The notes under the pieces: generated by a model
Seen by the model: the letters and a program-made list of their open reading frames with translations, nothing else
What the model was told of the DNA's origin: nothing
The model's database searches: none
Made by a program: the position numbers and the translations under genes
Source of the DNA: Gammaproteobacteria bacterium
GTDB lineage: Bacteria > Pseudomonadota > Gammaproteobacteria > SZUA-229
Length of the DNA: 51,317 nucleotides
Reading direction: 5' to 3'
NCBI GenBank assembly: GCA_013041745.1
Contig: JABDRN010000028.1
Location: 123,028-174,344, forward strand
In this document: in pieces, positions 1-51,317 of the stretch
How positions within the stretch are numbered: the first letter of the stretch is position 1
Layout: each line of letters opens with the position of its first letter

Positions 1-253
1 TGCTGTTAAATATATTCGATCTCATAATTTCTGGTCAGGCAACGATTAATAATTAAGGTAGAACAATAATGGATTTGTAGAAAGTATGAATTTGTTGTTA
101 ATGTAATCACAGTGAGTCTCCATTACGGTCGATCCCTGTAGTTTCAGATCGTTTTGCCATGTGCGTGATAAACGAATCCATACATATTCTAGATTACTTC
201 TTCTTATGATATTAGTCTTATGTCTGGATAATATCACCGTATAAAAACCTATA
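1..253. other. AT-rich stretch without a recognisable gene
   Basis: No convincing gene is seen. A 79-codon minus-strand frame running from about 285 to 46 overlaps the end of the mocA-like gene, has no ribosome binding site and has unremarkable composition, so I do not call it. No clear terminator for the operon upstream of it is visible. Confidence 0.5.
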
Positions 254-829
254 TCAACGGTATAGATCATCGGGGTAATCGACATCTCTCAATACACCGG
301 CATCTGCGGTAGTGAGAAGATCAACAGCTTCTGCATTCTCTGCGATCAGATCGCGGGCACCCTTGTCGCCGCGCAGCTCAGCTAAAGACCCAAACCAGTG
401 CGATGAGAACCCTACCGGATGGCCTCGCCGTCCCGCGTGTACTGGTGCGACTATGGATGCACCGCTTTCGAGACGTTCTAGCAGAGCTGAGATGGTCGCC
501 GGCTGTATCCATGGCATATCGGCCAGTGCGATCAGCCAGCCATCTGCCATGTTGCTAACGCTGGCAGTGACGCCGGCGGCAAGGCTAGTGCCCATGCCTT
601 CATCGGCGCGGGGGTTTTCGATGATGTCCAGACCCAGTTCAGTAAATACCTCGATCAGGGCATGGTCGCCAGGTTTCACTACAGCCAGCGTATTCGCTAA
701 CACCTGTGACACTGTCTTTGCAGCCACAGCCGCTACCGGTAGACCATTATGCAGCGGATGCAGCAGCTTGGGCGCACCGAAGCGCCGTGCTGAACCGGCG
801 GCGAGAAGAATGCCAGTGACTCCTGTCAT
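254..829 (-). CDS. mocA: MocA-type molybdenum cofactor nucleotidyltransferase
   Basis: This 191-aa NTP transferase of the MobA/MocA (GlmU-like) fold would transfer CMP from CTP to molybdopterin to make MCD, the cofactor of xanthine-oxidase-family enzymes. The N-terminus carries the nucleotide-binding signature GILLAAGSARRFGAPK (residues 6-21), and LADMPW near residue 102 is the metal-binding region. Length is normal for the family. It overlaps xdhC by 4 nt and is the last gene of the operon with the two hydroxylase subunits, which is why I favour CTP/MCD over GTP/MGD. Base specificity cannot be proved by eye. It could also be annotated simply as a nucleotidyltransferase family protein. Confidence 0.88.
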   Translation of the reverse strand: MTGVTGILLAAGSARRFGAPKLLHPLHNGLPVAAVAAKTVSQVLANTLAVVKPGDHALIEVFTELGLDIIENPRADEGMGTSLAAGVTASVSNMADGWLIALADMPWIQPATISALLERLESGASIVAPVHAGRRGHPVGFSSHWFGSLAELRGDKGARDLIAENAEAVDLLTTADAGVLRDVDYPDDLYR

Positions 830-1791
830 GCGCGCTGTTGTTCAATGCCATTACGGATGGCAGTAATCTGCGCCAGGATGGAAACCGCGATCTCTGCCGG
901 GCGCTTGCTGCCGATATTCAGGCCGGCCGGACCATGGATACGTTTTAGCTGCTGCGCGCTGTAACCCAGCGATGCAAGTCGTTCTCGCCGTGCTTGTGCT
1001 GACCGGGTTGAACCCAATGCACCAATATAAAACGCCTGCGACTCGAGCGCAGCACTCAGCCCCAGGTCATCCTGGCGAGGGTCATGCGCAAGCGTCACGA
1101 TGGCGCTGCGTGTCTGCTCAGTCAGTTCCTGTACAGCATCATCGGGCATCAGATGGCTATAGTTAACTCCTGTCAGCGGTGCGGATTGGACATAGTTTTC
1201 ACGAGGATCGCAGATGGTGACCCGGTAATCGAGATGCAGCGCCATGCTTGTAAGGTGGCGCGCGAGCTGACCGTCACCGATCAGTAATAATTGCCAGGCA
1301 GGTCCGAAAGTTTTCACCACTGATGCTTCCGATAACTTGAACTCTGCACTGCCATTGCCCTGCTTCAGGTCGACCTCGCCGGTAGCCAGGTTGACTTTGC
1401 GGCTCACCAGGGCGCCATCACGAAGCTGCTGCAGTAGTGGTGCCACGGACTCGGCATCGCTCAGTTGCTCGACCAGTACCTCCAGGCGGCCACCGCATGG
1501 CAGCCCCATGCGAGAGGCTTGTTGTCGGTCGACGCCAAAGTCCACCATGGTCGGTGCCGGGCCGGCGAGCTCACCATTGCAGTACCGGGCCAGCAGTGAT
1601 TCTTCGACACAGCCACCCGATACTGATCCGGCGAACTGGCCGGCATCGTTCATCACCAGTAGCGAGCCGGGTGGTCGAGGTGATGAGCCCCAGGTTTTGA
1701 TCACGGTGGCGAGCGCAACCTGGTGACCTGACCTTAGCCAGCTGAGCGCATTCTCCAGAACATCGATATCATCCGCCTGGTCTGACATCAC
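826..1791 (-). CDS. xdhC: XdhC/CoxI family molybdoenzyme maturation factor
   Basis: This 321-aa cytoplasmic chaperone is of the XdhC/CoxI family, whose members bind and sulfurate the molybdenum cofactor and insert it into xanthine-dehydrogenase-type apoenzymes. The N-terminal XdhC_CoxI domain (about residues 10-80) contains the typical ATVIKTWGSSPRPPGS and GSVSGGCVEESLL stretches. The C-terminal half is a Rossmann-type domain (LLIGDGQLARHL near 168, then GALGSTRSAQARRERL). It lies 26 nt downstream of the large hydroxylase subunit and overlaps mocA by 4 nt, so the four genes look co-transcribed. The client is most likely the adjacent large subunit. Confidence 0.92.
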   Translation of the reverse strand: MMSDQADDIDVLENALSWLRSGHQVALATVIKTWGSSPRPPGSLLVMNDAGQFAGSVSGGCVEESLLARYCNGELAGPAPTMVDFGVDRQQASRMGLPCGGRLEVLVEQLSDAESVAPLLQQLRDGALVSRKVNLATGEVDLKQGNGSAEFKLSEASVVKTFGPAWQLLLIGDGQLARHLTSMALHLDYRVTICDPRENYVQSAPLTGVNYSHLMPDDAVQELTEQTRSAIVTLAHDPRQDDLGLSAALESQAFYIGALGSTRSAQARRERLASLGYSAQQLKRIHGPAGLNIGSKRPAEIAVSILAQITAIRNGIEQQRA

Positions 1792-1817
1792 TCAGTTATC
1801 ACTAGACAGCGCTACGC

Positions 1818-4025
1818 TCATGCGTCTAAGGCGGGCCGCAGATCGGTGTTGCTTAACGGGAATTCACGTATGCGTTTGCCGGTGGCAGCAAAGATGGCAT
1901 TCAGCACCGCCGGTGCTGCTACCGCGATGGTGGGCTCACCGATTCCGCCCCAGAATCCACCCGAAGGCATGACGATGACATCAACCTCTGGCATCTCCGA
2001 GATCAGCATCGATGGGTAGCTGTCAAAATTTTGCTGTTCGACACTACCGCCCTTGATGGTGCATCCACCATAGAGTAATGCCGACAGGCCATAGACAAAG
2101 GAGCCCTCGACCTGGGCTTCGATCTGCTGCGGATTGACCGCATGCCCCGGATCGGTGGCAGCTACGATACGATGAATCTTAAGCTTGCCGTTATCATCGA
2201 CCGAAACCTCGGCGCAGGCAGCGACATAGCTGGCAAATGCTTTACACACGGCAAGGCCGCGAAACATGCCTTTGCCGGCAGGTTTGCTCCAGCCCGCTTT
2301 CTCCGCGACGGCATCGAGTACGGCCAGGCTTTTAGGATGATCGGCCATCAAGCTGCGACGGAATTGCAGCGGATCCTTGCCTGCAGCATGGGCCAGTTCA
2401 TCGATAAAGCATTCCATGTAGATGGCATTCTGGTTGACATTGACGCCACGCCAGAAACCGGGTGGTACCGGCGGATTTCGCATCGCGTGCTCGACAAGCA
2501 GGCTCGGTACCGTGTAGCTGATGGCATGGTCACCGTCTGGCAGCAGACCCTGAAAGGTGAACATGTCGACACCGTTCTGCATCCAGCCGGGATTGACCGC
2601 AGCCAGTATCGATTGCCCGGAGATACGGATATGCAGGCTGTTCAGGTTGCCCTTGTCATCCAGCCCGCCAACCATTTTCGCCTTGGTGATGGGATGGTAG
2701 TGGCCATGTTGCATATCTTCTTCCCGGGTCCATAGCAGCTTCACCGGTGTGCCTGGCATCTGTTTTGCGATGGCGACGGCCTGGGTAACAAAATCATGAA
2801 ACGCGCCGCGTCGGCCAAAACCGCCGCCAAGATGTATTTTGTAGACCTCGCACTTTTCCGCCGGCAGCCCGGCCGCTTTTGCAGCCGCCTGTAATGCCGC
2901 CTCGCCGTTCTGTGTTGGGCACCAGACCTCACAACGATCTTCGGTCCATAATGCTGTGGCATTCATCGGTTCCATGGTGGCATGATTCTGGAAAGGGTAA
3001 CCATAAGTGGCCTCAACCTGCTTCACGGCACCCTTCAATGCTGTTTTAGCATCCCCCACCGTATTGCCGACAAAAGCATCTTTGGCCCTCAGGCCTTGGT
3101 CCAGCATCTGTTCGATGGAGACACTGCTGACTTCAGCGTTTTCTCCCTTGTCCCAGGTCACTGGCAATGCATCGAGTGCCGTATTTGCCTGCCACCAGCT
3201 ATCGGCAACCACCGCAACGGCATTGTCTTCAACCGCGACAACCGCGCGCACACCGGGCATCTTACTGACCTTTGCAGCATCAAAAGAGACCAGCTTGCCA
3301 CCGAACACCGGGCAGGCTTTGATACTTGCATTGAGCATGCCGGGCAGCTGCAGATCTGCGCCAAAGACCTGCTTGCCTGTCAATTTATCTGCCGTATCCA
3401 GCCGTTTCACTGGCTTACCGATGAGCTTCCACTCTTTCGGGTCTTTCAATTCGACCTCGAGCGGCGGGATCATCTCGGCCGCTGCCGAGGCCACTTTGCC
3501 ATAGGTTGTGGTACGACCTGTGGGCTTATGGGTGATCACACTTGACGCAACGCTGCACTCTTCTTTTGCCACATCCCAGCTTTCGGCGGCGGCTTCGATC
3601 AGCATCTCGCGTGCAACCGCGCCACCTTTGCGCACATATTGATGGCTGCCGCGGATACCCTGGCTGCCACCGGTAGAAAAACTGCCCCATACCCGGTCAC
3701 GGGCCAGGCTCTGACCGGGTGTCGGATATTCGGTTTTCACTTTTGACCAGTCGCACTCAAGCTCTTCGGCAACCAGTTGCGCCAGGCCAGTGAGGGTGCC
3801 CTGTCCCATCTCAGAGCGCGCGATACGGATGGTGACAGTATCGTCTTGCTGGATCACGACCCATGCCGTAACCTCGCTATTCTCTGCAGCATTATCTTCC
3901 CCGACAGCCAGCGCCACACCTGTGTCAGCTGGTAGATAGAGGCCAAGAGAAAAACCGGCGCCGGCGGTAACACTGCCGATAAGAAAATCACGGCGCGAAA
4001 TATTGACACGTTGCTTCATCATCAT
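1818..4025 (-). CDS. iorB: molybdopterin-binding large subunit, isoquinoline 1-oxidoreductase/aldehyde oxidoreductase type
   Basis: This 735-aa catalytic subunit belongs to the xanthine-oxidase family (IorB-like). It would hydroxylate an N-heterocycle or oxidise an aldehyde at an MCD centre. A twin-arginine signal is present ([10 protein letters not shown] at residues 11-12, followed by a hydrophobic stretch), so the folded complex is probably exported to the periplasm. Family motifs include [26 protein letters not shown] and [10 protein letters not shown] near the C-terminus. Three ATG codons are consecutive; AGGAGG sits one base before the first, so the third ATG (4019) has the best spacing. 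It overlaps the small subunit by 4 nt. No FAD subunit is present, as in IorAB, implying electron transfer to an external acceptor such as a cytochrome c. The substrate cannot be read from sequence. Confidence 0.9.
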
Positions 4026-4513
4026 GCCTCCTCGTGCTCGTTGTCGCCCGTCTTGCTGCTCCTGTTCAGATCGGCAGCAAGATGTATACCTCGACGTACC
4101 CGGTTGAATGTGCCGCAGCGGCAGATATTAGTCACATTTGCATCGATATCGGCATCACTGGGATCAGGTTTGCTCTTCAGTAACGCAGCAGCGCTCATGA
4201 TCATGCCCGGTTGGCAGTATCCGCACTGTGGCACATCGAGTTGTTGCCATGCCTGCTGTAGCGGGTGATCAGCATCGGCTGACAGTCCCTCGATCGTGGT
4301 TATTTCCTGTTTTGCCTGCAGTGCAGAAACCGGTAGCAGGCAGGAGCGTACCGCTTCGCCATCAATATGTACGGTACAGGCGCCACAGAGACCGATACCA
4401 CAACTGTACTTGGTGCCGGTCAGGCCCAGCTGCTCGCGCAGCACCCATAACAGCGGGGTAGAGGCATCCACATCGATTTCCACGAGTTTGCCGTTAACTT
4501 TTAATTTTGTCAT
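4022..4513 (-). CDS. iorA: 2x[2Fe-2S] small subunit of molybdenum hydroxylase (IorA-like)
   Basis: This 163-aa iron-sulfur subunit passes electrons from the Mo centre of the neighbouring large subunit. The N-terminal plant-type ferredoxin domain has C38, C43, C46 and C58 ([12 protein letters not shown]...C). The C-terminal four-helix [2Fe-2S] domain has C97, C100, C131 and C133 (CGYCQPGM and CRC). It has no signal of its own and would be co-exported with the Tat-targeted large subunit. AAGGAG lies 7 nt before the ATG. It is the first gene of the iorA-iorB-xdhC-mocA operon. All eight cluster ligands are present, so the protein appears intact. Confidence 0.95.
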
Positions 4514-4633
4514 ATGCTGACTCCTTTATAAGGACTGTCGTCATAACGCTTTGAATGATTGTCGTTTGTAGTGTTCGGTAATTCCTTGTGCTCAAACCAT
4601 GACCTAAGGGTAAAACAACTCTCCTTAATAATA

Positions 4634-4649
4634 AACATTTAAGGTGCCA
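4634..4649 (-). promoter_or_regulatory. possible sigma-54-type promoter for iorA operon
   Basis: On the minus strand the sequence TGGCACCTTAAATGTT has a perfect -24 box (TGGCAC). Its -12 box reads TGT instead of the near-invariant TGC at the correct spacing. It lies about 120 nt before iorA. The -12 mismatch makes this weak. Confidence 0.25.
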
Positions 4650-4721
4650 CTTCTCAAGTCTCAAGTTGATCCTGGGTGATCATTCATATAAAGATATCAC
4701 GCAGTGATAGTTTAACCGACA

Positions 4722-5069
4722 TTAAGTTTCTTCCAGGGAGGCAATAATCTTGAATGCTTCATCGATCGTTGGTGCATAGATCTTGGCGACACAGCAGGAG
4801 CCCTTTTGTGCGGCATGCGCTTTTATAAGACCTAAAACCTCATGAAGTGATATTGATCTACCAATGGCTTCAGGCTTTACGTAACCATCTTTTCGTCTAG
4901 TGAGACTGAATAGTTTTCCCATGGAATCGATGAGAAAGTCAGCTTCATCAAGTTCAAAGTTATGGAGATCGGGGTCGTTATCCCATTCGCTCTGATCGCT
5001 GATATAAGTTAGCTCAGCATCACCCGAATGTTTGATTATGCCCGGCCAGTTCAACAAATGATTCTCCAT
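4722..5069 (-). CDS. small cytoplasmic protein, DUF4144-like, function unknown
   Basis: This 115-aa acidic protein has no signal peptide or membrane segment. The pattern (an N-terminal W-P-G-I-I-K stretch, a hydrophobic strand FLIDSMGKLFSL, and a C-terminal helix HEVLGLIKAHAAQKGSCCVAKI) reminds me of DUF4144 proteins of gammaproteobacteria. That assignment is from memory and uncertain. It stands alone on the minus strand, with about 200 nt upstream of the iorA operon on one side and 285 nt on the other. A Cys pair (SCCVAK) is the only chemically notable feature. No function can be proposed from context. Confidence 0.7.
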   Translation of the reverse strand: MENHLLNWPGIIKHSGDAELTYISDQSEWDNDPDLHNFELDEADFLIDSMGKLFSLTRRKDGYVKPEAIGRSISLHEVLGLIKAHAAQKGSCCVAKIYAPTIDEAFKIIASLEET

Positions 5070-5354
5070 GGTTATAACAGTGACAATAAATTAAATCGTA
5101 ATAATGCGTAGAGCACAACGCTCAACGAATCGTTCAAGAAAATATTTCAATCGTATCCTGGTTCGACAATAGCGAAACCTATTGGTTAGATTACCAAAAT
5201 CAGTTGTACTTATACAGGCGGCGCCGTAGCATTGAATACGAGTGTACAGACAGTCGCAGGTGGAGTTATAAACTCTGCTAAATACTGGTCAATCCAGGCC
5301 GAAACCAGTATGTCTACCGTCGATTAAGGAGCAGACTAATAAAGCCAGGCTGTT

Positions 5355-5537
5355 TTATTCCTGTTTCGATATCTCTTCTGCTTTACCAAGTTTTATCGCT
5401 TTTTCAAGAGTGGTCTTGTTGATGAATACGGTTTCCCTGGTGGTTATATTCTGGCATTGCCATGTCTCATCGTCATCGCCGATGATCTCGATGAACATGC
5501 CGGATATGCTAAATTTTTTACCGATCATTCTATCCAT
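5355..5537 (-). CDS. 60-aa hypothetical protein
   Basis: This short soluble protein begins MDRMIGKKFSISGMFIEII. Its alternation of hydrophobic strands suggests a small beta-rich fold. ITTRETVFINKTTLEKAIKLG resembles the ending of the 59/66-aa family at 20454 and 34911 in general layout (strand, N-K/N-D turn, L-E helix), but there is no residue-level identity worth claiming. A purine-rich stretch precedes the ATG. It may be cotranscribed from upstream of 5616-6020. Function is unknown. Confidence 0.6.
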   Translation of the reverse strand: MDRMIGKKFSISGMFIEIIGDDDETWQCQNITTRETVFINKTTLEKAIKLGKAEEISKQE

Positions 5538-5615
5538 AATATAAGCCTGTAGTCTTTGACAAGCGGGGGAGTGAAGGTGTTTGTTCCGCTTTCTTTTATA
5601 TTGCTATGAGTCTTA

Positions 5616-6020
5616 TCATGCCACACCTTTGATCTTTGCAACCAGTATCGGTGAGACCAAACTTGCGAGCAATACCATAATAAAGAGATTGCCCTTCATC
5701 ACATTAAACACCTGTAATATGTCGAGCCATGATTTTCCGAAAACATAATGTCCAAAAACAAACTCGAAGATGAGAGTCATCAATACCCACTGCATCCCGA
5801 TCAGAAGATAAGTCATCGATTCGCTATTACCGAAAATCGGAAAACTTATAAAAGTAGCAGCAAAGATGATAGTGCATAAAACAATCCCGCTGACAGGCAA
5901 AGCCAGGCTTTGCCCGATACTGGGGACTAGAACGTTATCTCTAAAGAGGCCATTCACCATAGCCAATAAAGCTAAAATAAACCAGATCGAGGCTGCTTTG
6001 AAAATGATGCCAGCGGTCAT
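5616..6020 (-). CDS. four-helix inner-membrane protein, function unknown
   Basis: This 134-aa very hydrophobic protein has about four transmembrane segments (roughly residues 7-25, 40-60, 70-92 and 108-130). Charged residues are few and lie in short loops. There is no signal peptide, lipobox or recognisable enzymatic motif. It lies 40 nt downstream of the HbpS/GlcG-like gene on the same strand and could be cotranscribed with it. I do not recognise the family. Confidence 0.75.
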   Translation of the reverse strand: MTAGIIFKAASIWFILALLAMVNGLFRDNVLVPSIGQSLALPVSGIVLCTIIFAATFISFPIFGNSESMTYLLIGMQWVLMTLIFEFVFGHYVFGKSWLDILQVFNVMKGNLFIMVLLASLVSPILVAKIKGVA

Positions 6021-6060
6021 GTCTCACTCATCAGTGGCTGGCAGGGCCGCCAGCTAAACA

Positions 6061-6567
6061 TTATTCAACGGCAAACTCGATGCGTTCATTTAATTTCTGC
6101 AGTGCTTTTTTAGCGCATGCCGCGTCTTTATCACCACCGGGTGCGCCACTGACACCCACAGCGCCGATGTTAAAACCGCCGGATACTACCTTGATGCCTC
6201 CGTCCATTACGATGAGGCCATCGATATGGTTCAGTTCCTGGCGAATATCTGAGCGTGCCTCTCTAAACTGGCCGCTGTCAGTCCAGGCCATGACAGTCAT
6301 ATTAGCTTTACGTTCTGCAATCTCAAGAGTAAAGCGGGATGCCAGGTCATCACGTAAAGCGGCACGGACCAGGCCATGGCGATCGACCACAACTGCGCTT
6401 ATATGATAGCCGTCATCACGACACGCCATGATGGTTTCAGTCGCGATATCACGAGCCAGTTCCATGCCGATGCTGTTATCAGTCACCACATCAGCTGCTT
6501 GAGCGGAAAAGCCGATGCTAGCAAATAATGCACCGGTTGCGATCTTGAAAGTAAGACTCTTATTCAT
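6061..6567 (-). CDS. secreted HbpS/GlcG-like (DUF336) protein
   Basis: This 168-aa protein of the GlcG/HbpS (DUF336) superfamily has a Sec signal peptide (about residues 1-24, cleavage after AQA). The family signature is visible: SAVVVDRHGLVRAALRDD, ASRFTLEIAERKA, and GGIKVVSGGFNIGAVGVSGAPGGDKDAACAKKAL. The reported role for HbpS of Streptomyces is extracellular haem binding; many members have no known activity. The periplasmic location is inferred from the signal. It starts about 480 nt before the divergent nitrate operon, so its own promoter shares that intergenic region. Confidence 0.85.
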   Translation of the reverse strand: MNKSLTFKIATGALFASIGFSAQAADVVTDNSIGMELARDIATETIMACRDDGYHISAVVVDRHGLVRAALRDDLASRFTLEIAERKANMTVMAWTDSGQFREARSDIRQELNHIDGLIVMDGGIKVVSGGFNIGAVGVSGAPGGDKDAACAKKALQKLNERIEFAVE

Positions 6568-6771
6568 AAATGACCTCGTTTAAATAATTGAATGGTGTTA
6601 TGAGTCACCTTAGCTAAAAAGGGGCAAAACACGGTAATCTGTTTTTTCGAGCTCCTGTCATTGAAAAAGTTTCTTTATGAGCTGAGCCACGTAATTGTAA
6701 TGGTGAGGATAGCCCGAAGTTAGAGCGATTACTATCGTCTGTTCTAGCCACATGTGGCGAGGATACAGTGC
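6568..6771. other. upstream part of intergenic region between HbpS-like gene and nrtA
   Basis: The roughly 480-nt gap between the divergent genes holds the control region of the nitrate operon, annotated separately: NtrC-like site, sigma-54 promoter, tandem hairpins and terminator. In this first part, next to the HbpS-like gene, I see no ORF or repeat. Confidence 0.5.
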
Positions 6772-6788
6772 TGCACCAATATCGCGCA
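6772..6788 (+). promoter_or_regulatory. candidate NtrC-binding site upstream of nrtA
   Basis: TGCACCAATATCGCGCA matches the NtrC dyad (TGCACY-N5-GGTGCA) with a perfect left half and a partial right half. It lies about 110 bp upstream of the sigma-54 -24 box, a normal enhancer distance for NtrC. Single-site matches of this quality occur by chance; the adjacent sigma-54 promoter raises its credibility. Confidence 0.45.
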
Positions 6789-6881
6789 TCAGCACGAACC
6801 TATGCTTTAATTCAGGGCGTCCTAATATACTAAATCATACAATATCTATGGCATCCCCATTGCTGCCGATGTTTATTTAAG

Positions 6882-6898
6882 TTGGCACAGAATCTGCA
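6882..6898 (+). promoter_or_regulatory. sigma-54 (RpoN) promoter of the nrt operon
   Basis: TTGGCACAGAATCTGCA matches the -24/-12 consensus TTGGCAC-N5-TTGCA with one mismatch, and has GG and GC at the exact 10-bp spacing. Transcription should start near 6909, about 30 nt before the tandem hairpins of the leader and about 140 nt before nrtA. This implies control by NtrC, i.e. nitrogen limitation. Confidence 0.8.
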
Positions 6899-6940
6899 AT
6901 GTATTCTACAGGTGTATCGGCCAATTTTGGTCGGTCCTTA

Positions 6941-6974
6941 TGATTATAGCTAATCACTTGAGCAATGGCGCTCA
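6941..6974 (+). promoter_or_regulatory. tandem hexaloop hairpins: NasT/ANTAR-binding RNA motif
   Basis: Two perfect 5-bp hairpins with six-base loops follow each other with a 2-nt linker. P1 has stem TGATT/AATCA (6941-6956) and loop ATAGCT. P2 has stem TGAGC/GCTCA (6959-6974) and loop AATGGC. Both loops carry A at position 1 and G at position 4, the recognition pattern reported for ANTAR-domain antiterminators such as NasR and NasT in nitrate/nitrite leaders. The loop and 3' arm of P2 (6967-6974) are also the start of the terminator stem at 6967-7010, so P2 and the terminator exclude each other. An extra hairpin (6918-6933) precedes them. Confidence 0.85.
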
Positions 6975-7018
6975 TCACCCAGGCAGACTCCGCCTGTGGT
7001 GGTGGGGGCCTTTTTTTT
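6967..7018 (+). terminator. leader intrinsic terminator (attenuator) before nrtA
   Basis: Bases 6967-6984 pair with 6992-7010 (about 18 bp, one bulged T at 6997, one G-G mismatch, loop 6985-6991). Eight T residues follow at 7011-7018. The 5' arm reuses the P2 loop and 3' strand, so stabilising P2 would prevent termination. It lies about 30 nt before the nrtA start codon and inside the only longer in-frame extension of nrtA. Confidence 0.88.
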
Positions 7019-7049
7019 GCTTCAGACATATCAATCCTGTGGAGAAATT

Positions 7050-8477
7050 ATGAATTTTATTAAGACGTCTGAACATCTTGATGTTTCAGCACGCCCATTA
7101 TTTAGACATCGAGTCCTAAACAGCCTGGTTGCAGGAATCGCCGCCACGGCAATCCTGTTGAGCGCGAGTGTTACTGTAAATGCAGAAACCGAAGGACTGG
7201 AAAAAGAAGATCTTAAATTCGGCTTTATCAAGCTCACTGACATGGCGCCACTGGCAATTGCTTACGAGAAAGGTTACTTCGAAGACGAAGGCCTCTATGT
7301 CACTATCGAAGCGCAGGCCAACTGGAAGGTATTACTCGATGGCGTCATCGACGGCAAACTCGATGGCGCACATATGCTGGCCGGCCAGCCGCTTGGTGCC
7401 ACCATCGGCTTTGGTACCAAGGCAGATATCATTACCGCATTCTCCATGGATCTTAACGGTAACGCGATCACCGTCTCTAACAAGATCTGGCAGCAGATGA
7501 AAGAACATGTACCGCATGAGAACGGCAAACCGGTTCACCCGATCAAGGCGGACTATCTGAAACCTGTCGTCGAGAAGTATAAAGATGATGGCAAACCTTT
7601 CAAGATGGGCATGGTATTCCCGGTGTCGACGCATAACTACGAGTTGCGTTACTGGCTAGCTGCCGGTGACATCCACCCTGGATATTATGCCCCGCTCAGC
7701 GGTGATACCTCGGGCACTATCGATGCGGACGCACTGTTATCTGTAACGCCGCCACCGCAGATGCCGGCAACCATGGAAGCGGGCACTATCTATGGATACT
7801 GTGTAGGTGAGCCATGGAACCAGCAGGCGGTATTTAAAGGTATCGGTGTTCCGGTGATTACCGACTACGAGATCTGGAAAGACAACCCGGAAAAAGTTTT
7901 CGGTGTCTCTAAAGAGTGGGCCGAAAAGCATCCGAATACACATAAAGCGGTAGTCAAGGCTTTGATCCGTGCAGCCATGTGGCTTGATGAAGACGGCCTG
8001 AAAAACCGTAAAGAGGCATCGAAGATCCTGTCACGTCCTGAATATGTCGGCGCAGACTATGAAGTCATCGCCAACTCGATGACCGGTACCTTCGAGTATG
8101 AGAAAGGTGACAAGCGTTCGGTACCGGACTTCAATGTCTTCTTCCGTTATAACGCGACTTATCCTTACTACTCGGATGCGGTCTGGTACCTGTCACAGAT
8201 GCGCCGCTGGGGCCAGATTGCGGAATACAAATCAGACGACTGGTATAAGGACATGGCGAAGAAGGTCTACCGTCCGGACATCTATGCAGCAGCGGCAAAA
8301 GAGCTGATCGCAGAGGGTAAAGCGGATGCGAAAGACTTCCCGAACTTCGATAAAGAATCGGGTTTCCGCGCACCGCAGACCGAGTTTATCGACGAGGTGA
8401 CTTTTGATGGTACCAAGCCGAATGCTTATCTCGAGTCGTTCAAGATCGGGCTTAAAGGTAAGGACGTAGTGAAATAG
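7050..8477 (+). CDS. nrtA: nitrate ABC transporter substrate-binding protein NrtA
   Basis: This 475-aa periplasmic binding protein of the NrtA/NasF family captures nitrate (or nitrite/cyanate) for the following permease and ATPase. It has a long n-region, a hydrophobic core around residues 22-42 and a signal-peptidase site after VNA, with no lipobox. Family sequences include [45 protein letters not shown] and [20 protein letters not shown] place the start at the ATG at 7050 because GGAG lies 6 nt upstream. The in-frame GTG at 6996 is inside the leader terminator. It heads nrtABC. Control is inferred to be sigma-54/NtrC plus NasT antitermination. Confidence 0.93.
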
Positions 8478-8495
8478 ATTAGCAATAACAGGTTC

Positions 8496-8556
8496 CTGGC
8501 AACGAAGGTAAGCGGCAGGTATGGAGTACCTGTTGTTTACCTTCAGGGGTTGCTGG
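8496..8556 (+). other. intercistronic long hairpin between nrtA and nrtB
   Basis: Three stacked helices nest with small internal loops: 8496-8503 with 8549-8556 (including G-T pairs), 8505-8511 with 8537-8543, and 8516-8520 with 8528-8532. No T-run follows, so this is not a normal terminator. Such structures between a binding-protein gene and its permease gene often protect the upstream mRNA 3' end, giving more binding protein than membrane subunits. Confidence 0.7.
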
Positions 8557-8579
8557 TGAATTTGTTACCGGAGTAAACA

Positions 8580-9545
8580 ATGAAATTATCCAGAACAAAA
8601 GTATTTACAGATGAACAATATTCTGTATTAATTCGAACCTATATCTTCCCGCTCATAGCGGTCGCCCTATTCCTGGGATTATGGGGCATATCTGCCTCAC
8701 AGGTACAGACATCACTGGGGCAGCTGCCCGGTCCGACCGCTGTGTTCCAGCAGGCAAGCAACCTTGTCGATGAGCATATCGCCGCGCGTGAAAAAGAGGT
8801 CAGTTTCTTAGAGCGCCAGGAGAAACGCAATGCGGCTAAACTGGAGAAGGATCCTGATGCGGTGGTTAAGATCCGCCCATACACCGGTAAGGCAACTTTC
8901 TTTGACCAGATTTTCACCAGCCTGTTTACCGTCTTCACCGGCTTTATCATGGCATCACTTATCGCCATTCCGATCGGTATCATCACCGGTTTGAGTAATG
9001 ACCTGTACCGCTCGATAAACCCCATCGTGCAGCTGCTAAAACCGATTTCGCCACTGGCCTGGCTGCCGATCGTGACCATGGTGGTCAGTGCAGTATATGT
9101 CAGTGATGATCCGATGTTCGACAAGTCTTACCTGACTTCAGCCTTCACCGTGATGCTGTGCTGTATGTGGCCGACATTGATCAATACCGCGGTCGGTGTC
9201 TCTACCGTAGATAAAGACCTGATCAATGTCAGCAAGGTGTTGAGGCTAGGCTGGTTTACCAAGGTCTACAAGATCATATTGCCATCGGCTGTGCCGATGA
9301 TCTTCACCGGCCTGCGTCTCAGCCTGAGCATCGGCTGGATGGTGTTGATAGCAGCTGAGATGCTTGCGCAAAACCCGGGTCTGGGCAAGTTTGTCTGGGA
9401 TGAGTTTCAGAATGGCAGCTCCAATTCGCTGGGCCGGATCATGGTCGCAGTGATCGCTATCGGTATCGTCGGCTACATGCTTGACCGCGGTATGCTGATG
9501 CTGCAGAAAAAAGTGTCATGGGATAAATCGGTCGTATTGCGATGA
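8580..9545 (+). CDS. nrtB: nitrate ABC transporter permease NrtB
   Basis: This 321-aa inner-membrane permease is of the BPD_transp_1/SsuC-NrtB type. TM1 is at about residues 24-42. It is followed by a roughly 60-residue charged loop (AAREKEVSFLERQEKRNAAK) not found in short SsuC-type permeases, then the core TM bundle from about residue 110. The coupling-loop signature that contacts the ATPase reads SKVLRLGWFTKVYKIILPSA followed by VPMIFTGLRLSLSIGW. It sits between the binding protein and the ATPase, with a long intercistronic hairpin upstream and about 40 nt downstream. GGAG precedes the ATG (TACCGGAGTAAACA). Confidence 0.93.
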   Translation: MKLSRTKVFTDEQYSVLIRTYIFPLIAVALFLGLWGISASQVQTSLGQLPGPTAVFQQASNLVDEHIAAREKEVSFLERQEKRNAAKLEKDPDAVVKIRPYTGKATFFDQIFTSLFTVFTGFIMASLIAIPIGIITGLSNDLYRSINPIVQLLKPISPLAWLPIVTMVVSAVYVSDDPMFDKSYLTSAFTVMLCCMWPTLINTAVGVSTVDKDLINVSKVLRLGWFTKVYKIILPSAVPMIFTGLRLSLSIGWMVLIAAEMLAQNPGLGKFVWDEFQNGSSNSLGRIMVAVIAIGIVGYMLDRGMLMLQKKVSWDKSVVLR

Positions 9546-9586
9546 TCAATGACGAGCTGAGATATAAAGATTCGGAGTTATAGAAT

Positions 9587-10468
9587 ATGAAAAACATACA
9601 TTTGAATATAGATCACATCTCTATGGAGTTCCCGACACCCGATGGCCCATACGTGGCATTGAGAGATGTTGATCTGAAGATGGCACAGGGCGAGTTCGTC
9701 TCATTGATCGGTCATTCTGGCTGTGGCAAATCCACTGTCCTCAATGTCGTCGCTGGTCTTTACCAGGCGACCAGGGGCGGCGTGGTACTGGATAACAAAG
9801 AGGTCGATGAGCCGGGTCCGGAACGTGCCGTGGTCTTTCAGAACCATTCATTACTGCCCTGGCTGACCGCGTATGAGAATGTTGAACTTGCGGTAAAACA
9901 GGTTTTTGGCCGAGCCAGATCTTCAAAGACCAAGAACAAGGCGGAGATGAAAGAATGGATAGAGTATAACCTGCACCTGGTCCATATGGACCATGCGATG
10001 CACAAACGCCCCGATGAGATCTCGGGTGGCATGAAGCAGCGCGTCGGTATTGCCCGTGCCTTGGCGATGGAGCCTAAAGTATTGCTGATGGATGAACCCT
10101 TTGGCGCGCTGGATGCGTTGACCCGTGCACATATGCAGGAGTCTTTGATGGAGATCCATGCCGACCTGGGCAACACCGTCATCATGATCACGCATGATGT
10201 CGATGAAGCGGTGCTATTGTCTGATCGCATCGTAATGATGACCAATGGGCCGGCAGCCACCATCGGTGAGATTCTCAAGATTGATCTGCCGCGTCCTCGC
10301 GACCGGGTCGAGCTTTCGGATAATGCAAATTATAACCATTACCGGCATGAAGTGCTGCAGTTCTTATATGAACGTCAAAGGCGCCCCGGCGAAGAGGTAG
10401 TGGCTGAAGAGGCAAGTGATGACGAAGCTGCGCCGAGTTTGAAAGTCGTTAAAACTGAAGCAGCATAA
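9587..10468 (+). CDS. nrtC: nitrate ABC transporter ATP-binding protein
   Basis: This 293-aa ABC ATPase energises nitrate uptake. The Walker A box is GHSGCGKST (residues 42-50), the signature SGGMKQR (146-152), Walker B VLLMDE (165-170), and the H-loop lies in MITHDVDEAVLLSDR. It lacks the extra substrate-binding-like domain of cyanobacterial NrtC and so is closer in architecture to NrtD/NasD; the symbol is one of convenience. The last about 25 residues are an acidic low-complexity tail (EEVVAEEASDDEAA). It is the third gene of the transporter operon, after which about 300 nt separate it from nirB. Confidence 0.92.
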   Translation: MKNIHLNIDHISMEFPTPDGPYVALRDVDLKMAQGEFVSLIGHSGCGKSTVLNVVAGLYQATRGGVVLDNKEVDEPGPERAVVFQNHSLLPWLTAYENVELAVKQVFGRARSSKTKNKAEMKEWIEYNLHLVHMDHAMHKRPDEISGGMKQRVGIARALAMEPKVLLMDEPFGALDALTRAHMQESLMEIHADLGNTVIMITHDVDEAVLLSDRIVMMTNGPAATIGEILKIDLPRPRDRVELSDNANYNHYRHEVLQFLYERQRRPGEEVVAEEASDDEAAPSLKVVKTEAA

Positions 10469-10637
10469 AACGACTGTATAACTAAGATTTATTAATGTAC
10501 ATATAGAAGTTTACCTTATCTGCGTACAGCCAAATACTCCGAGGTAGGTTGCCAGGGACGGCTTTTTTGGACTATGAAGTTTTCCAGTAGCCCATTTTTT
10601 TCTGGCGGAACATTACCGGTGCAACGAAAGCTGCTGT
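10469..10637. other. intergenic region nrtC-nirB, upstream part
   Basis: No gene is seen. A short GC stem with loop AGGGAC (10551-10562) is followed by six T residues (10563-10568). The stem is only 3 bp, so it is a weak terminator candidate for nrtABC. The downstream part of this gap carries the NtrC-like site and the candidate nirB promoter. Confidence 0.35.
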
Positions 10638-10654
10638 CGCACTTGGTTGGTGCA
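10638..10654 (+). promoter_or_regulatory. candidate NtrC-binding site upstream of nirB
   Basis: CGCACTTGGTTGGTGCA fits the NtrC dyad TGCACY-N5-GGTGCA at all but the first base. It lies about 50 bp upstream of a sigma-54-like element at 10706 and about 110 bp before the nirB start codon. This is a better dyad than the one before nrtA. Confidence 0.6.
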
Positions 10655-10705
10655 TATCCATTCTAATAGCAACTGTAAAGTGCTGTTTCTTGGTACAGGA
10701 GAGAT

Positions 10706-10721
10706 GGCATGGTTCTTGTTA
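10706..10721 (+). promoter_or_regulatory. possible sigma-54 promoter of nirBD
   Basis: Matching TGGCA-N6-TTG at the correct spacing, the sequence TGGCATGGTTCTTGTT carries GT rather than GC in the -12 box. It sits downstream of a good NtrC-like dyad and would give a leader of roughly 30 nt. The mismatch in the -12 element keeps confidence moderate. Confidence 0.4.
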
Positions 10722-10765
10722 GAGTATTAACAAGTAATAATATTCATCTGTGCAACGAGGCAATA

Positions 10766-13219
10766 ATGAAAGAAAAACTAGTTTTGATCGGTAATGGTAT
10801 GGCTGGTGTACGCGCACTTGAAGAACTGTTCAAGCACAACACCAGCAGTGATAAAGGCAGTGACCTTTATGATATTACCGTAATAGGTGCAGAGCCGCAC
10901 CCTAATTACAACCGCATCATGTTGTCTCCGGTGCTGGCCGGCGAACAGACCATCAATGACATCATCCTGAACACGTCTGAATGGTACGAAGAGAACGGTA
11001 TCGAACTGGTGACAGGTGACCCTGCGATAGAGATCTCTCGCATTCAAAAATCCGTTATAACCGAGAGTGGTAAGAATATTCATTATGACCGCCTGTTGAT
11101 TGCTACAGGTTCCACCCCGTTTATTATCCCTGTACCCGGTGCCGACAAAGAGGGTGTACTGGGTTTTCGCGACATCCATGATGTACAAACCATGGTGAAA
11201 GCATCCAGGGAATACAAAAAAGCTGTCGTCATCGGTGGCGGTCTGTTAGGCCTCGAAGCTGCTAACGGCCTGATGAAGCAGGGTATGGATGTGACCGTGG
11301 TGCACCTGCTGGACTCACTGATGGAGCGACAGTTAGATAAACCGGCATCTGCTCTGTTGAAAGCTTCACTGGAAACACGCGGTATGAAATTCCTCATGGA
11401 AGCATCGACTGCTGAGATCGTCGGTGACAAGCGTGTCAGCTCGGTTAAATTTGCAGATGGTTCTGAAGTCGAAGCTGATCTCGTGGTGATGGCTGTCGGA
11501 ATTCGACCTGATATCGAACTGGCACAGAAAGCCGGTATCCATTGCCAGCGCGGTATCGTTGTCAATGACACCATGCAGACGTTTGACCCGCTGATCTATG
11601 CTGTCGGTGAGTGTGTGCAGCACAGGAATGAATGTTACGGCCTGGTCGCACCTCTGTTCGAACAGGCCAGGGTGGCAGCTAACCACCTGGCGCAGGTAGG
11701 CAGTACACGTTATATCGGTTCCATGACTTCGACCAAATTAAAAGTAACCGGTATAGACCTTTTCTCTGCCGGTGAATTTAACGAAGAAGAAGGCGACGAA
11801 GTTTTACAGATGCAGGATGTCGCCAGTGGTGTTTATAAGAAGCTGGTGCTCAAGGACAATGTGATCAAGGGTGCCGTGATGTTCGGCGACACCATGGACG
11901 GTACCTGGTACTTCAGCCTGATGCGAGATGCAACGAATATCGCTGATTTCCGCCGGACCATCCTGTTTGGCCAGCATGACCTTGGCGATGCCGGTCACGG
12001 CGAAGCATCAGCGGTCATGTCTCTGCCGGATGATGCAGAGATTTGCGGCTGTAATGGTGTCTCCAAGGGTAACATCGTTCAGGCGATCAGCAAGAACGGT
12101 ATCTTTACATTGGATGAGGTGCGCGCCCACACCAAGGCATCCTCTTCCTGCGGCTCATGTACCGGGCTGGTCGAATCTATCCTGGCTTCGACGGTCGGTG
12201 AAGGTTATGACGCAACGCCGAGTAAGAAAGCCGTGTGTGCCTGTACCGACTGCAGTCATGATGAGGTGATCGATGCGATCAAGGATCATGAATTAAAAAC
12301 CATGGATGCGGTTCGCCAGTTCCTCGAATGGAAGACACCGGATGGCTGCGCCGCATGCCGTCCTGCGCTGAACTATTATCTGTTGGCGCGTTGGCCTGAA
12401 GAGTACCAGGATGATGCGCAGTCACGCTTCATCAATGAGCGTGCACACGGCAATATTCAAAAAGACGGCACCTACTCTGTAGTGCCGCGTATGTTCGGCG
12501 GCCTTGTTAAGCCGAACGAGCTGCGCGCTATCGCAGATGTCTGTGACAAATTCGAGGTGCCGGAGATGAAGGTGACCGGTGGCCAGCGTATCGATCTGTT
12601 CGGTGTCAAAAAAGAAGATCTGCCAGCGATGTGGAAAGATCTGACCGATGCCGGTTTTGTTTCCGGCCATGCTTACGGTAAAGCCATGCGCACGGTCAAG
12701 ACTTGTGCTGGTAAGACCTGGTGCCGCTTCGGGACACAGAATTCGACCCGTCTCGGTGTCAAGCTGGAAGAGCTGACATGGGGTTCCTACATGCAGCACA
12801 AATTTAAACTTGCCGTATCCGGTTGTCCGCGTAACTGTGCGGAAGCCACCATCAAAGATTTTGGCGTGGTCTGTGTCGACTCAGGTTATGAGTTGCATAT
12901 CGGTGGAAACGGTGGCATCAAGGTCCGCGTCACCGACCTGTTATGTAAAGTAGAGACAGAGGAAGAAGTGCTGGAATACTGTGCGGCCTTCACACAGAAG
13001 TATCGTGAAGAAGCGCATTACCTGGAGCGTACCGCGCCATGGGTGGAGCGTGTCGGCCTGACCTACGTCAAGGAGTGCATACTCGACGATGAGGCCGAAC
13101 GTAAAGCGCTGGCCGAGCGATTCAAGATAAGCCAGAAAGTCGCACAGGTCGACCCCTGGAAAGAACGTGCTGACGGCCAGGCTTCACATGAATTCACACC
13201 ATTAAAAATTGCGGGATAG
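10766..13219 (+). CDS. nirB: NADH-dependent nitrite reductase large subunit NirB
   Basis: This 817-aa cytoplasmic enzyme reduces nitrite to ammonium with NADH. Domains in order are: an FAD/NAD-binding pyridine nucleotide-disulfide oxidoreductase module (GNGMAGVRALEE near residue 8, GGGLLGLEAANGL in the NAD motif); two BFD-like [2Fe-2S] modules (C427/C429/C462/C465, then C491/C493...C528/C531); and the sirohaem-[4Fe-4S] reductase half-domains with cluster/sirohaem cysteines C647, C653, C687 and C691 (SGCPRNCAEA). I start at 10766, where CGAGG lies 5 nt upstream. The upstream in-frame ATG at 10709 falls in the candidate promoter region and adds 19 unrelated residues. nirD follows after 3 nt. 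It should have a cytoplasmic nitrite source, provided by the NarB-like enzyme downstream. Confidence 0.96.
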   Translation: MKEKLVLIGNGMAGVRALEELFKHNTSSDKGSDLYDITVIGAEPHPNYNRIMLSPVLAGEQTINDIILNTSEWYEENGIELVTGDPAIEISRIQKSVITESGKNIHYDRLLIATGSTPFIIPVPGADKEGVLGFRDIHDVQTMVKASREYKKAVVIGGGLLGLEAANGLMKQGMDVTVVHLLDSLMERQLDKPASALLKASLETRGMKFLMEASTAEIVGDKRVSSVKFADGSEVEADLVVMAVGIRPDIELAQKAGIHCQRGIVVNDTMQTFDPLIYAVGECVQHRNECYGLVAPLFEQARVAANHLAQVGSTRYIGSMTSTKLKVTGIDLFSAGEFNEEEGDEVLQMQDVASGVYKKLVLKDNVIKGAVMFGDTMDGTWYFSLMRDATNIADFRRTILFGQHDLGDAGHGEASAVMSLPDDAEICGCNGVSKGNIVQAISKNGIFTLDEVRAHTKASSSCGSCTGLVESILASTVGEGYDATPSKKAVCACTDCSHDEVIDAIKDHELKTMDAVRQFLEWKTPDGCAACRPALNYYLLARWPEEYQDDAQSRFINERAHGNIQKDGTYSVVPRMFGGLVKPNELRAIADVCDKFEVPEMKVTGGQRIDLFGVKKEDLPAMWKDLTDAGFVSGHAYGKAMRTVKTCAGKTWCRFGTQNSTRLGVKLEELTWGSYMQHKFKLAVSGCPRNCAEATIKDFGVVCVDSGYELHIGGNGGIKVRVTDLLCKVETEEEVLEYCAAFTQKYREEAHYLERTAPWVERVGLTYVKECILDDEAERKALAERFKISQKVAQVDPWKERADGQASHEFTPLKIAG

Positions 13220-13222
13220 ATC

Positions 13223-13579
13223 ATGAATATGAATGCATTGAAAGAAGAGTTAGACGGAGACAGCGGTATGGATGTCTGGACTGAAGTTGTTGCCCTGGAT
13301 CAGATACCGCAACTGGGTTCACGCGTGATCGCAACAGATACCATGAACATCGCAGTCTTTCGCACCGCAAGTGATGAAGTGTTCGCCATGAAAGATGAGT
13401 GTCCGCACAAGAAGGGCCCGCTGTCGCAGGGTATCGTTCATGGCACATCAGTAACCTGTCCACTGCATAACTGGAAGATCGACCTGGCCAGCGGTGAAGC
13501 GCTTGGGCCTGATGAAGGCTGTACGAATGTGTTCTCTGCAAAAGTTGAGAATGGCACAGTCTATATCGCCTTCAGGTAA
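13223..13579 (+). CDS. nirD: nitrite reductase small subunit NirD with intact Rieske ligands
   Basis: This 118-aa Rieske-fold partner of NirB starts 3 nt after the nirB stop codon. Unlike the enterobacterial NirD, which lacks cluster ligands, this copy keeps the Rieske pattern C60-P-H62 and C79-P-L-H82, so it could bind a [2Fe-2S] cluster. The rest is a compact beta-fold without signal peptide. It is cotranscribed with nirB. It could alternatively be called a Rieske 2Fe-2S protein, but the position makes NirD the best name. Confidence 0.93.
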   Translation: MNMNALKEELDGDSGMDVWTEVVALDQIPQLGSRVIATDTMNIAVFRTASDEVFAMKDECPHKKGPLSQGIVHGTSVTCPLHNWKIDLASGEALGPDEGCTNVFSAKVENGTVYIAFR

Positions 13580-13773
13580 AGCTTTTGAATGAGTGCGGTC
13601 TACACACTATGCCGGCAATAATTTTTGATGAGATATTAACCGTACAGATGTTCTGCGATCTCGAGCATCGGGGAGAATCTTGTAATGCAGTGGATCAAGA
13701 TCTCTCACCTTATTTCGAGATGACAGTCTTGTAAATTAAGGCTTCAGCGGCTCTGTGCCGAGATAAAAAAACT

Positions 13774-15978
13774 ATGTTATTTGGACGTAAGCAAAAGAAC
13801 CCGATAAAGATCGTCGACAAGGGAATCGTAGAGTGGAAGTATGCTACCTGTGGTTACTGTTCGACAGGTTGCGCCATCGAAGTGGGTTTGAATGAAGATG
13901 GCAAGCCGGTTTCTTCACGTGGTGTTGCGGAAGCGGATGTCAACCGGGGCAAGTTATGTCTGAAAGGCATCTATGAACATGAGCTGTTTGACTCGGCAGG
14001 ACGCGGCACGGTGCCGAGGAAGCGCGAGCACTGGCATGAAGAATGGCAGGATACCGACTGGGATACAGCGCTTGATGTTAGCCACGATGAGATCCGCCGC
14101 ATCCAGGAAAAATATGGTCGTGATTCTTTCGCCATTATATCGACCGGCCAGATGCTGACCGAAGAGTTTTATACCCTGGGCAAGTTGACGCGTGGACTGA
14201 TCGGCACCAATAACTATGATGGTAATACGACCCTGTGCATGGCTTCGGCCGTATCAGGTTATAAACGTTCATTTGGATCGGATGGCCCGCCAGGCTGCTA
14301 TGAGGACTTCGAGCATACCGATTGCCTGATCGCATGGGGTTCTAATCTTCCCGAGCAGCACCCCATCATCTACTGGCGCATGAAAGAGGCCCAGGAGAAG
14401 CGAAACTTTCCATTGATCGTGGTCGACCCGCGCGTCACCATGCTGGCACAGTTTGCTGACATACACCTGCCGATAACGCCAGGCACCGATGTCGTGCTGC
14501 AAAATGCCTTAATGCATGTCATCTTCGATGAGAACCTAGAGGACAGCGCATACATCGCTGCCAATACCAATGGTATCGAAGAACTGCGTGAAGAAGTAGC
14601 GAAATATGATCCGACCACTGCCGCAAAGATATGTGGTATCGATGAGGACACGATCCGAAGTGTCGCCCGTGTATTTGCCAAAGCGGATGCAGCCATGTCT
14701 ATCTGGACCATGGGTATCAACCAGTCGACGCACGGATCTGATGGTGTTGTCGGTATCAACAACCTGTCGCTGATCACCGGTAACATCGGCAAGCCCGGCG
14801 GCACCTCGCTCTCTATCACCGGGCAGTGTAATGCCATGGGTACCAGGGAGTGGTCTTCGTGTTCCGGCCTGCCAAACTACCGTGCGCTGGAAAATGAACA
14901 GGATCGTAAAGAGATCGCCGAGTTCTGGAATATCGAGGAATCGTTTCTGCCAGAGAAACGCGGCATGTTCCAGACAGATATTTACCATGCCATCGAAGCT
15001 GGCCACATCAAGGGCCTGTGGCTGATCGCTACCAACCCGTTGAGTTCGTTGCCCAATTCAGAACGTGTCCGGCGTGCCATGCAGAAGCTGGAATTCTGTG
15101 TGGTGCAGGACTGTTACCAAGATACCGAGAGTGCACAGTATGCGCACGTCTATCTGCCGGCCGGCACCTGGGCCGAAAAAGAAGGCGTGATGACCAATAC
15201 CGAGCGCCGTGTCAATCTGGTCAAACCGATCGTTGAACCACCGGGTGAGGCGAAACCCGACCTGTGGGTTTTTAACCAGATGGCGAAGCGTTTCAATAAA
15301 GACAACAGGGTAAGCTTCCCTGACAAAGCCGCCGATATCTTTATCGAGATGGCTGGTATATCCAGAGGCCGGCTGGCAGATATCTCTGGTATGAGTCACG
15401 ATCTGATCGAAAAGCACCGTGGTGTGCAATGGCCTTACACTGAAGAGCAACTCGGTAATAATGAGCAGCCGCCACCGGGCGGCAAGCGGTTATATACCGA
15501 GACAGCCAGTTTCTGTTATGCAGACGGCAAGGCCAAACTGATTCCACTGCCCTTTATCGATAACAATGAAGTGCCGGACGAAAAGTTTCCGATATGGCTT
15601 AACACCGGCCGTCTCGTCGAGCACTGGCATGGCCGCACCAAGACCGGAAAGATTGGTAACAATAATAAATACAGCCCGATACCGTTTATCGAGATAAACC
15701 CTGATCTTGCAGCTGAACTGGACCTTCAGCGTGGCGAGTATGTACGCCTGGTCTCGCGCCGTTCTGATGCCGTAGTTATGGCGACGCCGACGCAAAGGGT
15801 GCCAAAGAACATGATATTTCTGCCGTTTCATTTCCACGATTGCGCTAATCGACTGACCCTCGGCCTGCTCGATCCGCATTCACGTCAGCCCGCCTATAAA
15901 CAGTCGGCAGTGCGTATCGAGAAACTCGCAGACCAGGTAGCGGCGGCAAAACTTAGCATGGAAATGCGTGCATTCTAA
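13774..15978 (+). CDS. narB: cytoplasmic molybdopterin nitrate reductase catalytic subunit (NarB/NasA-like)
   Basis: This 734-aa bis-MGD oxidoreductase of the DMSO reductase family most likely reduces nitrate to nitrite. The N-terminal [4Fe-4S] motif is C26-x2-C29-x3-C33...C62. The Mo ligand is probably C155 in TTLCMASAV, the arrangement of Nas/Nap enzymes. A C-terminal molydop-binding domain (from about residue 600: WLNTGRLVEHWHGRTKTG) completes the fold. There is no Tat or Sec signal, so it is cytoplasmic. There is no C-terminal BFD [2Fe-2S] domain as in Klebsiella NasA. It lies between nirBD and a DmsBC-like fusion gene (5 nt gap), with mobB following. Substrate assignment rests on this context; another oxyanion substrate cannot be excluded from sequence. 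Confidence 0.87.
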   Translation: MLFGRKQKNPIKIVDKGIVEWKYATCGYCSTGCAIEVGLNEDGKPVSSRGVAEADVNRGKLCLKGIYEHELFDSAGRGTVPRKREHWHEEWQDTDWDTALDVSHDEIRRIQEKYGRDSFAIISTGQMLTEEFYTLGKLTRGLIGTNNYDGNTTLCMASAVSGYKRSFGSDGPPGCYEDFEHTDCLIAWGSNLPEQHPIIYWRMKEAQEKRNFPLIVVDPRVTMLAQFADIHLPITPGTDVVLQNALMHVIFDENLEDSAYIAANTNGIEELREEVAKYDPTTAAKICGIDEDTIRSVARVFAKADAAMSIWTMGINQSTHGSDGVVGINNLSLITGNIGKPGGTSLSITGQCNAMGTREWSSCSGLPNYRALENEQDRKEIAEFWNIEESFLPEKRGMFQTDIYHAIEAGHIKGLWLIATNPLSSLPNSERVRRAMQKLEFCVVQDCYQDTESAQYAHVYLPAGTWAEKEGVMTNTERRVNLVKPIVEPPGEAKPDLWVFNQMAKRFNKDNRVSFPDKAADIFIEMAGISRGRLADISGMSHDLIEKHRGVQWPYTEEQLGNNEQPPPGGKRLYTETASFCYADGKAKLIPLPFIDNNEVPDEKFPIWLNTGRLVEHWHGRTKTGKIGNNNKYSPIPFIEINPDLAAELDLQRGEYVRLVSRRSDAVVMATPTQRVPKNMIFLPFHFHDCANRLTLGLLDPHSRQPAYKQSAVRIEKLADQVAAAKLSMEMRAF

Positions 15979-15995
15979 AAAGGGTGATTAATTAC

Positions 15996-17897
15996 GTGTT
16001 AAAAAGAAGAGAAAACGAGCCGGCTTATGCCTTGTTGAATGACCCGAGCAGTCAGGCACAGAACCACTATGGTCATGCTATAGATACCGTGCAGCCGGAT
16101 GATCCGCTTCGTCAACAGTCATTTGTAATCAATGACGATGAGATCGCTGCTGAGAATCCTAACCGCTATAAGCAGCATGGCTTCTATTTTGATGCGGATA
16201 ACTGTATCGCCTGCCATGCATGTGAAGCAGCATGCAGCGAAAAGAATGATAACCCGGCTCATATATCATTCCGCTCGGTCGGCTTTGTTGAAGGCGGGAC
16301 TTATCCTGCGTATCAGCGACTGAATATTTCCATGGCCTGTAATCACTGCGATGATCCGGTCTGTCTCAAGGGTTGTCCGACGCGCGCCTACACCAAGTTT
16401 GCTGAATACGGTGCGGTACTGCAGGACCCGGATATCTGTTTTGGCTGCGGCTACTGTACATGGGTATGTCCTTACAATGCACCGCAGCTTGACCCGGTTA
16501 AAGGCCAGGTGACCAAATGCAATATGTGTGTCGACCGGCTCGAAGTCGGATTGAAGCCCGCCTGTGTCTCTGCCTGCCTGGGAAATGCGCTTGACTTTGG
16601 TGTGGTAGAAAATATCCCCGAAAACCGAAGCCAGGCAAAAACCGAGATCCCGGGTTTTCCGCGTACAGATATAACGCAACCGAATATCCGCTTTCAGCAG
16701 ACACGTACGCCGCAGCGTGATATGAACCGGGTAGACCAGAGCCCGGTGAAATATCATCGCGATGAACATTCTGAGAGTTTTAAACCTGTCGTCGATAAGG
16801 CGCAGGGCAGCGAGCGCAGCTGGAACCTGGCGAAGTTGCTCGGCTCACATGAGAATGCACATATCGCCTTTACCCTCAGTGCCCAGGCCGTGATGGCGGC
16901 TTTTCTGATTATGCTCAGTGGCTACGGCTTAGAACCGATGCAGAGTTACCAGTCGAGCAATGCGATGTTACCAGTGCAGCTTTTGATGATCGTATTGATG
17001 AGTTTTGGTCTGTTCAAACTGAACATGCATCTCGGTAAACCACATCGTTTCTATCGCGGATTCTATAACCTGAGGCATTCGCCTGTCAGTCGAGAGATCG
17101 CCGGTGTCTCTGCATTCTATACGGGGCTTCTCGGTTATAGTCTCTTTGCTCTGTTTGCTGTTTCCGACAACGGCTTCGCGGTCTATGCACAATACCTGCA
17201 GATAGTATTTGCCGGCATTGCTGTTCTGGGGGCGATACTCGGAGGCTACTACATGTACAGGCTGTACCGGATAGAAGCACGTCCGTTCTGGAATCACTGG
17301 TATACCGCGGCAAGTTTCTGTTCTAGCGGACTGACATTAGGTTCACTGTTACTCGGACTGGTTGCGTTAGCGACATCCAGTATGTCGCAGCAACTCGGTG
17401 GGTTCCTGATGGTACTGATGGCGATCGGCCTGCTGCTGGAGATCGTCGGGCTGAGCAGCCATGCGAGAAGTTTACGCTCCAGTGAGAGTGAAGGCGCAGC
17501 ATCCTTCTACCTGCAGACGACCCGCTTTGGTAATGCATACTGGCTGCGCAACGGCCTGTTGCTGCTGGCACTGGTGCTAACCGCTTATATCGGGTTTGGT
17601 GATGAGCATACACTGTTTGCATACAGCCTGTTAACGGCCAGTGTTTTTGCCAGTAACATCATCAGTCGCGCTTTGTTCTATGTCGTCGTGATCCCGACGA
17701 CGATGCCAGGGGCATTCTTCTGGAAAAATGCCGGCTTTGAAGAACATGCCAGAGAGGTCGGCCTGGCCGACATGCCACAGATGGGTGTGGCGTATGAGGG
17801 TCATCATGCATTCAGATTTGACGAGCTCATAGAAACGATCAGAACGACGACGATGAAACAAAAGTACGCACAGCTTCGCAGTATCTTTACTGGTTAG
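15996..17897 (+). CDS. fused DmsB-like 4x[4Fe-4S] and DmsC-like membrane subunit
   Basis: This protein of about 633 aa joins two normally separate subunits. Residues about 50-215 are a DmsB/NrfC-type ferredoxin with four complete cysteine sets (CIACHACEAAC, CNHCDDPVCLKGC, CFGCGYCTWVC, and CNMC with ACVSAC). Residues about 285-600 contain roughly eight transmembrane helices of the DmsC type, which oxidise quinol. It would link the quinone pool to the NarB-like subunit encoded 5 nt upstream. With no exported catalytic subunit, the ferredoxin half should face the cytoplasm. GTG codons occur at 15984 and 15996; AAAGGG leaves usable spacing only for the second, so I start there. This electron donor is unusual beside NirBD. 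Confidence 0.87.
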   Translation: MLKRRENEPAYALLNDPSSQAQNHYGHAIDTVQPDDPLRQQSFVINDDEIAAENPNRYKQHGFYFDADNCIACHACEAACSEKNDNPAHISFRSVGFVEGGTYPAYQRLNISMACNHCDDPVCLKGCPTRAYTKFAEYGAVLQDPDICFGCGYCTWVCPYNAPQLDPVKGQVTKCNMCVDRLEVGLKPACVSACLGNALDFGVVENIPENRSQAKTEIPGFPRTDITQPNIRFQQTRTPQRDMNRVDQSPVKYHRDEHSESFKPVVDKAQGSERSWNLAKLLGSHENAHIAFTLSAQAVMAAFLIMLSGYGLEPMQSYQSSNAMLPVQLLMIVLMSFGLFKLNMHLGKPHRFYRGFYNLRHSPVSREIAGVSAFYTGLLGYSLFALFAVSDNGFAVYAQYLQIVFAGIAVLGAILGGYYMYRLYRIEARPFWNHWYTAASFCSSGLTLGSLLLGLVALATSSMSQQLGGFLMVLMAIGLLLEIVGLSSHARSLRSSESEGAASFYLQTTRFGNAYWLRNGLLLLALVLTAYIGFGDEHTLFAYSLLTASVFASNIISRALFYVVVIPTTMPGAFFWKNAGFEEHAREVGLADMPQMGVAYEGHHAFRFDELIETIRTTTMKQKYAQLRSIFTG

Positions 17898-17985
17898 GAA
17901 TGGTTACATTAAATGCTGGGCTGACCTGATACCGGTGTCAGTCAGTAGTGGGGTGTCTACGGAGTAATCAACCAGTGTCACTATT

Positions 17986-18525
17986 ATGCTAAAGACTATT
18001 AGTAGCGAAATGTGCTTCACAAAACCTGTCCTCGGTTTTGCCGCTTATTCAGGTACCGGCAAAACCACTTTACTGGTGAAGTTGCTGCCTCTGCTCAAAG
18101 CATATGGTTTGCGTATAGCCATGATCAAGCAGACACATCACGACTTTGAAATCGATAAGCCGGGAAAAGACAGCTTCGAATTACGTAAGGCTGGCGCCGA
18201 CCAGGTCATGCTGGCGTCTGACCGGCGCTGTGCAGTGATCACCGAGTACCAGAGAGCGAAAGAGCCTGTTCTGGTTGAACTTATAAACAGGCTTGAGCTG
18301 GACGCTATCGATCTGGTCATGGTCGAAGGCTTCAAGCATGCGCATTTCGCAAAGATCGAATTGCATCGTTCAGCGCTAGCTAGTCGATTGCTTTTCCCGA
18401 AAGATGACTCAGTGATCGCGCTAGCATCTGATGAACAGCTGGATACAGGCAATCTGCCATTACTCGATATCAACGCCCCTGAACAGGTAGCCGAATTTAT
18501 CAAGCAGTGGCTGGATACATGCTGA
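17986..18525 (+). CDS. mobB: molybdopterin-guanine dinucleotide biosynthesis adaptor MobB
   Basis: This 179-aa P-loop GTP-binding protein assists MGD synthesis. The Walker A region is GFAAYSGTGKTTLL (residues 17-30). DLVMVEGFKHAHFAKIEL is the typical MobB segment, and LRKAGADQVMLAS is the switch-like region. It lies 88 nt after the DmsBC-like fusion on the same strand. bis-MGD is exactly the cofactor the upstream nitrate reductase needs, so cotranscription makes sense. No mobA is seen nearby; the MocA-like gene at 254 belongs to the other molybdoenzyme operon. Confidence 0.93.
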   Translation: MLKTISSEMCFTKPVLGFAAYSGTGKTTLLVKLLPLLKAYGLRIAMIKQTHHDFEIDKPGKDSFELRKAGADQVMLASDRRCAVITEYQRAKEPVLVELINRLELDAIDLVMVEGFKHAHFAKIELHRSALASRLLFPKDDSVIALASDEQLDTGNLPLLDINAPEQVAEFIKQWLDTC

Positions 18526-18724
18526 CCGGATATCAAGATGGAATAGAACAAGTATTCCTATAAAGATACATGCAACTGCGCCGATATCAGGCTTCTCTGA
18601 CAGACGGACTGATTTTACTCAATATAAGTATTTACTAATATGATATACTGCCTGGTTCTATGCAGCCAGCTTCATCGTTTCATGTCTGCTTTTTGTCGTA
18701 ACAAAATAATTTGAGCATAAATCT

Positions 18725-20326
18725 ATGAGCCCTGAAAAGATACCTACAGATGAGTCTGTTGCTGAAAGCACAGCCGTCGATACAGAAGCTGCAGACAGCA
18801 GCGCATCTAAATTGATAAATTTTGATGAGAACAATACGGTTAATACCGGCAAGGACATCAATACAAAGATCACTGCGCTGGATACAGATCTCGCACAATT
18901 GCGTGCAGAACTGGGAGCTATCAACAGCAGTGTGGAAGAAGGCCTGGATCGCCTCGGTGATACCGACACTGACCTGACGGCTAAAGTTTCTGAAACCTAT
19001 AAACGTCTGGGCGAGATAGATAACGCATACAAAGCCCTGCTCGAGATCTCTTCACGAATCGACAGTGATATCAAAAAGATCAATGGCGATGTCAGCACTG
19101 TTGCAGAACAGTCAGCAACGGGTATCAAGACGCTGGAACAGTCTACCATTGCACAATCGAACGAATTTGCACATAAGAATGAGCAGGTGGTGTCACGCGT
19201 CAACCAGCTGGTGGAAACTTCAAAACTGACCGGCGATCTGCTGAGTCAGAAGATTCAGACGACGACAGACAAGATGTTGCAGTTCGAGTCAAAAGTCGTC
19301 GCCGAAATCGAAAGCCTGGCAAGTGATACCAAAGTAAAAACAGAAGCGATACAGACATCGGTAGAAAGTAATAAAGCCAGGATACTCAAGCTGCAGTCTG
19401 TCGATGAGGCCATCATCAAGCGTGCTACCACGCTGGAGATATCATCTGCAGAACTAACAGTTAAGAGCCAGGATATACAGTCATCTGTCGAACAGCTGAA
19501 ATCGAGTGCCAACTATCTAGCCACTGGCCTTGATGAACTGAGAGACAAGACACGCGCGCTGGAAGATATAACACAGAACCATAGTTCATTGATAACCGGT
19601 CTGCAGAGAGCGGGTGCAGAACTTGGCGATAAACTCGCACTGCTCGCCAGCCGTGAAAGTAGGCACTTTAATATATTTACCGCGGGCTTCTTGTTACTGT
19701 TGCTGGTTACTGCCGTCATCTATATCTCTCAACAGAATCAGTTTGAGATTGCCGATGCGATAATCGCCGGTAACAGTGAGAAAGTGGATGCACAGATAGC
19801 AACTCTGCAACAGGCTCAGACTGATACCTCATTGGCCACCAGTGATTCATTAACTGCACTGCAGGACAGGATCGAGCAGCTCAATACCAATATGCAGTTG
19901 GAGATGGATAAAGAGGTCGCCGAGATCGACGACAGGTTGAAGAATATTCAGGATGAAGTGAAAAGTGTCGAAGCACGCTTCAGTAATGATTCACCATTCA
20001 GTCAGATCGGCGATGACAACATCATCCATGGTGCACAATGGATCAATGCCCTGCCTGCGCAGAACTTTGCTGTCCAGGTCGCTTATGTCGATAGCAAAGA
20101 TGCCATGTATGAAATCGCCGGATATTATAATACCTACCTGAGAGATTCATTATCCTATTTCGAGGTCACAGATAAGGGAGTATCGAAGTATGTGCTGTTA
20201 TCCGGTAACTATATGACACAGCAGCAGGCATCTGCAAAGCTGCAGTCGATGCCACGTTATATCGATGAGCAGAAGCCAGTGCTAAGAAACCTGGGTGATA
20301 TACAGCGCTTTATCTCACAGGATTAA
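18725..20326 (+). CDS. membrane coiled-coil protein with C-terminal SPOR-like domain
   Basis: This 533-aa protein has an acidic N-terminus (1-45), then a long predicted coiled coil (about 45-310, rich in D/E/K/S/T with heptad-like leucines). A single transmembrane helix follows (about 317-335, GFLLLLLVTAVIYI), a second short coiled coil (about 350-420), and a C-terminal region (about 447-530, FAVQVAYVDSKDAMYEIAGY ... YVLLSGNYMTQQQASAKLQ) that fits the SPOR peptidoglycan-binding fold. SPOR domains bind denuded septal glycan, so the topology would be cytoplasmic coiled coil and periplasmic SPOR, reminiscent of DamX with the cytoplasmic part replaced. It is monocistronic and ends in a strong hairpin. 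The role in cell division is inference. Confidence 0.8.
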   Translation: MSPEKIPTDESVAESTAVDTEAADSSASKLINFDENNTVNTGKDINTKITALDTDLAQLRAELGAINSSVEEGLDRLGDTDTDLTAKVSETYKRLGEIDNAYKALLEISSRIDSDIKKINGDVSTVAEQSATGIKTLEQSTIAQSNEFAHKNEQVVSRVNQLVETSKLTGDLLSQKIQTTTDKMLQFESKVVAEIESLASDTKVKTEAIQTSVESNKARILKLQSVDEAIIKRATTLEISSAELTVKSQDIQSSVEQLKSSANYLATGLDELRDKTRALEDITQNHSSLITGLQRAGAELGDKLALLASRESRHFNIFTAGFLLLLLVTAVIYISQQNQFEIADAIIAGNSEKVDAQIATLQQAQTDTSLATSDSLTALQDRIEQLNTNMQLEMDKEVAEIDDRLKNIQDEVKSVEARFSNDSPFSQIGDDNIIHGAQWINALPAQNFAVQVAYVDSKDAMYEIAGYYNTYLRDSLSYFEVTDKGVSKYVLLSGNYMTQQQASAKLQSMPRYIDEQKPVLRNLGDIQRFISQD

Positions 20327-20332
20327 GTAACA

Positions 20333-20363
20333 CAGATCCGATACCTTCATGGTATCGGATCTG
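20333..20363 (+). terminator. perfect 13-bp hairpin after the SPOR gene
   Basis: CAGATCCGATACC (20333-20345) pairs with GGTATCGGATCTG (20351-20363) around a 5-nt loop, starting 6 nt after the stop codon. There is no good T-run after it, so it may act as an mRNA-protecting hairpin or a weak terminator. Confidence 0.6.
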
Positions 20364-20453
20364 CTGGCTGTTTCAAGGCTGGTATTTTTGTATGACAGAA
20401 TCATATCTGTTACAGTATCGGAAAGTTTTAACAGGGAAATAAAGGAATAGGTT

Positions 20454-20654
20454 ATGACAATTCTAGAGCAACTGGAATGTGGTCTGCTTGCAAACGTTTT
20501 AGAGCAGGGTGCGAAAGCAAGGATCAAGAATACCGGCCAGATCGTCGAATTAAAACGTGTCAGCGAACATGGGATTTCGGTAGTGTCTTTTCGAACCGGC
20601 GGTGAATATTTTATCTCTAATAAATTTCTGGAACCGCTGCATACGGTTCACTAG
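20454..20654 (+). CDS. 66-aa protein, family shared with 34911-35090
   Basis: This small soluble protein has the core GAKARIKNTGQIVELKRVS followed by EHGISVVSFRTGGEY. The same core, with conservative changes, recurs in the 59-aa protein at 34911-35090, so these are paralogues in one window. The strand-turn-strand pattern suggests a small SH3-like or cold-shock-like barrel, but no nucleic-acid-binding motif is evident. The 7-residue longer N-terminus (MTILEQLECGLL) is its only extra part. It is preceded by AGGGAAATAAAGGAA-type purine-rich sequence. Function is unknown. Confidence 0.75.
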   Translation: MTILEQLECGLLANVLEQGAKARIKNTGQIVELKRVSEHGISVVSFRTGGEYFISNKFLEPLHTVH

Positions 20655-20688
20655 AAACATCATATGGTAGTTTGTATCAGCAGGCTTT

Positions 20689-20916
20689 TTACGAAGCAAC
20701 CTGAACGACGATGACGACTTCGTCATCATTCTCGCGAGTCTCTTTTACCGTGTGGCCATTGATGCGGCACCATGCAGGGATGTCACTGAGTGCGCCGGGA
20801 TCTGTGCAGGTAACTTCCAATAGATCGCCCGGCTCTAATCCAGCAATTTTATTTTGTGTTTTTATGACCGGCATCGGGCATAAAGTATGACGGGCGTCCA
20901 GTTTGTGCAGGCTCAT
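20689..20916 (-). CDS. tusA: TusA/SirA family sulfur carrier protein
   Basis: This 75-aa TusA-fold protein has the invariant LCPMP motif (CPxP, Cys near residue 13), where the cysteine carries a persulfide. In E. coli TusA relays sulfur to tRNA thiolation and MoCo synthesis; in sulfur oxidisers paralogues feed the Dsr/sHdr pathways. It lies about 95 nt downstream of a PP-loop ATPase with redox cysteines on the same strand, suggesting a donor-acceptor pair for a thiolation reaction. This is probably one of several TusA paralogues, so the symbol indicates family only. Confidence 0.9.
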   Translation of the reverse strand: MSLHKLDARHTLCPMPVIKTQNKIAGLEPGDLLEVTCTDPGALSDIPAWCRINGHTVKETRENDDEVVIVVQVAS

Positions 20917-21010
20917 TATCAGGTGTCTATCGGTAAAGTTTTAGTAATATGTATGTCGTTATCTCTCCCGCAGTCGAGATGATTGCTAATAGAGATATTT
21001 AGTTTGTAGA

Positions 21011-22069
21011 CTAGATGTACCACTCCTGTTTTACTTCTGACGTTGGCATCGGAGGGATATCAAACTGCTGCTCTCTACCTTCTTTTGTCGTGGTTTTTAC
21101 TGTCACGACATCAGCATCTCTGCCCTGGCTAAAACGAGCCGCTATACGTGAAGCGAGTTTTAGATCATCATCACTTAGTTCACCATCGATCAATGTCAGT
21201 GGCCCGTTATGACTTTTTATTTCTATAAAAGCGAAGTTCTTCTTATAGCCTTGCAGGAACTTGTTCTCACCGTCTTCACGGCTCACGATTAACTTGAAGT
21301 GAGGTGCCGGACGAATATGTCTGCCTACTTTGAGCAACATGATATCATCCAGTTCATACTCCTTTTTATTCCTTGCCTTCCATAGGTCGACCAGCTTATC
21401 GGAGTAACTCTTATCGGTGAGAAAACAGCAACCACCAGCCGGGGTAGCGTAATCCTCAAATCCATATTCTTTTGCCAGAGCCATCTGCGGTTTACGGTTG
21501 CGGCCACTGAAGCCTTTCATCTTGTCACGATCTATCCAGCCTTCTCGCTCGGGAAGCGTGGCTTCAAGGTTCTTGGCACACAGCGGTCTGACCAGCAGGT
21601 CATCGGCACCGGACTCTTGGACGACGATGGGAAGCAGGTCCTTACGCTGTGACATCGGCCGTTGCCCGATGACCTCGCCTGTGATGATGAAATCAAAACC
21701 GTTTTCTTCCATCCACTGTTTAGCCTTGCTGATCATGAATATCTTACAATCCAGGCAAGGGTTCATATTGGCGCCATAACCATGTTTCGGATTGATCAGC
21801 ACGTCTTTGTATTCTTCGATGATATCGATGATATGTAACTTGATGCCTAATTGTTCGGCGCTCCACAAGGCATTATTCCTTTTAGGTTTTGCCTTGTCCT
21901 TTTTACGGATTGCATGGGTATGGCCCTCTACACAAAAACCGGTATAGAAGTTGATGCCTTCAACATGGATGCCCTGTTCTAGCATGACTTTTGCTGCGAG
22001 CAATGAGTCAAGGCCGCCCGAGATCAGGGCGACCGCCCTCTTTTTTTCAGAGTTGGGTTGTGTAGACAT
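21011..22069 (-). CDS. PP-loop ATPase, MnmA/ThiI-like thiolase with C-terminal NFACT-R-like domain
   Basis: This 352-aa adenylating enzyme has the PP-loop SGGLDS at residues 17-22. A Cys pair in NPCLDCK (C105, C108) and a further motif GGCCFL near residue 215 are suited to persulfide chemistry. The N-terminal about 220 residues resemble MnmA-type tRNA thiouridylases. The C-terminal region (about 240-340, including LKVGRHIRPAPHFKLIVSRE) resembles the NFACT-R_2/DUF814 domain. Such proteins are often misannotated as tRNA 2-thiouridylate methyltransferase. With tusA directly downstream, a sulfur-transfer role is likely, but the substrate is not known. The start is preceded by a short purine-rich patch. 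Confidence 0.85.
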   Translation of the reverse strand: MSTQPNSEKKRAVALISGGLDSLLAAKVMLEQGIHVEGINFYTGFCVEGHTHAIRKKDKAKPKRNNALWSAEQLGIKLHIIDIIEEYKDVLINPKHGYGANMNPCLDCKIFMISKAKQWMEENGFDFIITGEVIGQRPMSQRKDLLPIVVQESGADDLLVRPLCAKNLEATLPEREGWIDRDKMKGFSGRNRKPQMALAKEYGFEDYATPAGGCCFLTDKSYSDKLVDLWKARNKKEYELDDIMLLKVGRHIRPAPHFKLIVSREDGENKFLQGYKKNFAFIEIKSHNGPLTLIDGELSDDDLKLASRIAARFSQGRDADVVTVKTTTKEGREQQFDIPPMPTSEVKQEWYI

Positions 22070-22129
22070 AGGGTAAGAAGGAATGGATTAATCTGATCAG
22101 CGATTATAACATTTGTCGATATAAGAAAA

Positions 22130-22152
22130 AAAGCAGCCCTGAAAGCTGCTTT
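22130..22152 (-). terminator. intrinsic terminator of the VPLPA-CTERM-like gene
   Basis: AAAGCAGC and GCTGCTTT form an 8-bp stem around a 7-nt loop. On the minus strand it is followed by a T-rich run (complement of the A-run at 22126-22132). It lies about 30 nt after the stop codon of the minus-strand gene at 22182. Confidence 0.75.
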
Positions 22153-22181
22153 CATTATCTGGCCTGTTGTCGACCCGTACT

Positions 22182-22988
22182 CTAGGCGGCTTTTCTACGG
22201 CCTATCCAGCCAAGTAAAGCCAGTCCTGAGCTGAACAGGATAATTGGTAGAGGCAGGGGAACGACCGCAGTTTGAGTATGGAAAGCACCAGCAAGAGAGA
22301 TGTTTGCGTTGGCGTTATTGCCACCAGCATTAACATCACCATTGAAGTCATTACCTATAAACAATCGGATGTAGCCCAATTCTATGTCATCAGCTAGCCA
22401 TGAAGATATGTCTTTGCCGTCTTTATCGACTAGGTTGTCGCGAAGGTTAATCGAGGTAGTGAAAATATTGCCTGAGAACTTAGAACTCGATTTTGGGTAG
22501 GTCTCTGAAGCATCAGTTGTTGGATTGACTCGGTACATATAATCGCTGAGTAAAGTGCCATCGCTGAGTAAGGTGCCGTCACTATCAAAAGTAGCGTCAT
22601 TACCAAAGGCCTGTAGCCCGAAAGTGTAGTCAAATTCAGACCACTGAGAGACTATAACAAGATCAACACCTGTGCCGGTAACAACCTTTTTATCGCCGAA
22701 ACCAAGGTCAATTGATGACCAGTTTTGAAGGGGGGACGTACCGGTTATGGGATTGTTAAGGCCATATATAGAGGGGATGGAAGTAGGTGAAGGATTAGTT
22801 TTTAGCGATGTGATATTACTGTTAAATATCGACTCTATTTCATTATTATTGAGCGCGGTGTCGCCTGGCGTTGAAGAAAAGCTACCATATGTACCTATTA
22901 CCTGAGTAGCATAAGCATTGACACCAGCTGCCTGTACTGGAGCTGCTAATGTGGCAAGAATGATATTCAGTAACAGCAATTGTTTCAT
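22182..22988 (-). CDS. secreted protein with VPLPA-CTERM-like C-terminal sorting signal
   Basis: This protein of about 268 aa has a Sec signal peptide (cleavage near APVQA). The C-terminal tail starts with VPLP, is followed by a hydrophobic helix, and ends in GRRKAA, the tripartite PEP-CTERM/VPLPA-CTERM architecture recognised by exosortases. The body is rich in N, S, T and G, with a small internal tandem duplication (LLSDGT twice, from an 18-bp DNA repeat at about 22548-22583). I prefer the ATG at 22988 (GAGA 7 nt upstream) to the earlier ATG at 23027, which lacks a binding site. No exosortase gene is in this window. The likely fate is surface or matrix export. Confidence 0.8.
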   Translation of the reverse strand: MKQLLLLNIILATLAAPVQAAGVNAYATQVIGTYGSFSSTPGDTALNNNEIESIFNSNITSLKTNPSPTSIPSIYGLNNPITGTSPLQNWSSIDLGFGDKKVVTGTGVDLVIVSQWSEFDYTFGLQAFGNDATFDSDGTLLSDGTLLSDYMYRVNPTTDASETYPKSSSKFSGNIFTTSINLRDNLVDKDGKDISSWLADDIELGYIRLFIGNDFNGDVNAGGNNANANISLAGAFHTQTAVVPLPLPIILFSSGLALLGWIGRRKAA

Positions 22989-23052
22989 GACTATTCTCAT
23001 TAAATTTATATTTTTAAAATTTATCATTATCTACATGGATGCCCGTTGAACA

Positions 23053-23502
23053 TTAATTAAAAGTTACGTTTGTCGGTGGTGTTGCACCTGGTGGGGCGAA
23101 AGTTGTAGGGGCAACGGGTCTTGGCGGTGTTACCGGTGGCGCTGGCGGTGCCGAGGGCACTACGGGCGGCATGATCGGGGTCTGCACGACAGCAGGTGGT
23201 TGACTCGGTGGTGCCAGTGCAGAGATACTGTTGGTGCGTAAGGTAACCCTGCTGTCACGCGCGTTCAATGCACCGGTCGACGGTGGTGTCAGTCCGCCGG
23301 CAGCGGGTTCGATATCCAATTCCCATGCACCCCATTTCGTCACCGAATCTACATACGCTACCTCTGACTCACTTTCCTCATCGGAGTCTCTCCACTTTAA
23401 CTCTCCGGCAGACACGGTTGATGCCATCATCAGCATCATAATTAGCGCAAGTTTCTGTGTAAGCATGCTGATCCCACATGCTTTATATTGTGCGTCGCTC
23501 AT
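23053..23502 (-). CDS. secreted proline-rich protein
   Basis: This 149-aa protein has a hydrophobic signal (about residues 14-32, MLMMASTVSA then GELKW). A short charged part follows (SDEESESEVAY), then a C-terminal half dominated by Pro/Ala/Val (PSAPPAPPVTPPRPVAPTT). Residues 66-69 are P-A-A-G, the type of dialanine sequence cut by LapG proteases, and a LapG-like protease gene lies nearby at 25432; this link is speculative. The first ATG (23502, GAGA 5 nt upstream) and an internal ATG at 23466 (GGGA upstream) are both plausible starts. The function is unknown; an envelope or linker protein is the best guess. Confidence 0.65.
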   Translation of the reverse strand: MSDAQYKACGISMLTQKLALIMMLMMASTVSAGELKWRDSDEESESEVAYVDSVTKWGAWELDIEPAAGGLTPPSTGALNARDSRVTLRTNSISALAPPSQPPAVVQTPIMPPVVPSAPPAPPVTPPRPVAPTTFAPPGATPPTNVTFN

Positions 23503-24079
23503 TTGATTCTCTACTTTTTAATACATTTATATTTGATTGATAGATTATCTGCACAAGTTGTGCCAGATATTTTTAATAATAATAAAATCAATAGGTTATT
23601 CAGTAGCTAAAAGGTTTTTACTATCGGCTAATAATAAATGACTCGATTAAAGTGCCTTCGTTCAGCATACTGTAAAAAATAATAATCCCGATATACCTGC
23701 GGACCGATGCATGGGGGTTCTATCGTTGTTTGTCGCCTGTTTTATGTAATTACGATTGAGTTTTTCCTATTTGAAAAAAATAAATAATTACATAGGCTTA
23801 TAGGATATCTCTAATGTTTCTCTTTTTCCATAGTGGGTGTAAAAATATGTGAAGTGCTTAACAAATACTAGATTGTATATAAAACCGACATTTGTCGAAT
23901 ATTTATACACTTAAGGGGCCGACTGCGTAATATTTGTTCAACTTTTTCGCAATTGGTTAAAAAAGCAGCAGATACTCTTGTTGAAATATTTTACATAATA
24001 ACAATGATTACTGACAGATGCCTGTTGGTGTGTCAGTAAACTGTTCATTAAATATGGATGTATTCTTGAAACTCAGGCG
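23503..24079. other. AT-rich 577-nt noncoding region
   Basis: There is no ORF or structured repeat that I can support. It has several runs of A and T and must contain the promoter of the minus-strand secreted protein genes. I looked for a c-di-GMP riboswitch because of the neighbouring signalling genes and did not find the conserved core. Confidence 0.4.
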
Positions 24080-25381
24080 TTAGATGAAATAGCGGGCAAG
24101 ATTGATGGCAAATATCTTCCTGTCATAATTATAATAATCAATATTTGAATTATTACGGGTATATGAGATGTGGGTGTTTAGTGTCCAGCCCTTCAAATAA
24201 CCATCACTGAAATCATAATTGTAACCGAGTACATATCGGCTCTCGATCTCGTCTCGGACAGTTGGCGGGTTGCTCGCCAGCTGGTCGGCTGCGTCATATT
24301 TATATTGTTCAAAATTAAGGTTTAGATAGACGTTGCTGGTTTTAGCAAAGGTAACAAATCCGCCGAGATATATTTCTTCGCTGCTAAAGCCAAACTGATC
24401 GTCATCGGCAGTATGATCGGTGAGCCTGAAGCCAATCTCCAGCCCATTGTCAGCATCTCCGAGTAATGTTGAATACGCGGCCCCGCCCAAAAGGGTGTTG
24501 CCGTCGCGCCCTTCATCTTCCGGGCGTTTGAAATCATTATCACTATAGGAAAGCTCGAAGGTGAGGCCGCGGTAGTTTCCCAGGTCAAAAGTCACTAATG
24601 GATTAAGTGATATGAAGGTCCCGAGTGTAGATCCTCCGAAATAGGTCTGGTCTACCTGCAGGTTGATCGCGCCATTCCAGCGTCCGGTAGATATGAACGC
24701 AGGCCCCGTGCTGGCACTGATTATGTTCAGGCTGAAATCGCTGTTGCGCGTGTAATTATTTCCGGTCCAGGAAACCTGGCTCTGCCATTCGAAATTTGTC
24801 GCGGCACCAGCCGCATTGAACGGTTTATTGTCTTTATAGCGGTGTGATGCGCTAAAGAATGTATCGAGGCCTGGTGAGGCCGTATCCTCACCATCGGGGA
24901 TGATATCTGTGCCACGTAGCGGTGCGAAGTTGATATTGGTGTTATACATCACACCGGCTTTGGTGTAATAAGAAAAACTATGTTCGGTACGAGGCTTGAC
25001 CTCATCGCTGGTCAACTGGCCGAGATAGGCAAGTATAGCGAGACGCACTTTCTCAGGTGTTTCGGGATTATCGAGTACGGTCTGAAATTCCCGCAGTGCA
25101 TCATCATACTGGCTGGCGCGGTGATAACTGACGGCGAGTTCGAGGCGGGCGCGGTTCAGCGATGGCCTTCTGCTCAGGATATATTCGAATTTTTCGATCG
25201 CATCAAAAACTTTTCCGCTGTCTCGCTCTTCCATGGCAAGTTCAAAAATTTTCTGCGCATGTTCATCCGTCATGGGTTCTTCTTTTTTGCCCTCATCGGC
25301 ATAGACCGGGTTGAGGTATATAAAAATAAGGAGCAGGGTAGCGAGGCAGGTGGATAATGTATTTGGCTTTATAATATTCAT
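24080..25381 (-). CDS. outer-membrane TPR plus beta-barrel protein (Slam/DUF560-like)
   Basis: This 433-aa protein has a signal peptide (about residues 1-28, cleavage near VYA). TPR-like helices follow (about 35-130, FELAMEERDSGKVFDAIEKFEYIL, RARLELAVSYHRASQYDDALREFQTVL). A C-terminal beta-barrel spans about 145-433, with alternating aromatic strands and an aromatic ending (INLARYFI). This TPR-plus-barrel order is that of Slam-type surface lipoprotein translocators (DUF560); the family call is from overall architecture only. It diverges from the LapG-like gene with a 50-nt gap, so the two may share a control region. It probably assembles or exports a surface protein. Confidence 0.72.
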   Translation of the reverse strand: MNIIKPNTLSTCLATLLLIFIYLNPVYADEGKKEEPMTDEHAQKIFELAMEERDSGKVFDAIEKFEYILSRRPSLNRARLELAVSYHRASQYDDALREFQTVLDNPETPEKVRLAILAYLGQLTSDEVKPRTEHSFSYYTKAGVMYNTNINFAPLRGTDIIPDGEDTASPGLDTFFSASHRYKDNKPFNAAGAATNFEWQSQVSWTGNNYTRNSDFSLNIISASTGPAFISTGRWNGAINLQVDQTYFGGSTLGTFISLNPLVTFDLGNYRGLTFELSYSDNDFKRPEDEGRDGNTLLGGAAYSTLLGDADNGLEIGFRLTDHTADDDQFGFSSEEIYLGGFVTFAKTSNVYLNLNFEQYKYDAADQLASNPPTVRDEIESRYVLGYNYDFSDGYLKGWTLNTHISYTRNNSNIDYYNYDRKIFAINLARYFI

Positions 25382-25431
25382 GTAAAACTAAGTAGTGCAG
25401 GATGTTGTCAAGTTGAGTATTATACCTGCCG

Positions 25432-26082
25432 ATGGTTAAAAAAACGCAATGTTTGCTTATCTTACTCTTTTTACTGGCAAATTCTAATGTTTGGTCAGCC
25501 CGTGCGGTATCTTCCATGCCGTCCGACCTGTTCGGTTACCAGGAAATACAGAAAGATAATTTAATTATTTTTCCACAGTGGCTGTCTGTCCTCGAGCGTC
25601 ATCTGTTAAATATCAAAGACAACTCTTCCTGCCAGTCGGCAACATTTAACCAGTGCCATCTATCGCAGTGGAAGGCTTTTTTAGAACGAATAAAGCATCT
25701 TCCTCTCAAGCAGCAGATTAAAAGTGTCAACAGATATGCCAATGAAAAAGATTATGTGCTGGATATCGAGAATTACGGAGTGGCTGATTACTGGGCAACA
25801 CCAAAAGAGTTTTTACTGAATAATGGCGATTGTGAGGATTATGCCATCATCAAGATGCTGTCGATGAAATGGCTGGGTCATGATGTTGCTACGATGCGGG
25901 TCGTCGTGGTGCAGGATACTAACCTCAGGATACCACATGCGGTGATGGCGATCAGATACGGTAACGATATCCTGATACTTGATAACCAGATAGAAGAGGT
26001 GATATCGCATGCGGATATCTTTCATTATGTACCGGTCTATTCGGTGAATGAGAATAACTGGTGGATGCATGTGCCGAATTAG
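25432..26082 (+). CDS. LapG-like periplasmic transglutaminase-like cysteine protease (BTLCP)
   Basis: This 216-aa protein of the bacterial transglutaminase-like cysteine proteinase family (DUF920) has a signal peptide of about 23 residues. The catalytic triad is visible: C134 in NNGDCEDYAI, H169 in RIPHAVMAI and D184 in LILDNQ. In Pseudomonas, LapG of this family clips the dialanine site of a giant adhesin and is held inactive by the c-di-GMP receptor LapD. Here the next gene (45 nt downstream, same strand) is a membrane sensor with a degenerate HD-GYP domain instead of LapD. No giant adhesin is encoded in the window, so the substrate is unknown. Confidence 0.88.
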   Translation: MVKKTQCLLILLFLLANSNVWSARAVSSMPSDLFGYQEIQKDNLIIFPQWLSVLERHLLNIKDNSSCQSATFNQCHLSQWKAFLERIKHLPLKQQIKSVNRYANEKDYVLDIENYGVADYWATPKEFLLNNGDCEDYAIIKMLSMKWLGHDVATMRVVVVQDTNLRIPHAVMAIRYGNDILILDNQIEEVISHADIFHYVPVYSVNENNWWMHVPN

Positions 26083-26127
26083 TGTCTCATCTAGTCAATG
26101 GCCAGGCAGATATGGATGTGAAGGTGA

Positions 26128-28158
26128 ATGGTGAATAATAAACCTGCAACGATAGCTCTCATTTTATTGCTGCTTTTTATAAGTGGCAGTATATGGCTGG
26201 TGTTTAAGTATGTGTCTGCTGAAGAGCAAAGAGACCTCGATGCCTGGCAGTCGCGGCTGAGTATCATGGCCGAATCACAGCAGTATGCGGTAGAGGCCTG
26301 GTTTGATGAGCAGCTGGAAAATATGGATGCACTGGCAAATAATCCTTTATTACAGCTATACGTCACACAGCAGGATTTGCCCGTGACAGAGGATGACGAA
26401 ACGGGGCGCGGTCAGCTGCACCATTTAAAAAATCTCATCAATGCAACGGCAGATCATGCTGATGTGTTTACCCCGATCAAAAAAATTAATAGTAATGTAG
26501 AGAATGAAGTGAATGATGGCATCGCCATCGTAAATCGTTCTGGAGTCTTGCTGGCGACACGTTATTTTCCACTTGGTGACGCCGAGGTCGCTGCGAGTTT
26601 TCAGACTGCGATCGATAGTAAGTCATTCTATATCTCGACAATTTATGATTCAGCAGAGAGGCATCCGCGTTTCATCATCGTGGTCCCGGTGCGCTCTGTG
26701 CAGTCGCTAAGCCCGGACGATATCAAGGCGGCTGTGGTCGCAGTCATCAATCCAGAAGATAACCTCTATGAGCTGTTGTTAAAAGACTGGGTGACTATAC
26801 GTACCGAGGAAACATTGCTGGTGTCGTATGATGATAACAGGGTGAATTATCTGAGCCCGTTAAAAAACGGCTATCAGTTATTCCATAGTCAACCACGAAG
26901 AGGTGATGTACCTGCAAAAAATATAGCAGCTAGTACCGTACTGGAGAATATTGGCGAAAATGTGATGGTGCAGGATTATCGTAATGTCGATGTCCTGGCA
27001 ACGGCGAGAAAGATAAGAAACACATCGATGACCCTGGTGCAGAAGATTGATGTCTCCGAAGCGCTGGCCGAGTCTAATTCACATCAACAGTTCATATTGA
27101 CCATCTTCCTGCTGGCCGTTTTTGTCATTACCATAAGTTTTATCGCTATCTGGCGGCACTCGACCAGCCTACGCTTGCAGAAAGCAACGAGACGGCTGGA
27201 AGCGCGTGCCGCATTGTTAAACGCGGTAGGTGACAGCATCAATGACCATATATTTCTGCTAGACCATAACAATAAGCTGGTATTCATCAATGATGCCCTG
27301 GCACGATCATTCTCTATAGATAACGTAGATGTTCGTGGAAAGGCTTTGAATCACATCTTCAGTACGGATATAACGAAGCAGTTGCTAAAGTTAAAGCCGG
27401 CTGATGGTGAAGCTGATGTGCGTAACAGGGAGATGCGTCTCGAGCTGAAAGACAGGCGCCGAGATTACCATGTGTCGATCGTTGCCTTGCGTCATCCTGA
27501 TTACAAGCAGTCGCACCTATATGTGATGCATGATATCACCGAGTTAAAAGATGCACAGGGCAGGCATAATCGCCTGATGGAGGGTATCATCTCTACTCTG
27601 GCACAGGTCATCGATAAACACGACCCGCATTGTGCGCATCACTCGGAACGGACGCGGGAAGTCGCTACCGCTATCGCGCGGGCAATGGATCTGCCAAAGG
27701 AACGCATCGATATACTGTCGATGGCAGCCCTGCTGGCAAATATCGGCAAGTTATACATACCCGCTGAAGTATTGACCAACATGGAGCCATTGACACAAGC
27801 CGAGGAGTTGATGTTGAGAGAGAACATAAACTATAGCGTAGAGATATTGAAAGACCTCGAATTTGACGGGCCGGTCATCGAGTTCGTGCAGCAGAAAAAC
27901 GAGTGTCTCGATGGCAGCGGCTATCCGAATGGTGTTTCTGGCGACGCTATCTTCCAGGAGTCGAGGATACTGTCAGTAGCTAATGCATTTGTTGCCATGA
28001 CCAGCTCCAGGGCATATCGTCCTGGTAAGCCAGTCAAAGAGGTGCTGGATATCCTGTTATCTGAAGCTGACAGCCGCTACGACAGACATGTTATCGCCGC
28101 CCTGTTTCATGTTGCAGAGAATCATTCTGACTGGGTCAGCTGGCAGCAGGTGAATTAA
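26128..28158 (+). CDS. membrane sensor with periplasmic domain, PAS and degenerate HD-GYP domain
   Basis: This 676-aa protein has TM1 (about 8-30), a roughly 290-residue periplasmic sensor region (dCache-like layout), TM2 (about 322-342), a PAS domain (about 362-470, VGDSINDHIFLLDHNNKLVFIND) and an HD-GYP-like domain (about 485-670). Metal ligands of active HD-GYP phosphodiesterases are lost. The HD pair in LLHDIGK is AN (LLANIGK, 535-541), the HH before the GYP loop is KN (QQKNECLDGSGYP), and the distal Asp region reads SVANAFVAMTS. GYP itself remains. It is therefore more likely a c-di-GMP-binding or regulatory module than an enzyme. It lies directly after the LapG-like gene, probably in one operon, and AAGGTGA precedes the start. 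Confidence 0.85.
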   Translation: MVNNKPATIALILLLLFISGSIWLVFKYVSAEEQRDLDAWQSRLSIMAESQQYAVEAWFDEQLENMDALANNPLLQLYVTQQDLPVTEDDETGRGQLHHLKNLINATADHADVFTPIKKINSNVENEVNDGIAIVNRSGVLLATRYFPLGDAEVAASFQTAIDSKSFYISTIYDSAERHPRFIIVVPVRSVQSLSPDDIKAAVVAVINPEDNLYELLLKDWVTIRTEETLLVSYDDNRVNYLSPLKNGYQLFHSQPRRGDVPAKNIAASTVLENIGENVMVQDYRNVDVLATARKIRNTSMTLVQKIDVSEALAESNSHQQFILTIFLLAVFVITISFIAIWRHSTSLRLQKATRRLEARAALLNAVGDSINDHIFLLDHNNKLVFINDALARSFSIDNVDVRGKALNHIFSTDITKQLLKLKPADGEADVRNREMRLELKDRRRDYHVSIVALRHPDYKQSHLYVMHDITELKDAQGRHNRLMEGIISTLAQVIDKHDPHCAHHSERTREVATAIARAMDLPKERIDILSMAALLANIGKLYIPAEVLTNMEPLTQAEELMLRENINYSVEILKDLEFDGPVIEFVQQKNECLDGSGYPNGVSGDAIFQESRILSVANAFVAMTSSRAYRPGKPVKEVLDILLSEADSRYDRHVIAALFHVAENHSDWVSWQQVN

Positions 28159-28333
28159 ACAACAGCTGCCTGGCCGTGATCATAGTGATCGCTAAATAAA
28201 AAGCCCATCAATTCGCTGAATACTGCAGATAGACGGGGCGACTCAATGGCAAGTATCAGCTGTCAGTAATCAGTGCGTCTTGCTGCCGAGTAACCGCCGC
28301 CGGCCAGTTACTTCCACCGCTTCGACCTGTAGA

Positions 28334-28519
28334 TCACCGCACTGAGTTAATCATCAATAACACGAAGGCGATCAGCACGATGGTTATCAATATCAGTGTG
28401 CCCCAGTGCTTTTCCTCTGCGTTCTTGCTTTTTTCCATAGTCGCTTTAATGCCGGGGAAGAACATGAATAAAACCAGAAGCCCTAAAGCGCCGGCGAGTA
28501 ACTGTTGCCATAGTTCCAT
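28334..28519 (-). CDS. 61-aa membrane protein with two TM helices
   Basis: This small inner-membrane protein has hydrophobic segments at about residues 6-24 and 42-59. They are separated by a charged loop (KATMEKSKNAEEKHW), with a helix breaker FFPG at the end of the first. It sits 16 nt downstream of the cupin gene on the same strand and may be cotranscribed with it. I do not recognise the family and propose no function. Confidence 0.65.
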   Translation of the reverse strand: MELWQQLLAGALGLLVLFMFFPGIKATMEKSKNAEEKHWGTLILITIVLIAFVLLMINSVR

Positions 28520-28535
28520 ATCGCTATCCTGTTAG

Positions 28536-28811
28536 TTATTCGAAGATATAATGTTTTTCGATGGGTTCGATTATCTTCCACACGCACTTCATACCCTGTG
28601 GAAAAAACACCATGTCACCTTCCTGTATGGTAACCGGTTCGCCATTCTCCGGTGTGACGATAGCTTTTCCTTCGATGATGTAGCAGGTTTCTTTCTGTTC
28701 ATAAGTCCAGTCGAATTCTGATACACCTTTTGACCAGACTGGCCAGTCATCGACGTACAGCACATCAAGTTTCGCAGGCGTGACATTGTGTTCTATAGTT
28801 ATTTCGCTCAT
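28536..28811 (-). CDS. cupin domain protein (DUF861/cupin_3)
   Basis: This 91-aa single-domain cupin has a core beta-barrel with the pattern W-x-K-G...W-T-Y-E-Q-K-E-T-C-Y-I-I-E-G-K-A, then G-E-P-V-T-I-Q-E-G-D-M-V-F-F-P-Q-G. This fits the cupin_3 (ethanolamine utilisation Q-like) subfamily, which lacks the His-rich metal site of typical cupins. It is cytoplasmic. There is no clear enzymatic role; small cupins of this type are usually annotated as cupin domain-containing protein. It is divergent from the thioredoxin gene with about 90 nt between. Confidence 0.85.
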   Translation of the reverse strand: MSEITIEHNVTPAKLDVLYVDDWPVWSKGVSEFDWTYEQKETCYIIEGKAIVTPENGEPVTIQEGDMVFFPQGMKCVWKIIEPIEKHYIFE

Positions 28812-28903
28812 TATTTTATCCGATAGAATCTGGCTGCTATTATAACGCGTTGCTGTATGACATTGTATAATCTGCTCTTTAAAGTCACTCGACAGGCGTT
28901 ACC

Positions 28904-29254
28904 GTGCTGAATAAAGAAAAATTGATTTTTGATGTTGATTACGAGCAATTCGATGATCTTGTAGTTAAAGCATCAAACACTAAACCCATACTGGTGGACC
29001 TGTGGGCTGAGTGGTGTTCTCCTTGCCTGGTGATCGCACCGGTATTGAAGAGGCTTATCGATGAATATGAGGGCGAAATTTTATTAGCCAAGGTCGAGGT
29101 AGATGAAGGCGAGAACATGAAGCTGGCCGGTCACTACAAGGTAAGAGGCTTCCCTACCGTGTTGTTGATCATGGATGGTGAGGAAGTAGCGCGCTTTAGC
29201 GGCGCCAAGCCGCTATCTTTTCTGCGCGAGTTTATCAATTCTCATATCGCCTGA
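28904..29254 (+). CDS. thioredoxin-family protein with WCSPC active site
   Basis: This 116-aa single thioredoxin fold has the active site W-C38-S-P-C41 and the cis-Pro loop GFPTVLL. The canonical thioredoxin site is CGPC; the Ser variant is less common and may shift redox potential. There is no signal peptide, so it is cytoplasmic. It starts with GTG. It is convergent with the TgpA gene, 30 nt apart, and no strong terminator is seen between them. Confidence 0.88.
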   Translation: MLNKEKLIFDVDYEQFDDLVVKASNTKPILVDLWAEWCSPCLVIAPVLKRLIDEYEGEILLAKVEVDEGENMKLAGHYKVRGFPTVLLIMDGEEVARFSGAKPLSFLREFINSHIA

Positions 29255-29284
29255 TCAGCTTGCCTGTGATTCAATTTTTCCTGA

Positions 29285-31282
29285 TCATGTTTGTCTTCTT
29301 ATCTTCAGCTTCCTTATCTTTTTAATATAGTGATTTTCCAGGGTGCTGTTGGAACGGCTTCCATAATGTAGTGAACGGTAAGCTTTGAATATGAACGCCA
29401 GCTCATCCCTGGTTCTGCCGGAAAGTGACTGCTCGCTATAGATGCGGTTTTCGAAATTCACCGGGCCCTCACTCAAATTTCGTCGAATGCCGTGTCGTTG
29501 CAGTTTAAGACAGAGCAGGTTGTAATAATGTTGCACACGATCTTTATCGATGGTGTTCTTTCTCAGTATTAACCAGTTGATGATGATGGCTGTAACAGTG
29601 AGACAGAGCACCAGTAACAGGATGAGGTTTGACGGAGTAGCGTTTTCCAGACCGAGCGATTTTAATAAATCATACTGTTTTTTCTGGTCGTAACCGATGA
29701 CCCACTGATTCCAGCGGTTCTGAAAGCTGTCGTAGATGAAAGCCAGGTTTTTCAGGACTGAGCTGTCTGAGACCAGTAATAGTGGCAGCTGCTCTCTCTC
29801 CAGCCCGGCACCTGAGATGCCGAATTCGATCCGTTCTGGTGATATCACGGCGGTAGGGTCGACACGTTGCCAGACACCATTGACCCAGACTTCTGACCAT
29901 GCGTGAGCATCAGACTGGCGGACGATCATGTAATCATCGAGCGGGTTCATCCTTCCGCCCTGGTAACCGACGACGACCCGGGCGGGAATACCTGCGGCGC
30001 GCATAAGGTAAGTGAATGCACTGGCATAATGTTCACAGAAGCCGCGACGGCTTGAAAAGATAAAATCATCCATGGCGTCATCACCCAGCAGGTCAGGACT
30101 CAGTGTGTAGACGAATCCATTATCTCTGAAATAGGACAGTACATTACTGATGTATTGCTGAGCATCGTAAGCTGATAATTGCAGTAGCTGGTTAGCGAGT
30201 GTTAATGTCCTCGGGTTCATCCGTGCAGGTAAAAGACGATTCTTGTGGCTCTCCTGTTCAAATAGGGCGAGGTTGCTGGCATCTGCTCGTGATGTGATGC
30301 TGTAATTGGTGACATTGTTTATCTTGTCCTTGGTGAGCAGCATCGCTTCACGGTTCAGGTTGTACTGGAGACTTCCGTTCGAAGTATCGTTAGATTCAGG
30401 GTATTCAAGACTGAGTAGCCAGTTCAGATTGGTAGGCTCCAGTGTCACCGTATAGCGAAAACTGTTCTCTGCATCGTTGCCGTATGCGATGTTGGGCTCT
30501 GCACTCTTTGGCGCGTCATGTCGCCGCCATGTGCGGCCGTCATAATCTGACAGTACTGCACCACGCCAGTAGAGCTGGCTATGTGATGGTACCTGCTGCT
30601 CAAATTTTACGCGAAAAGCGATCGCAGATGAGCTGATCAGCCGGTTGATACTACCGGGAGACATCTCCTCGCTCAAACCGGTGCTACTGCTAAAGGCGTC
30701 ATCCGGTAGCCCCCAGAGCGGGCCAGGTATCCTCGGGAACAGGAAAAATAATACCAGCATCATCGGTATCGCATGGATGATAAATCGGGATGACAGTTTG
30801 AATCGGCTCCTCAGTGGCACCGTGTTTAACCGGTCACTGAGGGCGATCAGGATACTGACCAGGGAAGCGACAACAAAAAACACATAGATGATCAGCCAGA
30901 TAGACTGGGAGTGAAAGAAGTTACTGGCGATGATAAAAAAAGCGCTGTAGATGATGATGTAGCAGTCTCGGTTGCTCCTGGTCTCGAACAGTTTGAGTAC
31001 GGTCATCAGGGTCACCAGTGCGATACCCGGCTGCTGTCCGAAGATATGGCCGAATGAATACCTCACGGTGATGAAAGATAGCAAGACGATCAAGAGCATG
31101 ACAATCCTTCCGGGGTTTGGCCGATCCTGCTTGATCAATAATAACTGCCAGACGCTGAGGGCCAGCAGCAACAAGATAACCGGTAGCGGCATGCCGGCAT
31201 AGAGCGGCAGGGCAGACAGGTGCGTTCCGATAAGCAGGGAGATCAGGATGTCGCGGTTTGGTTTTTGTGTGTTGGTAGTCAC
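29285..31282 (-). CDS. tgpA: TgpA-like membrane transglutaminase (DUF3488)
   Basis: This 665-aa inner-membrane protein has five to six N-terminal TM helices (about 10-200), a large periplasmic region with a transglutaminase core, and one more TM helix (about 550-570) before a cytoplasmic tail. The catalytic triad is recognisable: Cys about 416 in RRGFCEHYASAF, His about 459 in SDAHAWSEVW, and Asp about 473 in VDPTAV. It belongs to the TgpA family, described as essential periplasmic transglutaminase in Pseudomonas aeruginosa. It is the last gene of the MoxR-DUF58-TgpA operon (29 nt after DUF58). The C-terminal DUF4129-like helix bundle is short. Confidence 0.92.
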   Translation of the reverse strand: MTTNTQKPNRDILISLLIGTHLSALPLYAGMPLPVILLLLALSVWQLLLIKQDRPNPGRIVMLLIVLLSFITVRYSFGHIFGQQPGIALVTLMTVLKLFETRSNRDCYIIIYSAFFIIASNFFHSQSIWLIIYVFFVVASLVSILIALSDRLNTVPLRSRFKLSSRFIIHAIPMMLVLFFLFPRIPGPLWGLPDDAFSSSTGLSEEMSPGSINRLISSSAIAFRVKFEQQVPSHSQLYWRGAVLSDYDGRTWRRHDAPKSAEPNIAYGNDAENSFRYTVTLEPTNLNWLLSLEYPESNDTSNGSLQYNLNREAMLLTKDKINNVTNYSITSRADASNLALFEQESHKNRLLPARMNPRTLTLANQLLQLSAYDAQQYISNVLSYFRDNGFVYTLSPDLLGDDAMDDFIFSSRRGFCEHYASAFTYLMRAAGIPARVVVGYQGGRMNPLDDYMIVRQSDAHAWSEVWVNGVWQRVDPTAVISPERIEFGISGAGLEREQLPLLLVSDSSVLKNLAFIYDSFQNRWNQWVIGYDQKKQYDLLKSLGLENATPSNLILLLVLCLTVTAIIINWLILRKNTIDKDRVQHYYNLLCLKLQRHGIRRNLSEGPVNFENRIYSEQSLSGRTRDELAFIFKAYRSLHYGSRSNSTLENHYIKKIRKLKIRRQT

Positions 31283-31311
31283 TGCAGCGCTTATATCGAG
31301 TCGGTTATAGA

Positions 31312-32310
31312 TTAATAAAGTGCTAAAGCTGTCAGGCAGCGATGATAATGTTCGTTACCGCTGTCCGGTGCGATCTCTTTCTCAGGTAGCCTGAGGCCAT
31401 AGTATTGCTGGTTTCGTTCAGCGTTGATGACAAGTGCAGTCATCCTCGACAGACGTTGCTCGATATCTTTGGCGGCTATCTCATGCCAGTCGATCCAGTG
31501 GTTCGTGGGTTTTGCGCCGGTGAACTGTTTGGTGAAAAGCTCATCGGTCTTTGCCGCGGCTTTCCAGGAGATGCGGTTGATATTGTCACCCTGATGGTAC
31601 TTTCTTAGGTGGCTGAAATTTTCTATGCCATTGCCGTTGGTATCGGCTTCACCGCTCTCGTTATGGTCAAACACAGGTAACTCGATACTGTTATCCGGTT
31701 CCGGGTAGACCAGGCAGGTCATAGACAGGTCTGCCCATGTCCAGGCGACAAACAGGCCCGAAGGAAATTCAGTGTGAATGCGAAAGCGTCCGGCATCGAG
31801 TTTACCGCGCTGTGTTGTCTTTATTTTGAAGCTGATTAGTCGCTGGCTGCTGGCGGCACAGTCGACTATATCCTGCTCTTCGCCATGCTGGCTGATCACA
31901 ATAGAATGGCGGTCATAAAGTTGGTGGTTGATAAGCTGAACATTGAAGCAGGCCGGTTCTCCTGAAAATACGGCTGTTGCATCGCTCCCCCTAAGTTCGA
32001 GGCCAGCGATGTTACGCCAGGTCGATAACAATAAAATATTTCCTATGCCAGCAAGCAGGAAGGTCAGGATGAAACCCAGGCTTTTCTCATAGTTTATCGA
32101 GCCGATAAGCAACGTTATCAGCAGTAGTGAAAATAACAGGCCTGCTTTTGTTGGCATGATATAGACACGGTCACGGGTCAGGGTCACCCTGCCATCAAAC
32201 GGACCGCTGCGCCTGGATATGAACTTGAATACGGGCCTGCGACTGAAATCGGGCTTCAGCTCAGGCAGGCGAATGATATGGCTGAATTTTTTTAGTGATG
32301 CCGATATCAC
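31312..32310 (-). CDS. DUF58 domain protein of the MoxR operon
   Basis: This 332-aa protein has two adjacent TM helices (about residues 53-90, LLFSLLLITLLIGSINYE then GFILTFLLAGIGNILLL). A cytoplasmic DUF58/vWA-like region (about 205-330) has the signature FSHLRKYHQGDNINRISWKA. It overlaps moxR by 4 nt and precedes tgpA, the conserved triad seen in many proteobacteria. Proposed roles are assembly or regulation of envelope proteins via the MoxR ATPase; the exact function is not known. Confidence 0.92.
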   Translation of the reverse strand: MISASLKKFSHIIRLPELKPDFSRRPVFKFISRRSGPFDGRVTLTRDRVYIMPTKAGLLFSLLLITLLIGSINYEKSLGFILTFLLAGIGNILLLSTWRNIAGLELRGSDATAVFSGEPACFNVQLINHQLYDRHSIVISQHGEEQDIVDCAASSQRLISFKIKTTQRGKLDAGRFRIHTEFPSGLFVAWTWADLSMTCLVYPEPDNSIELPVFDHNESGEADTNGNGIENFSHLRKYHQGDNINRISWKAAAKTDELFTKQFTGAKPTNHWIDWHEIAAKDIEQRLSRMTALVINAERNQQYYGLRLPEKEIAPDSGNEHYHRCLTALALY

Positions 32311-33257
32311 GAGATGCTGGTCGACTCGATGATGTGTTGCGCAGCTGAGGTCAGTTGCTTTGAACCGGTATCTATATGTACCGGCAAGCGATGGTTTACC
32401 ACAGCCGGTAGTACCCGTTGCACATGCTCCGGCAGCACATATTTCTGTCCGTCGATGAGGGCATACGCCCTGGCTGCATTCAGCAGTGCGAGGCCGCCGC
32501 GAGGTGACAGGCCAAACTCAAAAGCACTGCTGTGTCGAGTGAACTCGAGTATGGCCTGTATATAATCAAGTATTGCTGGTGACACATGCATCATCATCGC
32601 CAGTTGCTGGGTTTCAAACAGCTGATCTTTTTCGAATACGGCTTCCAGTTTACTGATGATGGTGCGCCGGTCTTCGCCTTCCAGCAGCTTACGCTCGGCA
32701 TCCTTATCCGGAAAACCAAGATCGATTCGCATCAGGAAACGATCAAGTTGCGATTCCGGCAAAGGGTAGGTGCCTATCTGATGAGTCGGATTCTGTGTTG
32801 CGATGACAAAAAAAGGTTCTGGTAATTCACGGGTTTCCCCTTCGACCGTTACCTGGTGTTCTTCCATGGCTTCGAGCAGTGCGCTCTGTGTCTTGGGTGT
32901 CGCCCGGTTGATCTCGTCGGCGAGAATAAAGTTGGAAAAGATCGGTCCAGGATGAAACTCAAACTGTGACAGCTCCCGATTGAATACAGATACCCCAAGG
33001 ACATCGGCAGGCAACAGGTCACTGGTAAACTGGATCCGATGAAAATCCAGGCCCATTACCTGCGCCATGGTGTGCGCGAGTGTGGTTTTACCCACGCCCG
33101 GCTGGTCTTCGATCAGGCAGTGCCCTCGAGCCAGTAAGCAGGTCAATGCCAGCCTGATCTGGTCATTTTTACCGAGGATGACCTGCCCGATCCGTTCGAT
33201 TGCGGTATTTAGCAGTTCTGTCGTGGTTTCGAGCTGGTGTATATCGGTATTTTCCAT
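32307..33257 (-). CDS. moxR: MoxR-family AAA+ ATPase
   Basis: This 316-aa AAA_3 ATPase has Walker A GVGKTT (within residues 51-60), Walker B FILADEINRATPKTQSALLEAM, sensor 1 FVIATQNP and an AAA-lid domain (LSPRGGLALLNAARAYA). MoxR proteins act as chaperone-like ATPases for vWA-domain partners, here probably the overlapping DUF58 protein. It is the first gene of the moxR-DUF58-tgpA operon; the region upstream (33258-33426) separates it from the divergent sulfur-globule-like gene. Confidence 0.94.
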   Translation of the reverse strand: MENTDIHQLETTTELLNTAIERIGQVILGKNDQIRLALTCLLARGHCLIEDQPGVGKTTLAHTMAQVMGLDFHRIQFTSDLLPADVLGVSVFNRELSQFEFHPGPIFSNFILADEINRATPKTQSALLEAMEEHQVTVEGETRELPEPFFVIATQNPTHQIGTYPLPESQLDRFLMRIDLGFPDKDAERKLLEGEDRRTIISKLEAVFEKDQLFETQQLAMMMHVSPAILDYIQAILEFTRHSSAFEFGLSPRGGLALLNAARAYALIDGQKYVLPEHVQRVLPAVVNHRLPVHIDTGSKQLTSAAQHIIESTSIS

Positions 33258-33426
33258 GTGTTCTTCTTTATTATTAATATTAGATATATGGTAGCTAAAG
33301 TTGCTAAATAGTGGCTAATTACGACCGATACTAAGAGATAAAGTTTTGACTCATGTCATTGAAGTGTTTATAGCACTGTCATAGAATGAGGGCGTTTTAA
33401 AATGAATCCTGATGACGGAGTAAATA

Positions 33427-33885
33427 ATGAAAGCACTGATGAAATTGTTAATGGTTCTCGGTTTGATGTCCGCTGCTACCAGCAGTTATGCATTTTTCTG
33501 GGACGACGATGATGACTGGGAATGTATGGGACCGTTTGGAGAGATTCCAGGCTGTAACCCTTATGATGAGTGGGATCCCAGGTACTGGATGGAAGAAATG
33601 GAGCAGGAATTTGATGACGATGATTACTATGGTCCATATGGTGGTTATGGCGGCCCTTATGGTGGCTACGGTGGTCCATATGGTGGTTACGGTGGTCCTT
33701 ATGGTCCTCCTCCAGGTTATGGTTATGGCCCTGGCCCGGGTTACGGTCCTCCTCCAGGTTATGGTCCTCCTCCAGGCTACGCACCACAGCCTCAGTATGC
33801 ACCACAACCTGCACCGGCTCCTCAGCAGGCACCACAGCAATATGCGCCTCAACAAGCGCCACAGCAATACGCGCCTCAGTATTAA
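33427..33885 (+). CDS. secreted Gly/Tyr/Pro-rich protein resembling sulfur globule proteins
   Basis: This 152-aa protein has a Sec signal peptide (about 1-22, cleavage after SYA). It has two acidic patches (DDDDDWE at about 26-32; DDDD at about 63-66), two cysteines, and a repeat region of GGYGGPY units (about 70-95) followed by GYGPPP and APQ/QQAPQQYA repeats. The composition and layout recall envelope proteins of periplasmic sulfur globules (Sgp of Allochromatium). Similar low-complexity sequences also occur in unrelated matrix proteins, so this is a compositional match, not proof. GATGACGGAG-type sequence precedes the ATG. It is followed by a strong terminator. Confidence 0.55.
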   Translation: MKALMKLLMVLGLMSAATSSYAFFWDDDDDWECMGPFGEIPGCNPYDEWDPRYWMEEMEQEFDDDDYYGPYGGYGGPYGGYGGPYGGYGGPYGPPPGYGYGPGPGYGPPPGYGPPPGYAPQPQYAPQPAPAPQQAPQQYAPQQAPQQYAPQY

Positions 33886-33930
33886 TGGCAGCAGGCTGGA
33901 TCAGGTGAAAGCCTGATTTGCATTTAATGA

Positions 33931-33957
33931 AAGCCCTCAAATATGAGGGCTTTTTTT
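33931..33957 (+). terminator. intrinsic terminator after the Gly/Tyr-rich gene
   Basis: AAGCCCTCA (33931-33939) pairs with TGAGGGCTT (33944-33952) around loop AATA, followed by an uninterrupted T-run to 33957. It lies 46 nt after the stop codon. Confidence 0.9.
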
Positions 33958-33961
33958 ATGT

Positions 33962-34028
33962 CCATGGATGGACGGTATGCCGCAAGGAGCCAGGGAAGGC
34001 GGTGCGGCGATGCCATGGATGGACGGTA
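33962..34028. repeat. pair of 16-bp direct repeats
   Basis: CCATGGATGGACGGTA occurs at 33962-33977 and again at 34013-34028, separated by 35 nt of GC-rich sequence, in the gap between two convergent genes. It resembles fragments of short interspersed repeats found between genes in some proteobacteria. No other copy is seen in the window. Confidence 0.8.
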
Positions 34029-34044
34029 ATTACAGTGAAAGACC

Positions 34045-34563
34045 CTATTCTAAAGCTTTATAGCTGATTTCATTAATAATGTACGAGCTTTTTATTGGTC
34101 CTTCTCTGGTCTCTACTGTGATGTTGATCTCATCATCAAGTGATTTACCCAGCAAGGCTTTGCCCATCGGTGAGTCCATACTGATATATCCCAGCTTGGG
34201 ATCAATCTCATCAGGACCAACCACGCGATACGTTTTCTCTGCACCCGTCTCATCTTCTATCATCACCCAGGCACCAAAATAAATCTTGTCTACATCTGAT
34301 GGTATACGGTCAACGACCACCATATCTTCGAGTCGCTTACGCAGAAAACGGACGCGCGCATCTATCTCACGTAATTCTTTCTTGCGGTAGATGTACTCGG
34401 CATTTTCCGAGCGATCACCCTCCGCTGCAGCAGCAGACAGGATACGAGTGACTTCAGGTCGTTTCTTTTTCCAGAGATAATCATGCTCTTCGGTCAGCCG
34501 CTTATGGCCTTCAGCAGTGATGTATTTTGAGCCCACAGGCTGCGGGGGGCGGTATCTTCCCAT
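34045..34563 (-). CDS. greB: transcription elongation factor GreB
   Basis: This 172-aa GreA/GreB family protein stimulates RNA cleavage by backtracked RNA polymerase. The N-terminal coiled-coil tip has the acidic catalytic residues in AAAEGDRSENAEYIYRKKELRE, and the C-terminal FKBP-like domain begins near residue 93 (IYFGAWVMIEDETGAEKTY). YLWKKKRPEVTRILS and YISMDSPMGKALLGKS are typical of GreB rather than GreA. An N-terminal extension (GRYRPPQPVGSKYI) of about 14 residues precedes the usual start. It diverges from the small ORF at 34594. Confidence 0.95.
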   Translation of the reverse strand: MGRYRPPQPVGSKYITAEGHKRLTEEHDYLWKKKRPEVTRILSAAAAEGDRSENAEYIYRKKELREIDARVRFLRKRLEDMVVVDRIPSDVDKIYFGAWVMIEDETGAEKTYRVVGPDEIDPKLGYISMDSPMGKALLGKSLDDEINITVETREGPIKSSYIINEISYKALE

Positions 34564-34593
34564 AGTCTTGTATTTTGTTTAATCTCGGTTATT

Positions 34594-34803
34594 ATGAGCG
34601 AAAAGTATGATACTGATTGTAGCGAAATTCCGTCCTGGGTGTGCTGGATAGCGCAGGATGCTGATGGCACATGGTGGGGATACGAGGTTGAGCCGAACCT
34701 GTCGCATTTAAGCTGGTATGAAAATGAAGTCGGTAGAGCGGTCCGTTTGGGGAAAGGGAGCAAAAAATTAGACTGGGTAACAACATTAAAACGGGTAAAA
34801 TAA
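34594..34803 (+). CDS. 69-aa hypothetical protein
   Basis: This small Trp-rich soluble protein has five tryptophans (PSWVCWIAQDADGTWWGYEVEP, LSWYENEVG, LDWVTTLKR) and a basic end. It has no membrane segment or signal. The strand-turn-strand WIAQDADGTWWGYE pattern suggests a beta hairpin. It starts 30 nt from the divergent greB start, so their promoters overlap. I recognise no named family. Confidence 0.7.
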   Translation: MSEKYDTDCSEIPSWVCWIAQDADGTWWGYEVEPNLSHLSWYENEVGRAVRLGKGSKKLDWVTTLKRVK

Positions 34804-34910
34804 TAAAAATCATAAAGTTATGCTATTTATATAAACATTTTGTTAGAAGTGTGCTATAAATAAGCCTGACAATAATAAAAATGATAATAATAAGAAACGG
34901 GGAGAGAAAA

Positions 34911-35090
34911 ATGGAAGCTAAACAACTTCAAAAGGGCGCTCAAGCTAAAATTGCTAGTACAGGCCAGATTGTTGAGGTAAAACGCGTCAGCAATCATGGT
35001 TTTTCTGTAGTACGTTTTCAGACCGGCGGTGATTATATGATTTTAAATGACCGCCTGGAGACACTAGAGAAAGAAGAAGTACAGCATTAA
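34911..35090 (+). CDS. 59-aa protein, paralogue of 20454-20654
   Basis: This small soluble protein has core GAQAKIASTGQIVEVKRVS followed by NHGFSVVRFQTGGDY, nearly the same as the 66-aa protein at 20454. The ATG at 34911 is preceded by a strong GGGGAGAG site 4 nt upstream, so I start there rather than at 34881. The acidic C-terminus (LETLEKEEVQH) differs from its paralogue. It is a single-gene unit with its own strong terminator at 35136, which suggests independent and possibly high expression. Function is unknown. Confidence 0.8.
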   Translation: MEAKQLQKGAQAKIASTGQIVEVKRVSNHGFSVVRFQTGGDYMILNDRLETLEKEEVQH

Positions 35091-35135
35091 GTTCGTTAGC
35101 TTGATTTAACATTGGCTCAGTATAGGGCCGGCACG

Positions 35136-35172
35136 AGGCGATTGAAGTATAAAAAACTTCAATCGCCTTTTT
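35136..35172 (+). terminator. strong intrinsic terminator after the 59-aa gene
   Basis: AGGCGATTGAAGT (35136-35148) pairs perfectly with ACTTCAATCGCCT (35156-35168), followed by a T-rich tract. The stem is 13 bp, and the terminator lies 45 nt after the stop codon of the 59-aa protein. Confidence 0.92.
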
Positions 35173-35253
35173 CTTGACTTCGACACTATAAAAGCGCCCT
35201 ATAGTAGAAGCTTTATCCGATACGTCTAATCAAATCAGATGAGGGTGTCTGCG

Positions 35254-35469
35254 ATGCAAAAAAAAGAAGATACAGGAAATGTCGAAATCGTCGAGCGTCG
35301 AAAACATTGGCGAGATCGTCGTTCAGGCAACGATCGACGAAATCCACAGCGCTTACGCCTGGTCAGTTATGATTGCAGGAGCGGGCAGCCCCGTCGCCAG
35401 TCAGATGTAACCGGTGCACTAAATGATGGCGATGTCTGGTGGACTAATGGGGGTACCCGTGAAGAGTGA
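35254..35469 (+). CDS. 71-aa arginine-rich hypothetical protein
   Basis: This basic protein has the repeated pattern RRKHWRDRRSGNDRR, seen in many short unassigned proteobacterial proteins and in linker regions of signalling proteins. The end is WWTNGGTREE. GAGGG lies upstream of the ATG at 35254; an ATG at 35239 overlaps that site, so I prefer 35254. It is flanked by a strong terminator upstream and by the convergent lipoprotein gene downstream. Function is unknown; nucleic-acid binding is possible from charge only. Confidence 0.6.
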   Translation: MQKKEDTGNVEIVERRKHWRDRRSGNDRRNPQRLRLVSYDCRSGQPRRQSDVTGALNDGDVWWTNGGTREE

Positions 35470-35497
35470 TCTGGATTACTAGATCAGGCTTCGCTAC

Positions 35498-36031
35498 TCA
35501 ATAGGGTTTAAATATTTCGGTCACCGCATATTCGATTCGAGCACGTATGTTTTCGATCGTTTGCTGTTCCTGTACATCACCTTCGGCAAAGCCGACCCAT
35601 ACCGTGTAACCGGTATTTGCATCAATCAGTGCGACGACCAGGGCAGCTTTGGGTACATTGGTTAGGACTTCTTTTTTCGACTCGGGGTCTTCCTTCAGTT
35701 CCAGGAAGGTCATATCGATACCAGCGGCAAAAGCTACCAGCAGGTCAGGGTTGCTATTGACTTCGATCAGTCCCTTGTTGCGCAATTCACGATTGATATT
35801 GAATTTTACTTCTTCATCGGTATCCAGGGTCGGCTGTTCCCACTGACCGACCGGGTCATAGACGATCTGTGCGCTGCCAACCCAGGCATAAGATTTAAAT
35901 TTGCTGAAATCTACATCCGGATGTACATGGGTTTCGACGTTAATATCCTCGGTCAGGGTGGCGCAGGAGGATGTGAAAATCGCAGTAACAAGGATGCTGC
36001 TGATGAATAATAATCTAGCGAGAGTGTTCAT
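35498..36031 (-). CDS. DUF4136 lipoprotein
   Basis: This 177-aa protein has a lipoprotein signal peptide (lipobox TSSC, Cys near residue 23). The body has the DUF4136 pattern (FSKFKSYAWVGS near the start, INRELRNKGLIEV, DLLVAFAAGI, GYTVWVGFAEGDVQEQQT). It lies 12 nt downstream of the RND permease and is probably cotranscribed. It may act as an accessory envelope factor of the pump; direct evidence is lacking. Confidence 0.85.
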   Translation of the reverse strand: MNTLARLLFISSILVTAIFTSSCATLTEDINVETHVHPDVDFSKFKSYAWVGSAQIVYDPVGQWEQPTLDTDEEVKFNINRELRNKGLIEVNSNPDLLVAFAAGIDMTFLELKEDPESKKEVLTNVPKAALVVALIDANTGYTVWVGFAEGDVQEQQTIENIRARIEYAVTEIFKPY

Positions 36032-36043
36032 TTAAATCCCAGG

Positions 36044-39000
36044 TTAAGTTGTTTCTTTGATGTTGAAGAAGATAGCATAGAGCACAGGTACTACGATCAG
36101 TGTCAGTAAAGAAGCAAATCCTAAACCAAACATGATGACGACCGCCATATCCAAAAAGAATACGTCACTCAATAAAGGCGCCATGCCAAGTATGGTTGTG
36201 CTGGCTGCCATCATCACCGGACGCATTCGAGATACTGAAGAATCAAGAATTGCAGAGTAGGATTCCTTACCGCTTCCGATCTGCATATCTATCTCCTCGA
36301 TCAATACGATAGCATTCTTTATCAGCAGGCCAACCAGGCTGAGTGCGCCCAGCAAGCCCATAAAGCCGAAAGCGACGTTCATGCTCAACAGGCCGGCAGT
36401 GATACCGATGATCGCTAGTGGTACTGTCAGCCAGATTATCAGTGGCTGGCGTACTTTTCCGAACAGGATGATCACAATCACAATCATGGTCAGGAAGCCG
36501 GCAGGCAGTGATGAATTTATCGCGTTATTTGCATCTTTTGAGTCTTCGTATTCACCACCCCATTCGATAAAGTAGCCGGGCGGAAGTTCCATGGCATCGA
36601 TCTTTGGTTTTAATCGATCGAGTAATACTGTGGCCAGGCCCTGGCTTGGATCACAGGAAGGTATTATGGTGAATATGCGATTACGTTTTCTGATCTTTGC
36701 GTCTGACCACTCTGTTTTAAAATCAGATATCACCTGGCCTGCAGGAACCCTGTCCTGAAGGATAGGGCTGAACACGGGGACATCACGTATGGTGCCAACA
36801 TCCTCGCGTTCTGCAAGAGGCGGAATCATGACGATGGGTAATAAGCGGATACCATCTTTAAATATGCCAATCTGCTGTCCATCAAACGCATTCAACATGG
36901 CGTTGCTGACGTCCTCTCGAGTAATACCCAGGGGACGAGCCGCTTTTTCATTATATATGGGTCTTATGACTTTGACTGGTTGGCGCCAGTCATCACGGAT
37001 ATTGATTGCGCCACCGTCTTGCGCCATGATCTGCTGGACCTGCTTGGATAGTTGCCTGAGTACCACGGGATCTGGGCCACTGAGACGGGCTTCGATCTTA
37101 GCGTCGCGACCCGGTCCTATACGTAGTGGTTTTGTTTTCGGTTCAGAGTTAGGAAAATTAGCCGCTGTGTATTCCAGTAGTTTTTGTTCTATGCGGGGGA
37201 TATCTTCCAGTGTTTTCGTGGTGACGATGATCTGGCCATAGGCGCTGCTGGGAGATTCCGGGTTATAGACCAGGGTGAAACGTGTCGCGCCGCCGCCGAT
37301 AAAGATGGCCGTATCGACCACGCCATCAAGAGTGTGCAGGTATTCGTCGATCTTGAGCACATCATCGCGGGTCTTGCGTATGTCATCACCCTCGATATTC
37401 CACATATCAAAGAAAAACATCGGGGTATTCGAATTCGGAAAAAAGCTGTGTTTGACATAACCGAAACCAAAGATGGCGGAGGCGAATAAAGCGACGACGA
37501 TGCTGATGGTTACCCAGCGAAAGTGGATTGCGCTACTTAAGAAACTCCGGTACCTGGTAAACAGGAATCCGCCATAAGGGTCCGCCTGTACTTTTCCTGG
37601 CTCGTCGGGTTTAAGGAATTGTACGCATAATAATGGTGTCATGGTGACTGCGGTAAACCATGACAGTAGCAGTGAGATCAGAATGACCCAGAATAATGAA
37701 TTGGCAAATTCTCCGGTCGAGTCTTCAGACAGGCCGATCGCTGCAAATGCGACGATGCCGACGATGGTGCCGCCAAGCAGGGCCCACATCGTGGAACCGA
37801 CCACTTCTTTGGCTGCTTTTACTCCGTCTTCGCCGCGTTTTATTCTGACCAGCATACCTTCGGCGACGACGATAGCATTATCAACCAGCATGCCGAGTGC
37901 AATGATCAATGCGCCCAATGAGATGCGCTGCAGGTCGATAGCGAAGAAATTCATGAACCAGACCGTCGCGGAAACGGTGATCAAGAGGATTGCGCCGATG
38001 ATCAGCCCGGTACGTAATCCCATGAAGAACAGTAATACCACGATGACGATAACGAGGGCGGCGATGACATTGATGATGAAACCGCTGACAGACTCATCGA
38101 CGATCACCGGTTGGTTGTAGATCGCATCGAGCTGCATGCCAACTGGTGTGACCGATTGCAGTTCCAGCAGCCGCCTGTCCAGGCGTTCGCCAACGGCGAC
38201 CACGTTCTCCCCCGGTTGCATAGAGATGCCGACAGTCAATGCTTTGTTGCCATTGAAGTAAGTATACTTGTTGGGTACCTCTTCATAAGCGCGGCGTACC
38301 GTAGCGAAATCCTTGATCCGTGCCAGGGTGTCATTCTTGCCCCTGACGAGCAGATCGCCGATCTCCTGTACGGACATCAGCTGACCGGTAGGGTTGATAC
38401 GGATATATTCATCACCGACACGTACGTTACCTGAATCAGAAACAAGGTTCTGTGATTTTAATACACGATTGAGCTCGAGATTCGATATACCGAGTTGCGC
38501 AAGGTTGGCTCGTGAGATCTCCAGGTAGGCAACTTCCTTCTGGTCGCCATCGATAGTGATTTTTCTGACACCCGGAACCAGCAATAACTGCTCTTTTAAG
38601 ATATCGGCAAAATCCTTTAATTCCCGGTAAGTATAACCTTCGCCGGTGAGCGCATAGAACAGGCCGAAGACATCACCAAAATCATCAAATACTACAGAAG
38701 TCTGTGCACCTGGTGGCAACAGGGTCTGGGCATCCGTTATCTTGCGGCGAAGTTCATCCCATATGTTGGGGAAATCCGGTTTCTTATATTTATCTTTTAT
38801 CTTGACGGTGACTTCTGAAAAACCATTCTGGGAGATCGACTCGACACGTTTTAGTTGCTGCAGCTGCTGCACGGCGTTTTCTATGTGATAGGTGACCTCA
38901 CGCTCGACTTCCTGGGGGCTTGCGCCGGGGTAGAGCGTATATACCTTGGCTTCCTTGATAGTAAATTCAGGATCTTCCAGTCGGCTGATATCCTGTAACG

Positions 39001-39082
39001 CTGTGGCACCGCCCGCGAGCATTAAGATGATAAAAAGCCAGGTGGTGACTTTCCTGGTAACAGAATATTCTGCAATGTTCAT
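36044..39082 (-). CDS. RND-family efflux permease
   Basis: This 1012-aa inner-membrane proton-driven transporter is of the AcrB/MmpL-like HAE1-type class. It has the usual twelve TM helices in two halves, with large periplasmic loops (about 35-330 and 560-850). The TM4 proton-relay region is visible (ALGMLVDNAIVVAEG, one Asp), and the second half has the matching NAIVLIEEID segment. It follows the adaptor gene by 27 nt and precedes the DUF4136 lipoprotein. No TolC-type channel gene is in the window. Substrates cannot be inferred. Confidence 0.93.
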   Translation of the reverse strand: MNIAEYSVTRKVTTWLFIILMLAGGATALQDISRLEDPEFTIKEAKVYTLYPGASPQEVEREVTYHIENAVQQLQQLKRVESISQNGFSEVTVKIKDKYKKPDFPNIWDELRRKITDAQTLLPPGAQTSVVFDDFGDVFGLFYALTGEGYTYRELKDFADILKEQLLLVPGVRKITIDGDQKEVAYLEISRANLAQLGISNLELNRVLKSQNLVSDSGNVRVGDEYIRINPTGQLMSVQEIGDLLVRGKNDTLARIKDFATVRRAYEEVPNKYTYFNGNKALTVGISMQPGENVVAVGERLDRRLLELQSVTPVGMQLDAIYNQPVIVDESVSGFIINVIAALVIVIVVLLFFMGLRTGLIIGAILLITVSATVWFMNFFAIDLQRISLGALIIALGMLVDNAIVVAEGMLVRIKRGEDGVKAAKEVVGSTMWALLGGTIVGIVAFAAIGLSEDSTGEFANSLFWVILISLLLSWFTAVTMTPLLCVQFLKPDEPGKVQADPYGGFLFTRYRSFLSSAIHFRWVTISIVVALFASAIFGFGYVKHSFFPNSNTPMFFFDMWNIEGDDIRKTRDDVLKIDEYLHTLDGVVDTAIFIGGGATRFTLVYNPESPSSAYGQIIVTTKTLEDIPRIEQKLLEYTAANFPNSEPKTKPLRIGPGRDAKIEARLSGPDPVVLRQLSKQVQQIMAQDGGAINIRDDWRQPVKVIRPIYNEKAARPLGITREDVSNAMLNAFDGQQIGIFKDGIRLLPIVMIPPLAEREDVGTIRDVPVFSPILQDRVPAGQVISDFKTEWSDAKIRKRNRIFTIIPSCDPSQGLATVLLDRLKPKIDAMELPPGYFIEWGGEYEDSKDANNAINSSLPAGFLTMIVIVIILFGKVRQPLIIWLTVPLAIIGITAGLLSMNVAFGFMGLLGALSLVGLLIKNAIVLIEEIDMQIGSGKESYSAILDSSVSRMRPVMMAASTTILGMAPLLSDVFFLDMAVVIMFGLGFASLLTLIVVPVLYAIFFNIKETT

Positions 39083-39109
39083 TTAGATGATCTCGGGGAA
39101 AAGTAAGGA

Positions 39110-40192
39110 TTATTTTGCCTGTTCACCTGTTTCGAGCAAGGTGACTTTCATGTCGTCGCGTAGAAATGGCGCGCCGGCAATAACGACACGTTCACCCGGT
39201 TGTAATCCCTCAACAGACATGGTGTCACCGATCATGGTGCCAGGGGTGACTTTCCTGGGTTTAACTGTCATCGTGTTTTCGTCGACTACCCAGACGGTCG
39301 CTCGCTTCTCATTATCAGAGATAACCGCAGAAACGGGTAGCATCACTGATGCTGCTGGTTGTAATTCACCAGGCAGCACGGCGGCATAGACGGTAGCGGT
39401 CATCCCCGGCAGAACGTTGTAGTCCTCAGGCGCGTCCATCCTGAAAGTGACTTTGAATGTTTTTGTATTTGGATCAGCCTTGGTTGTCGACTCCATAAAA
39501 CTGAGAGGGAACTGCTGATTAGAGATGTTATCGAATAATGCGTAGAGTTTACGGACTCCCGCGCCTTCTCGTTTGATGAGTATCATCAGGTTCTCAGGGA
39601 TATCGACCTTCAGTTTTAAAGAAGATACGTCTGAGAGTGAAAAGATTGTTTGAGAAGCGATGATCTCTTCAAATTTTTCCACATGGCGTTTTGCGATATA
39701 GCCATTGAAATTTGCTTTCAGTTTTGTATATAAAAGATCTTGCTCGGCAGCATCCAGGTTAGCTTTTGCAGTAAAGTACTTGGCGCGGATCTCATCATGA
39801 TCGACTCTTGAGATGGCGCCTTTCTCTACCAGGTCCTTTGCACGGTCATAATTAGCTTTTGCAGTCTTATAACTTGCCTGTCGGTCTTTTAACCGTATAT
39901 CAAAATCAACCGGATCCAGTTCGGCCAGGATCTGTCCTTTCCTGACTTCATCGCCTTCCTTGACGCTTATCTTTTGTACTTTACCGCTGACACGAAAAGA
40001 GATCTCTGCTTTCTGAATGGCGTCTACCACTGCTGGAAATGTTCGAGTATCACCGGTTAAATTATCTCCGATGATGATAGTCTTGACAGGTCTCGAGCTG
40101 GCAACATAGGTTTGTGGCGGTTCTTCGCAAGCAGCAAGAAAAAAGGACAGTGCAATTGTTAATGTGGCAAAAGAAATTATTCGTGGTTCCAT
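39110..40192 (-). CDS. periplasmic adaptor (membrane fusion) lipoprotein of the RND pump
   Basis: This 360-aa HlyD/AcrA-family adaptor has the lipoprotein signal LAAC (Cys near residue 22). The lipoyl/hairpin region contains KVQKISVKEGDEVRKGQILAELDP (about 74-97), a short coiled-coil hairpin (ASYKTAKANYDRAKDLVEKG) and a beta-barrel domain. It is first in the adaptor-permease-DUF4136 operon. It joins the inner-membrane RND permease to an outer-membrane channel that is encoded elsewhere. Confidence 0.93.
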   Translation of the reverse strand: MEPRIISFATLTIALSFFLAACEEPPQTYVASSRPVKTIIIGDNLTGDTRTFPAVVDAIQKAEISFRVSGKVQKISVKEGDEVRKGQILAELDPVDFDIRLKDRQASYKTAKANYDRAKDLVEKGAISRVDHDEIRAKYFTAKANLDAAEQDLLYTKLKANFNGYIAKRHVEKFEEIIASQTIFSLSDVSSLKLKVDIPENLMILIKREGAGVRKLYALFDNISNQQFPLSFMESTTKADPNTKTFKVTFRMDAPEDYNVLPGMTATVYAAVLPGELQPAASVMLPVSAVISDNEKRATVWVVDENTMTVKPRKVTPGTMIGDTMSVEGLQPGERVVIAGAPFLRDDMKVTLLETGEQAK

Positions 40193-40264
40193 GAGCTTAC
40201 CCTGGCTGTATGTGACAAAAAGGTGGATGCAGATGTTTGCTGAGCATTTATAATTTCAACAGTA

Positions 40265-41446
40265 TTACGTGTCCGGTTCGTTAGATTTAGCTGTGCGTAG
40301 AATCAGATAACCCACTGCGCCTGCCGTAAACGAGGCTAACAGTACGGCGAGTTTGTCTGCCTGCTGGTAAAGGTTGCCATCGGTAAAAGCCAGAGAGTCG
40401 ACGAACAGGCTCATGGTGAAACCGATACCGGTCAGTATGGAGACGCCATAGAGCTGCATCCATGTACTGTTATTTGGAATTTTTGCCAGTCCCACCTTGA
40501 TCGCCAGCCAGCTGAAACCGAATACGCCGATCTGTTTTCCGAGGAACAGCCCTGCCATGATGCCTAGCGGAACACCGGTGGTCATCTGGTCGAGAGAGAC
40601 ATTACGCAGGTCGACACCGGCATTGACGAAGGCGAACAATGGCAGGATAAAAAAGGCTACCCAGAAATGCAGGTCTTGTTCCATGTCTTTTGACATGGAG
40701 AATGTCTTATCATCGTCACCGGATGTGCACTTTAAAGGGATGGTGAAGGCGAGGGCAACGCCGGCGAGTGTGGCATGAACCCCTGATTTGAGAACGCTGA
40801 CCCAGAGTATGACGCCGACAGTGATGTAAGCGGCTTTCTTTGCTACACCCAAACGATTCATGATGATCAACATGGTCAATGCGCTGGCTGCGACAGCGAT
40901 AGACAGGGTAGATAGCTCAACGGTATAGAATAGCGCGATGATTACGATCGCACCAAGGTCATCGATGATGGCCAGGGCCAGTAAAAAAGCCTTGAGTGAC
41001 AGCGGTACACGTTTGCCGAGTAATGCCAGGATGCCGAGTGCAAATGCGATATCGGTAGCGGTAGGGATGGCCCAGCCGCGCATCGCGGTTTCATCTCCGA
41101 AATTGATATAGGTATAAAACAGAGCGGGGACCAGCATACCGCCGATGGCAGCGATGCCCGGTAAGGCGACCTGAGCAGGTGTCGACAGCTGCCCTTCTAT
41201 GAATTCACGTTTTACTTCGAGGCCGATCAATAAAAAGAAGATCGCCATCAGACCATCGTTGATCCAAAGTAATAAAGGTTTGGCGATATGCAGATCCGCA
41301 AAGCGTACCTCCACCGGTGTCCGTAAAAATGCCGAGTAATACTCGCTGAACATCGAGTTTTTTAATGTCAGCGCAAGTATGGTGGCGATGATCAGTAAGA
41401 TACCAGATGAGGACTCTTTCTTAATAAACTCTTCTATGAAATTCAT
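40265..41446 (-). CDS. nhaA: Na+/H+ antiporter NhaA
   Basis: This 393-aa integral membrane antiporter exchanges internal Na+ for external H+. NhaA features include the ion-binding Asp pair in LALAIIDDLGAIVIIALF, GWAIPTATDIAFALG, and a polytopic fold of about 11-12 helices. The length is typical. It is encoded in a minus-strand run with the small genes upstream (24 nt gap to DUF2288), which need not be functionally related. It is consistent with a marine or alkaline habitat, but that is inference. Confidence 0.95.
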   Translation of the reverse strand: MNFIEEFIKKESSSGILLIIATILALTLKNSMFSEYYSAFLRTPVEVRFADLHIAKPLLLWINDGLMAIFFLLIGLEVKREFIEGQLSTPAQVALPGIAAIGGMLVPALFYTYINFGDETAMRGWAIPTATDIAFALGILALLGKRVPLSLKAFLLALAIIDDLGAIVIIALFYTVELSTLSIAVAASALTMLIIMNRLGVAKKAAYITVGVILWVSVLKSGVHATLAGVALAFTIPLKCTSGDDDKTFSMSKDMEQDLHFWVAFFILPLFAFVNAGVDLRNVSLDQMTTGVPLGIMAGLFLGKQIGVFGFSWLAIKVGLAKIPNNSTWMQLYGVSILTGIGFTMSLFVDSLAFTDGNLYQQADKLAVLLASFTAGAVGYLILRTAKSNEPDT

Positions 41447-41469
41447 GATTTAACTGTCTCGTTTATCAG

Positions 41470-41814
41470 TTAGTGAATATTGTTGTCATGTTTGTCGGTT
41501 ACGGGCTGGATCAGTACCCATGGTTTAACCACGTTGGACCAGAACATCGTATTTTCCGTGTGCCATTGTTTTGCCTGCGCATCGCTGACCTTTGCGACTT
41601 CCCCCGAGGTTAGCCACTTCCTGACTTTGTCTTTATCATCGAGTGAGAAGGCAACAGCCACATCGAGCAGGTTAGTTTCGCTGCTGACATAGATCAACCA
41701 GCCGCCGGCAAAAAAACGCTGTAGTTCGTGCCAGTTTATCTGTGCCGTCTCATTGTTGATATTGGCGCGGAGTAATTCGCTATCAGTCGTGTCATTATTA
41801 CTTGATTTCGTCAT
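41470..41814 (-). CDS. DUF2288 family protein
   Basis: This soluble protein of about 114 aa has the DUF2288 pattern INWHELQRFFAGGWLIYVSSETNLLDVAVAFSLDD, then a C-terminal WHTENTMFWSNVVKPWVLIQPV. No catalytic motif is evident and the function is unknown. Start options are ATGs at 41838, 41826 and 41814, all overlapping the end of the lipoprotein gene. I chose 41814 because the family usually begins shortly before the conserved LRA-N-E-T-A stretch. It sits between the lipoprotein and NhaA. Confidence 0.8.
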   Translation of the reverse strand: MTKSSNNDTTDSELLRANINNETAQINWHELQRFFAGGWLIYVSSETNLLDVAVAFSLDDKDKVRKWLTSGEVAKVSDAQAKQWHTENTMFWSNVVKPWVLIQPVTDKHDNNIH

Positions 41815-42169
41815 ACTTGCAGTCATAGGCCTGCCCATAAAATGTGACAGAAGTTGTAAAGTCTATGTTGTCACTTATGTAAACCACGTTGGCGCCGATC
41901 GCATCAGCACTGTTATGCAAATCATTTATCGCGCCCTGTATCAGCTTTCTGTTACTGATGAATAAATATGTATACCAGTGACCCTCGGAACCGATGACTT
42001 CACCGAGATAACGGCAATCAGGCGCTTCGCCTGCGGTGAGTACGTTAACTTCATACTTATGTATCAGGCGCACAGGCTTGTTATCAGGGTTCTTTTGCGC
42101 AAGGTTACTGCATGACGCAACAATAATAACCAGAAAGGTGATAGTGTAAATTTTTAGCAGTTGTCTCAT
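41798..42169 (-). CDS. DUF4156-like lipoprotein
   Basis: This 123-aa protein has a lipoprotein signal peptide (lipobox VASC, Cys near residue 20). The body has the pattern seen in YjeI-type DUF4156 proteins: VNVLTAGEAPDCRYLGEVIG, AINDLHNSADAIGANVVY, and a C-terminal F-Y-G-Q-A-Y-D-C. It overlaps the membrane protein gene upstream by 4 nt (ATGA), so translation is probably coupled. The function of this family is not established. Confidence 0.8.
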   Translation of the reverse strand: MRQLLKIYTITFLVIIVASCSNLAQKNPDNKPVRLIHKYEVNVLTAGEAPDCRYLGEVIGSEGHWYTYLFISNRKLIQGAINDLHNSADAIGANVVYISDNIDFTTSVTFYGQAYDCKYDEIK

Positions 42170-42879
42170 TCTGTAAACTTCAAAATCGGGTGGCCTGTAA
42201 ACCAGCCTATACCATCAGCTATCAGTAAGGGGCCCAGTAGATAGAGCGATAAAACGATCAGCTGTTTGCCCCAGTGTGAAAAAAAATCTGTCATCTTGCC
42301 AAGCACGATTGTCGCTTTCTCGCCCATCATTATACGCAATAATATAAAACCGATAAGGGGCAGCGCGAAGATCAGATTATAATACACAATTATCCAGATC
42401 ATCGAGGCCGTTTCCAGGTCGGCTTTTAGTATCTGCGCCATCGCTGCAAAGTACGGCAACGCTCCCCACATACCGATGATGTTTATCGATGCAGACAGGA
42501 TGAATGCCTGTACAGGCTTGATATCAGTGTCATATGATCGGGTATTACTGTCCTGCGGTGCTTTCCTGGAAAACTGCCAGGCGAAATAGATCATTATAAA
42601 TCCGATGATTATCTGGATGATGAGCTCGACGCAGTCAGGTTCGGATTTCATGTAAGAGATAAACTGTTCGGCATATTTATCGATCAGGTTGTCCAGTCCT
42701 AGCAGGATGAGCAGGCCGAAAATAAAGTAGACGATAAAGCCACCGCTAATGAAACTGATCGCACCTGTCAGCGGTGTTCTGCCATTCAGGATGATGGCCA
42801 GCGGGACCAGTGCGATCGGTACCGCGCTCATGCTGTCCAGCAGGCTGATGGTGGTGAGTGTTAACAGGAGCTCAAACAT
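42166..42879 (-). CDS. six-helix GAP/LysE-like membrane protein
   Basis: This 237-aa integral membrane protein has about six TM helices, with an opening SLLDSMSAVPIALVPLAI typical of the GAP/Sap family related to LysE exporters. The second half (GMWGALPYFAAMAQILKAD) repeats this type of motif. It is the first gene of a minus-strand cluster with the DUF4156 lipoprotein. A transport role is likely; the substrate is unknown. Confidence 0.75.
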   Translation of the reverse strand: MFELLLTLTTISLLDSMSAVPIALVPLAIILNGRTPLTGAISFISGGFIVYFIFGLLILLGLDNLIDKYAEQFISYMKSEPDCVELIIQIIIGFIMIYFAWQFSRKAPQDSNTRSYDTDIKPVQAFILSASINIIGMWGALPYFAAMAQILKADLETASMIWIIVYYNLIFALPLIGFILLRIMMGEKATIVLGKMTDFFSHWGKQLIVLSLYLLGPLLIADGIGWFTGHPILKFTE

Positions 42880-43013
42880 GGAGGAAGTATAAGCATCTGT
42901 CGCAGCTATTGCTACAGCTTACCAGCGCGGCTTGCTGTCAATCAGTCATATCATATTTATCACGGTGAAGATTGATGATATAGACAATCGAAAATAATAC
43001 ATTTATAAATAAT

Positions 43014-43045
43014 AAAGCCACCGCTTACTCAAAAGCGGTGGCTTT
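43014..43045. terminator. strong terminator hairpin after malic enzyme gene
   Basis: AAAGCCACCGCTT (43014-43026) pairs with AAGCGGTGGCTTT (43033-43045) around a 6-nt loop. On the minus strand it lies about 27 nt after the maeB stop and is followed by A/T-rich sequence; a T-run is present in either direction only in part. Confidence 0.85.
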
Positions 43046-43071
43046 AATATGGATGCAGGCATGGGCCTGTT

Positions 43072-44352
43072 CTAAGAAGAGGCTTCTTTCTGCTTCTTGC
43101 TATCAGTGGGGAATTTCCTGGCTACCTCGGTTGCGATAGCTGCCTTCGAAACAGCGCGAGGGATGGTATTTATAAGACGCGGATCCAGTGGTTTAGGGAT
43201 AATGTAATCTGGACCGAACATCATGGTATCTACATCATAGGCATCCAGTACTTCCTGCGGTACGGGTTCGCGGGCCAGCCCGGCCAGAGCGTGTACAGCA
43301 GCGATCTTCATTTCCATATTGATACAGCTGGCTCGAACATCAAGGGCGCCTTTGAAGATATAAGGGAAACCCAGAACGTTATTCACCTGGTTCGGGTAAT
43401 CACTGCGCCCGGTGCCCATGATGAGATCGTCACGTGTCATATGAGCCAGTTCGGGCAGGATCTCCGGGTCCGGATTTGATAATGCGAATACAACCGGGTT
43501 GGGTGCCATGGTTTTCAGCATATCGGGTGACAACAGGTCAGGCCCTGACACGCCGATAAAGACATCGGCACCGTCCATCGCATCAGCCAGTGTCCGCCTG
43601 TCTGTATGCACGGCAAAGGCCTTTTTATATTTATTCAGGTCGTCACGTTCCGACTGGATAATGCCGTTACGGTCGATCATGAATAGTTTTTCAGGATCCG
43701 CGCCCAGTCCCTGCAAAAGTTTCATCGAGGAGATGCCGGCGGCACCCGCACCCAGGCAGACGACACGGACATCTTCGAGCTTCTTATGTTGCAGTTCCAG
43801 TGCATTCAGCAGTGATGCTGCGATGATGATCGCTGTTCCATGCTGGTCATCATGAAATACCGGGATATCCAGTTGCTCGATTAGCGCATCTTCGATATCG
43901 AAGCAGGCGGGCGCGGCGATATCTTCCAGGTTGATGCCGCCGAATGTCGGCGCAATGTTTTTAACTGTCTTGATGAAATCTTCGGTGGAATCTGCGTTGA
44001 CCTCGATGTCGAAAACATCGATATCCGCGAATGCTTTAAACAGTACGCCTTTGCCTTCCATCACCGGTTTTCCGGCAATGGCACCGATATCACCCAGGCC
44101 CAGAACTGCCGTGCCGTCTGTGATGACGGCGACCAGGTTGCCTTTTGCGGTGTACTCATAAGCAGCGTCTTCATCTCTGTGTATGGCTCGACAGGGCTCT
44201 GCTACTCCCGGTGTATATGCCAGCGAAAGATCTTGCTGTGTATCACATGGTTTGGTGATCTCGGTCGCAATTTTTCCGGGTTTTGGCTTGGCGTGATAGT
44301 CCAGAGCTTGTTGCTTGAAATGTGTAGGCATGGCGTTTGATTGCAGGTGCAT
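43072..44352 (-). CDS. maeB: NAD(P)-dependent malic enzyme (short MaeB type)
   Basis: This 426-aa oxidative decarboxylase converts malate to pyruvate and CO2. The malic domain has [23 protein letters not shown] and [18 protein letters not shown], and the nucleotide domain has [17 protein letters not shown] and FALSNPDPE. It lacks the C-terminal phosphotransacetylase-like part of E. coli MaeB, as do many single-domain enzymes. An internal Met at residue 8 (MPTHF) is an alternative start, but no binding site favours it. It ends before a strong terminator. Confidence 0.95.
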
Positions 44353-44457
44353 ATTAAAGGCCAGCTATATTAGCATTTTTAACTATTGATTTCGAGTTTG
44401 ATAGTTGTTCGTTCGCGCTGTTATGTCTTAAAATCAGAGGCTTAGACTATCTGAACG

Positions 44458-45306
44458 CTAGTCACAGGCAAACACTTCTGCAGGCTGAATAGAAGATGGG
44501 TGGCGGATCCGCATGTAGTAAGGCGTGTTTTTTTTGCTCTTGTTGAGCCAGCCGCGAACCACGATGTTTTTATCGGACAGCGCAAAAATTGTATCGATAT
44601 CGAACTGTGGCTGATCGCCAGGCCGAATACCAACGGTCAGCCTGTTGTCGAGCTTGAGCCAGATGCCTTTCCTGTTGATATTGATATGGTTCAACTTGCC
44701 CATGACCAGCTGAAAACCGATATCCTTATCAGCGATGTATTTTGCCGAAAGCAGTGGCATATTTTTCCATAAGCCGGCCCTGGCACAGCGAGCATTTCGC
44801 TCCTGTTGCTTATAGCAGGCAGAAAATCGTGTGTTCGGCGGAAATGTAACTGCCCTTGCCAGGCCCTGTTTCAATAATTTTGCCTGTATATTCTCGCCAT
44901 CAGCGGTAAAAGCGTGTGCGAGCAGGCGTTTATAACGATCATATCTTTCATCACCATAGATCAGGGAGATCGTATTATCGTCGCCGAATAATGCTCTCAG
45001 GGCATCTCTTGCCTGGTACGAAAATGGCTCTGCGGTCTTCTCGCCATGAGCGACTTCGGGGGTGTTGATACCGATCAACCTGACTTTTCGGCCATCCTTG
45101 AGGTGCAGGGTATCACCATCATGGATATATCTGATGCTCGTGGTTTCATCATATCGCTGGCTGGAACAGGCCGTGTCAGCCCATAGTGGCTGGCTTGCAG
45201 CTGCCAGGCAGAGTGAGCTGTACAGCCCCAGCTGCAGTGTTACTCTCAGGTATAAAAAAAGACGCGACAGGAGCGAGCCTGAAGCGTCTTTTTTATGATG
45301 TAACAC
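44458..45306 (-). CDS. secreted thermonuclease-family (SNase) protein, start uncertain
   Basis: This protein of about 282 aa has a staphylococcal nuclease domain (about 60-185): YIHDGDTLHLKDGRKVRLIGINTPE, then RYDRYKRLLAHAF and GLARAVTFPP. A hydrophobic segment (LQLGLYSSLCLAAASQPLWA) looks like a signal peptide, so export is likely. The C-terminal about 100 residues resemble an OB-like extension. The start is unclear: no ATG lies between bL31 and the signal, and the ORF extends back into rpmE (45396). I chose GTG at 45306. Notably the rpmE terminator lies within the first 20 codons. Confidence 0.75.
   Translation of the reverse strand: MLHHKKDASGSLLSRLFLYLRVTLQLGLYSSLCLAAASQPLWADTACSSQRYDETTSIRYIHDGDTLHLKDGRKVRLIGINTPEVAHGEKTAEPFSYQARDALRALFGDDNTISLIYGDERYDRYKRLLAHAFTADGENIQAKLLKQGLARAVTFPPNTRFSACYKQQERNARCARAGLWKNMPLLSAKYIADKDIGFQLVMGKLNHININRKGIWLKLDNRLTVGIRPGDQPQFDIDTIFALSDKNIVVRGWLNKSKKNTPYYMRIRHPSSIQPAEVFACD
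45254..45294 (-). terminator. terminator of rpmE, overlapping start of the nuclease ORF
   Basis: On the minus strand, AAAAAAGACGC pairs with GCGTCTTTTTTT, with an inner CAGG/CCTG helix, followed by T residues. It lies about 50 nt after the bL31 stop codon and inside the 5' part of the nuclease reading frame. Confidence 0.9.
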
Positions 45307-45343
45307 AGGGCATGCGACCCTGTAGATACCGGGTACAGACGAC

Positions 45344-45550
45344 TTATTTGTTACCAAATCGTTTGTTGAACTTGTCGATCTGACCAGCAGAGTCAAGAAT
45401 CTTCTGTTTACCGGTATAGAACGGGTGGCACTCAGAGCATACGTCGATAGTCATATCGTCTCTGCCATATGTAGAACGAGTAGTGAAAGCATTGCCACAG
45501 CTACATTTTACGTTTACATCAGTGTATTTAGGATGGATATCAGCTTTCAT
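45344..45550 (-). CDS. rpmE: 50S ribosomal protein bL31, zinc-binding form
   Basis: This 68-aa ribosomal protein is in its C+ form: C16-x-C18 and C38-x2-C41 (KCSCGN and [12 protein letters not shown]) coordinate zinc. The start MKADIHPKY is the family norm, so the in-frame extension to 45607 is rejected. It is followed by a strong terminator. This zinc form is usually replaced by a C-minus paralogue under zinc limitation; no paralogue is in the window. Confidence 0.97.
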
Positions 45551-45791
45551 GTCGAGTTGCTCGTGTGTAATGTTGCTCGTAAATAATATAGTCAACCAGC
45601 TGACCATCTAGCGATGGACAAGGCTGAAAAAACAGGGCGTGAATTCTACATGTAACTGCAAGATCAGGCAAGTTCTTATTTGTATCTGAAAATAGCCAGA
45701 TTTCCCCGAAAATACTGGAAATAGGTGGCCGCTGGTCCATACTTTACTGCAGGCAAATCCAACCGATTCGGGATAAACGCAGGGAAACAGC

Positions 45792-46265
45792 ATGAAACTG
45801 AAAATCTTATCAATGTTAATCATTCTAGGGATGTTATCCGTGACACCGATGATCTATATGGGGAAGCTAAACCCTATGGAATTATTAGGCTCGGGATTCA
45901 GTGGCGGAGCCTCGGAATTCGAAAAACTTAAGGCCAAAGCCCCCAGGAATATGACGAGTGTCGTAACCGATGAAAAAGTGCAGGTCTATAAGTGGCGAGA
46001 TAAAAATGGTGTCATGCAGTTTGGCAGTACTCCGCCGCCAGAAGTTAGGAATGCCCAGCAGGTAGAGCTGAATCCGAACAGCAATGTAGTGAAGGCAGTG
46101 AAAGTACCTGCCGAGGAAGAAAAACCGGTGGCATCCGCGGACCTTGCTCAACCGAGTCCGTATTCTGTGAAGGGCATGAAGAAAGTGATGGACGATGCTA
46201 AAGATATAGAGCAGATGCTGCAGCAGAGCCATGAGCAGCGCAGTAAAGCCCTGAACGATCTTTGA
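45792..46265 (+). CDS. DUF4124 domain envelope protein
   Basis: This 157-aa protein has an N-terminal hydrophobic anchor or signal (about 1-25, MKLKILSMLIILGMLSVT). A DUF4124 motif around residues 71-88 (VYKWRDKNGVMQFGSTPPP) is followed by a charged, helix-prone tail (KKVMDDAKDIEQMLQQSHEQ). DUF4124 proteins are common and mostly uncharacterised envelope proteins of proteobacteria. It diverges from rpmE and is convergent with hemW, separated by an 8-bp hairpin at 46278-46307. Confidence 0.85.
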   Translation: MKLKILSMLIILGMLSVTPMIYMGKLNPMELLGSGFSGGASEFEKLKAKAPRNMTSVVTDEKVQVYKWRDKNGVMQFGSTPPPEVRNAQQVELNPNSNVVKAVKVPAEEEKPVASADLAQPSPYSVKGMKKVMDDAKDIEQMLQQSHEQRSKALNDL

Positions 46266-46277
46266 TACCTTAGGTTA

Positions 46278-46307
46278 CAGGCGGCTGCGAATATTGTTTG
46301 CCGCCTG
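46278..46307. terminator. hairpin between convergent genes
   Basis: CAGGCGGC (46278-46285) pairs with GCCGCCTG (46300-46307) between the DUF4124 and hemW stop codons. No T-tract follows, so it may be a weak bidirectional terminator. Confidence 0.5.
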
Positions 46308-46314
46308 CTCAACA

Positions 46315-47472
46315 TTATTCAACGATAAGTTTTTCCAGTATCTCGTTTAGAAACAGAAAACCCCTGTCAGTAGTTGATATTCGTTGTTCGTCGATCAGCA
46401 ACAGCTCAGGGTCGATATCTCTCACCGCTTCTTCCAGCCTGCCTCTGGACAGGCCGGTATGATTCTCGAAGGTGCTGATCTCGCTGCCCGTTTTCAGGCG
46501 CAAGGCATTGAGTAGAAACTCGAACACCATGTCCTGCTGGTCGAGTACCTGTTTACCCGATAAGGCGTCAGAGCTCAGGCTCTGTTCGATATACTGCCTG
46601 GGCTGACGATGTTTCCACCTACGGCTGATGTTCAGTGAATGCTGCTGTTCCTGAAACCGGCTGATCTTTCCATGTGCCCCTGCGCCGATGCCTATATAGT
46701 CGCCGAATGACCAGTAATTGACATTGTGCAGGGACTGCCTGTCTTTCTTTGCATAGGCAGATACCTCGTATTGCTGGTAGCCGTTATCTGCCAGTAGATC
46801 CTGGCATCGCAGCTGCATCTCCCACAGCTGGTCGCCTTCCGGCAATACCGGCCTGTGCTTATGAAAGTAGGTATTCTCTTCGATGGTCAGCTGGTAGTGG
46901 GAGATGTGCGGCACGCTGAACTTGCAGGCAATTTCAACATCGTTCATCGCCTGCTGTATCGTCTGTTGTGGCAGGCCGAACATCAGGTCCAGGTTGATGT
47001 TATCAAAGCCGGCAGCTTTTGCCGTCTCTATTGCTGATAACGACTGCCTGCTATCGTGGATGCGGCCAAGGCTTTCCAGGTGCTGCTGCGAAAAACTCTG
47101 GATACCGATAGACAGCCGGTTTACACCTGCCTGTCTGAACTCATCGAATTTCTGCTGTTCAAAAGTACCCGGATTTGCTTCCAGGGTTATCTCTATGTCT
47201 TCGTATTTGAACAGGCGCCTGGCGTGACTCAAGATCCTGTGTATCGAATCCGGGGAGAATAGACTCGGTGTGCCACCACCAAAGAATATACTGTTTAGCG
47301 TGCGCTGCTGACAGTGCTGGTGTTCTTCATCTAGATCGGCCAGAAGTGCATCGACATACCTGGCCTCATCATAAGAACCGTCTTTTGTGTGCGAGTTAAA
47401 GTCACAATAAGGGCACTTTTTCACGCACCATGGAATATGTACATAAAGACTTAACGGGATGTTGTTGTGCAC
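46315..47472 (-). CDS. hemW: HemW, radical SAM haem chaperone
   Basis: This 385-aa protein is of the coproporphyrinogen dehydrogenase-like (HemN) family. The radical SAM motif is C16-x3-C20-x2-C23 (PWCVKKCPYCDFNSH), with GGGTPSLF, EANPG and a C-terminal HemN_C domain (GIGAGAHGKISR). The missing extra Cys of HemN (CxxxCxxCxC becomes CDFNS) points to HemW, a haem chaperone for respiratory enzymes, rather than the oxidase. The GTG start at 47472 has no obvious binding site and is preceded by a hairpin at 47496-47524. No alternative start fits the conserved N-terminus. Confidence 0.9.
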   Translation of the reverse strand: MHNNIPLSLYVHIPWCVKKCPYCDFNSHTKDGSYDEARYVDALLADLDEEHQHCQQRTLNSIFFGGGTPSLFSPDSIHRILSHARRLFKYEDIEITLEANPGTFEQQKFDEFRQAGVNRLSIGIQSFSQQHLESLGRIHDSRQSLSAIETAKAAGFDNINLDLMFGLPQQTIQQAMNDVEIACKFSVPHISHYQLTIEENTYFHKHRPVLPEGDQLWEMQLRCQDLLADNGYQQYEVSAYAKKDRQSLHNVNYWSFGDYIGIGAGAHGKISRFQEQQHSLNISRRWKHRQPRQYIEQSLSSDALSGKQVLDQQDMVFEFLLNALRLKTGSEISTFENHTGLSRGRLEEAVRDIDPELLLIDEQRISTTDRGFLFLNEILEKLIVE

Positions 47473-47495
47473 GTGAATGAAGGTGGTGAAAAAAT

Positions 47496-47524
47496 GGGGG
47501 TATAACCTTAGCAGTTATACCCCC
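47496..47524 (-). terminator. perfect 11-bp inverted repeat just upstream of hemW
   Basis: GGGGGTATAAC pairs with GTTATACCCCC around a 7-nt loop. On the minus strand it is followed by ATTTTTT, so it looks like an intrinsic terminator or attenuator only about 24 nt before the hemW start codon. It may end the transcript of the small membrane protein gene at 47691. Confidence 0.75.
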
Positions 47525-47690
47525 TACAATGTAGTCCGAAAATAGCCAGGCAATTGCTAGACCTGATGAGGGAGTGCTATCCCCAGACTATACTGCAACT
47601 TACTCCTGTCGGCAGGATCGATCTCTCTGTATCAGCCTGTAAATGATAATGCTGTAAGTTTTCTTTACTGCGCGAAATTCAGTCATGATC

Positions 47691-47810
47691 TTACTGTTCG
47701 CAGTCATCACTACTCTTTTCAGCTGAATGAGTGCGAGCCAGGCGTACCACCACGAACGACATAATCGCTACCACAGCTATAATCGAGTAGGTCATTGCAT
47801 CTAAAATCAT
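47691..47810 (-). CDS. 39-aa single-TM membrane protein
   Basis: This short gene has a good ribosome binding site (GGAG 7 nt before ATG). It encodes MILDAMTYSIIAVVAIMSF, then VVVRLARTHS and a polar tail EKSSDDCEQ. One hydrophobic helix (about 7-23) is followed by a positive residue cluster, which suggests N-out/C-in insertion. Size and layout recall accessory subunits such as CydX or CcoQ, but no partner gene is adjacent. It lies in an otherwise empty 560-nt gap. It could be chance, but the binding site and clean TM topology argue for a real gene. Confidence 0.6.
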   Translation of the reverse strand: MILDAMTYSIIAVVAIMSFVVVRLARTHSAEKSSDDCEQ

Positions 47811-48031
47811 CGCAATTCTCCATAAAGTCTAAGGTTATATATTAGTATAGTTGAATATTATAAAGTTCAAAGAAAATAGCCAATGATTATTGTCATTTTG
47901 CGTGATTAATTTGAAAAAACTATTAATAACAGTGACTTACAGAATTGTATAATATCTAGCTAAATAAAATCAACAGGTTAGGAGGCTGAAATATAGATGA
48001 GGCTGAGAAAATTTCAATAATTTTCTGATTT
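47811..48031. other. AT-rich gap upstream of the small membrane protein
   Basis: There is no further gene. The region is AT-rich and lies between the start of the 39-aa gene and the end of the AmpG-like gene, both on the minus strand. I saw no terminator, repeat or recognised regulatory site. Confidence 0.4.
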
Positions 48032-49390
48032 TTAATTATTTTCTTGCGTAATGTTGACCGGGTGTCGCATCAGGTAGATGATCAGCATGATCGCTGGAAG
48101 TCCGAGAAGTGCGGTATAAATGAAGAAATGCACAAAGCCAAATGCATCGACGATATCGCCGGAGAAGCCGCCGATAAACTTGGCGGGTAACAGCATCAAT
48201 GAACTGAACAGTGCATACTGTGTGGCGGTATAGGCGCGATTGGTCAGGCTTGATAGATAGGCGATAAAAGCTGAGCCGGCCAGACCGCCGCTCAGATTGT
48301 CTGCACCGATCACCATAGACAGGTAAAGCGTGTTTGCCGGCAGTATTGCAAGAAGAACAAACAACAGGTTAGTCGCTACTACCAGGAATGCACCAAGCAA
48401 TAAAATAGGCATCATTCCATAACGGATCACCAGTATTCCACCGATGATGGCACCCAGGATCGTGATTACGGGCCCGATTGTCTTGGTGACCAGCCCGATC
48501 TGCAGGTCACTGTATCCGATATCCACGTAAAGCGGGTTAGCCATGATGCCCATGGTGATATCGCTGATTCGGAACAGCCCTATAAATAGCAGGATGATCA
48601 ATGCATATTTGCCATTACGTATGAAGAAGTCGGTGAATGGGCAGATCACTGCGCCGATGAACCATGCGTATACATCACGCTGGCCTTTTGGAAGATGGGC
48701 TGAGCCCTCAAGAAACGTGATCACCTTTTCTTCCTGCTTCCAGGTATTGCGTGATATTACATGTTCGGGCTCAGCGATAACCAAAGTTGTGATGATGCCC
48801 AGCAGCATGCATATGGCGAGTGAGCTATAAGCGACCGGCCAGGAATAATAGTGTGCGATGGTGAAAGCGCCGCCTCCGGCCAGCAACATGCCCAGCCGAT
48901 AACCGGTCTGGTATGTGGCGGCCATCGCACCCTGTGTTTCCACCGGCATCGCTTCGATGCGCCAGGCATCGATGGCGATATCCTGTGTCGCAGAAGAAAA
49001 AGCGACCAGCAGCGCTGAGTAGACCAGGATGATCAGTTGACTCTGAGGGTCGGTGGCTGCCATCAATAACAACCCTGAGACAATGCCTACCTGGGCCAGC
49101 AGCATCCAGCTTCTTCGTTGTCCAAATACCCGGTTGAGCAGAGGCAGCTTGAGGTGGTCAACCAGGGGTGACCAGACAAATTTAAGGCCATATAGTAAAG
49201 CGACCCAGCTGATATGGCCGATGGTGCTCTTGTCGACGCCTTCGCGTGCAAGCCAGCCTGATAAAGTGCCGAACACGAGCAATAACGGCAGGCCGGCAGA
49301 AAAACCCAGGAACAGCATCGCCAGCACACGAGGCTTGAGGTATACCGCTAGCGCCTCAACCCAGCTTTTGTGTTGTTGCACTTTAGTCAT
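48032..49390 (-). CDS. ampG: AmpG-family muropeptide permease
   Basis: This 452-aa major facilitator transporter has about 12-14 TM helices. The AmpG-type N-terminal signature is present (LGFSAGLPLLLVFGTLSGWLAR, then GLKFVWSPLVDHL and ATQDIAIDAWRIEA, the last a hallmark of AmpG proteins). In E. coli AmpG imports GlcNAc-anhydroMurNAc peptides for recycling and ampC signalling. The C-terminal helices are complete. It is 10 nt downstream of xthA. Confidence 0.88.
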   Translation of the reverse strand: MTKVQQHKSWVEALAVYLKPRVLAMLFLGFSAGLPLLLVFGTLSGWLAREGVDKSTIGHISWVALLYGLKFVWSPLVDHLKLPLLNRVFGQRRSWMLLAQVGIVSGLLLMAATDPQSQLIILVYSALLVAFSSATQDIAIDAWRIEAMPVETQGAMAATYQTGYRLGMLLAGGGAFTIAHYYSWPVAYSSLAICMLLGIITTLVIAEPEHVISRNTWKQEEKVITFLEGSAHLPKGQRDVYAWFIGAVICPFTDFFIRNGKYALIILLFIGLFRISDITMGIMANPLYVDIGYSDLQIGLVTKTIGPVITILGAIIGGILVIRYGMMPILLLGAFLVVATNLLFVLLAILPANTLYLSMVIGADNLSGGLAGSAFIAYLSSLTNRAYTATQYALFSSLMLLPAKFIGGFSGDIVDAFGFVHFFIYTALLGLPAIMLIIYLMRHPVNITQENN

Positions 49391-49400
49391 TCAGCATGGC

Positions 49401-50177
49401 TCATTTAAGCGTGTAGTCGTAGTCGATTATCAGCGGAGAGTGGTCGGAAAAGCGCTCGTCTTTGTAGATGTCGGCTGCCTGCACCAGCGGTGCGAGTTTG
49501 GGCGTGATCACCTGGTAGTCGATGCGCCAGCCAGTATTATTGGCCCATGCCTGTCCGCGATTTGACCACCACGTGTACTGGTCTGGCAGCTGGTTGACGA
49601 CACGGAAAGCGTCGACATAGCCGACCTCATCGAACAGCGTGTCCATCCATGCCCGCTCTTCTGGCAGGAAGCCCGAGTTTTTCTGGTTACCTTTCCAGTT
49701 CTTGATGTCTATCTTCTTGTGCGCGATGTTCCAGTCGCCGCAGATGATGAATTCACGGCGTTTGCGGCGCAGGCTCTGCAGGTACCCCATGAAACGTTCC
49801 ATGAAATCGAACTTCACCGCCTGGCGTTCCTCGCTGGCAGAACCGGAGTGCATATAGAGTGAGATGATGCTCAGTTTTTCAAACTGGAATTCGAGGAAAC
49901 GGCCTTCGATATCGATGTCATGCCAGCCGATACCCTTGGTCACTTTCTTAGGTATCTCCTTGCTGTAGATGGCAACGCCACTGTAGCCTTTTTTTTCAGC
50001 ATCATGGTACTGGCAGAAATATCCCTCGGGGCAGAACTGCGGATCGGAGAGCTGGTGTTCCTGTGCCTTGGTCTCCTGTATACATATAACATCGGCATCG
50101 ACTTTCTTGAGCCAGTCAAAAAAACCTTTCCTGGCGGCGGCACGGATGCCGTTGGTATTGGCTGAGATAATACGCAT
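49401..50177 (-). CDS. xthA: exodeoxyribonuclease III / AP endonuclease
   Basis: This 258-aa ExoIII-family repair enzyme cleaves at abasic sites and trims 3' ends. The motifs are standard: IISANTNGIRAAARKGFFDW, CIQETKAQ (metal-binding Glu), YMHSGSASEER, ICGDWNIAH (DxN pair) and FSDHSPLI (catalytic His). Length and start are normal. It is divergent from pyrE, an arrangement common in gammaproteobacteria, with a palindromic element between them. Confidence 0.95.
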   Translation of the reverse strand: MRIISANTNGIRAAARKGFFDWLKKVDADVICIQETKAQEHQLSDPQFCPEGYFCQYHDAEKKGYSGVAIYSKEIPKKVTKGIGWHDIDIEGRFLEFQFEKLSIISLYMHSGSASEERQAVKFDFMERFMGYLQSLRRKRREFIICGDWNIAHKKIDIKNWKGNQKNSGFLPEERAWMDTLFDEVGYVDAFRVVNQLPDQYTWWSNRGQAWANNTGWRIDYQVITPKLAPLVQAADIYKDERFSDHSPLIIDYDYTLK

Positions 50178-50236
50178 ATCTGTTCTTCTTATTATGTGGC
50201 TGCATATGATACCTGAAATTTTCAGAGCTGGTGTAT

Positions 50237-50307
50237 GTCATCGCGACTGGCTGGAGAGAACGTTCTATGATGAGAGATTGCAGACCTCTCCCGCTGGTCG
50301 CGATGAC
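50237..50307. repeat. 71-bp palindromic element between xthA and pyrE
   Basis: The left end GTCATCGCGACTGG and right end CTGGTCGCGATGAC-type arms form an imperfect inverted repeat of about 22 bp, including inner GGAGAG/CTCTCC, around a 27-nt middle. The shape is that of a small palindromic repeat (the GTCATTGCGA-type intergenic family I know from several bacteria). It is the only copy in this window. Confidence 0.7.
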
Positions 50308-50368
50308 AGCTGGTTCAGGGGGAGCGGAAAATCACGTATACTTCGCAGTCAAATGACAGGTGTGAATT

Positions 50369-51010
50369 ATGCAAGAGAATAAGAAACGATTTATCGAATT
50401 AGCCATCCGCTACCAGGTGCTCCGCTTCGGCGAGTTCACGCTCAAGTCGGGGCGGAATAGTCCGTATTTTTTTAATGCCGGACTGTTCAATAGTGGTTAT
50501 GCACTCGCTGAACTCGGAAGCTGTTATGCGCAGACCATCATCGATGAGGATATAGATTATGATGTACTGTTCGGCCCTGCTTATAAAGGCATCCCGCTGG
50601 TCTCTGCCATCGCATATGCATTATCAGTCAATCATGGTATCGATAAGCCCTACGCATTCAACCGCAAAGAAGCCAAGGATCATGGCGAGGGGGGTCTCAT
50701 CGTCGGTGCTGAATTGAATGGCAAGGTGTTGATCGTGGATGACGTGATCACTGCTGGTACTGCTATCAGGGAAGCGGTAGATATAATCCAGGCGGAAGGG
50801 GCGACTACCTCTGCGGTACTGATCGCCCTCGACAGGCAGGAGAGAGGGAAGTCCGAGCTGTCAGCGATACAGGAAGTCAATCGAGATTATGCTATCGATG
50901 TGTTCAGCATCATCACCATGGCGGATCTGATCGATTACCTGGAAGGGGATGCTTCTTATGGTCAGCACCTGGAGGCGATGCGGGCGTATCGTAGTCAGTA
51001 TGGGATTTGA
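50369..51010 (+). CDS. pyrE: orotate phosphoribosyltransferase
   Basis: This 213-aa enzyme makes OMP from orotate and PRPP in pyrimidine synthesis. The PRPP-binding motif [16 protein letters not shown] (about residues 119-134), [20 protein letters not shown] near the start and [15 protein letters not shown] in the flexible loop are all family hallmarks. The start has AGGTG upstream. It is divergent from xthA. I see no upstream U-rich attenuator of the E. coli rph-pyrE type. Confidence 0.96.
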
Positions 51011-51195
51011 TTTTTCGTTAGGTATCGTGCTCCTCGTGCTGCGATGTAGCCTGTAGGAGCGGATTGTAATACGTGATTTCCCTTAGACGCTACTTAGTGC
51101 GTGCATTGCACCCCTAAATATGTAGTTTTTGCTTGGTTTTGGTGTTTAGCATTTACTTGTTTCTTTTATTTGGGCCTTGCGGTTTTCGCACCGCG

Positions 51196-51237
51196 GGCGA
51201 GGTACTCTTTTGCAACAGCCCAAAAGAGTCACTCGCC
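51196..51237. repeat. imperfect long inverted repeat in noncoding tail
   Basis: GGCGAG and ACTCTTTTG on the left pair with CAAAAGAGT and CTCGCC on the right around an 8-nt loop, in the otherwise empty 307-nt tail. The surrounding text (GTACTCTTTTG, then CTCGCCGTAAAAGGCG) resembles intergenic sequence I have seen repeated in several gammaproteobacterial genomes. About 120 nt before it, CCTGTAGGAGCGG (51050-51062) has the look of a REP core. Confidence 0.6.
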
Positions 51238-51317
51238 GTAAAAGGCGAAACTCGTGATACAATTCACGTACCTAGGCAACGTCAAAAAGAGAAATGATCA
51301 AACGAAGAGACGAGTAC

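Follow-up and report, generated by a model that had tools for sequence, protein, structure and literature searches.

Nitrate assimilation is taught as a process driven by NADH, ferredoxin or flavodoxin. Quinol-linked, cytoplasm-facing reduction of nitrate via four Fe-S clusters is the chemistry of NarGHI, which is electrogenic owing to the quinol site of NarI, a b-type cytochrome, on the periplasmic side. The assimilatory enzymes NasA, NasC and NarB are cytoplasmic, with a Cys-ligated Mo-bisPGD, a Cys-Met site and a TGQxNAxGxRE motif, and their genes are clustered with nirBD and nitrate transporters. Electrons are known to reach them from ferredoxin, from flavodoxin, or from NADH by way of NasB or a fused flavoprotein. 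In DmsABC and YnfEFGH a four-[4Fe-4S] subunit is combined with an eight-helix quinol-binding anchor, where DmsB and DmsC are separate proteins and DmsA is Ser-ligated, Tat-exported and periplasmic. In SoeABC the catalytic and Fe-S subunits face the cytoplasm on an inverted anchor of the DmsC/NrfD type (PMC8076601). A survey of the superfamily reports neither a membrane anchor subunit nor a four-[4Fe-4S] subunit alongside any member of the clade of NasA/NasC, AioA and NapA (PMC7331816). Is there any Nas-type enzyme that draws on the quinone pool? The gene pair described here would be one, and if so it would contrast with the survey's picture of a Nas clade without quinone-linking subunits.

The pair lies in a window of 51,317 nucleotides, the whole stretch of DNA analysed. 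The original prediction placed a NarB-like catalytic subunit and a DmsB-DmsC fusion, here called qNasA and qNasBC, in an nrt-nirBD-mobB island. Both reading frames (13774-15978 and 15984-17897) were confirmed, as were nrtABC, nirB, nirD and mobB around them:

6996..8477, + strand: NrtA-like nitrate/nitrite ABC transporter binding protein of the NMT1_2 family (PF13379, E=4.6e-98)
8580..9545, + strand: ORF, putative NrtB-like permease, from its sequence and its position between nrtA and nrtC
9587..10468, + strand: ORF, NrtC/D-like ATPase (ABC motifs GHSGCGKST, SGGMKQR and LLMDEPF)
10709..13219, + strand: nirB, NADH-dependent siroheme nitrite reductase large subunit (TIGR02374, 961 bits, cut-off 578)
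13223..13579, + strand: nirD, nitrite reductase small subunit (TIGR02378, 98 bits, cut-off 74.65)
13774..15978, + strand: qNasA, catalytic nitrate reductase, 734 aa, with one N-terminal [4Fe-4S], Mo-bisPGD and no export signal
14236..14238, + strand: codon of Cys155, predicted to ligate Mo; Met156 comes next, as in Nas/Nap enzymes (from the alignment; no variation among 21 homologues)
15984..17897, + strand: qNasBC, DmsB-DmsC fusion, ORF of 637 aa; likelier start GTG 15996
16203..16577, + strand: four-[4Fe-4S] domain, Cys74 to Cys198 (16 Cys, all kept in 33/33 homologues)
16854..17702, + strand: eight transmembrane helices of the DmsC/NrfD type, residues 291-573 (AlphaFold2, fold search)
17028..17096, + strand: predicted quinol-site motif His349, Gly351, Pro353, Ser366, Glu371 (alignment; invariant in 33/33)
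17986..18525, + strand: mobB, molybdopterin guanine dinucleotide adaptor (TIGR00176, 145 bits, cut-off 76)

The cluster from nrtABC to mobB contains no nar, nrf, nap or denitrification genes, and a search of the host genome found no second nitrate reductase and no NarG. Because of the nrtABC-nirBD context and the lack of another nitrate reductase in the genome, an assimilatory role of the pair is supported.

The catalytic ORF carries the Pfam domains Molybdop_Fe4S4, Molybdopterin and Molydop_binding. In formate dehydrogenases the Mo-ligand position is followed by His, where Nas and Nap enzymes have Met. Alignment shows the signatures LCMASAV and TGQCNAMGTREW in qNasA, which are Nas/Nap-like; the Cys-Met active site and the TGQxNAxGxRE/D motif are invariant in 21 homologues, and the formate dehydrogenase signatures (Cys/Sec-His, as in FdhF, and RGQNNVQG) are absent from qNasA in the same alignment, with Cys-Met in place of the former. 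At the Ser column of DmsA qNasA has Cys, and it differs likewise from the Asp-ligated NarG. On a tree it falls within a fork holding Nas, NapA and the qNasA clade (support 98/96), apart from DmsA, PhsA, SoeA and FdhF; the tree leaves the order inside this fork open and was built without cyanobacterial NarB and B. subtilis NasC. It thus groups with nitrate reductases and not with non-nitrate enzymes. Scores against NCBIfam models all stay below cut-off (Fdh-alpha 544/666 bits, the best; NasC 491/1100; halo-NasA 469/1000), the Nas models being narrow equivalogs of other lineages whose cut-off is not strictly defining. No Tat motif was found in the 21 NasA homologues, so that "signal-less" in the original prediction stands, while "NarB-like" was too specific for a protein on its own branch within Nas/Nap in a tree without cyanobacterial NarB. 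NapA, in contrast, has a Tat signal and napD/napB partners. Taken together, the alignment and tree support qNasA as a nitrate-reductase-type molybdoenzyme of the Nas group, with predicted activity on nitrate.

The second gene encodes, as predicted, four [4Fe-4S] clusters and about eight DmsC-type helices in one polypeptide. A DmsB-like dicluster region lies at about residues 64-211, scoring 160 bits with the DmsB model TIGR02951, under its cut-off of 214, and a PF04976 DmsC match covers residues 287-566, its 66 bits being well over the cut-off of 22. AlphaFold2 gave eight long helices at 291-573, mostly with high pLDDT, and the best fold matches of this helical domain are ActC and PsrC (Z 22.9 and 18.6). 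The Fe-S half was poorly modelled in both runs (33 and 81 sequences), and the packing of clusters on helices is not read from them. The predicted quinol-site motif aligns with His65, Ser82 and Glu87 of E. coli DmsC, the site residues described for that protein (PMC8076601); DmsABC and YnfEFGH share the same His/Ser/Glu motif. As to ancestry, the DmsC half of the fusion scores closer to E. coli DmsC and YnfH, but an unrooted tree of three groups (fusion, DmsC and SoeC) cannot show which two are sisters; the Fe-S-half tree joins fusion and DmsB at a support of only 83/79. Where does the protein start? The 5-nt gap given earlier presupposes GTG 15984, which abuts an AAAGG motif. GTG 15996 is favoured because of the homologue consensus MxxxRxNEP and the ribosome-site spacing; qNasBC then probably has 633 aa and begins 17 nt after qNasA.

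The membrane orientation was read from loop charges. The mean number of Lys plus Arg per loop is 0.86 in odd loops versus 12.7 in even loops, a positive-inside pattern seen in 51/51 fusions. It is opposite to that of E. coli DmsC and YnfH, the charges of DmsC being those of an N-out protein, and the same as in 13 SoeC-like proteins. By this pattern the clusters of the fusion are predicted to face the cytoplasm; all 51 fusions show the inverse of the charges that go with a DmsABC-like N-out topology and periplasmic clusters. No Tat motif was found in 81 fusions.

These features suggest that the pair is a membrane-tethered quinol:nitrate oxidoreductase with its catalytic side in the cytoplasm, making nitrite for assimilation, and we put the probability of this reading at roughly three in four. 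Ubiquinol would bind the DmsC-type helical domain on the cytoplasmic side; electrons would cross the four [4Fe-4S] clusters bound by the N-terminal half of qNasBC and pass to the [4Fe-4S] and Mo-bisPGD of qNasA. Nitrate imported by NrtABC would be reduced there, and NirBD would convert nitrite to ammonium using NADH. With quinol oxidised and nitrate reduced on one and the same side of the membrane, the nitrate step would be electroneutral, and it would spend quinol instead of NADH or reduced ferredoxin. What might be the advantage? Lithotrophs and methanotrophs make quinol directly, and autotrophic lithotrophs obtain NADH or reduced ferredoxin by costly reverse electron transport. The original prediction of a cytoplasm-facing assimilatory enzyme is thus backed by the tree, charges, linkage and context; from these we infer the complex, its quinol donor, the direction of electron flow, the energetics and the physiological benefit. 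The potential of ubiquinone is roughly +90 mV. Reverse operation as nitrite oxidation was rejected on energetics, with nitrate/nitrite at +433 mV (PMC10100899).

Is the pair conserved as a unit? Among 369 genomes of Gammaproteobacteria, the class of the window, the fusion occurs in 60, this nasA in 62 and both in 59, with the fusion only in 1 and nasA only in 3; four loci are cut by contig ends. The gene-order survey found nasA directly 5' of the fusion at 58/61 loci, a conservation far beyond chance. In one genome (G015) the two genes are unlinked and both retained. The mirror-tree distance correlation was rejected as evidence of contact between the two proteins, its value of 0.77 for nasA-fusion being no higher than the 0.76 for fusion-nirB.

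Might the same complex serve respiration or redox balancing, by dissipative nitrate reduction, with assimilation not its main use? Its chemistry is that of NarGHI, a cytoplasmic nitrate site with a quinol donor, and in some genomes, such as L076 and L122/G080, a canonical NADH-type NasA also lies beside the pair, a redundancy if assimilation were the task of both; the role may therefore not be purely assimilatory everywhere. However, ATP-driven uptake by nrtABC is typical of assimilation, nirBD and mobB accompany it without respiratory genes in the cluster, the pair is the sole nitrate reductase found in the host genome, and the predicted cytoplasmic quinol site would move no charge. We consider this use unlikely.

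Still less probable is that qNasA is fed by ferredoxin or flavodoxin like cyanobacterial NarB, with the fusion a mere anchor or the partner of another enzyme. The compact size of qNasA (about 730 aa) and its single cluster are those of ferredoxin-dependent NarB, and genome G290 has this nasA where the fusion was not found. Yet the strict conservation of all 16 cluster Cys and of the quinol-site residues would be needless in an inert anchor, and the fusion is linked near-obligately to this nasA alone. An enzyme of the SoeABC or formate type acting on sulfite or formate and misread as a nitrate reductase is very improbable, although the generic Fdh-alpha model gave the top score and SoeABC has the inverted anchor in common. 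SoeABC belongs to another catalytic lineage, runs towards quinone and keeps B and C unfused; the host genome holds a separate SoeABC. Moreover, the tree places qNasA at a great distance from SoeA and FdhF, its active-site residues are those of nitrate reductases, and the nirBD-nrt context recurs in many genomes.

We return to the quinol-fed assimilatory enzyme. Not only this bacterium but also numerous sulfur oxidisers and methane eaters related to it appear to use such a membrane-tethered, quinol-fed enzyme to reduce nitrate for growth, where the nitrate-assimilating bacteria described so far spend NADH or ferredoxin. Among culturable methanotrophs, Methylomonas methanica and a Methylomicrobium have the pair. 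A good case can be made that they hold a widespread, undescribed class of assimilatory nitrate reductase, in which a fused DmsB-DmsC with its anchor inverted to the cytoplasm would deliver electrons from the quinone pool, and autotrophic and C1-using Gammaproteobacteria would be spared the expense of NADH or ferredoxin in reducing nitrate to nitrite. The energy budgeted for nitrate use would then change for methanotrophs, giant sulfur bacteria and the symbionts of tubeworms and clams. It would also follow that a DmsC-type anchor can be turned round and put to use with a catalytic subunit of unrelated origin. The open literature yielded no description of the pair; the search left subscription journals and bioRxiv outside, so a prior description is possible.

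The original prediction treated a single locus, and the family is widespread. A plasmid search returned no full-length copy of the fusion and thus no sign of plasmid spread. A search for AMO/PmoA in 15 genomes gave no match, with the controls also without a match, and is therefore uninformative. With shared ancestry uncorrected and RuBisCO-like proteins included in PF00016, a gene of this RuBisCO family is present in 54/60 fusion genomes versus 133/309 others.

Both open reading frames were found where the original prediction had placed them, and the nrt-nirBD-mobB surroundings are as it described:

6996-10468, nrtABC, upstream of the pair
nirB and nirD, upstream of the pair
13774-15978, nasA, the catalytic subunit, 734 aa
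15984-17897, the fusion of a DmsB-type four-[4Fe-4S] domain with DmsC/NrfD-type helices, 637 aa
mobB, downstream of the pair

The predicted gap of 5 nt is probably 17 nt, with the fusion (then 633 aa) starting at GTG 15996. This start is preferred because GTG 15984 abuts the AAAGG motif, while 15996 has the right spacing and matches the homologues' consensus start. Residues are numbered on the 637-aa reading.

Is the catalytic subunit a nitrate reductase? A domain search found all three molybdopterin oxidoreductase domains, and no curated NCBIfam model claims the protein. In a tree of 39 sequences, cyanobacterial NarB and Bacillus NasC not among them, it joins the Nas and Nap nitrate reductases with support 98/96 and not the non-nitrate enzymes, the alternative raised with the original prediction. 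It is separate from FdhF-type enzymes and distant from DmsA, YnfE, PhsA and SoeA; branching within the nitrate reductase group has no resolution. In the alignment, its active site (TTLCMASAV) and second motif (TGQCNAMGTREW) match Nas and Nap, while formate dehydrogenases carry C/U-H and RGQNNVQGACD at these sites and, in DmsA, the Cys column is occupied by Ser. The subunit had been called signal-less, and indeed none of its 21 homologues has an export signal. No further nitrate reductase was found in the window's own genome (about 96% complete). The other superfamily members found there are only SoeA and complex I-type sequences, one match on contig C4 being only partial, so nasA is the sole nitrate reductase found. 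The contig that holds the window also carries a complete soeABC (L118, G000:C100:37000-48000).

The fusion fits its description as one polypeptide with four clusters and about eight DmsC-type helices. A four-cluster ferredoxin region is followed by PF04976 (DmsC), and four [4Fe-4S] clusters are expected since all 16 cluster cysteines are invariant among 33 fusion homologues. An AlphaFold2 model gives eight long helices at residues 291-573 with high confidence. Among solved structures they best match two NrfD-type subunits, ActC (Z 22.9, rmsd 3.2, 286 aligned) and PsrC (Z 18.6, rmsd 3.5, 244 aligned); cytochrome bd chains score similar Z. The anchor half scores nearer DmsC than SoeC, in a branching order without resolution. 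His349, Ser366 and Glu371, invariant among fusion homologues, align with His65, Ser82 and Glu87 of E. coli DmsC (PMC8076601) and form the predicted quinol site.

On which side of the membrane do the clusters lie? One charge pattern is shared by 51 of 51 fusions: the loops that an inside N-terminus would place in the cytoplasm average 12.7 Lys plus Arg, the other loops 0.86. The pattern is opposite, except in the conserved second loop, in DmsC and YnfH of E. coli, which are known to be N-out. Thirteen proteins of SoeC type, proposed to sit inverted in the membrane (PMC8076601), agree with the fusions. None of 81 fusions has a Tat signal. From charge pattern and missing signal together, the clusters are predicted to lie in the cytoplasm rather than the periplasm, as originally proposed.

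Are the two genes kept together? Among 369 genomes of the window's class, the full fusion occurs in 60, nasA (identity at least 65%, the next relatives being clearly set apart at 41% or less) in 62, and both in 59. The named relatives, all Gammaproteobacteria, include Thiotrichaceae, Sedimenticola, Methylococcales, Cycloclasticus, Sulfuricella, Thiobacillus and the symbionts of tubeworms and bivalves. At 58 of 61 fusion loci nasA lies directly 5' on the same strand, 56 times within 400 bp. Outside these linked pairs, four loci end at contig boundaries. G015 retains both genes on separate contigs, far from contig ends (L176, L177). In G290 a nasA fragment at a contig start is followed by unrelated genes (L175:3-1793); no fusion was found in that genome, leaving an apparent orphan. 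A phylum sample of 398 genomes added five carriers, of which two lie outside the class; nasA is upstream in each.

The anatomy of the pair is consistent with electron flow from ubiquinol through the four clusters of the fusion to NasA and nitrate, a path that would stay on the cytoplasmic face throughout. Nitrate reduction by this path would be exergonic and electroneutral, and it would spare NADH or ferredoxin. Autotrophic sulfur oxidisers have to make these carriers by reverse electron transport. A RuBisCO-family gene is present in 54 of 60 fusion genomes and in 133 of the other 309, an odds ratio of 11.9 uncorrected for shared ancestry; this agrees with such sparing but is not proof of it.

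The modules are known; their combination and orientation are not described in the open literature searched (subscription journals were outside its scope), where no account of the pair was found. According to PMC7331816, members of the clade of NasA/NasC, AioA and NapA have neither four-[4Fe-4S] subunits nor membrane anchors as partners. Assimilatory nitrate reductase is not among the enzymes with NrfD-like subunits listed in PMC8076601, and the electron donor of Sulfobacillus NasC, which lacks NasB, was called unclear (PMC4378227). Papers on the genomes of sulfur and iron oxidisers record nasA with nirBD, in passages that mention no membrane partner.

In some genomes the same cluster also encodes a second NasA, of canonical type, with about 890 aa and a BFD domain (L076:9891-13884; L083:9999-13918; L122, G080:C1:870551-877633), accompanied in L076 and L083 by an FAD/NADH reductase; these clusters hold two nitrate reductases with differing electron inputs. 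Directly downstream of the fusion, about 10-12 of 80 related loci encode a MoxR ATPase resembling RavA and a VWA protein resembling ViaA (L111:4701-6257, L096:4055-5806, L180:9044-10603). A maturation role is possible by analogy, as RavA-ViaA of E. coli helps Fe-S respiratory enzymes. On a Deinococcus plasmid, genes for a four-cluster ferredoxin and for a Rieske protein adjoin that of a Nas-like molybdoenzyme (L131:1881-5382), which may be a further case of nitrate reductase with an unusual source of electrons. Elsewhere in the window, 254-4513 holds a xanthine-dehydrogenase-family pair, whose large subunit (1818-4025) appears to bear a Tat signal and whose 2Fe-2S subunit lies at 4022-4513, with XdhC-like and MocA-like genes, and 22182-23027 encodes a secreted protein with a PEP-CTERM-like sorting tail at its C-terminus (VVPLPLPIILFSSGLALLGWIGRRKAA).

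Follow-up and report, generated by a model that had tools for sequence, protein, structure and literature searches.

When the gene beside a LapG-type protease encodes a membrane receptor ending in a degenerate HD-GYP domain, which signal would control the protease, and which protein would it cut? This question is raised by a locus of Gammaproteobacteria bacterium (SZUA-229; assembly GCA_013041745.1, contig JABDRN010000028.1, positions 123,028-174,344, forward strand), and by "the window" we mean this whole stretch of 51,317 nt, as it was analysed. The source genome is 95.7% complete, a caveat that applies to every absence called in it below. Gene content, conservation, the sequence motif described below and the homology to DvhD were computed here (Table 1), and the explanation that we favour, and hold to be probable on balance, is that the locus encodes a c-di-GMP switch of the DvhG/DvhD type acting through proteolytic release of a surface protein of the type XI secretion system (T11SS) kind.

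Table 1. Features of the protease-receptor module and its neighbours (positions in the window)
Feature	Position	Strand	Basis or remark
Exported protein with PEP-CTERM-like (VPLP...GRRK) tail	22182..23027	-	Weak PEP-CTERM match
Small exported Pro-rich WGxW protein, 149 aa, candidate protease substrate	23053..23502	-	Motif invariant in 17 relatives
WGAWELDIEPAAG motif (WGxW-x5-PAAG), predicted scissile bond A67-A68	23296..23334	-	Only genome match of the pattern; shuffle test
Outer-membrane protein: signal peptide, TPR domain, 14-stranded barrel, Slam/T11SS-related	24080..25381	-	AlphaFold2; TPR_Slam and SlipAM below gathering score
BTLCP (LapG/DvhG-type) protease with Sec signal peptide	25432..26082	+	Peptidase_C93, 66 bits
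Protease triad codons C134; H169; D184	25831-25833; 25936-25938; 25981-25983	+	DCE motif intact
DvhD-like receptor: TM, dCache, TM, PAS, degenerate HD-GYP	26128..28158	+	Pfam, PDB sequence matches, fold search
Periplasmic dCache domain of receptor, residues 43-304	26254..27039	+	PF02743, 42 bits; 9rc2, TM-score 0.73 (normalised by target)
PAS domain of receptor, residues 366-470	27223..27537	+	PF00989, 27 bits
Degenerate HD-GYP of receptor, residues 491-655	27598..28092	+	Residue alignment with DvhD

The protease (216 aa) exceeds the Pfam cut-off of 27 bits, and C134, H169 and D184, together with D133 of the DCE calcium/catalytic motif, are invariant in an alignment of 21 relatives; of 84 related proteases, 83 have the DCE motif and one has an X there. 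By family score, C-H-D triad and DCE motif the protein is a BTLCP of the Peptidase_C93 family, encoded by the single BTLCP gene that a genome-wide search detected in the source genome. It is not a LapG equivalog, since it reaches 76.8 bits with the NCBIfam model, far under the cut-off of 320. The receptor ORF starts 45 nt past the protease stop codon, and the gene of the TPR-barrel protein is divergent from the protease gene, with 50 bp separating the two starts. We would also like to point out that the module extends, on the minus strand, as far upstream as about 22182, an extent absent from a previous, sequence-only reading of this DNA.

The receptor (676 aa) consists, according to Pfam, of an N-terminal transmembrane (TM) helix, a dCache_1 domain (match slightly below the cut-off of 45 bits), a second TM helix, a PAS domain and an HD_5 domain, and has neither LapD_MoxY_N nor GGDEF nor EAL. 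The identity of its periplasmic domain as dCache was missing from the sequence-only reading. In the PDB, the best sequence matches are 9rc0 (DvhD PAS/HD-GYP, E 2e-41) and 9rbz (DvhD HD-GYP with c-di-GMP, E 3.8e-36), which rank above catalytically active HD-GYPs and again came first when a profile built from 21 family members was used. A fold search with the predicted structure (pLDDT 79, pTM 0.45) placed the same two entries on top and gave 9rc2, the DvhD periplasmic domain, as the best Cache match, so that all three solved DvhD structures head the search for their regions, in DvhD domain order. DvhD, in which the HD pair has become SQ and the HH pair MN, is able to bind c-di-GMP but not to hydrolyse it (Font et al. 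2026, PMC13090378), and it controls the protease DvhG in Desulfovibrio vulgaris according to earlier work cited there. In the window receptor, the HD pair is replaced by A537-N538 (27736-27741), the HH pair by K590-N591 (27895-27900) and the distal Asp by N619 (27982-27984), and the GYP motif is kept. Seven c-di-GMP contacts of DvhD are identical (L577, Y621, M646, R650, Y652, R653 and E668); at the DvhD bridging site P567 is kept, K520 is replaced by H and R569 by E.

Much of what had been read from the letters was upheld by these results: the intact BTLCP with C134/H169/D184 and the next gene 45 nt downstream (Pfam score, invariant columns, coordinates), the topology of two TM helices and a large periplasmic domain followed by PAS and HD-GYP (Pfam), and the replacement of the HD pair by AN and of the HH pair by KN, with the distal Asp lost and GYP retained (residue alignment). 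As for the central idea of that reading, a LapD analogue built on another c-di-GMP domain, the DvhD match in three domains and the ligand losses speak for it, and because the receptor matches DvhD, a c-di-GMP receptor controlling DvhG, the idea was right but had already been published, as DvhD/DvhG, for sulfate reducers of another phylum (PMC13090378).

Among 92 sequences of the receptor family, the first His of the HD pair is never His (A in 58, C in 16, M in 11, S in 4), neither is the first His of the HH pair (K in 72), and 91 sequences have Asn in place of the distal Asp. As the losses recur throughout the family, they are not chance decay. The DvhD contacts R650 and R653 are present in 92/92, L577 in 91, P567 in 89, Y652 in 78 and M646 in 70, and K582, K520 and R569 of DvhD are not conserved. 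Ten HD-GYPs from other loci of the same class retain the HD-motif and distal Asp ligands. In a tree of 56 HD-GYP domains, all degenerate receptors are split from the active enzymes (support 100/99) and form three groups, namely Desulfovibrionales DvhD, alphaproteobacterial receptors, beside which neither a barrel nor a WGxW gene was found, and the group of the window (support 95/89), in which the barrel module is present at most loci. One further receptor considered as a DvhD (L211) was rejected, as it groups with active HD-GYPs in this tree. The window receptor thus belongs to the sister clade of Desulfovibrionales DvhD and is not nested inside it, and by domain order, ligand loss, canonical contacts and ancestry it can be classed, from its sequence, as DvhD-type. 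Ligand binding is usual for dCache domains, and this, together with the partly non-conserved bridging site, would suit a receptor that works from the outside in, its dCache domain sensing a periplasmic ligand and its HD-GYP remnant serving solely as a dimerisation scaffold; we think this improbable, as the canonical c-di-GMP contacts are kept while the metal ligands are lost, which is how a domain that only binds its ligand looks, DvhD being an example.

Scanning 84,980 genomes, we collected 80 loci, 69 of them with enough flank for counting, and in 64 of these 69 the protease gene lies within 1.5 kb of the receptor gene. In 20 relatives the divergent promoter region is nearly always followed, on its other side, by the TPR-barrel gene and usually by genes for small exported and PEP-CTERM-like proteins; among all the loci collected, 51 barrel loci have enough flank, and 48 of these encode the WGxW protein. 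The hosts include Thiotrichaceae-like gammaproteobacteria, Thiohalobacter, Thiogranum, Neptuniibacter, Sulfuricella, Azonexus, other Rhodocyclales and Desulfobulbaceae. At most loci of the latter the genes occupy one strand in the order protease, receptor, barrel, WGxW protein, and the linkage therefore outlives rearrangement, since the gene order differs yet all four genes stay together.

The known role of DvhDG (PMC13090378) would lead one to expect that the pair controls a distant T1SS adhesin of the LapA type and has nothing to do with the barrel and WGxW genes, which would be passengers. The source genome argues otherwise: no LapA retention module exceeds the cut-off (retention_LapA, four weak matches), and neither does any T1SS HlyD (best 40.6 versus 208.65 bits), whereas the linkage of barrel and WGxW genes persists across phyla and gene orders and the WGxW protein itself contains the cleavage motif; we thus regard this explanation as very unlikely. 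Three of the four weak retention_LapA matches lie in FecR or LysM-FecR proteins and were discarded as adhesins. Beside the Desulfovibrionales-type loci L209 and L210, no T1SS was found among the four neighbouring genes checked. LapD was likewise not detected in the source genome; 14 control genomes gave no match either, yet the model does match the two loci with LapD described below (L172 and L174). Of the checks named beforehand in the sequence-only reading, two came out in its favour, as the protease-receptor pair is conserved across genomes (the 64 of 69 loci above) and no canonical LapD was detected elsewhere in this genome with its single BTLCP gene; another, the search for an adhesin with a dialanine site elsewhere in the genome, gave no support, with neither a retention_LapA protein nor a T1SS HlyD over cut-off. 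The candidate substrate instead adjoins the pair.

This candidate is the small WGxW protein, whose likely true start is the ATG at 23466. Residues W57, G58, W60, P66, A67, A68 and G69 are invariant in its 17 relatives, at a mean column identity of 16%, and the family pattern is WGxW-x(4-5)-PAAG, which occurs once in the source genome, in this very protein (genome-wide pattern search). LapG and DvhG cleave [T/A/P]AAG between the alanines (PMC13090378), and the window protein is a candidate substrate in which the segment WGAWELDIEPAAGG is predicted to be cut; its [T/A/P]AAG site lies inside an exported protein, as it does in LapG and DvhG substrates. Of the 52 WGxW proteins encoded at the counted loci, 43 have PAAG at the site, two have AAAG and one has TAAG, the six deviants being PAAM (2), PSAG, PKAG, PLAG and PEAG, the last from the LapD-linked locus L174; L128, outside this count, reads TAAG. 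The residue preceding AAG is P, T or A and therefore fits LapG specificity. A [T/A/P]AAG site is present in 50 of the 57 family proteins; composition-preserving shuffles have it in 4.7 on average and in 11 at most.

At two loci of other gammaproteobacteria (L172 and L174), the barrel and WGxW genes adjoin a canonical LapG-LapD pair (LapD_MoxY_N, GGDEF, EAL). The L172 protein has WGHW, then RILLGADPSQITEPTAAG, and contains GADPSQITEPTAAG; it resembles, in this segment, a genuine LapA of the same class, which reads GADPTEITDATAAG / AILAGADPTEITDATAAG at its LapG site. The match of the L172 protein to retention_LapA is limited to model positions 91-116, that is, the cleavage segment, and the site is a LapA-type helix-DP-TAAG segment located 21 residues from WGxW. 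In G087, a complete genome without BTLCP, a FecR protein beside the barrel has SPYSWGPW and no AAG; that WGPW is kept while AAG is absent is suggestive, not conclusive, as it concerns one genome only. These observations bear on whether WGxW-PAAG might be an uncut docking signal for the barrel protein, the protease having another target. The 17 relatives conserve PAAG no less strictly than WGxW, which would be expected of one binding motif, but the residue before AAG varies inside LapG specificity, the site turns into a LapA-type segment beside LapG-LapD, and AAG has gone where the BTLCP is missing and WGxW is retained, making docking alone a doubtful explanation with little probability.

The N-terminal TPR domain and 14-strand barrel are the layout of Slam/T11SS proteins (PMC8406197), and the barrel protein has this layout in its AlphaFold2 model (pLDDT 84). 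In profile searches the window protein matches TPR_Slam (E 7.6e-5, 23.5 bits) and SlipAM (PF04575; E 0.0023, 18 bits) below their gathering scores of 35.2 and 22, respectively; among 28 relatives, 26 match TPR_Slam and 11 match SlipAM at E <= 0.01, the best SlipAM E being 2.6e-9. A PDB fold search returned generic barrels and porins such as OmpG and CymA, with no Slam entry among the matches listed. Many relatives have a longer WGxW protein (330-480 aa) with a barrel at its C-terminal end; four of ten long forms scanned (L090, L092, L093 and L128) pass the TbpB_B_D cut-off, and one long-form cargo matches the NCBIfam model 'Slam-dependent surface lipoprotein' below its cut-off. In the short WGxW protein of the window, profile searches found no TbpB-like barrel and no family match. 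A PEP-CTERM-like neighbour stands beside 21 of 29 short-form versus 5 of 24 long-form WGxW genes, and we tentatively interpret the short form with such a neighbour, versus the long form, as split versus fused cargo. For the PEP-CTERM-like tail, no EpsH exosortase was found in the source genome; control genomes were also weak in this search.

Altogether we infer c-di-GMP binding, protease inhibition, cleavage, an export route and a direction of release. c-di-GMP would bind the degenerate HD-GYP domain, and the signal would travel via the PAS stalk and the TM helices to the dCache domain, which would keep the periplasmic BTLCP protease inactive; such sequestering of the protease is unproven for DvhD too. 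Upon a drop in c-di-GMP, the freed protease would cut the exported WGxW protein at PA|AG, parting the N-terminal WGxW portion, which may dock to the TPR-barrel protein from the periplasm as a presumed anchor, from the exported C-terminal portion (the Pro-rich tail in the window, the TbpB-like barrel cargo in relatives). The outcome would be the release of a surface protein displayed via a Slam/T11SS-type translocator and not of a T1SS adhesin. The strongest competing explanation built on these parts has cleavage enable export instead of ending display: the PA|AG cut would free a periplasmic precursor, and low c-di-GMP would promote secretion of soluble cargo. The sequence is compatible with either order of events, and the WGxW box is always N-terminal, by the signal peptide, the targeting barrel of T11SS cargo being C-terminal; in LapA, CdrA and DvhA, however, the same protease class acts on adhesins already displayed (PMC13090378; PMC4694147), so that we judge this reversed purpose rather unlikely. 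Points that count against our favoured explanation are the Slam scores of the window barrel, which fall short of the Pfam thresholds, the missing T11SS-targeting TbpB-like barrel in the window WGxW protein, the non-conserved K520, R569 and K582, the deviant sites (6/52) and the single genome behind the BTLCP-free control.

The receptor-protease pair is thus DvhDG-like, and what looks new is its target. The class-level distribution given by Font et al. (PMC13090378) may already include DvhDG pairs from outside Desulfovibrionales. In the open-licence literature, we found no report joining LapG with Slam or surface lipoprotein assembly and, in such parts of it as were consulted, none of c-di-GMP control of T11SS, a paper in which both terms occur naming c-di-GMP a single time and in passing; a survey of T11SS cargo (PMC12282271; clusters 1 and 3 only) makes no mention of transglutaminase, HD-GYP, c-di-GMP or PEP-CTERM. 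It seems moderately probable to us that c-di-GMP-gated proteolysis of the LapG class controls Slam/type XI-like cargo, adding a third export pathway to T1SS and type Vb, and that the unrelated DvhD-like and LapD receptors can replace each other on one translocator and WGxW substrate in Gamma- and Betaproteobacteria and in Desulfobulbaceae. If so, a switch credited so far to giant adhesins alone would be a portable module, attached here to a different outer-membrane translocator; T11SS-like systems of bacteria not associated with hosts would gain a possible regulator and substrate motif, and DvhD-type receptors a broad distribution beyond Desulfovibrio. The idea is directly testable in non-pathogenic bacteria already in culture, for example Thiohalobacter thiocyanaticus and Azonexus fungiphilus.

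Compared with known systems, the window pair is like DvhG/DvhD in that a BTLCP gene adjoins a dCache-PAS-HD-GYP receptor whose HD, HH and distal Asp ligands are lost, whose canonical c-di-GMP contacts are kept and which shares with DvhD one clade apart from active HD-GYPs. It differs in its sister-clade position, in the absence of a T1SS or giant adhesin, in a bridging site that is partly not conserved and in its linkage to a Slam-like barrel and a WGxW-PAAG protein. With LapG/LapD/LapA of Pseudomonas fluorescens it shares the protease family, the [T/A/P]AAG site and, by our reading, the logic, whereas the receptor is not of the LapD_MoxY-HAMP-GGDEF-EAL type, the substrate has no LapA retention module and export would not be by T1SS. 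Likeness to the T11SS or Slam (DUF560) lies in the TPR domain with its 14-strand barrel and in the C-terminal TbpB_B_D barrel of the relatives' cargo (PMC8406197, PMC12282271); differently from T11SS, the window copies fall under the Pfam cut-offs and the cargo bears an N-terminal protease site. Finally, CdrA, the type Vb adhesin acted on by LapG in Pseudomonas aeruginosa, differs in using two-partner secretion under LapD control, but it provides a precedent for LapG-type release of a surface protein outside T1SS (PMC4694147).

Two proteins in relatives' loci bear on how the exported WGxW protein, the candidate substrate of the BTLCP protease, may be held and docked. Because the short WGxW protein of L056 is an apparent lipoprotein in which a long coiled N-terminal part precedes WGDWGNGIKPAAG, its sequence suggests that the N-terminal side serves as the anchor. 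The protein encoded next to a related barrel gene at L175, in a genome without a BTLCP, has a FecR domain and carries a WGPW box C-terminally, which hints that WGxW is a barrel-docking element. Long WGxW cargo genes also occur in tandem pairs behind a single barrel gene (L092, L105, L117 and L138), one member carrying WGAWT and the other WGPWE. In the Sulfuricella-type loci L090 and L143, two protease-receptor pairs lie on either side of a single barrel gene and a single long WGxW cargo gene.

The PEP-CTERM-like tail VPLP...GRRK is found in the window's companion protein and its counterparts; no EpsH exosortase was found in the window's genome. Companion proteins of different groups have this tail in common, with little else visibly alike.

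Coordinates of the individual proteins discussed
Locus	Coordinates	Strand	Product
L056	13334-14089		Short WGxW protein
L175	10608-11393		FecR-domain protein
Window	22182-23027	-	PEP-CTERM-like companion

In alphaproteobacterial L116, L121, L125, L126, L127, L130, L133, L136 and L139, the BTLCP gene adjoins a DvhD-like receptor gene, mostly on the opposite strand, and neither the barrel gene nor the WGxW protein is present at these loci; L127 has two BTLCP genes. In the complete genome G175 (L167, L214) the barrel gene, which an IS-type transposase adjoins, lies apart from the protease, receptor and cargo genes. In genome G297 (L215, L171), a canonical LapG-LapD pair coexists with a DvhD-like module that has a cargo of its own.
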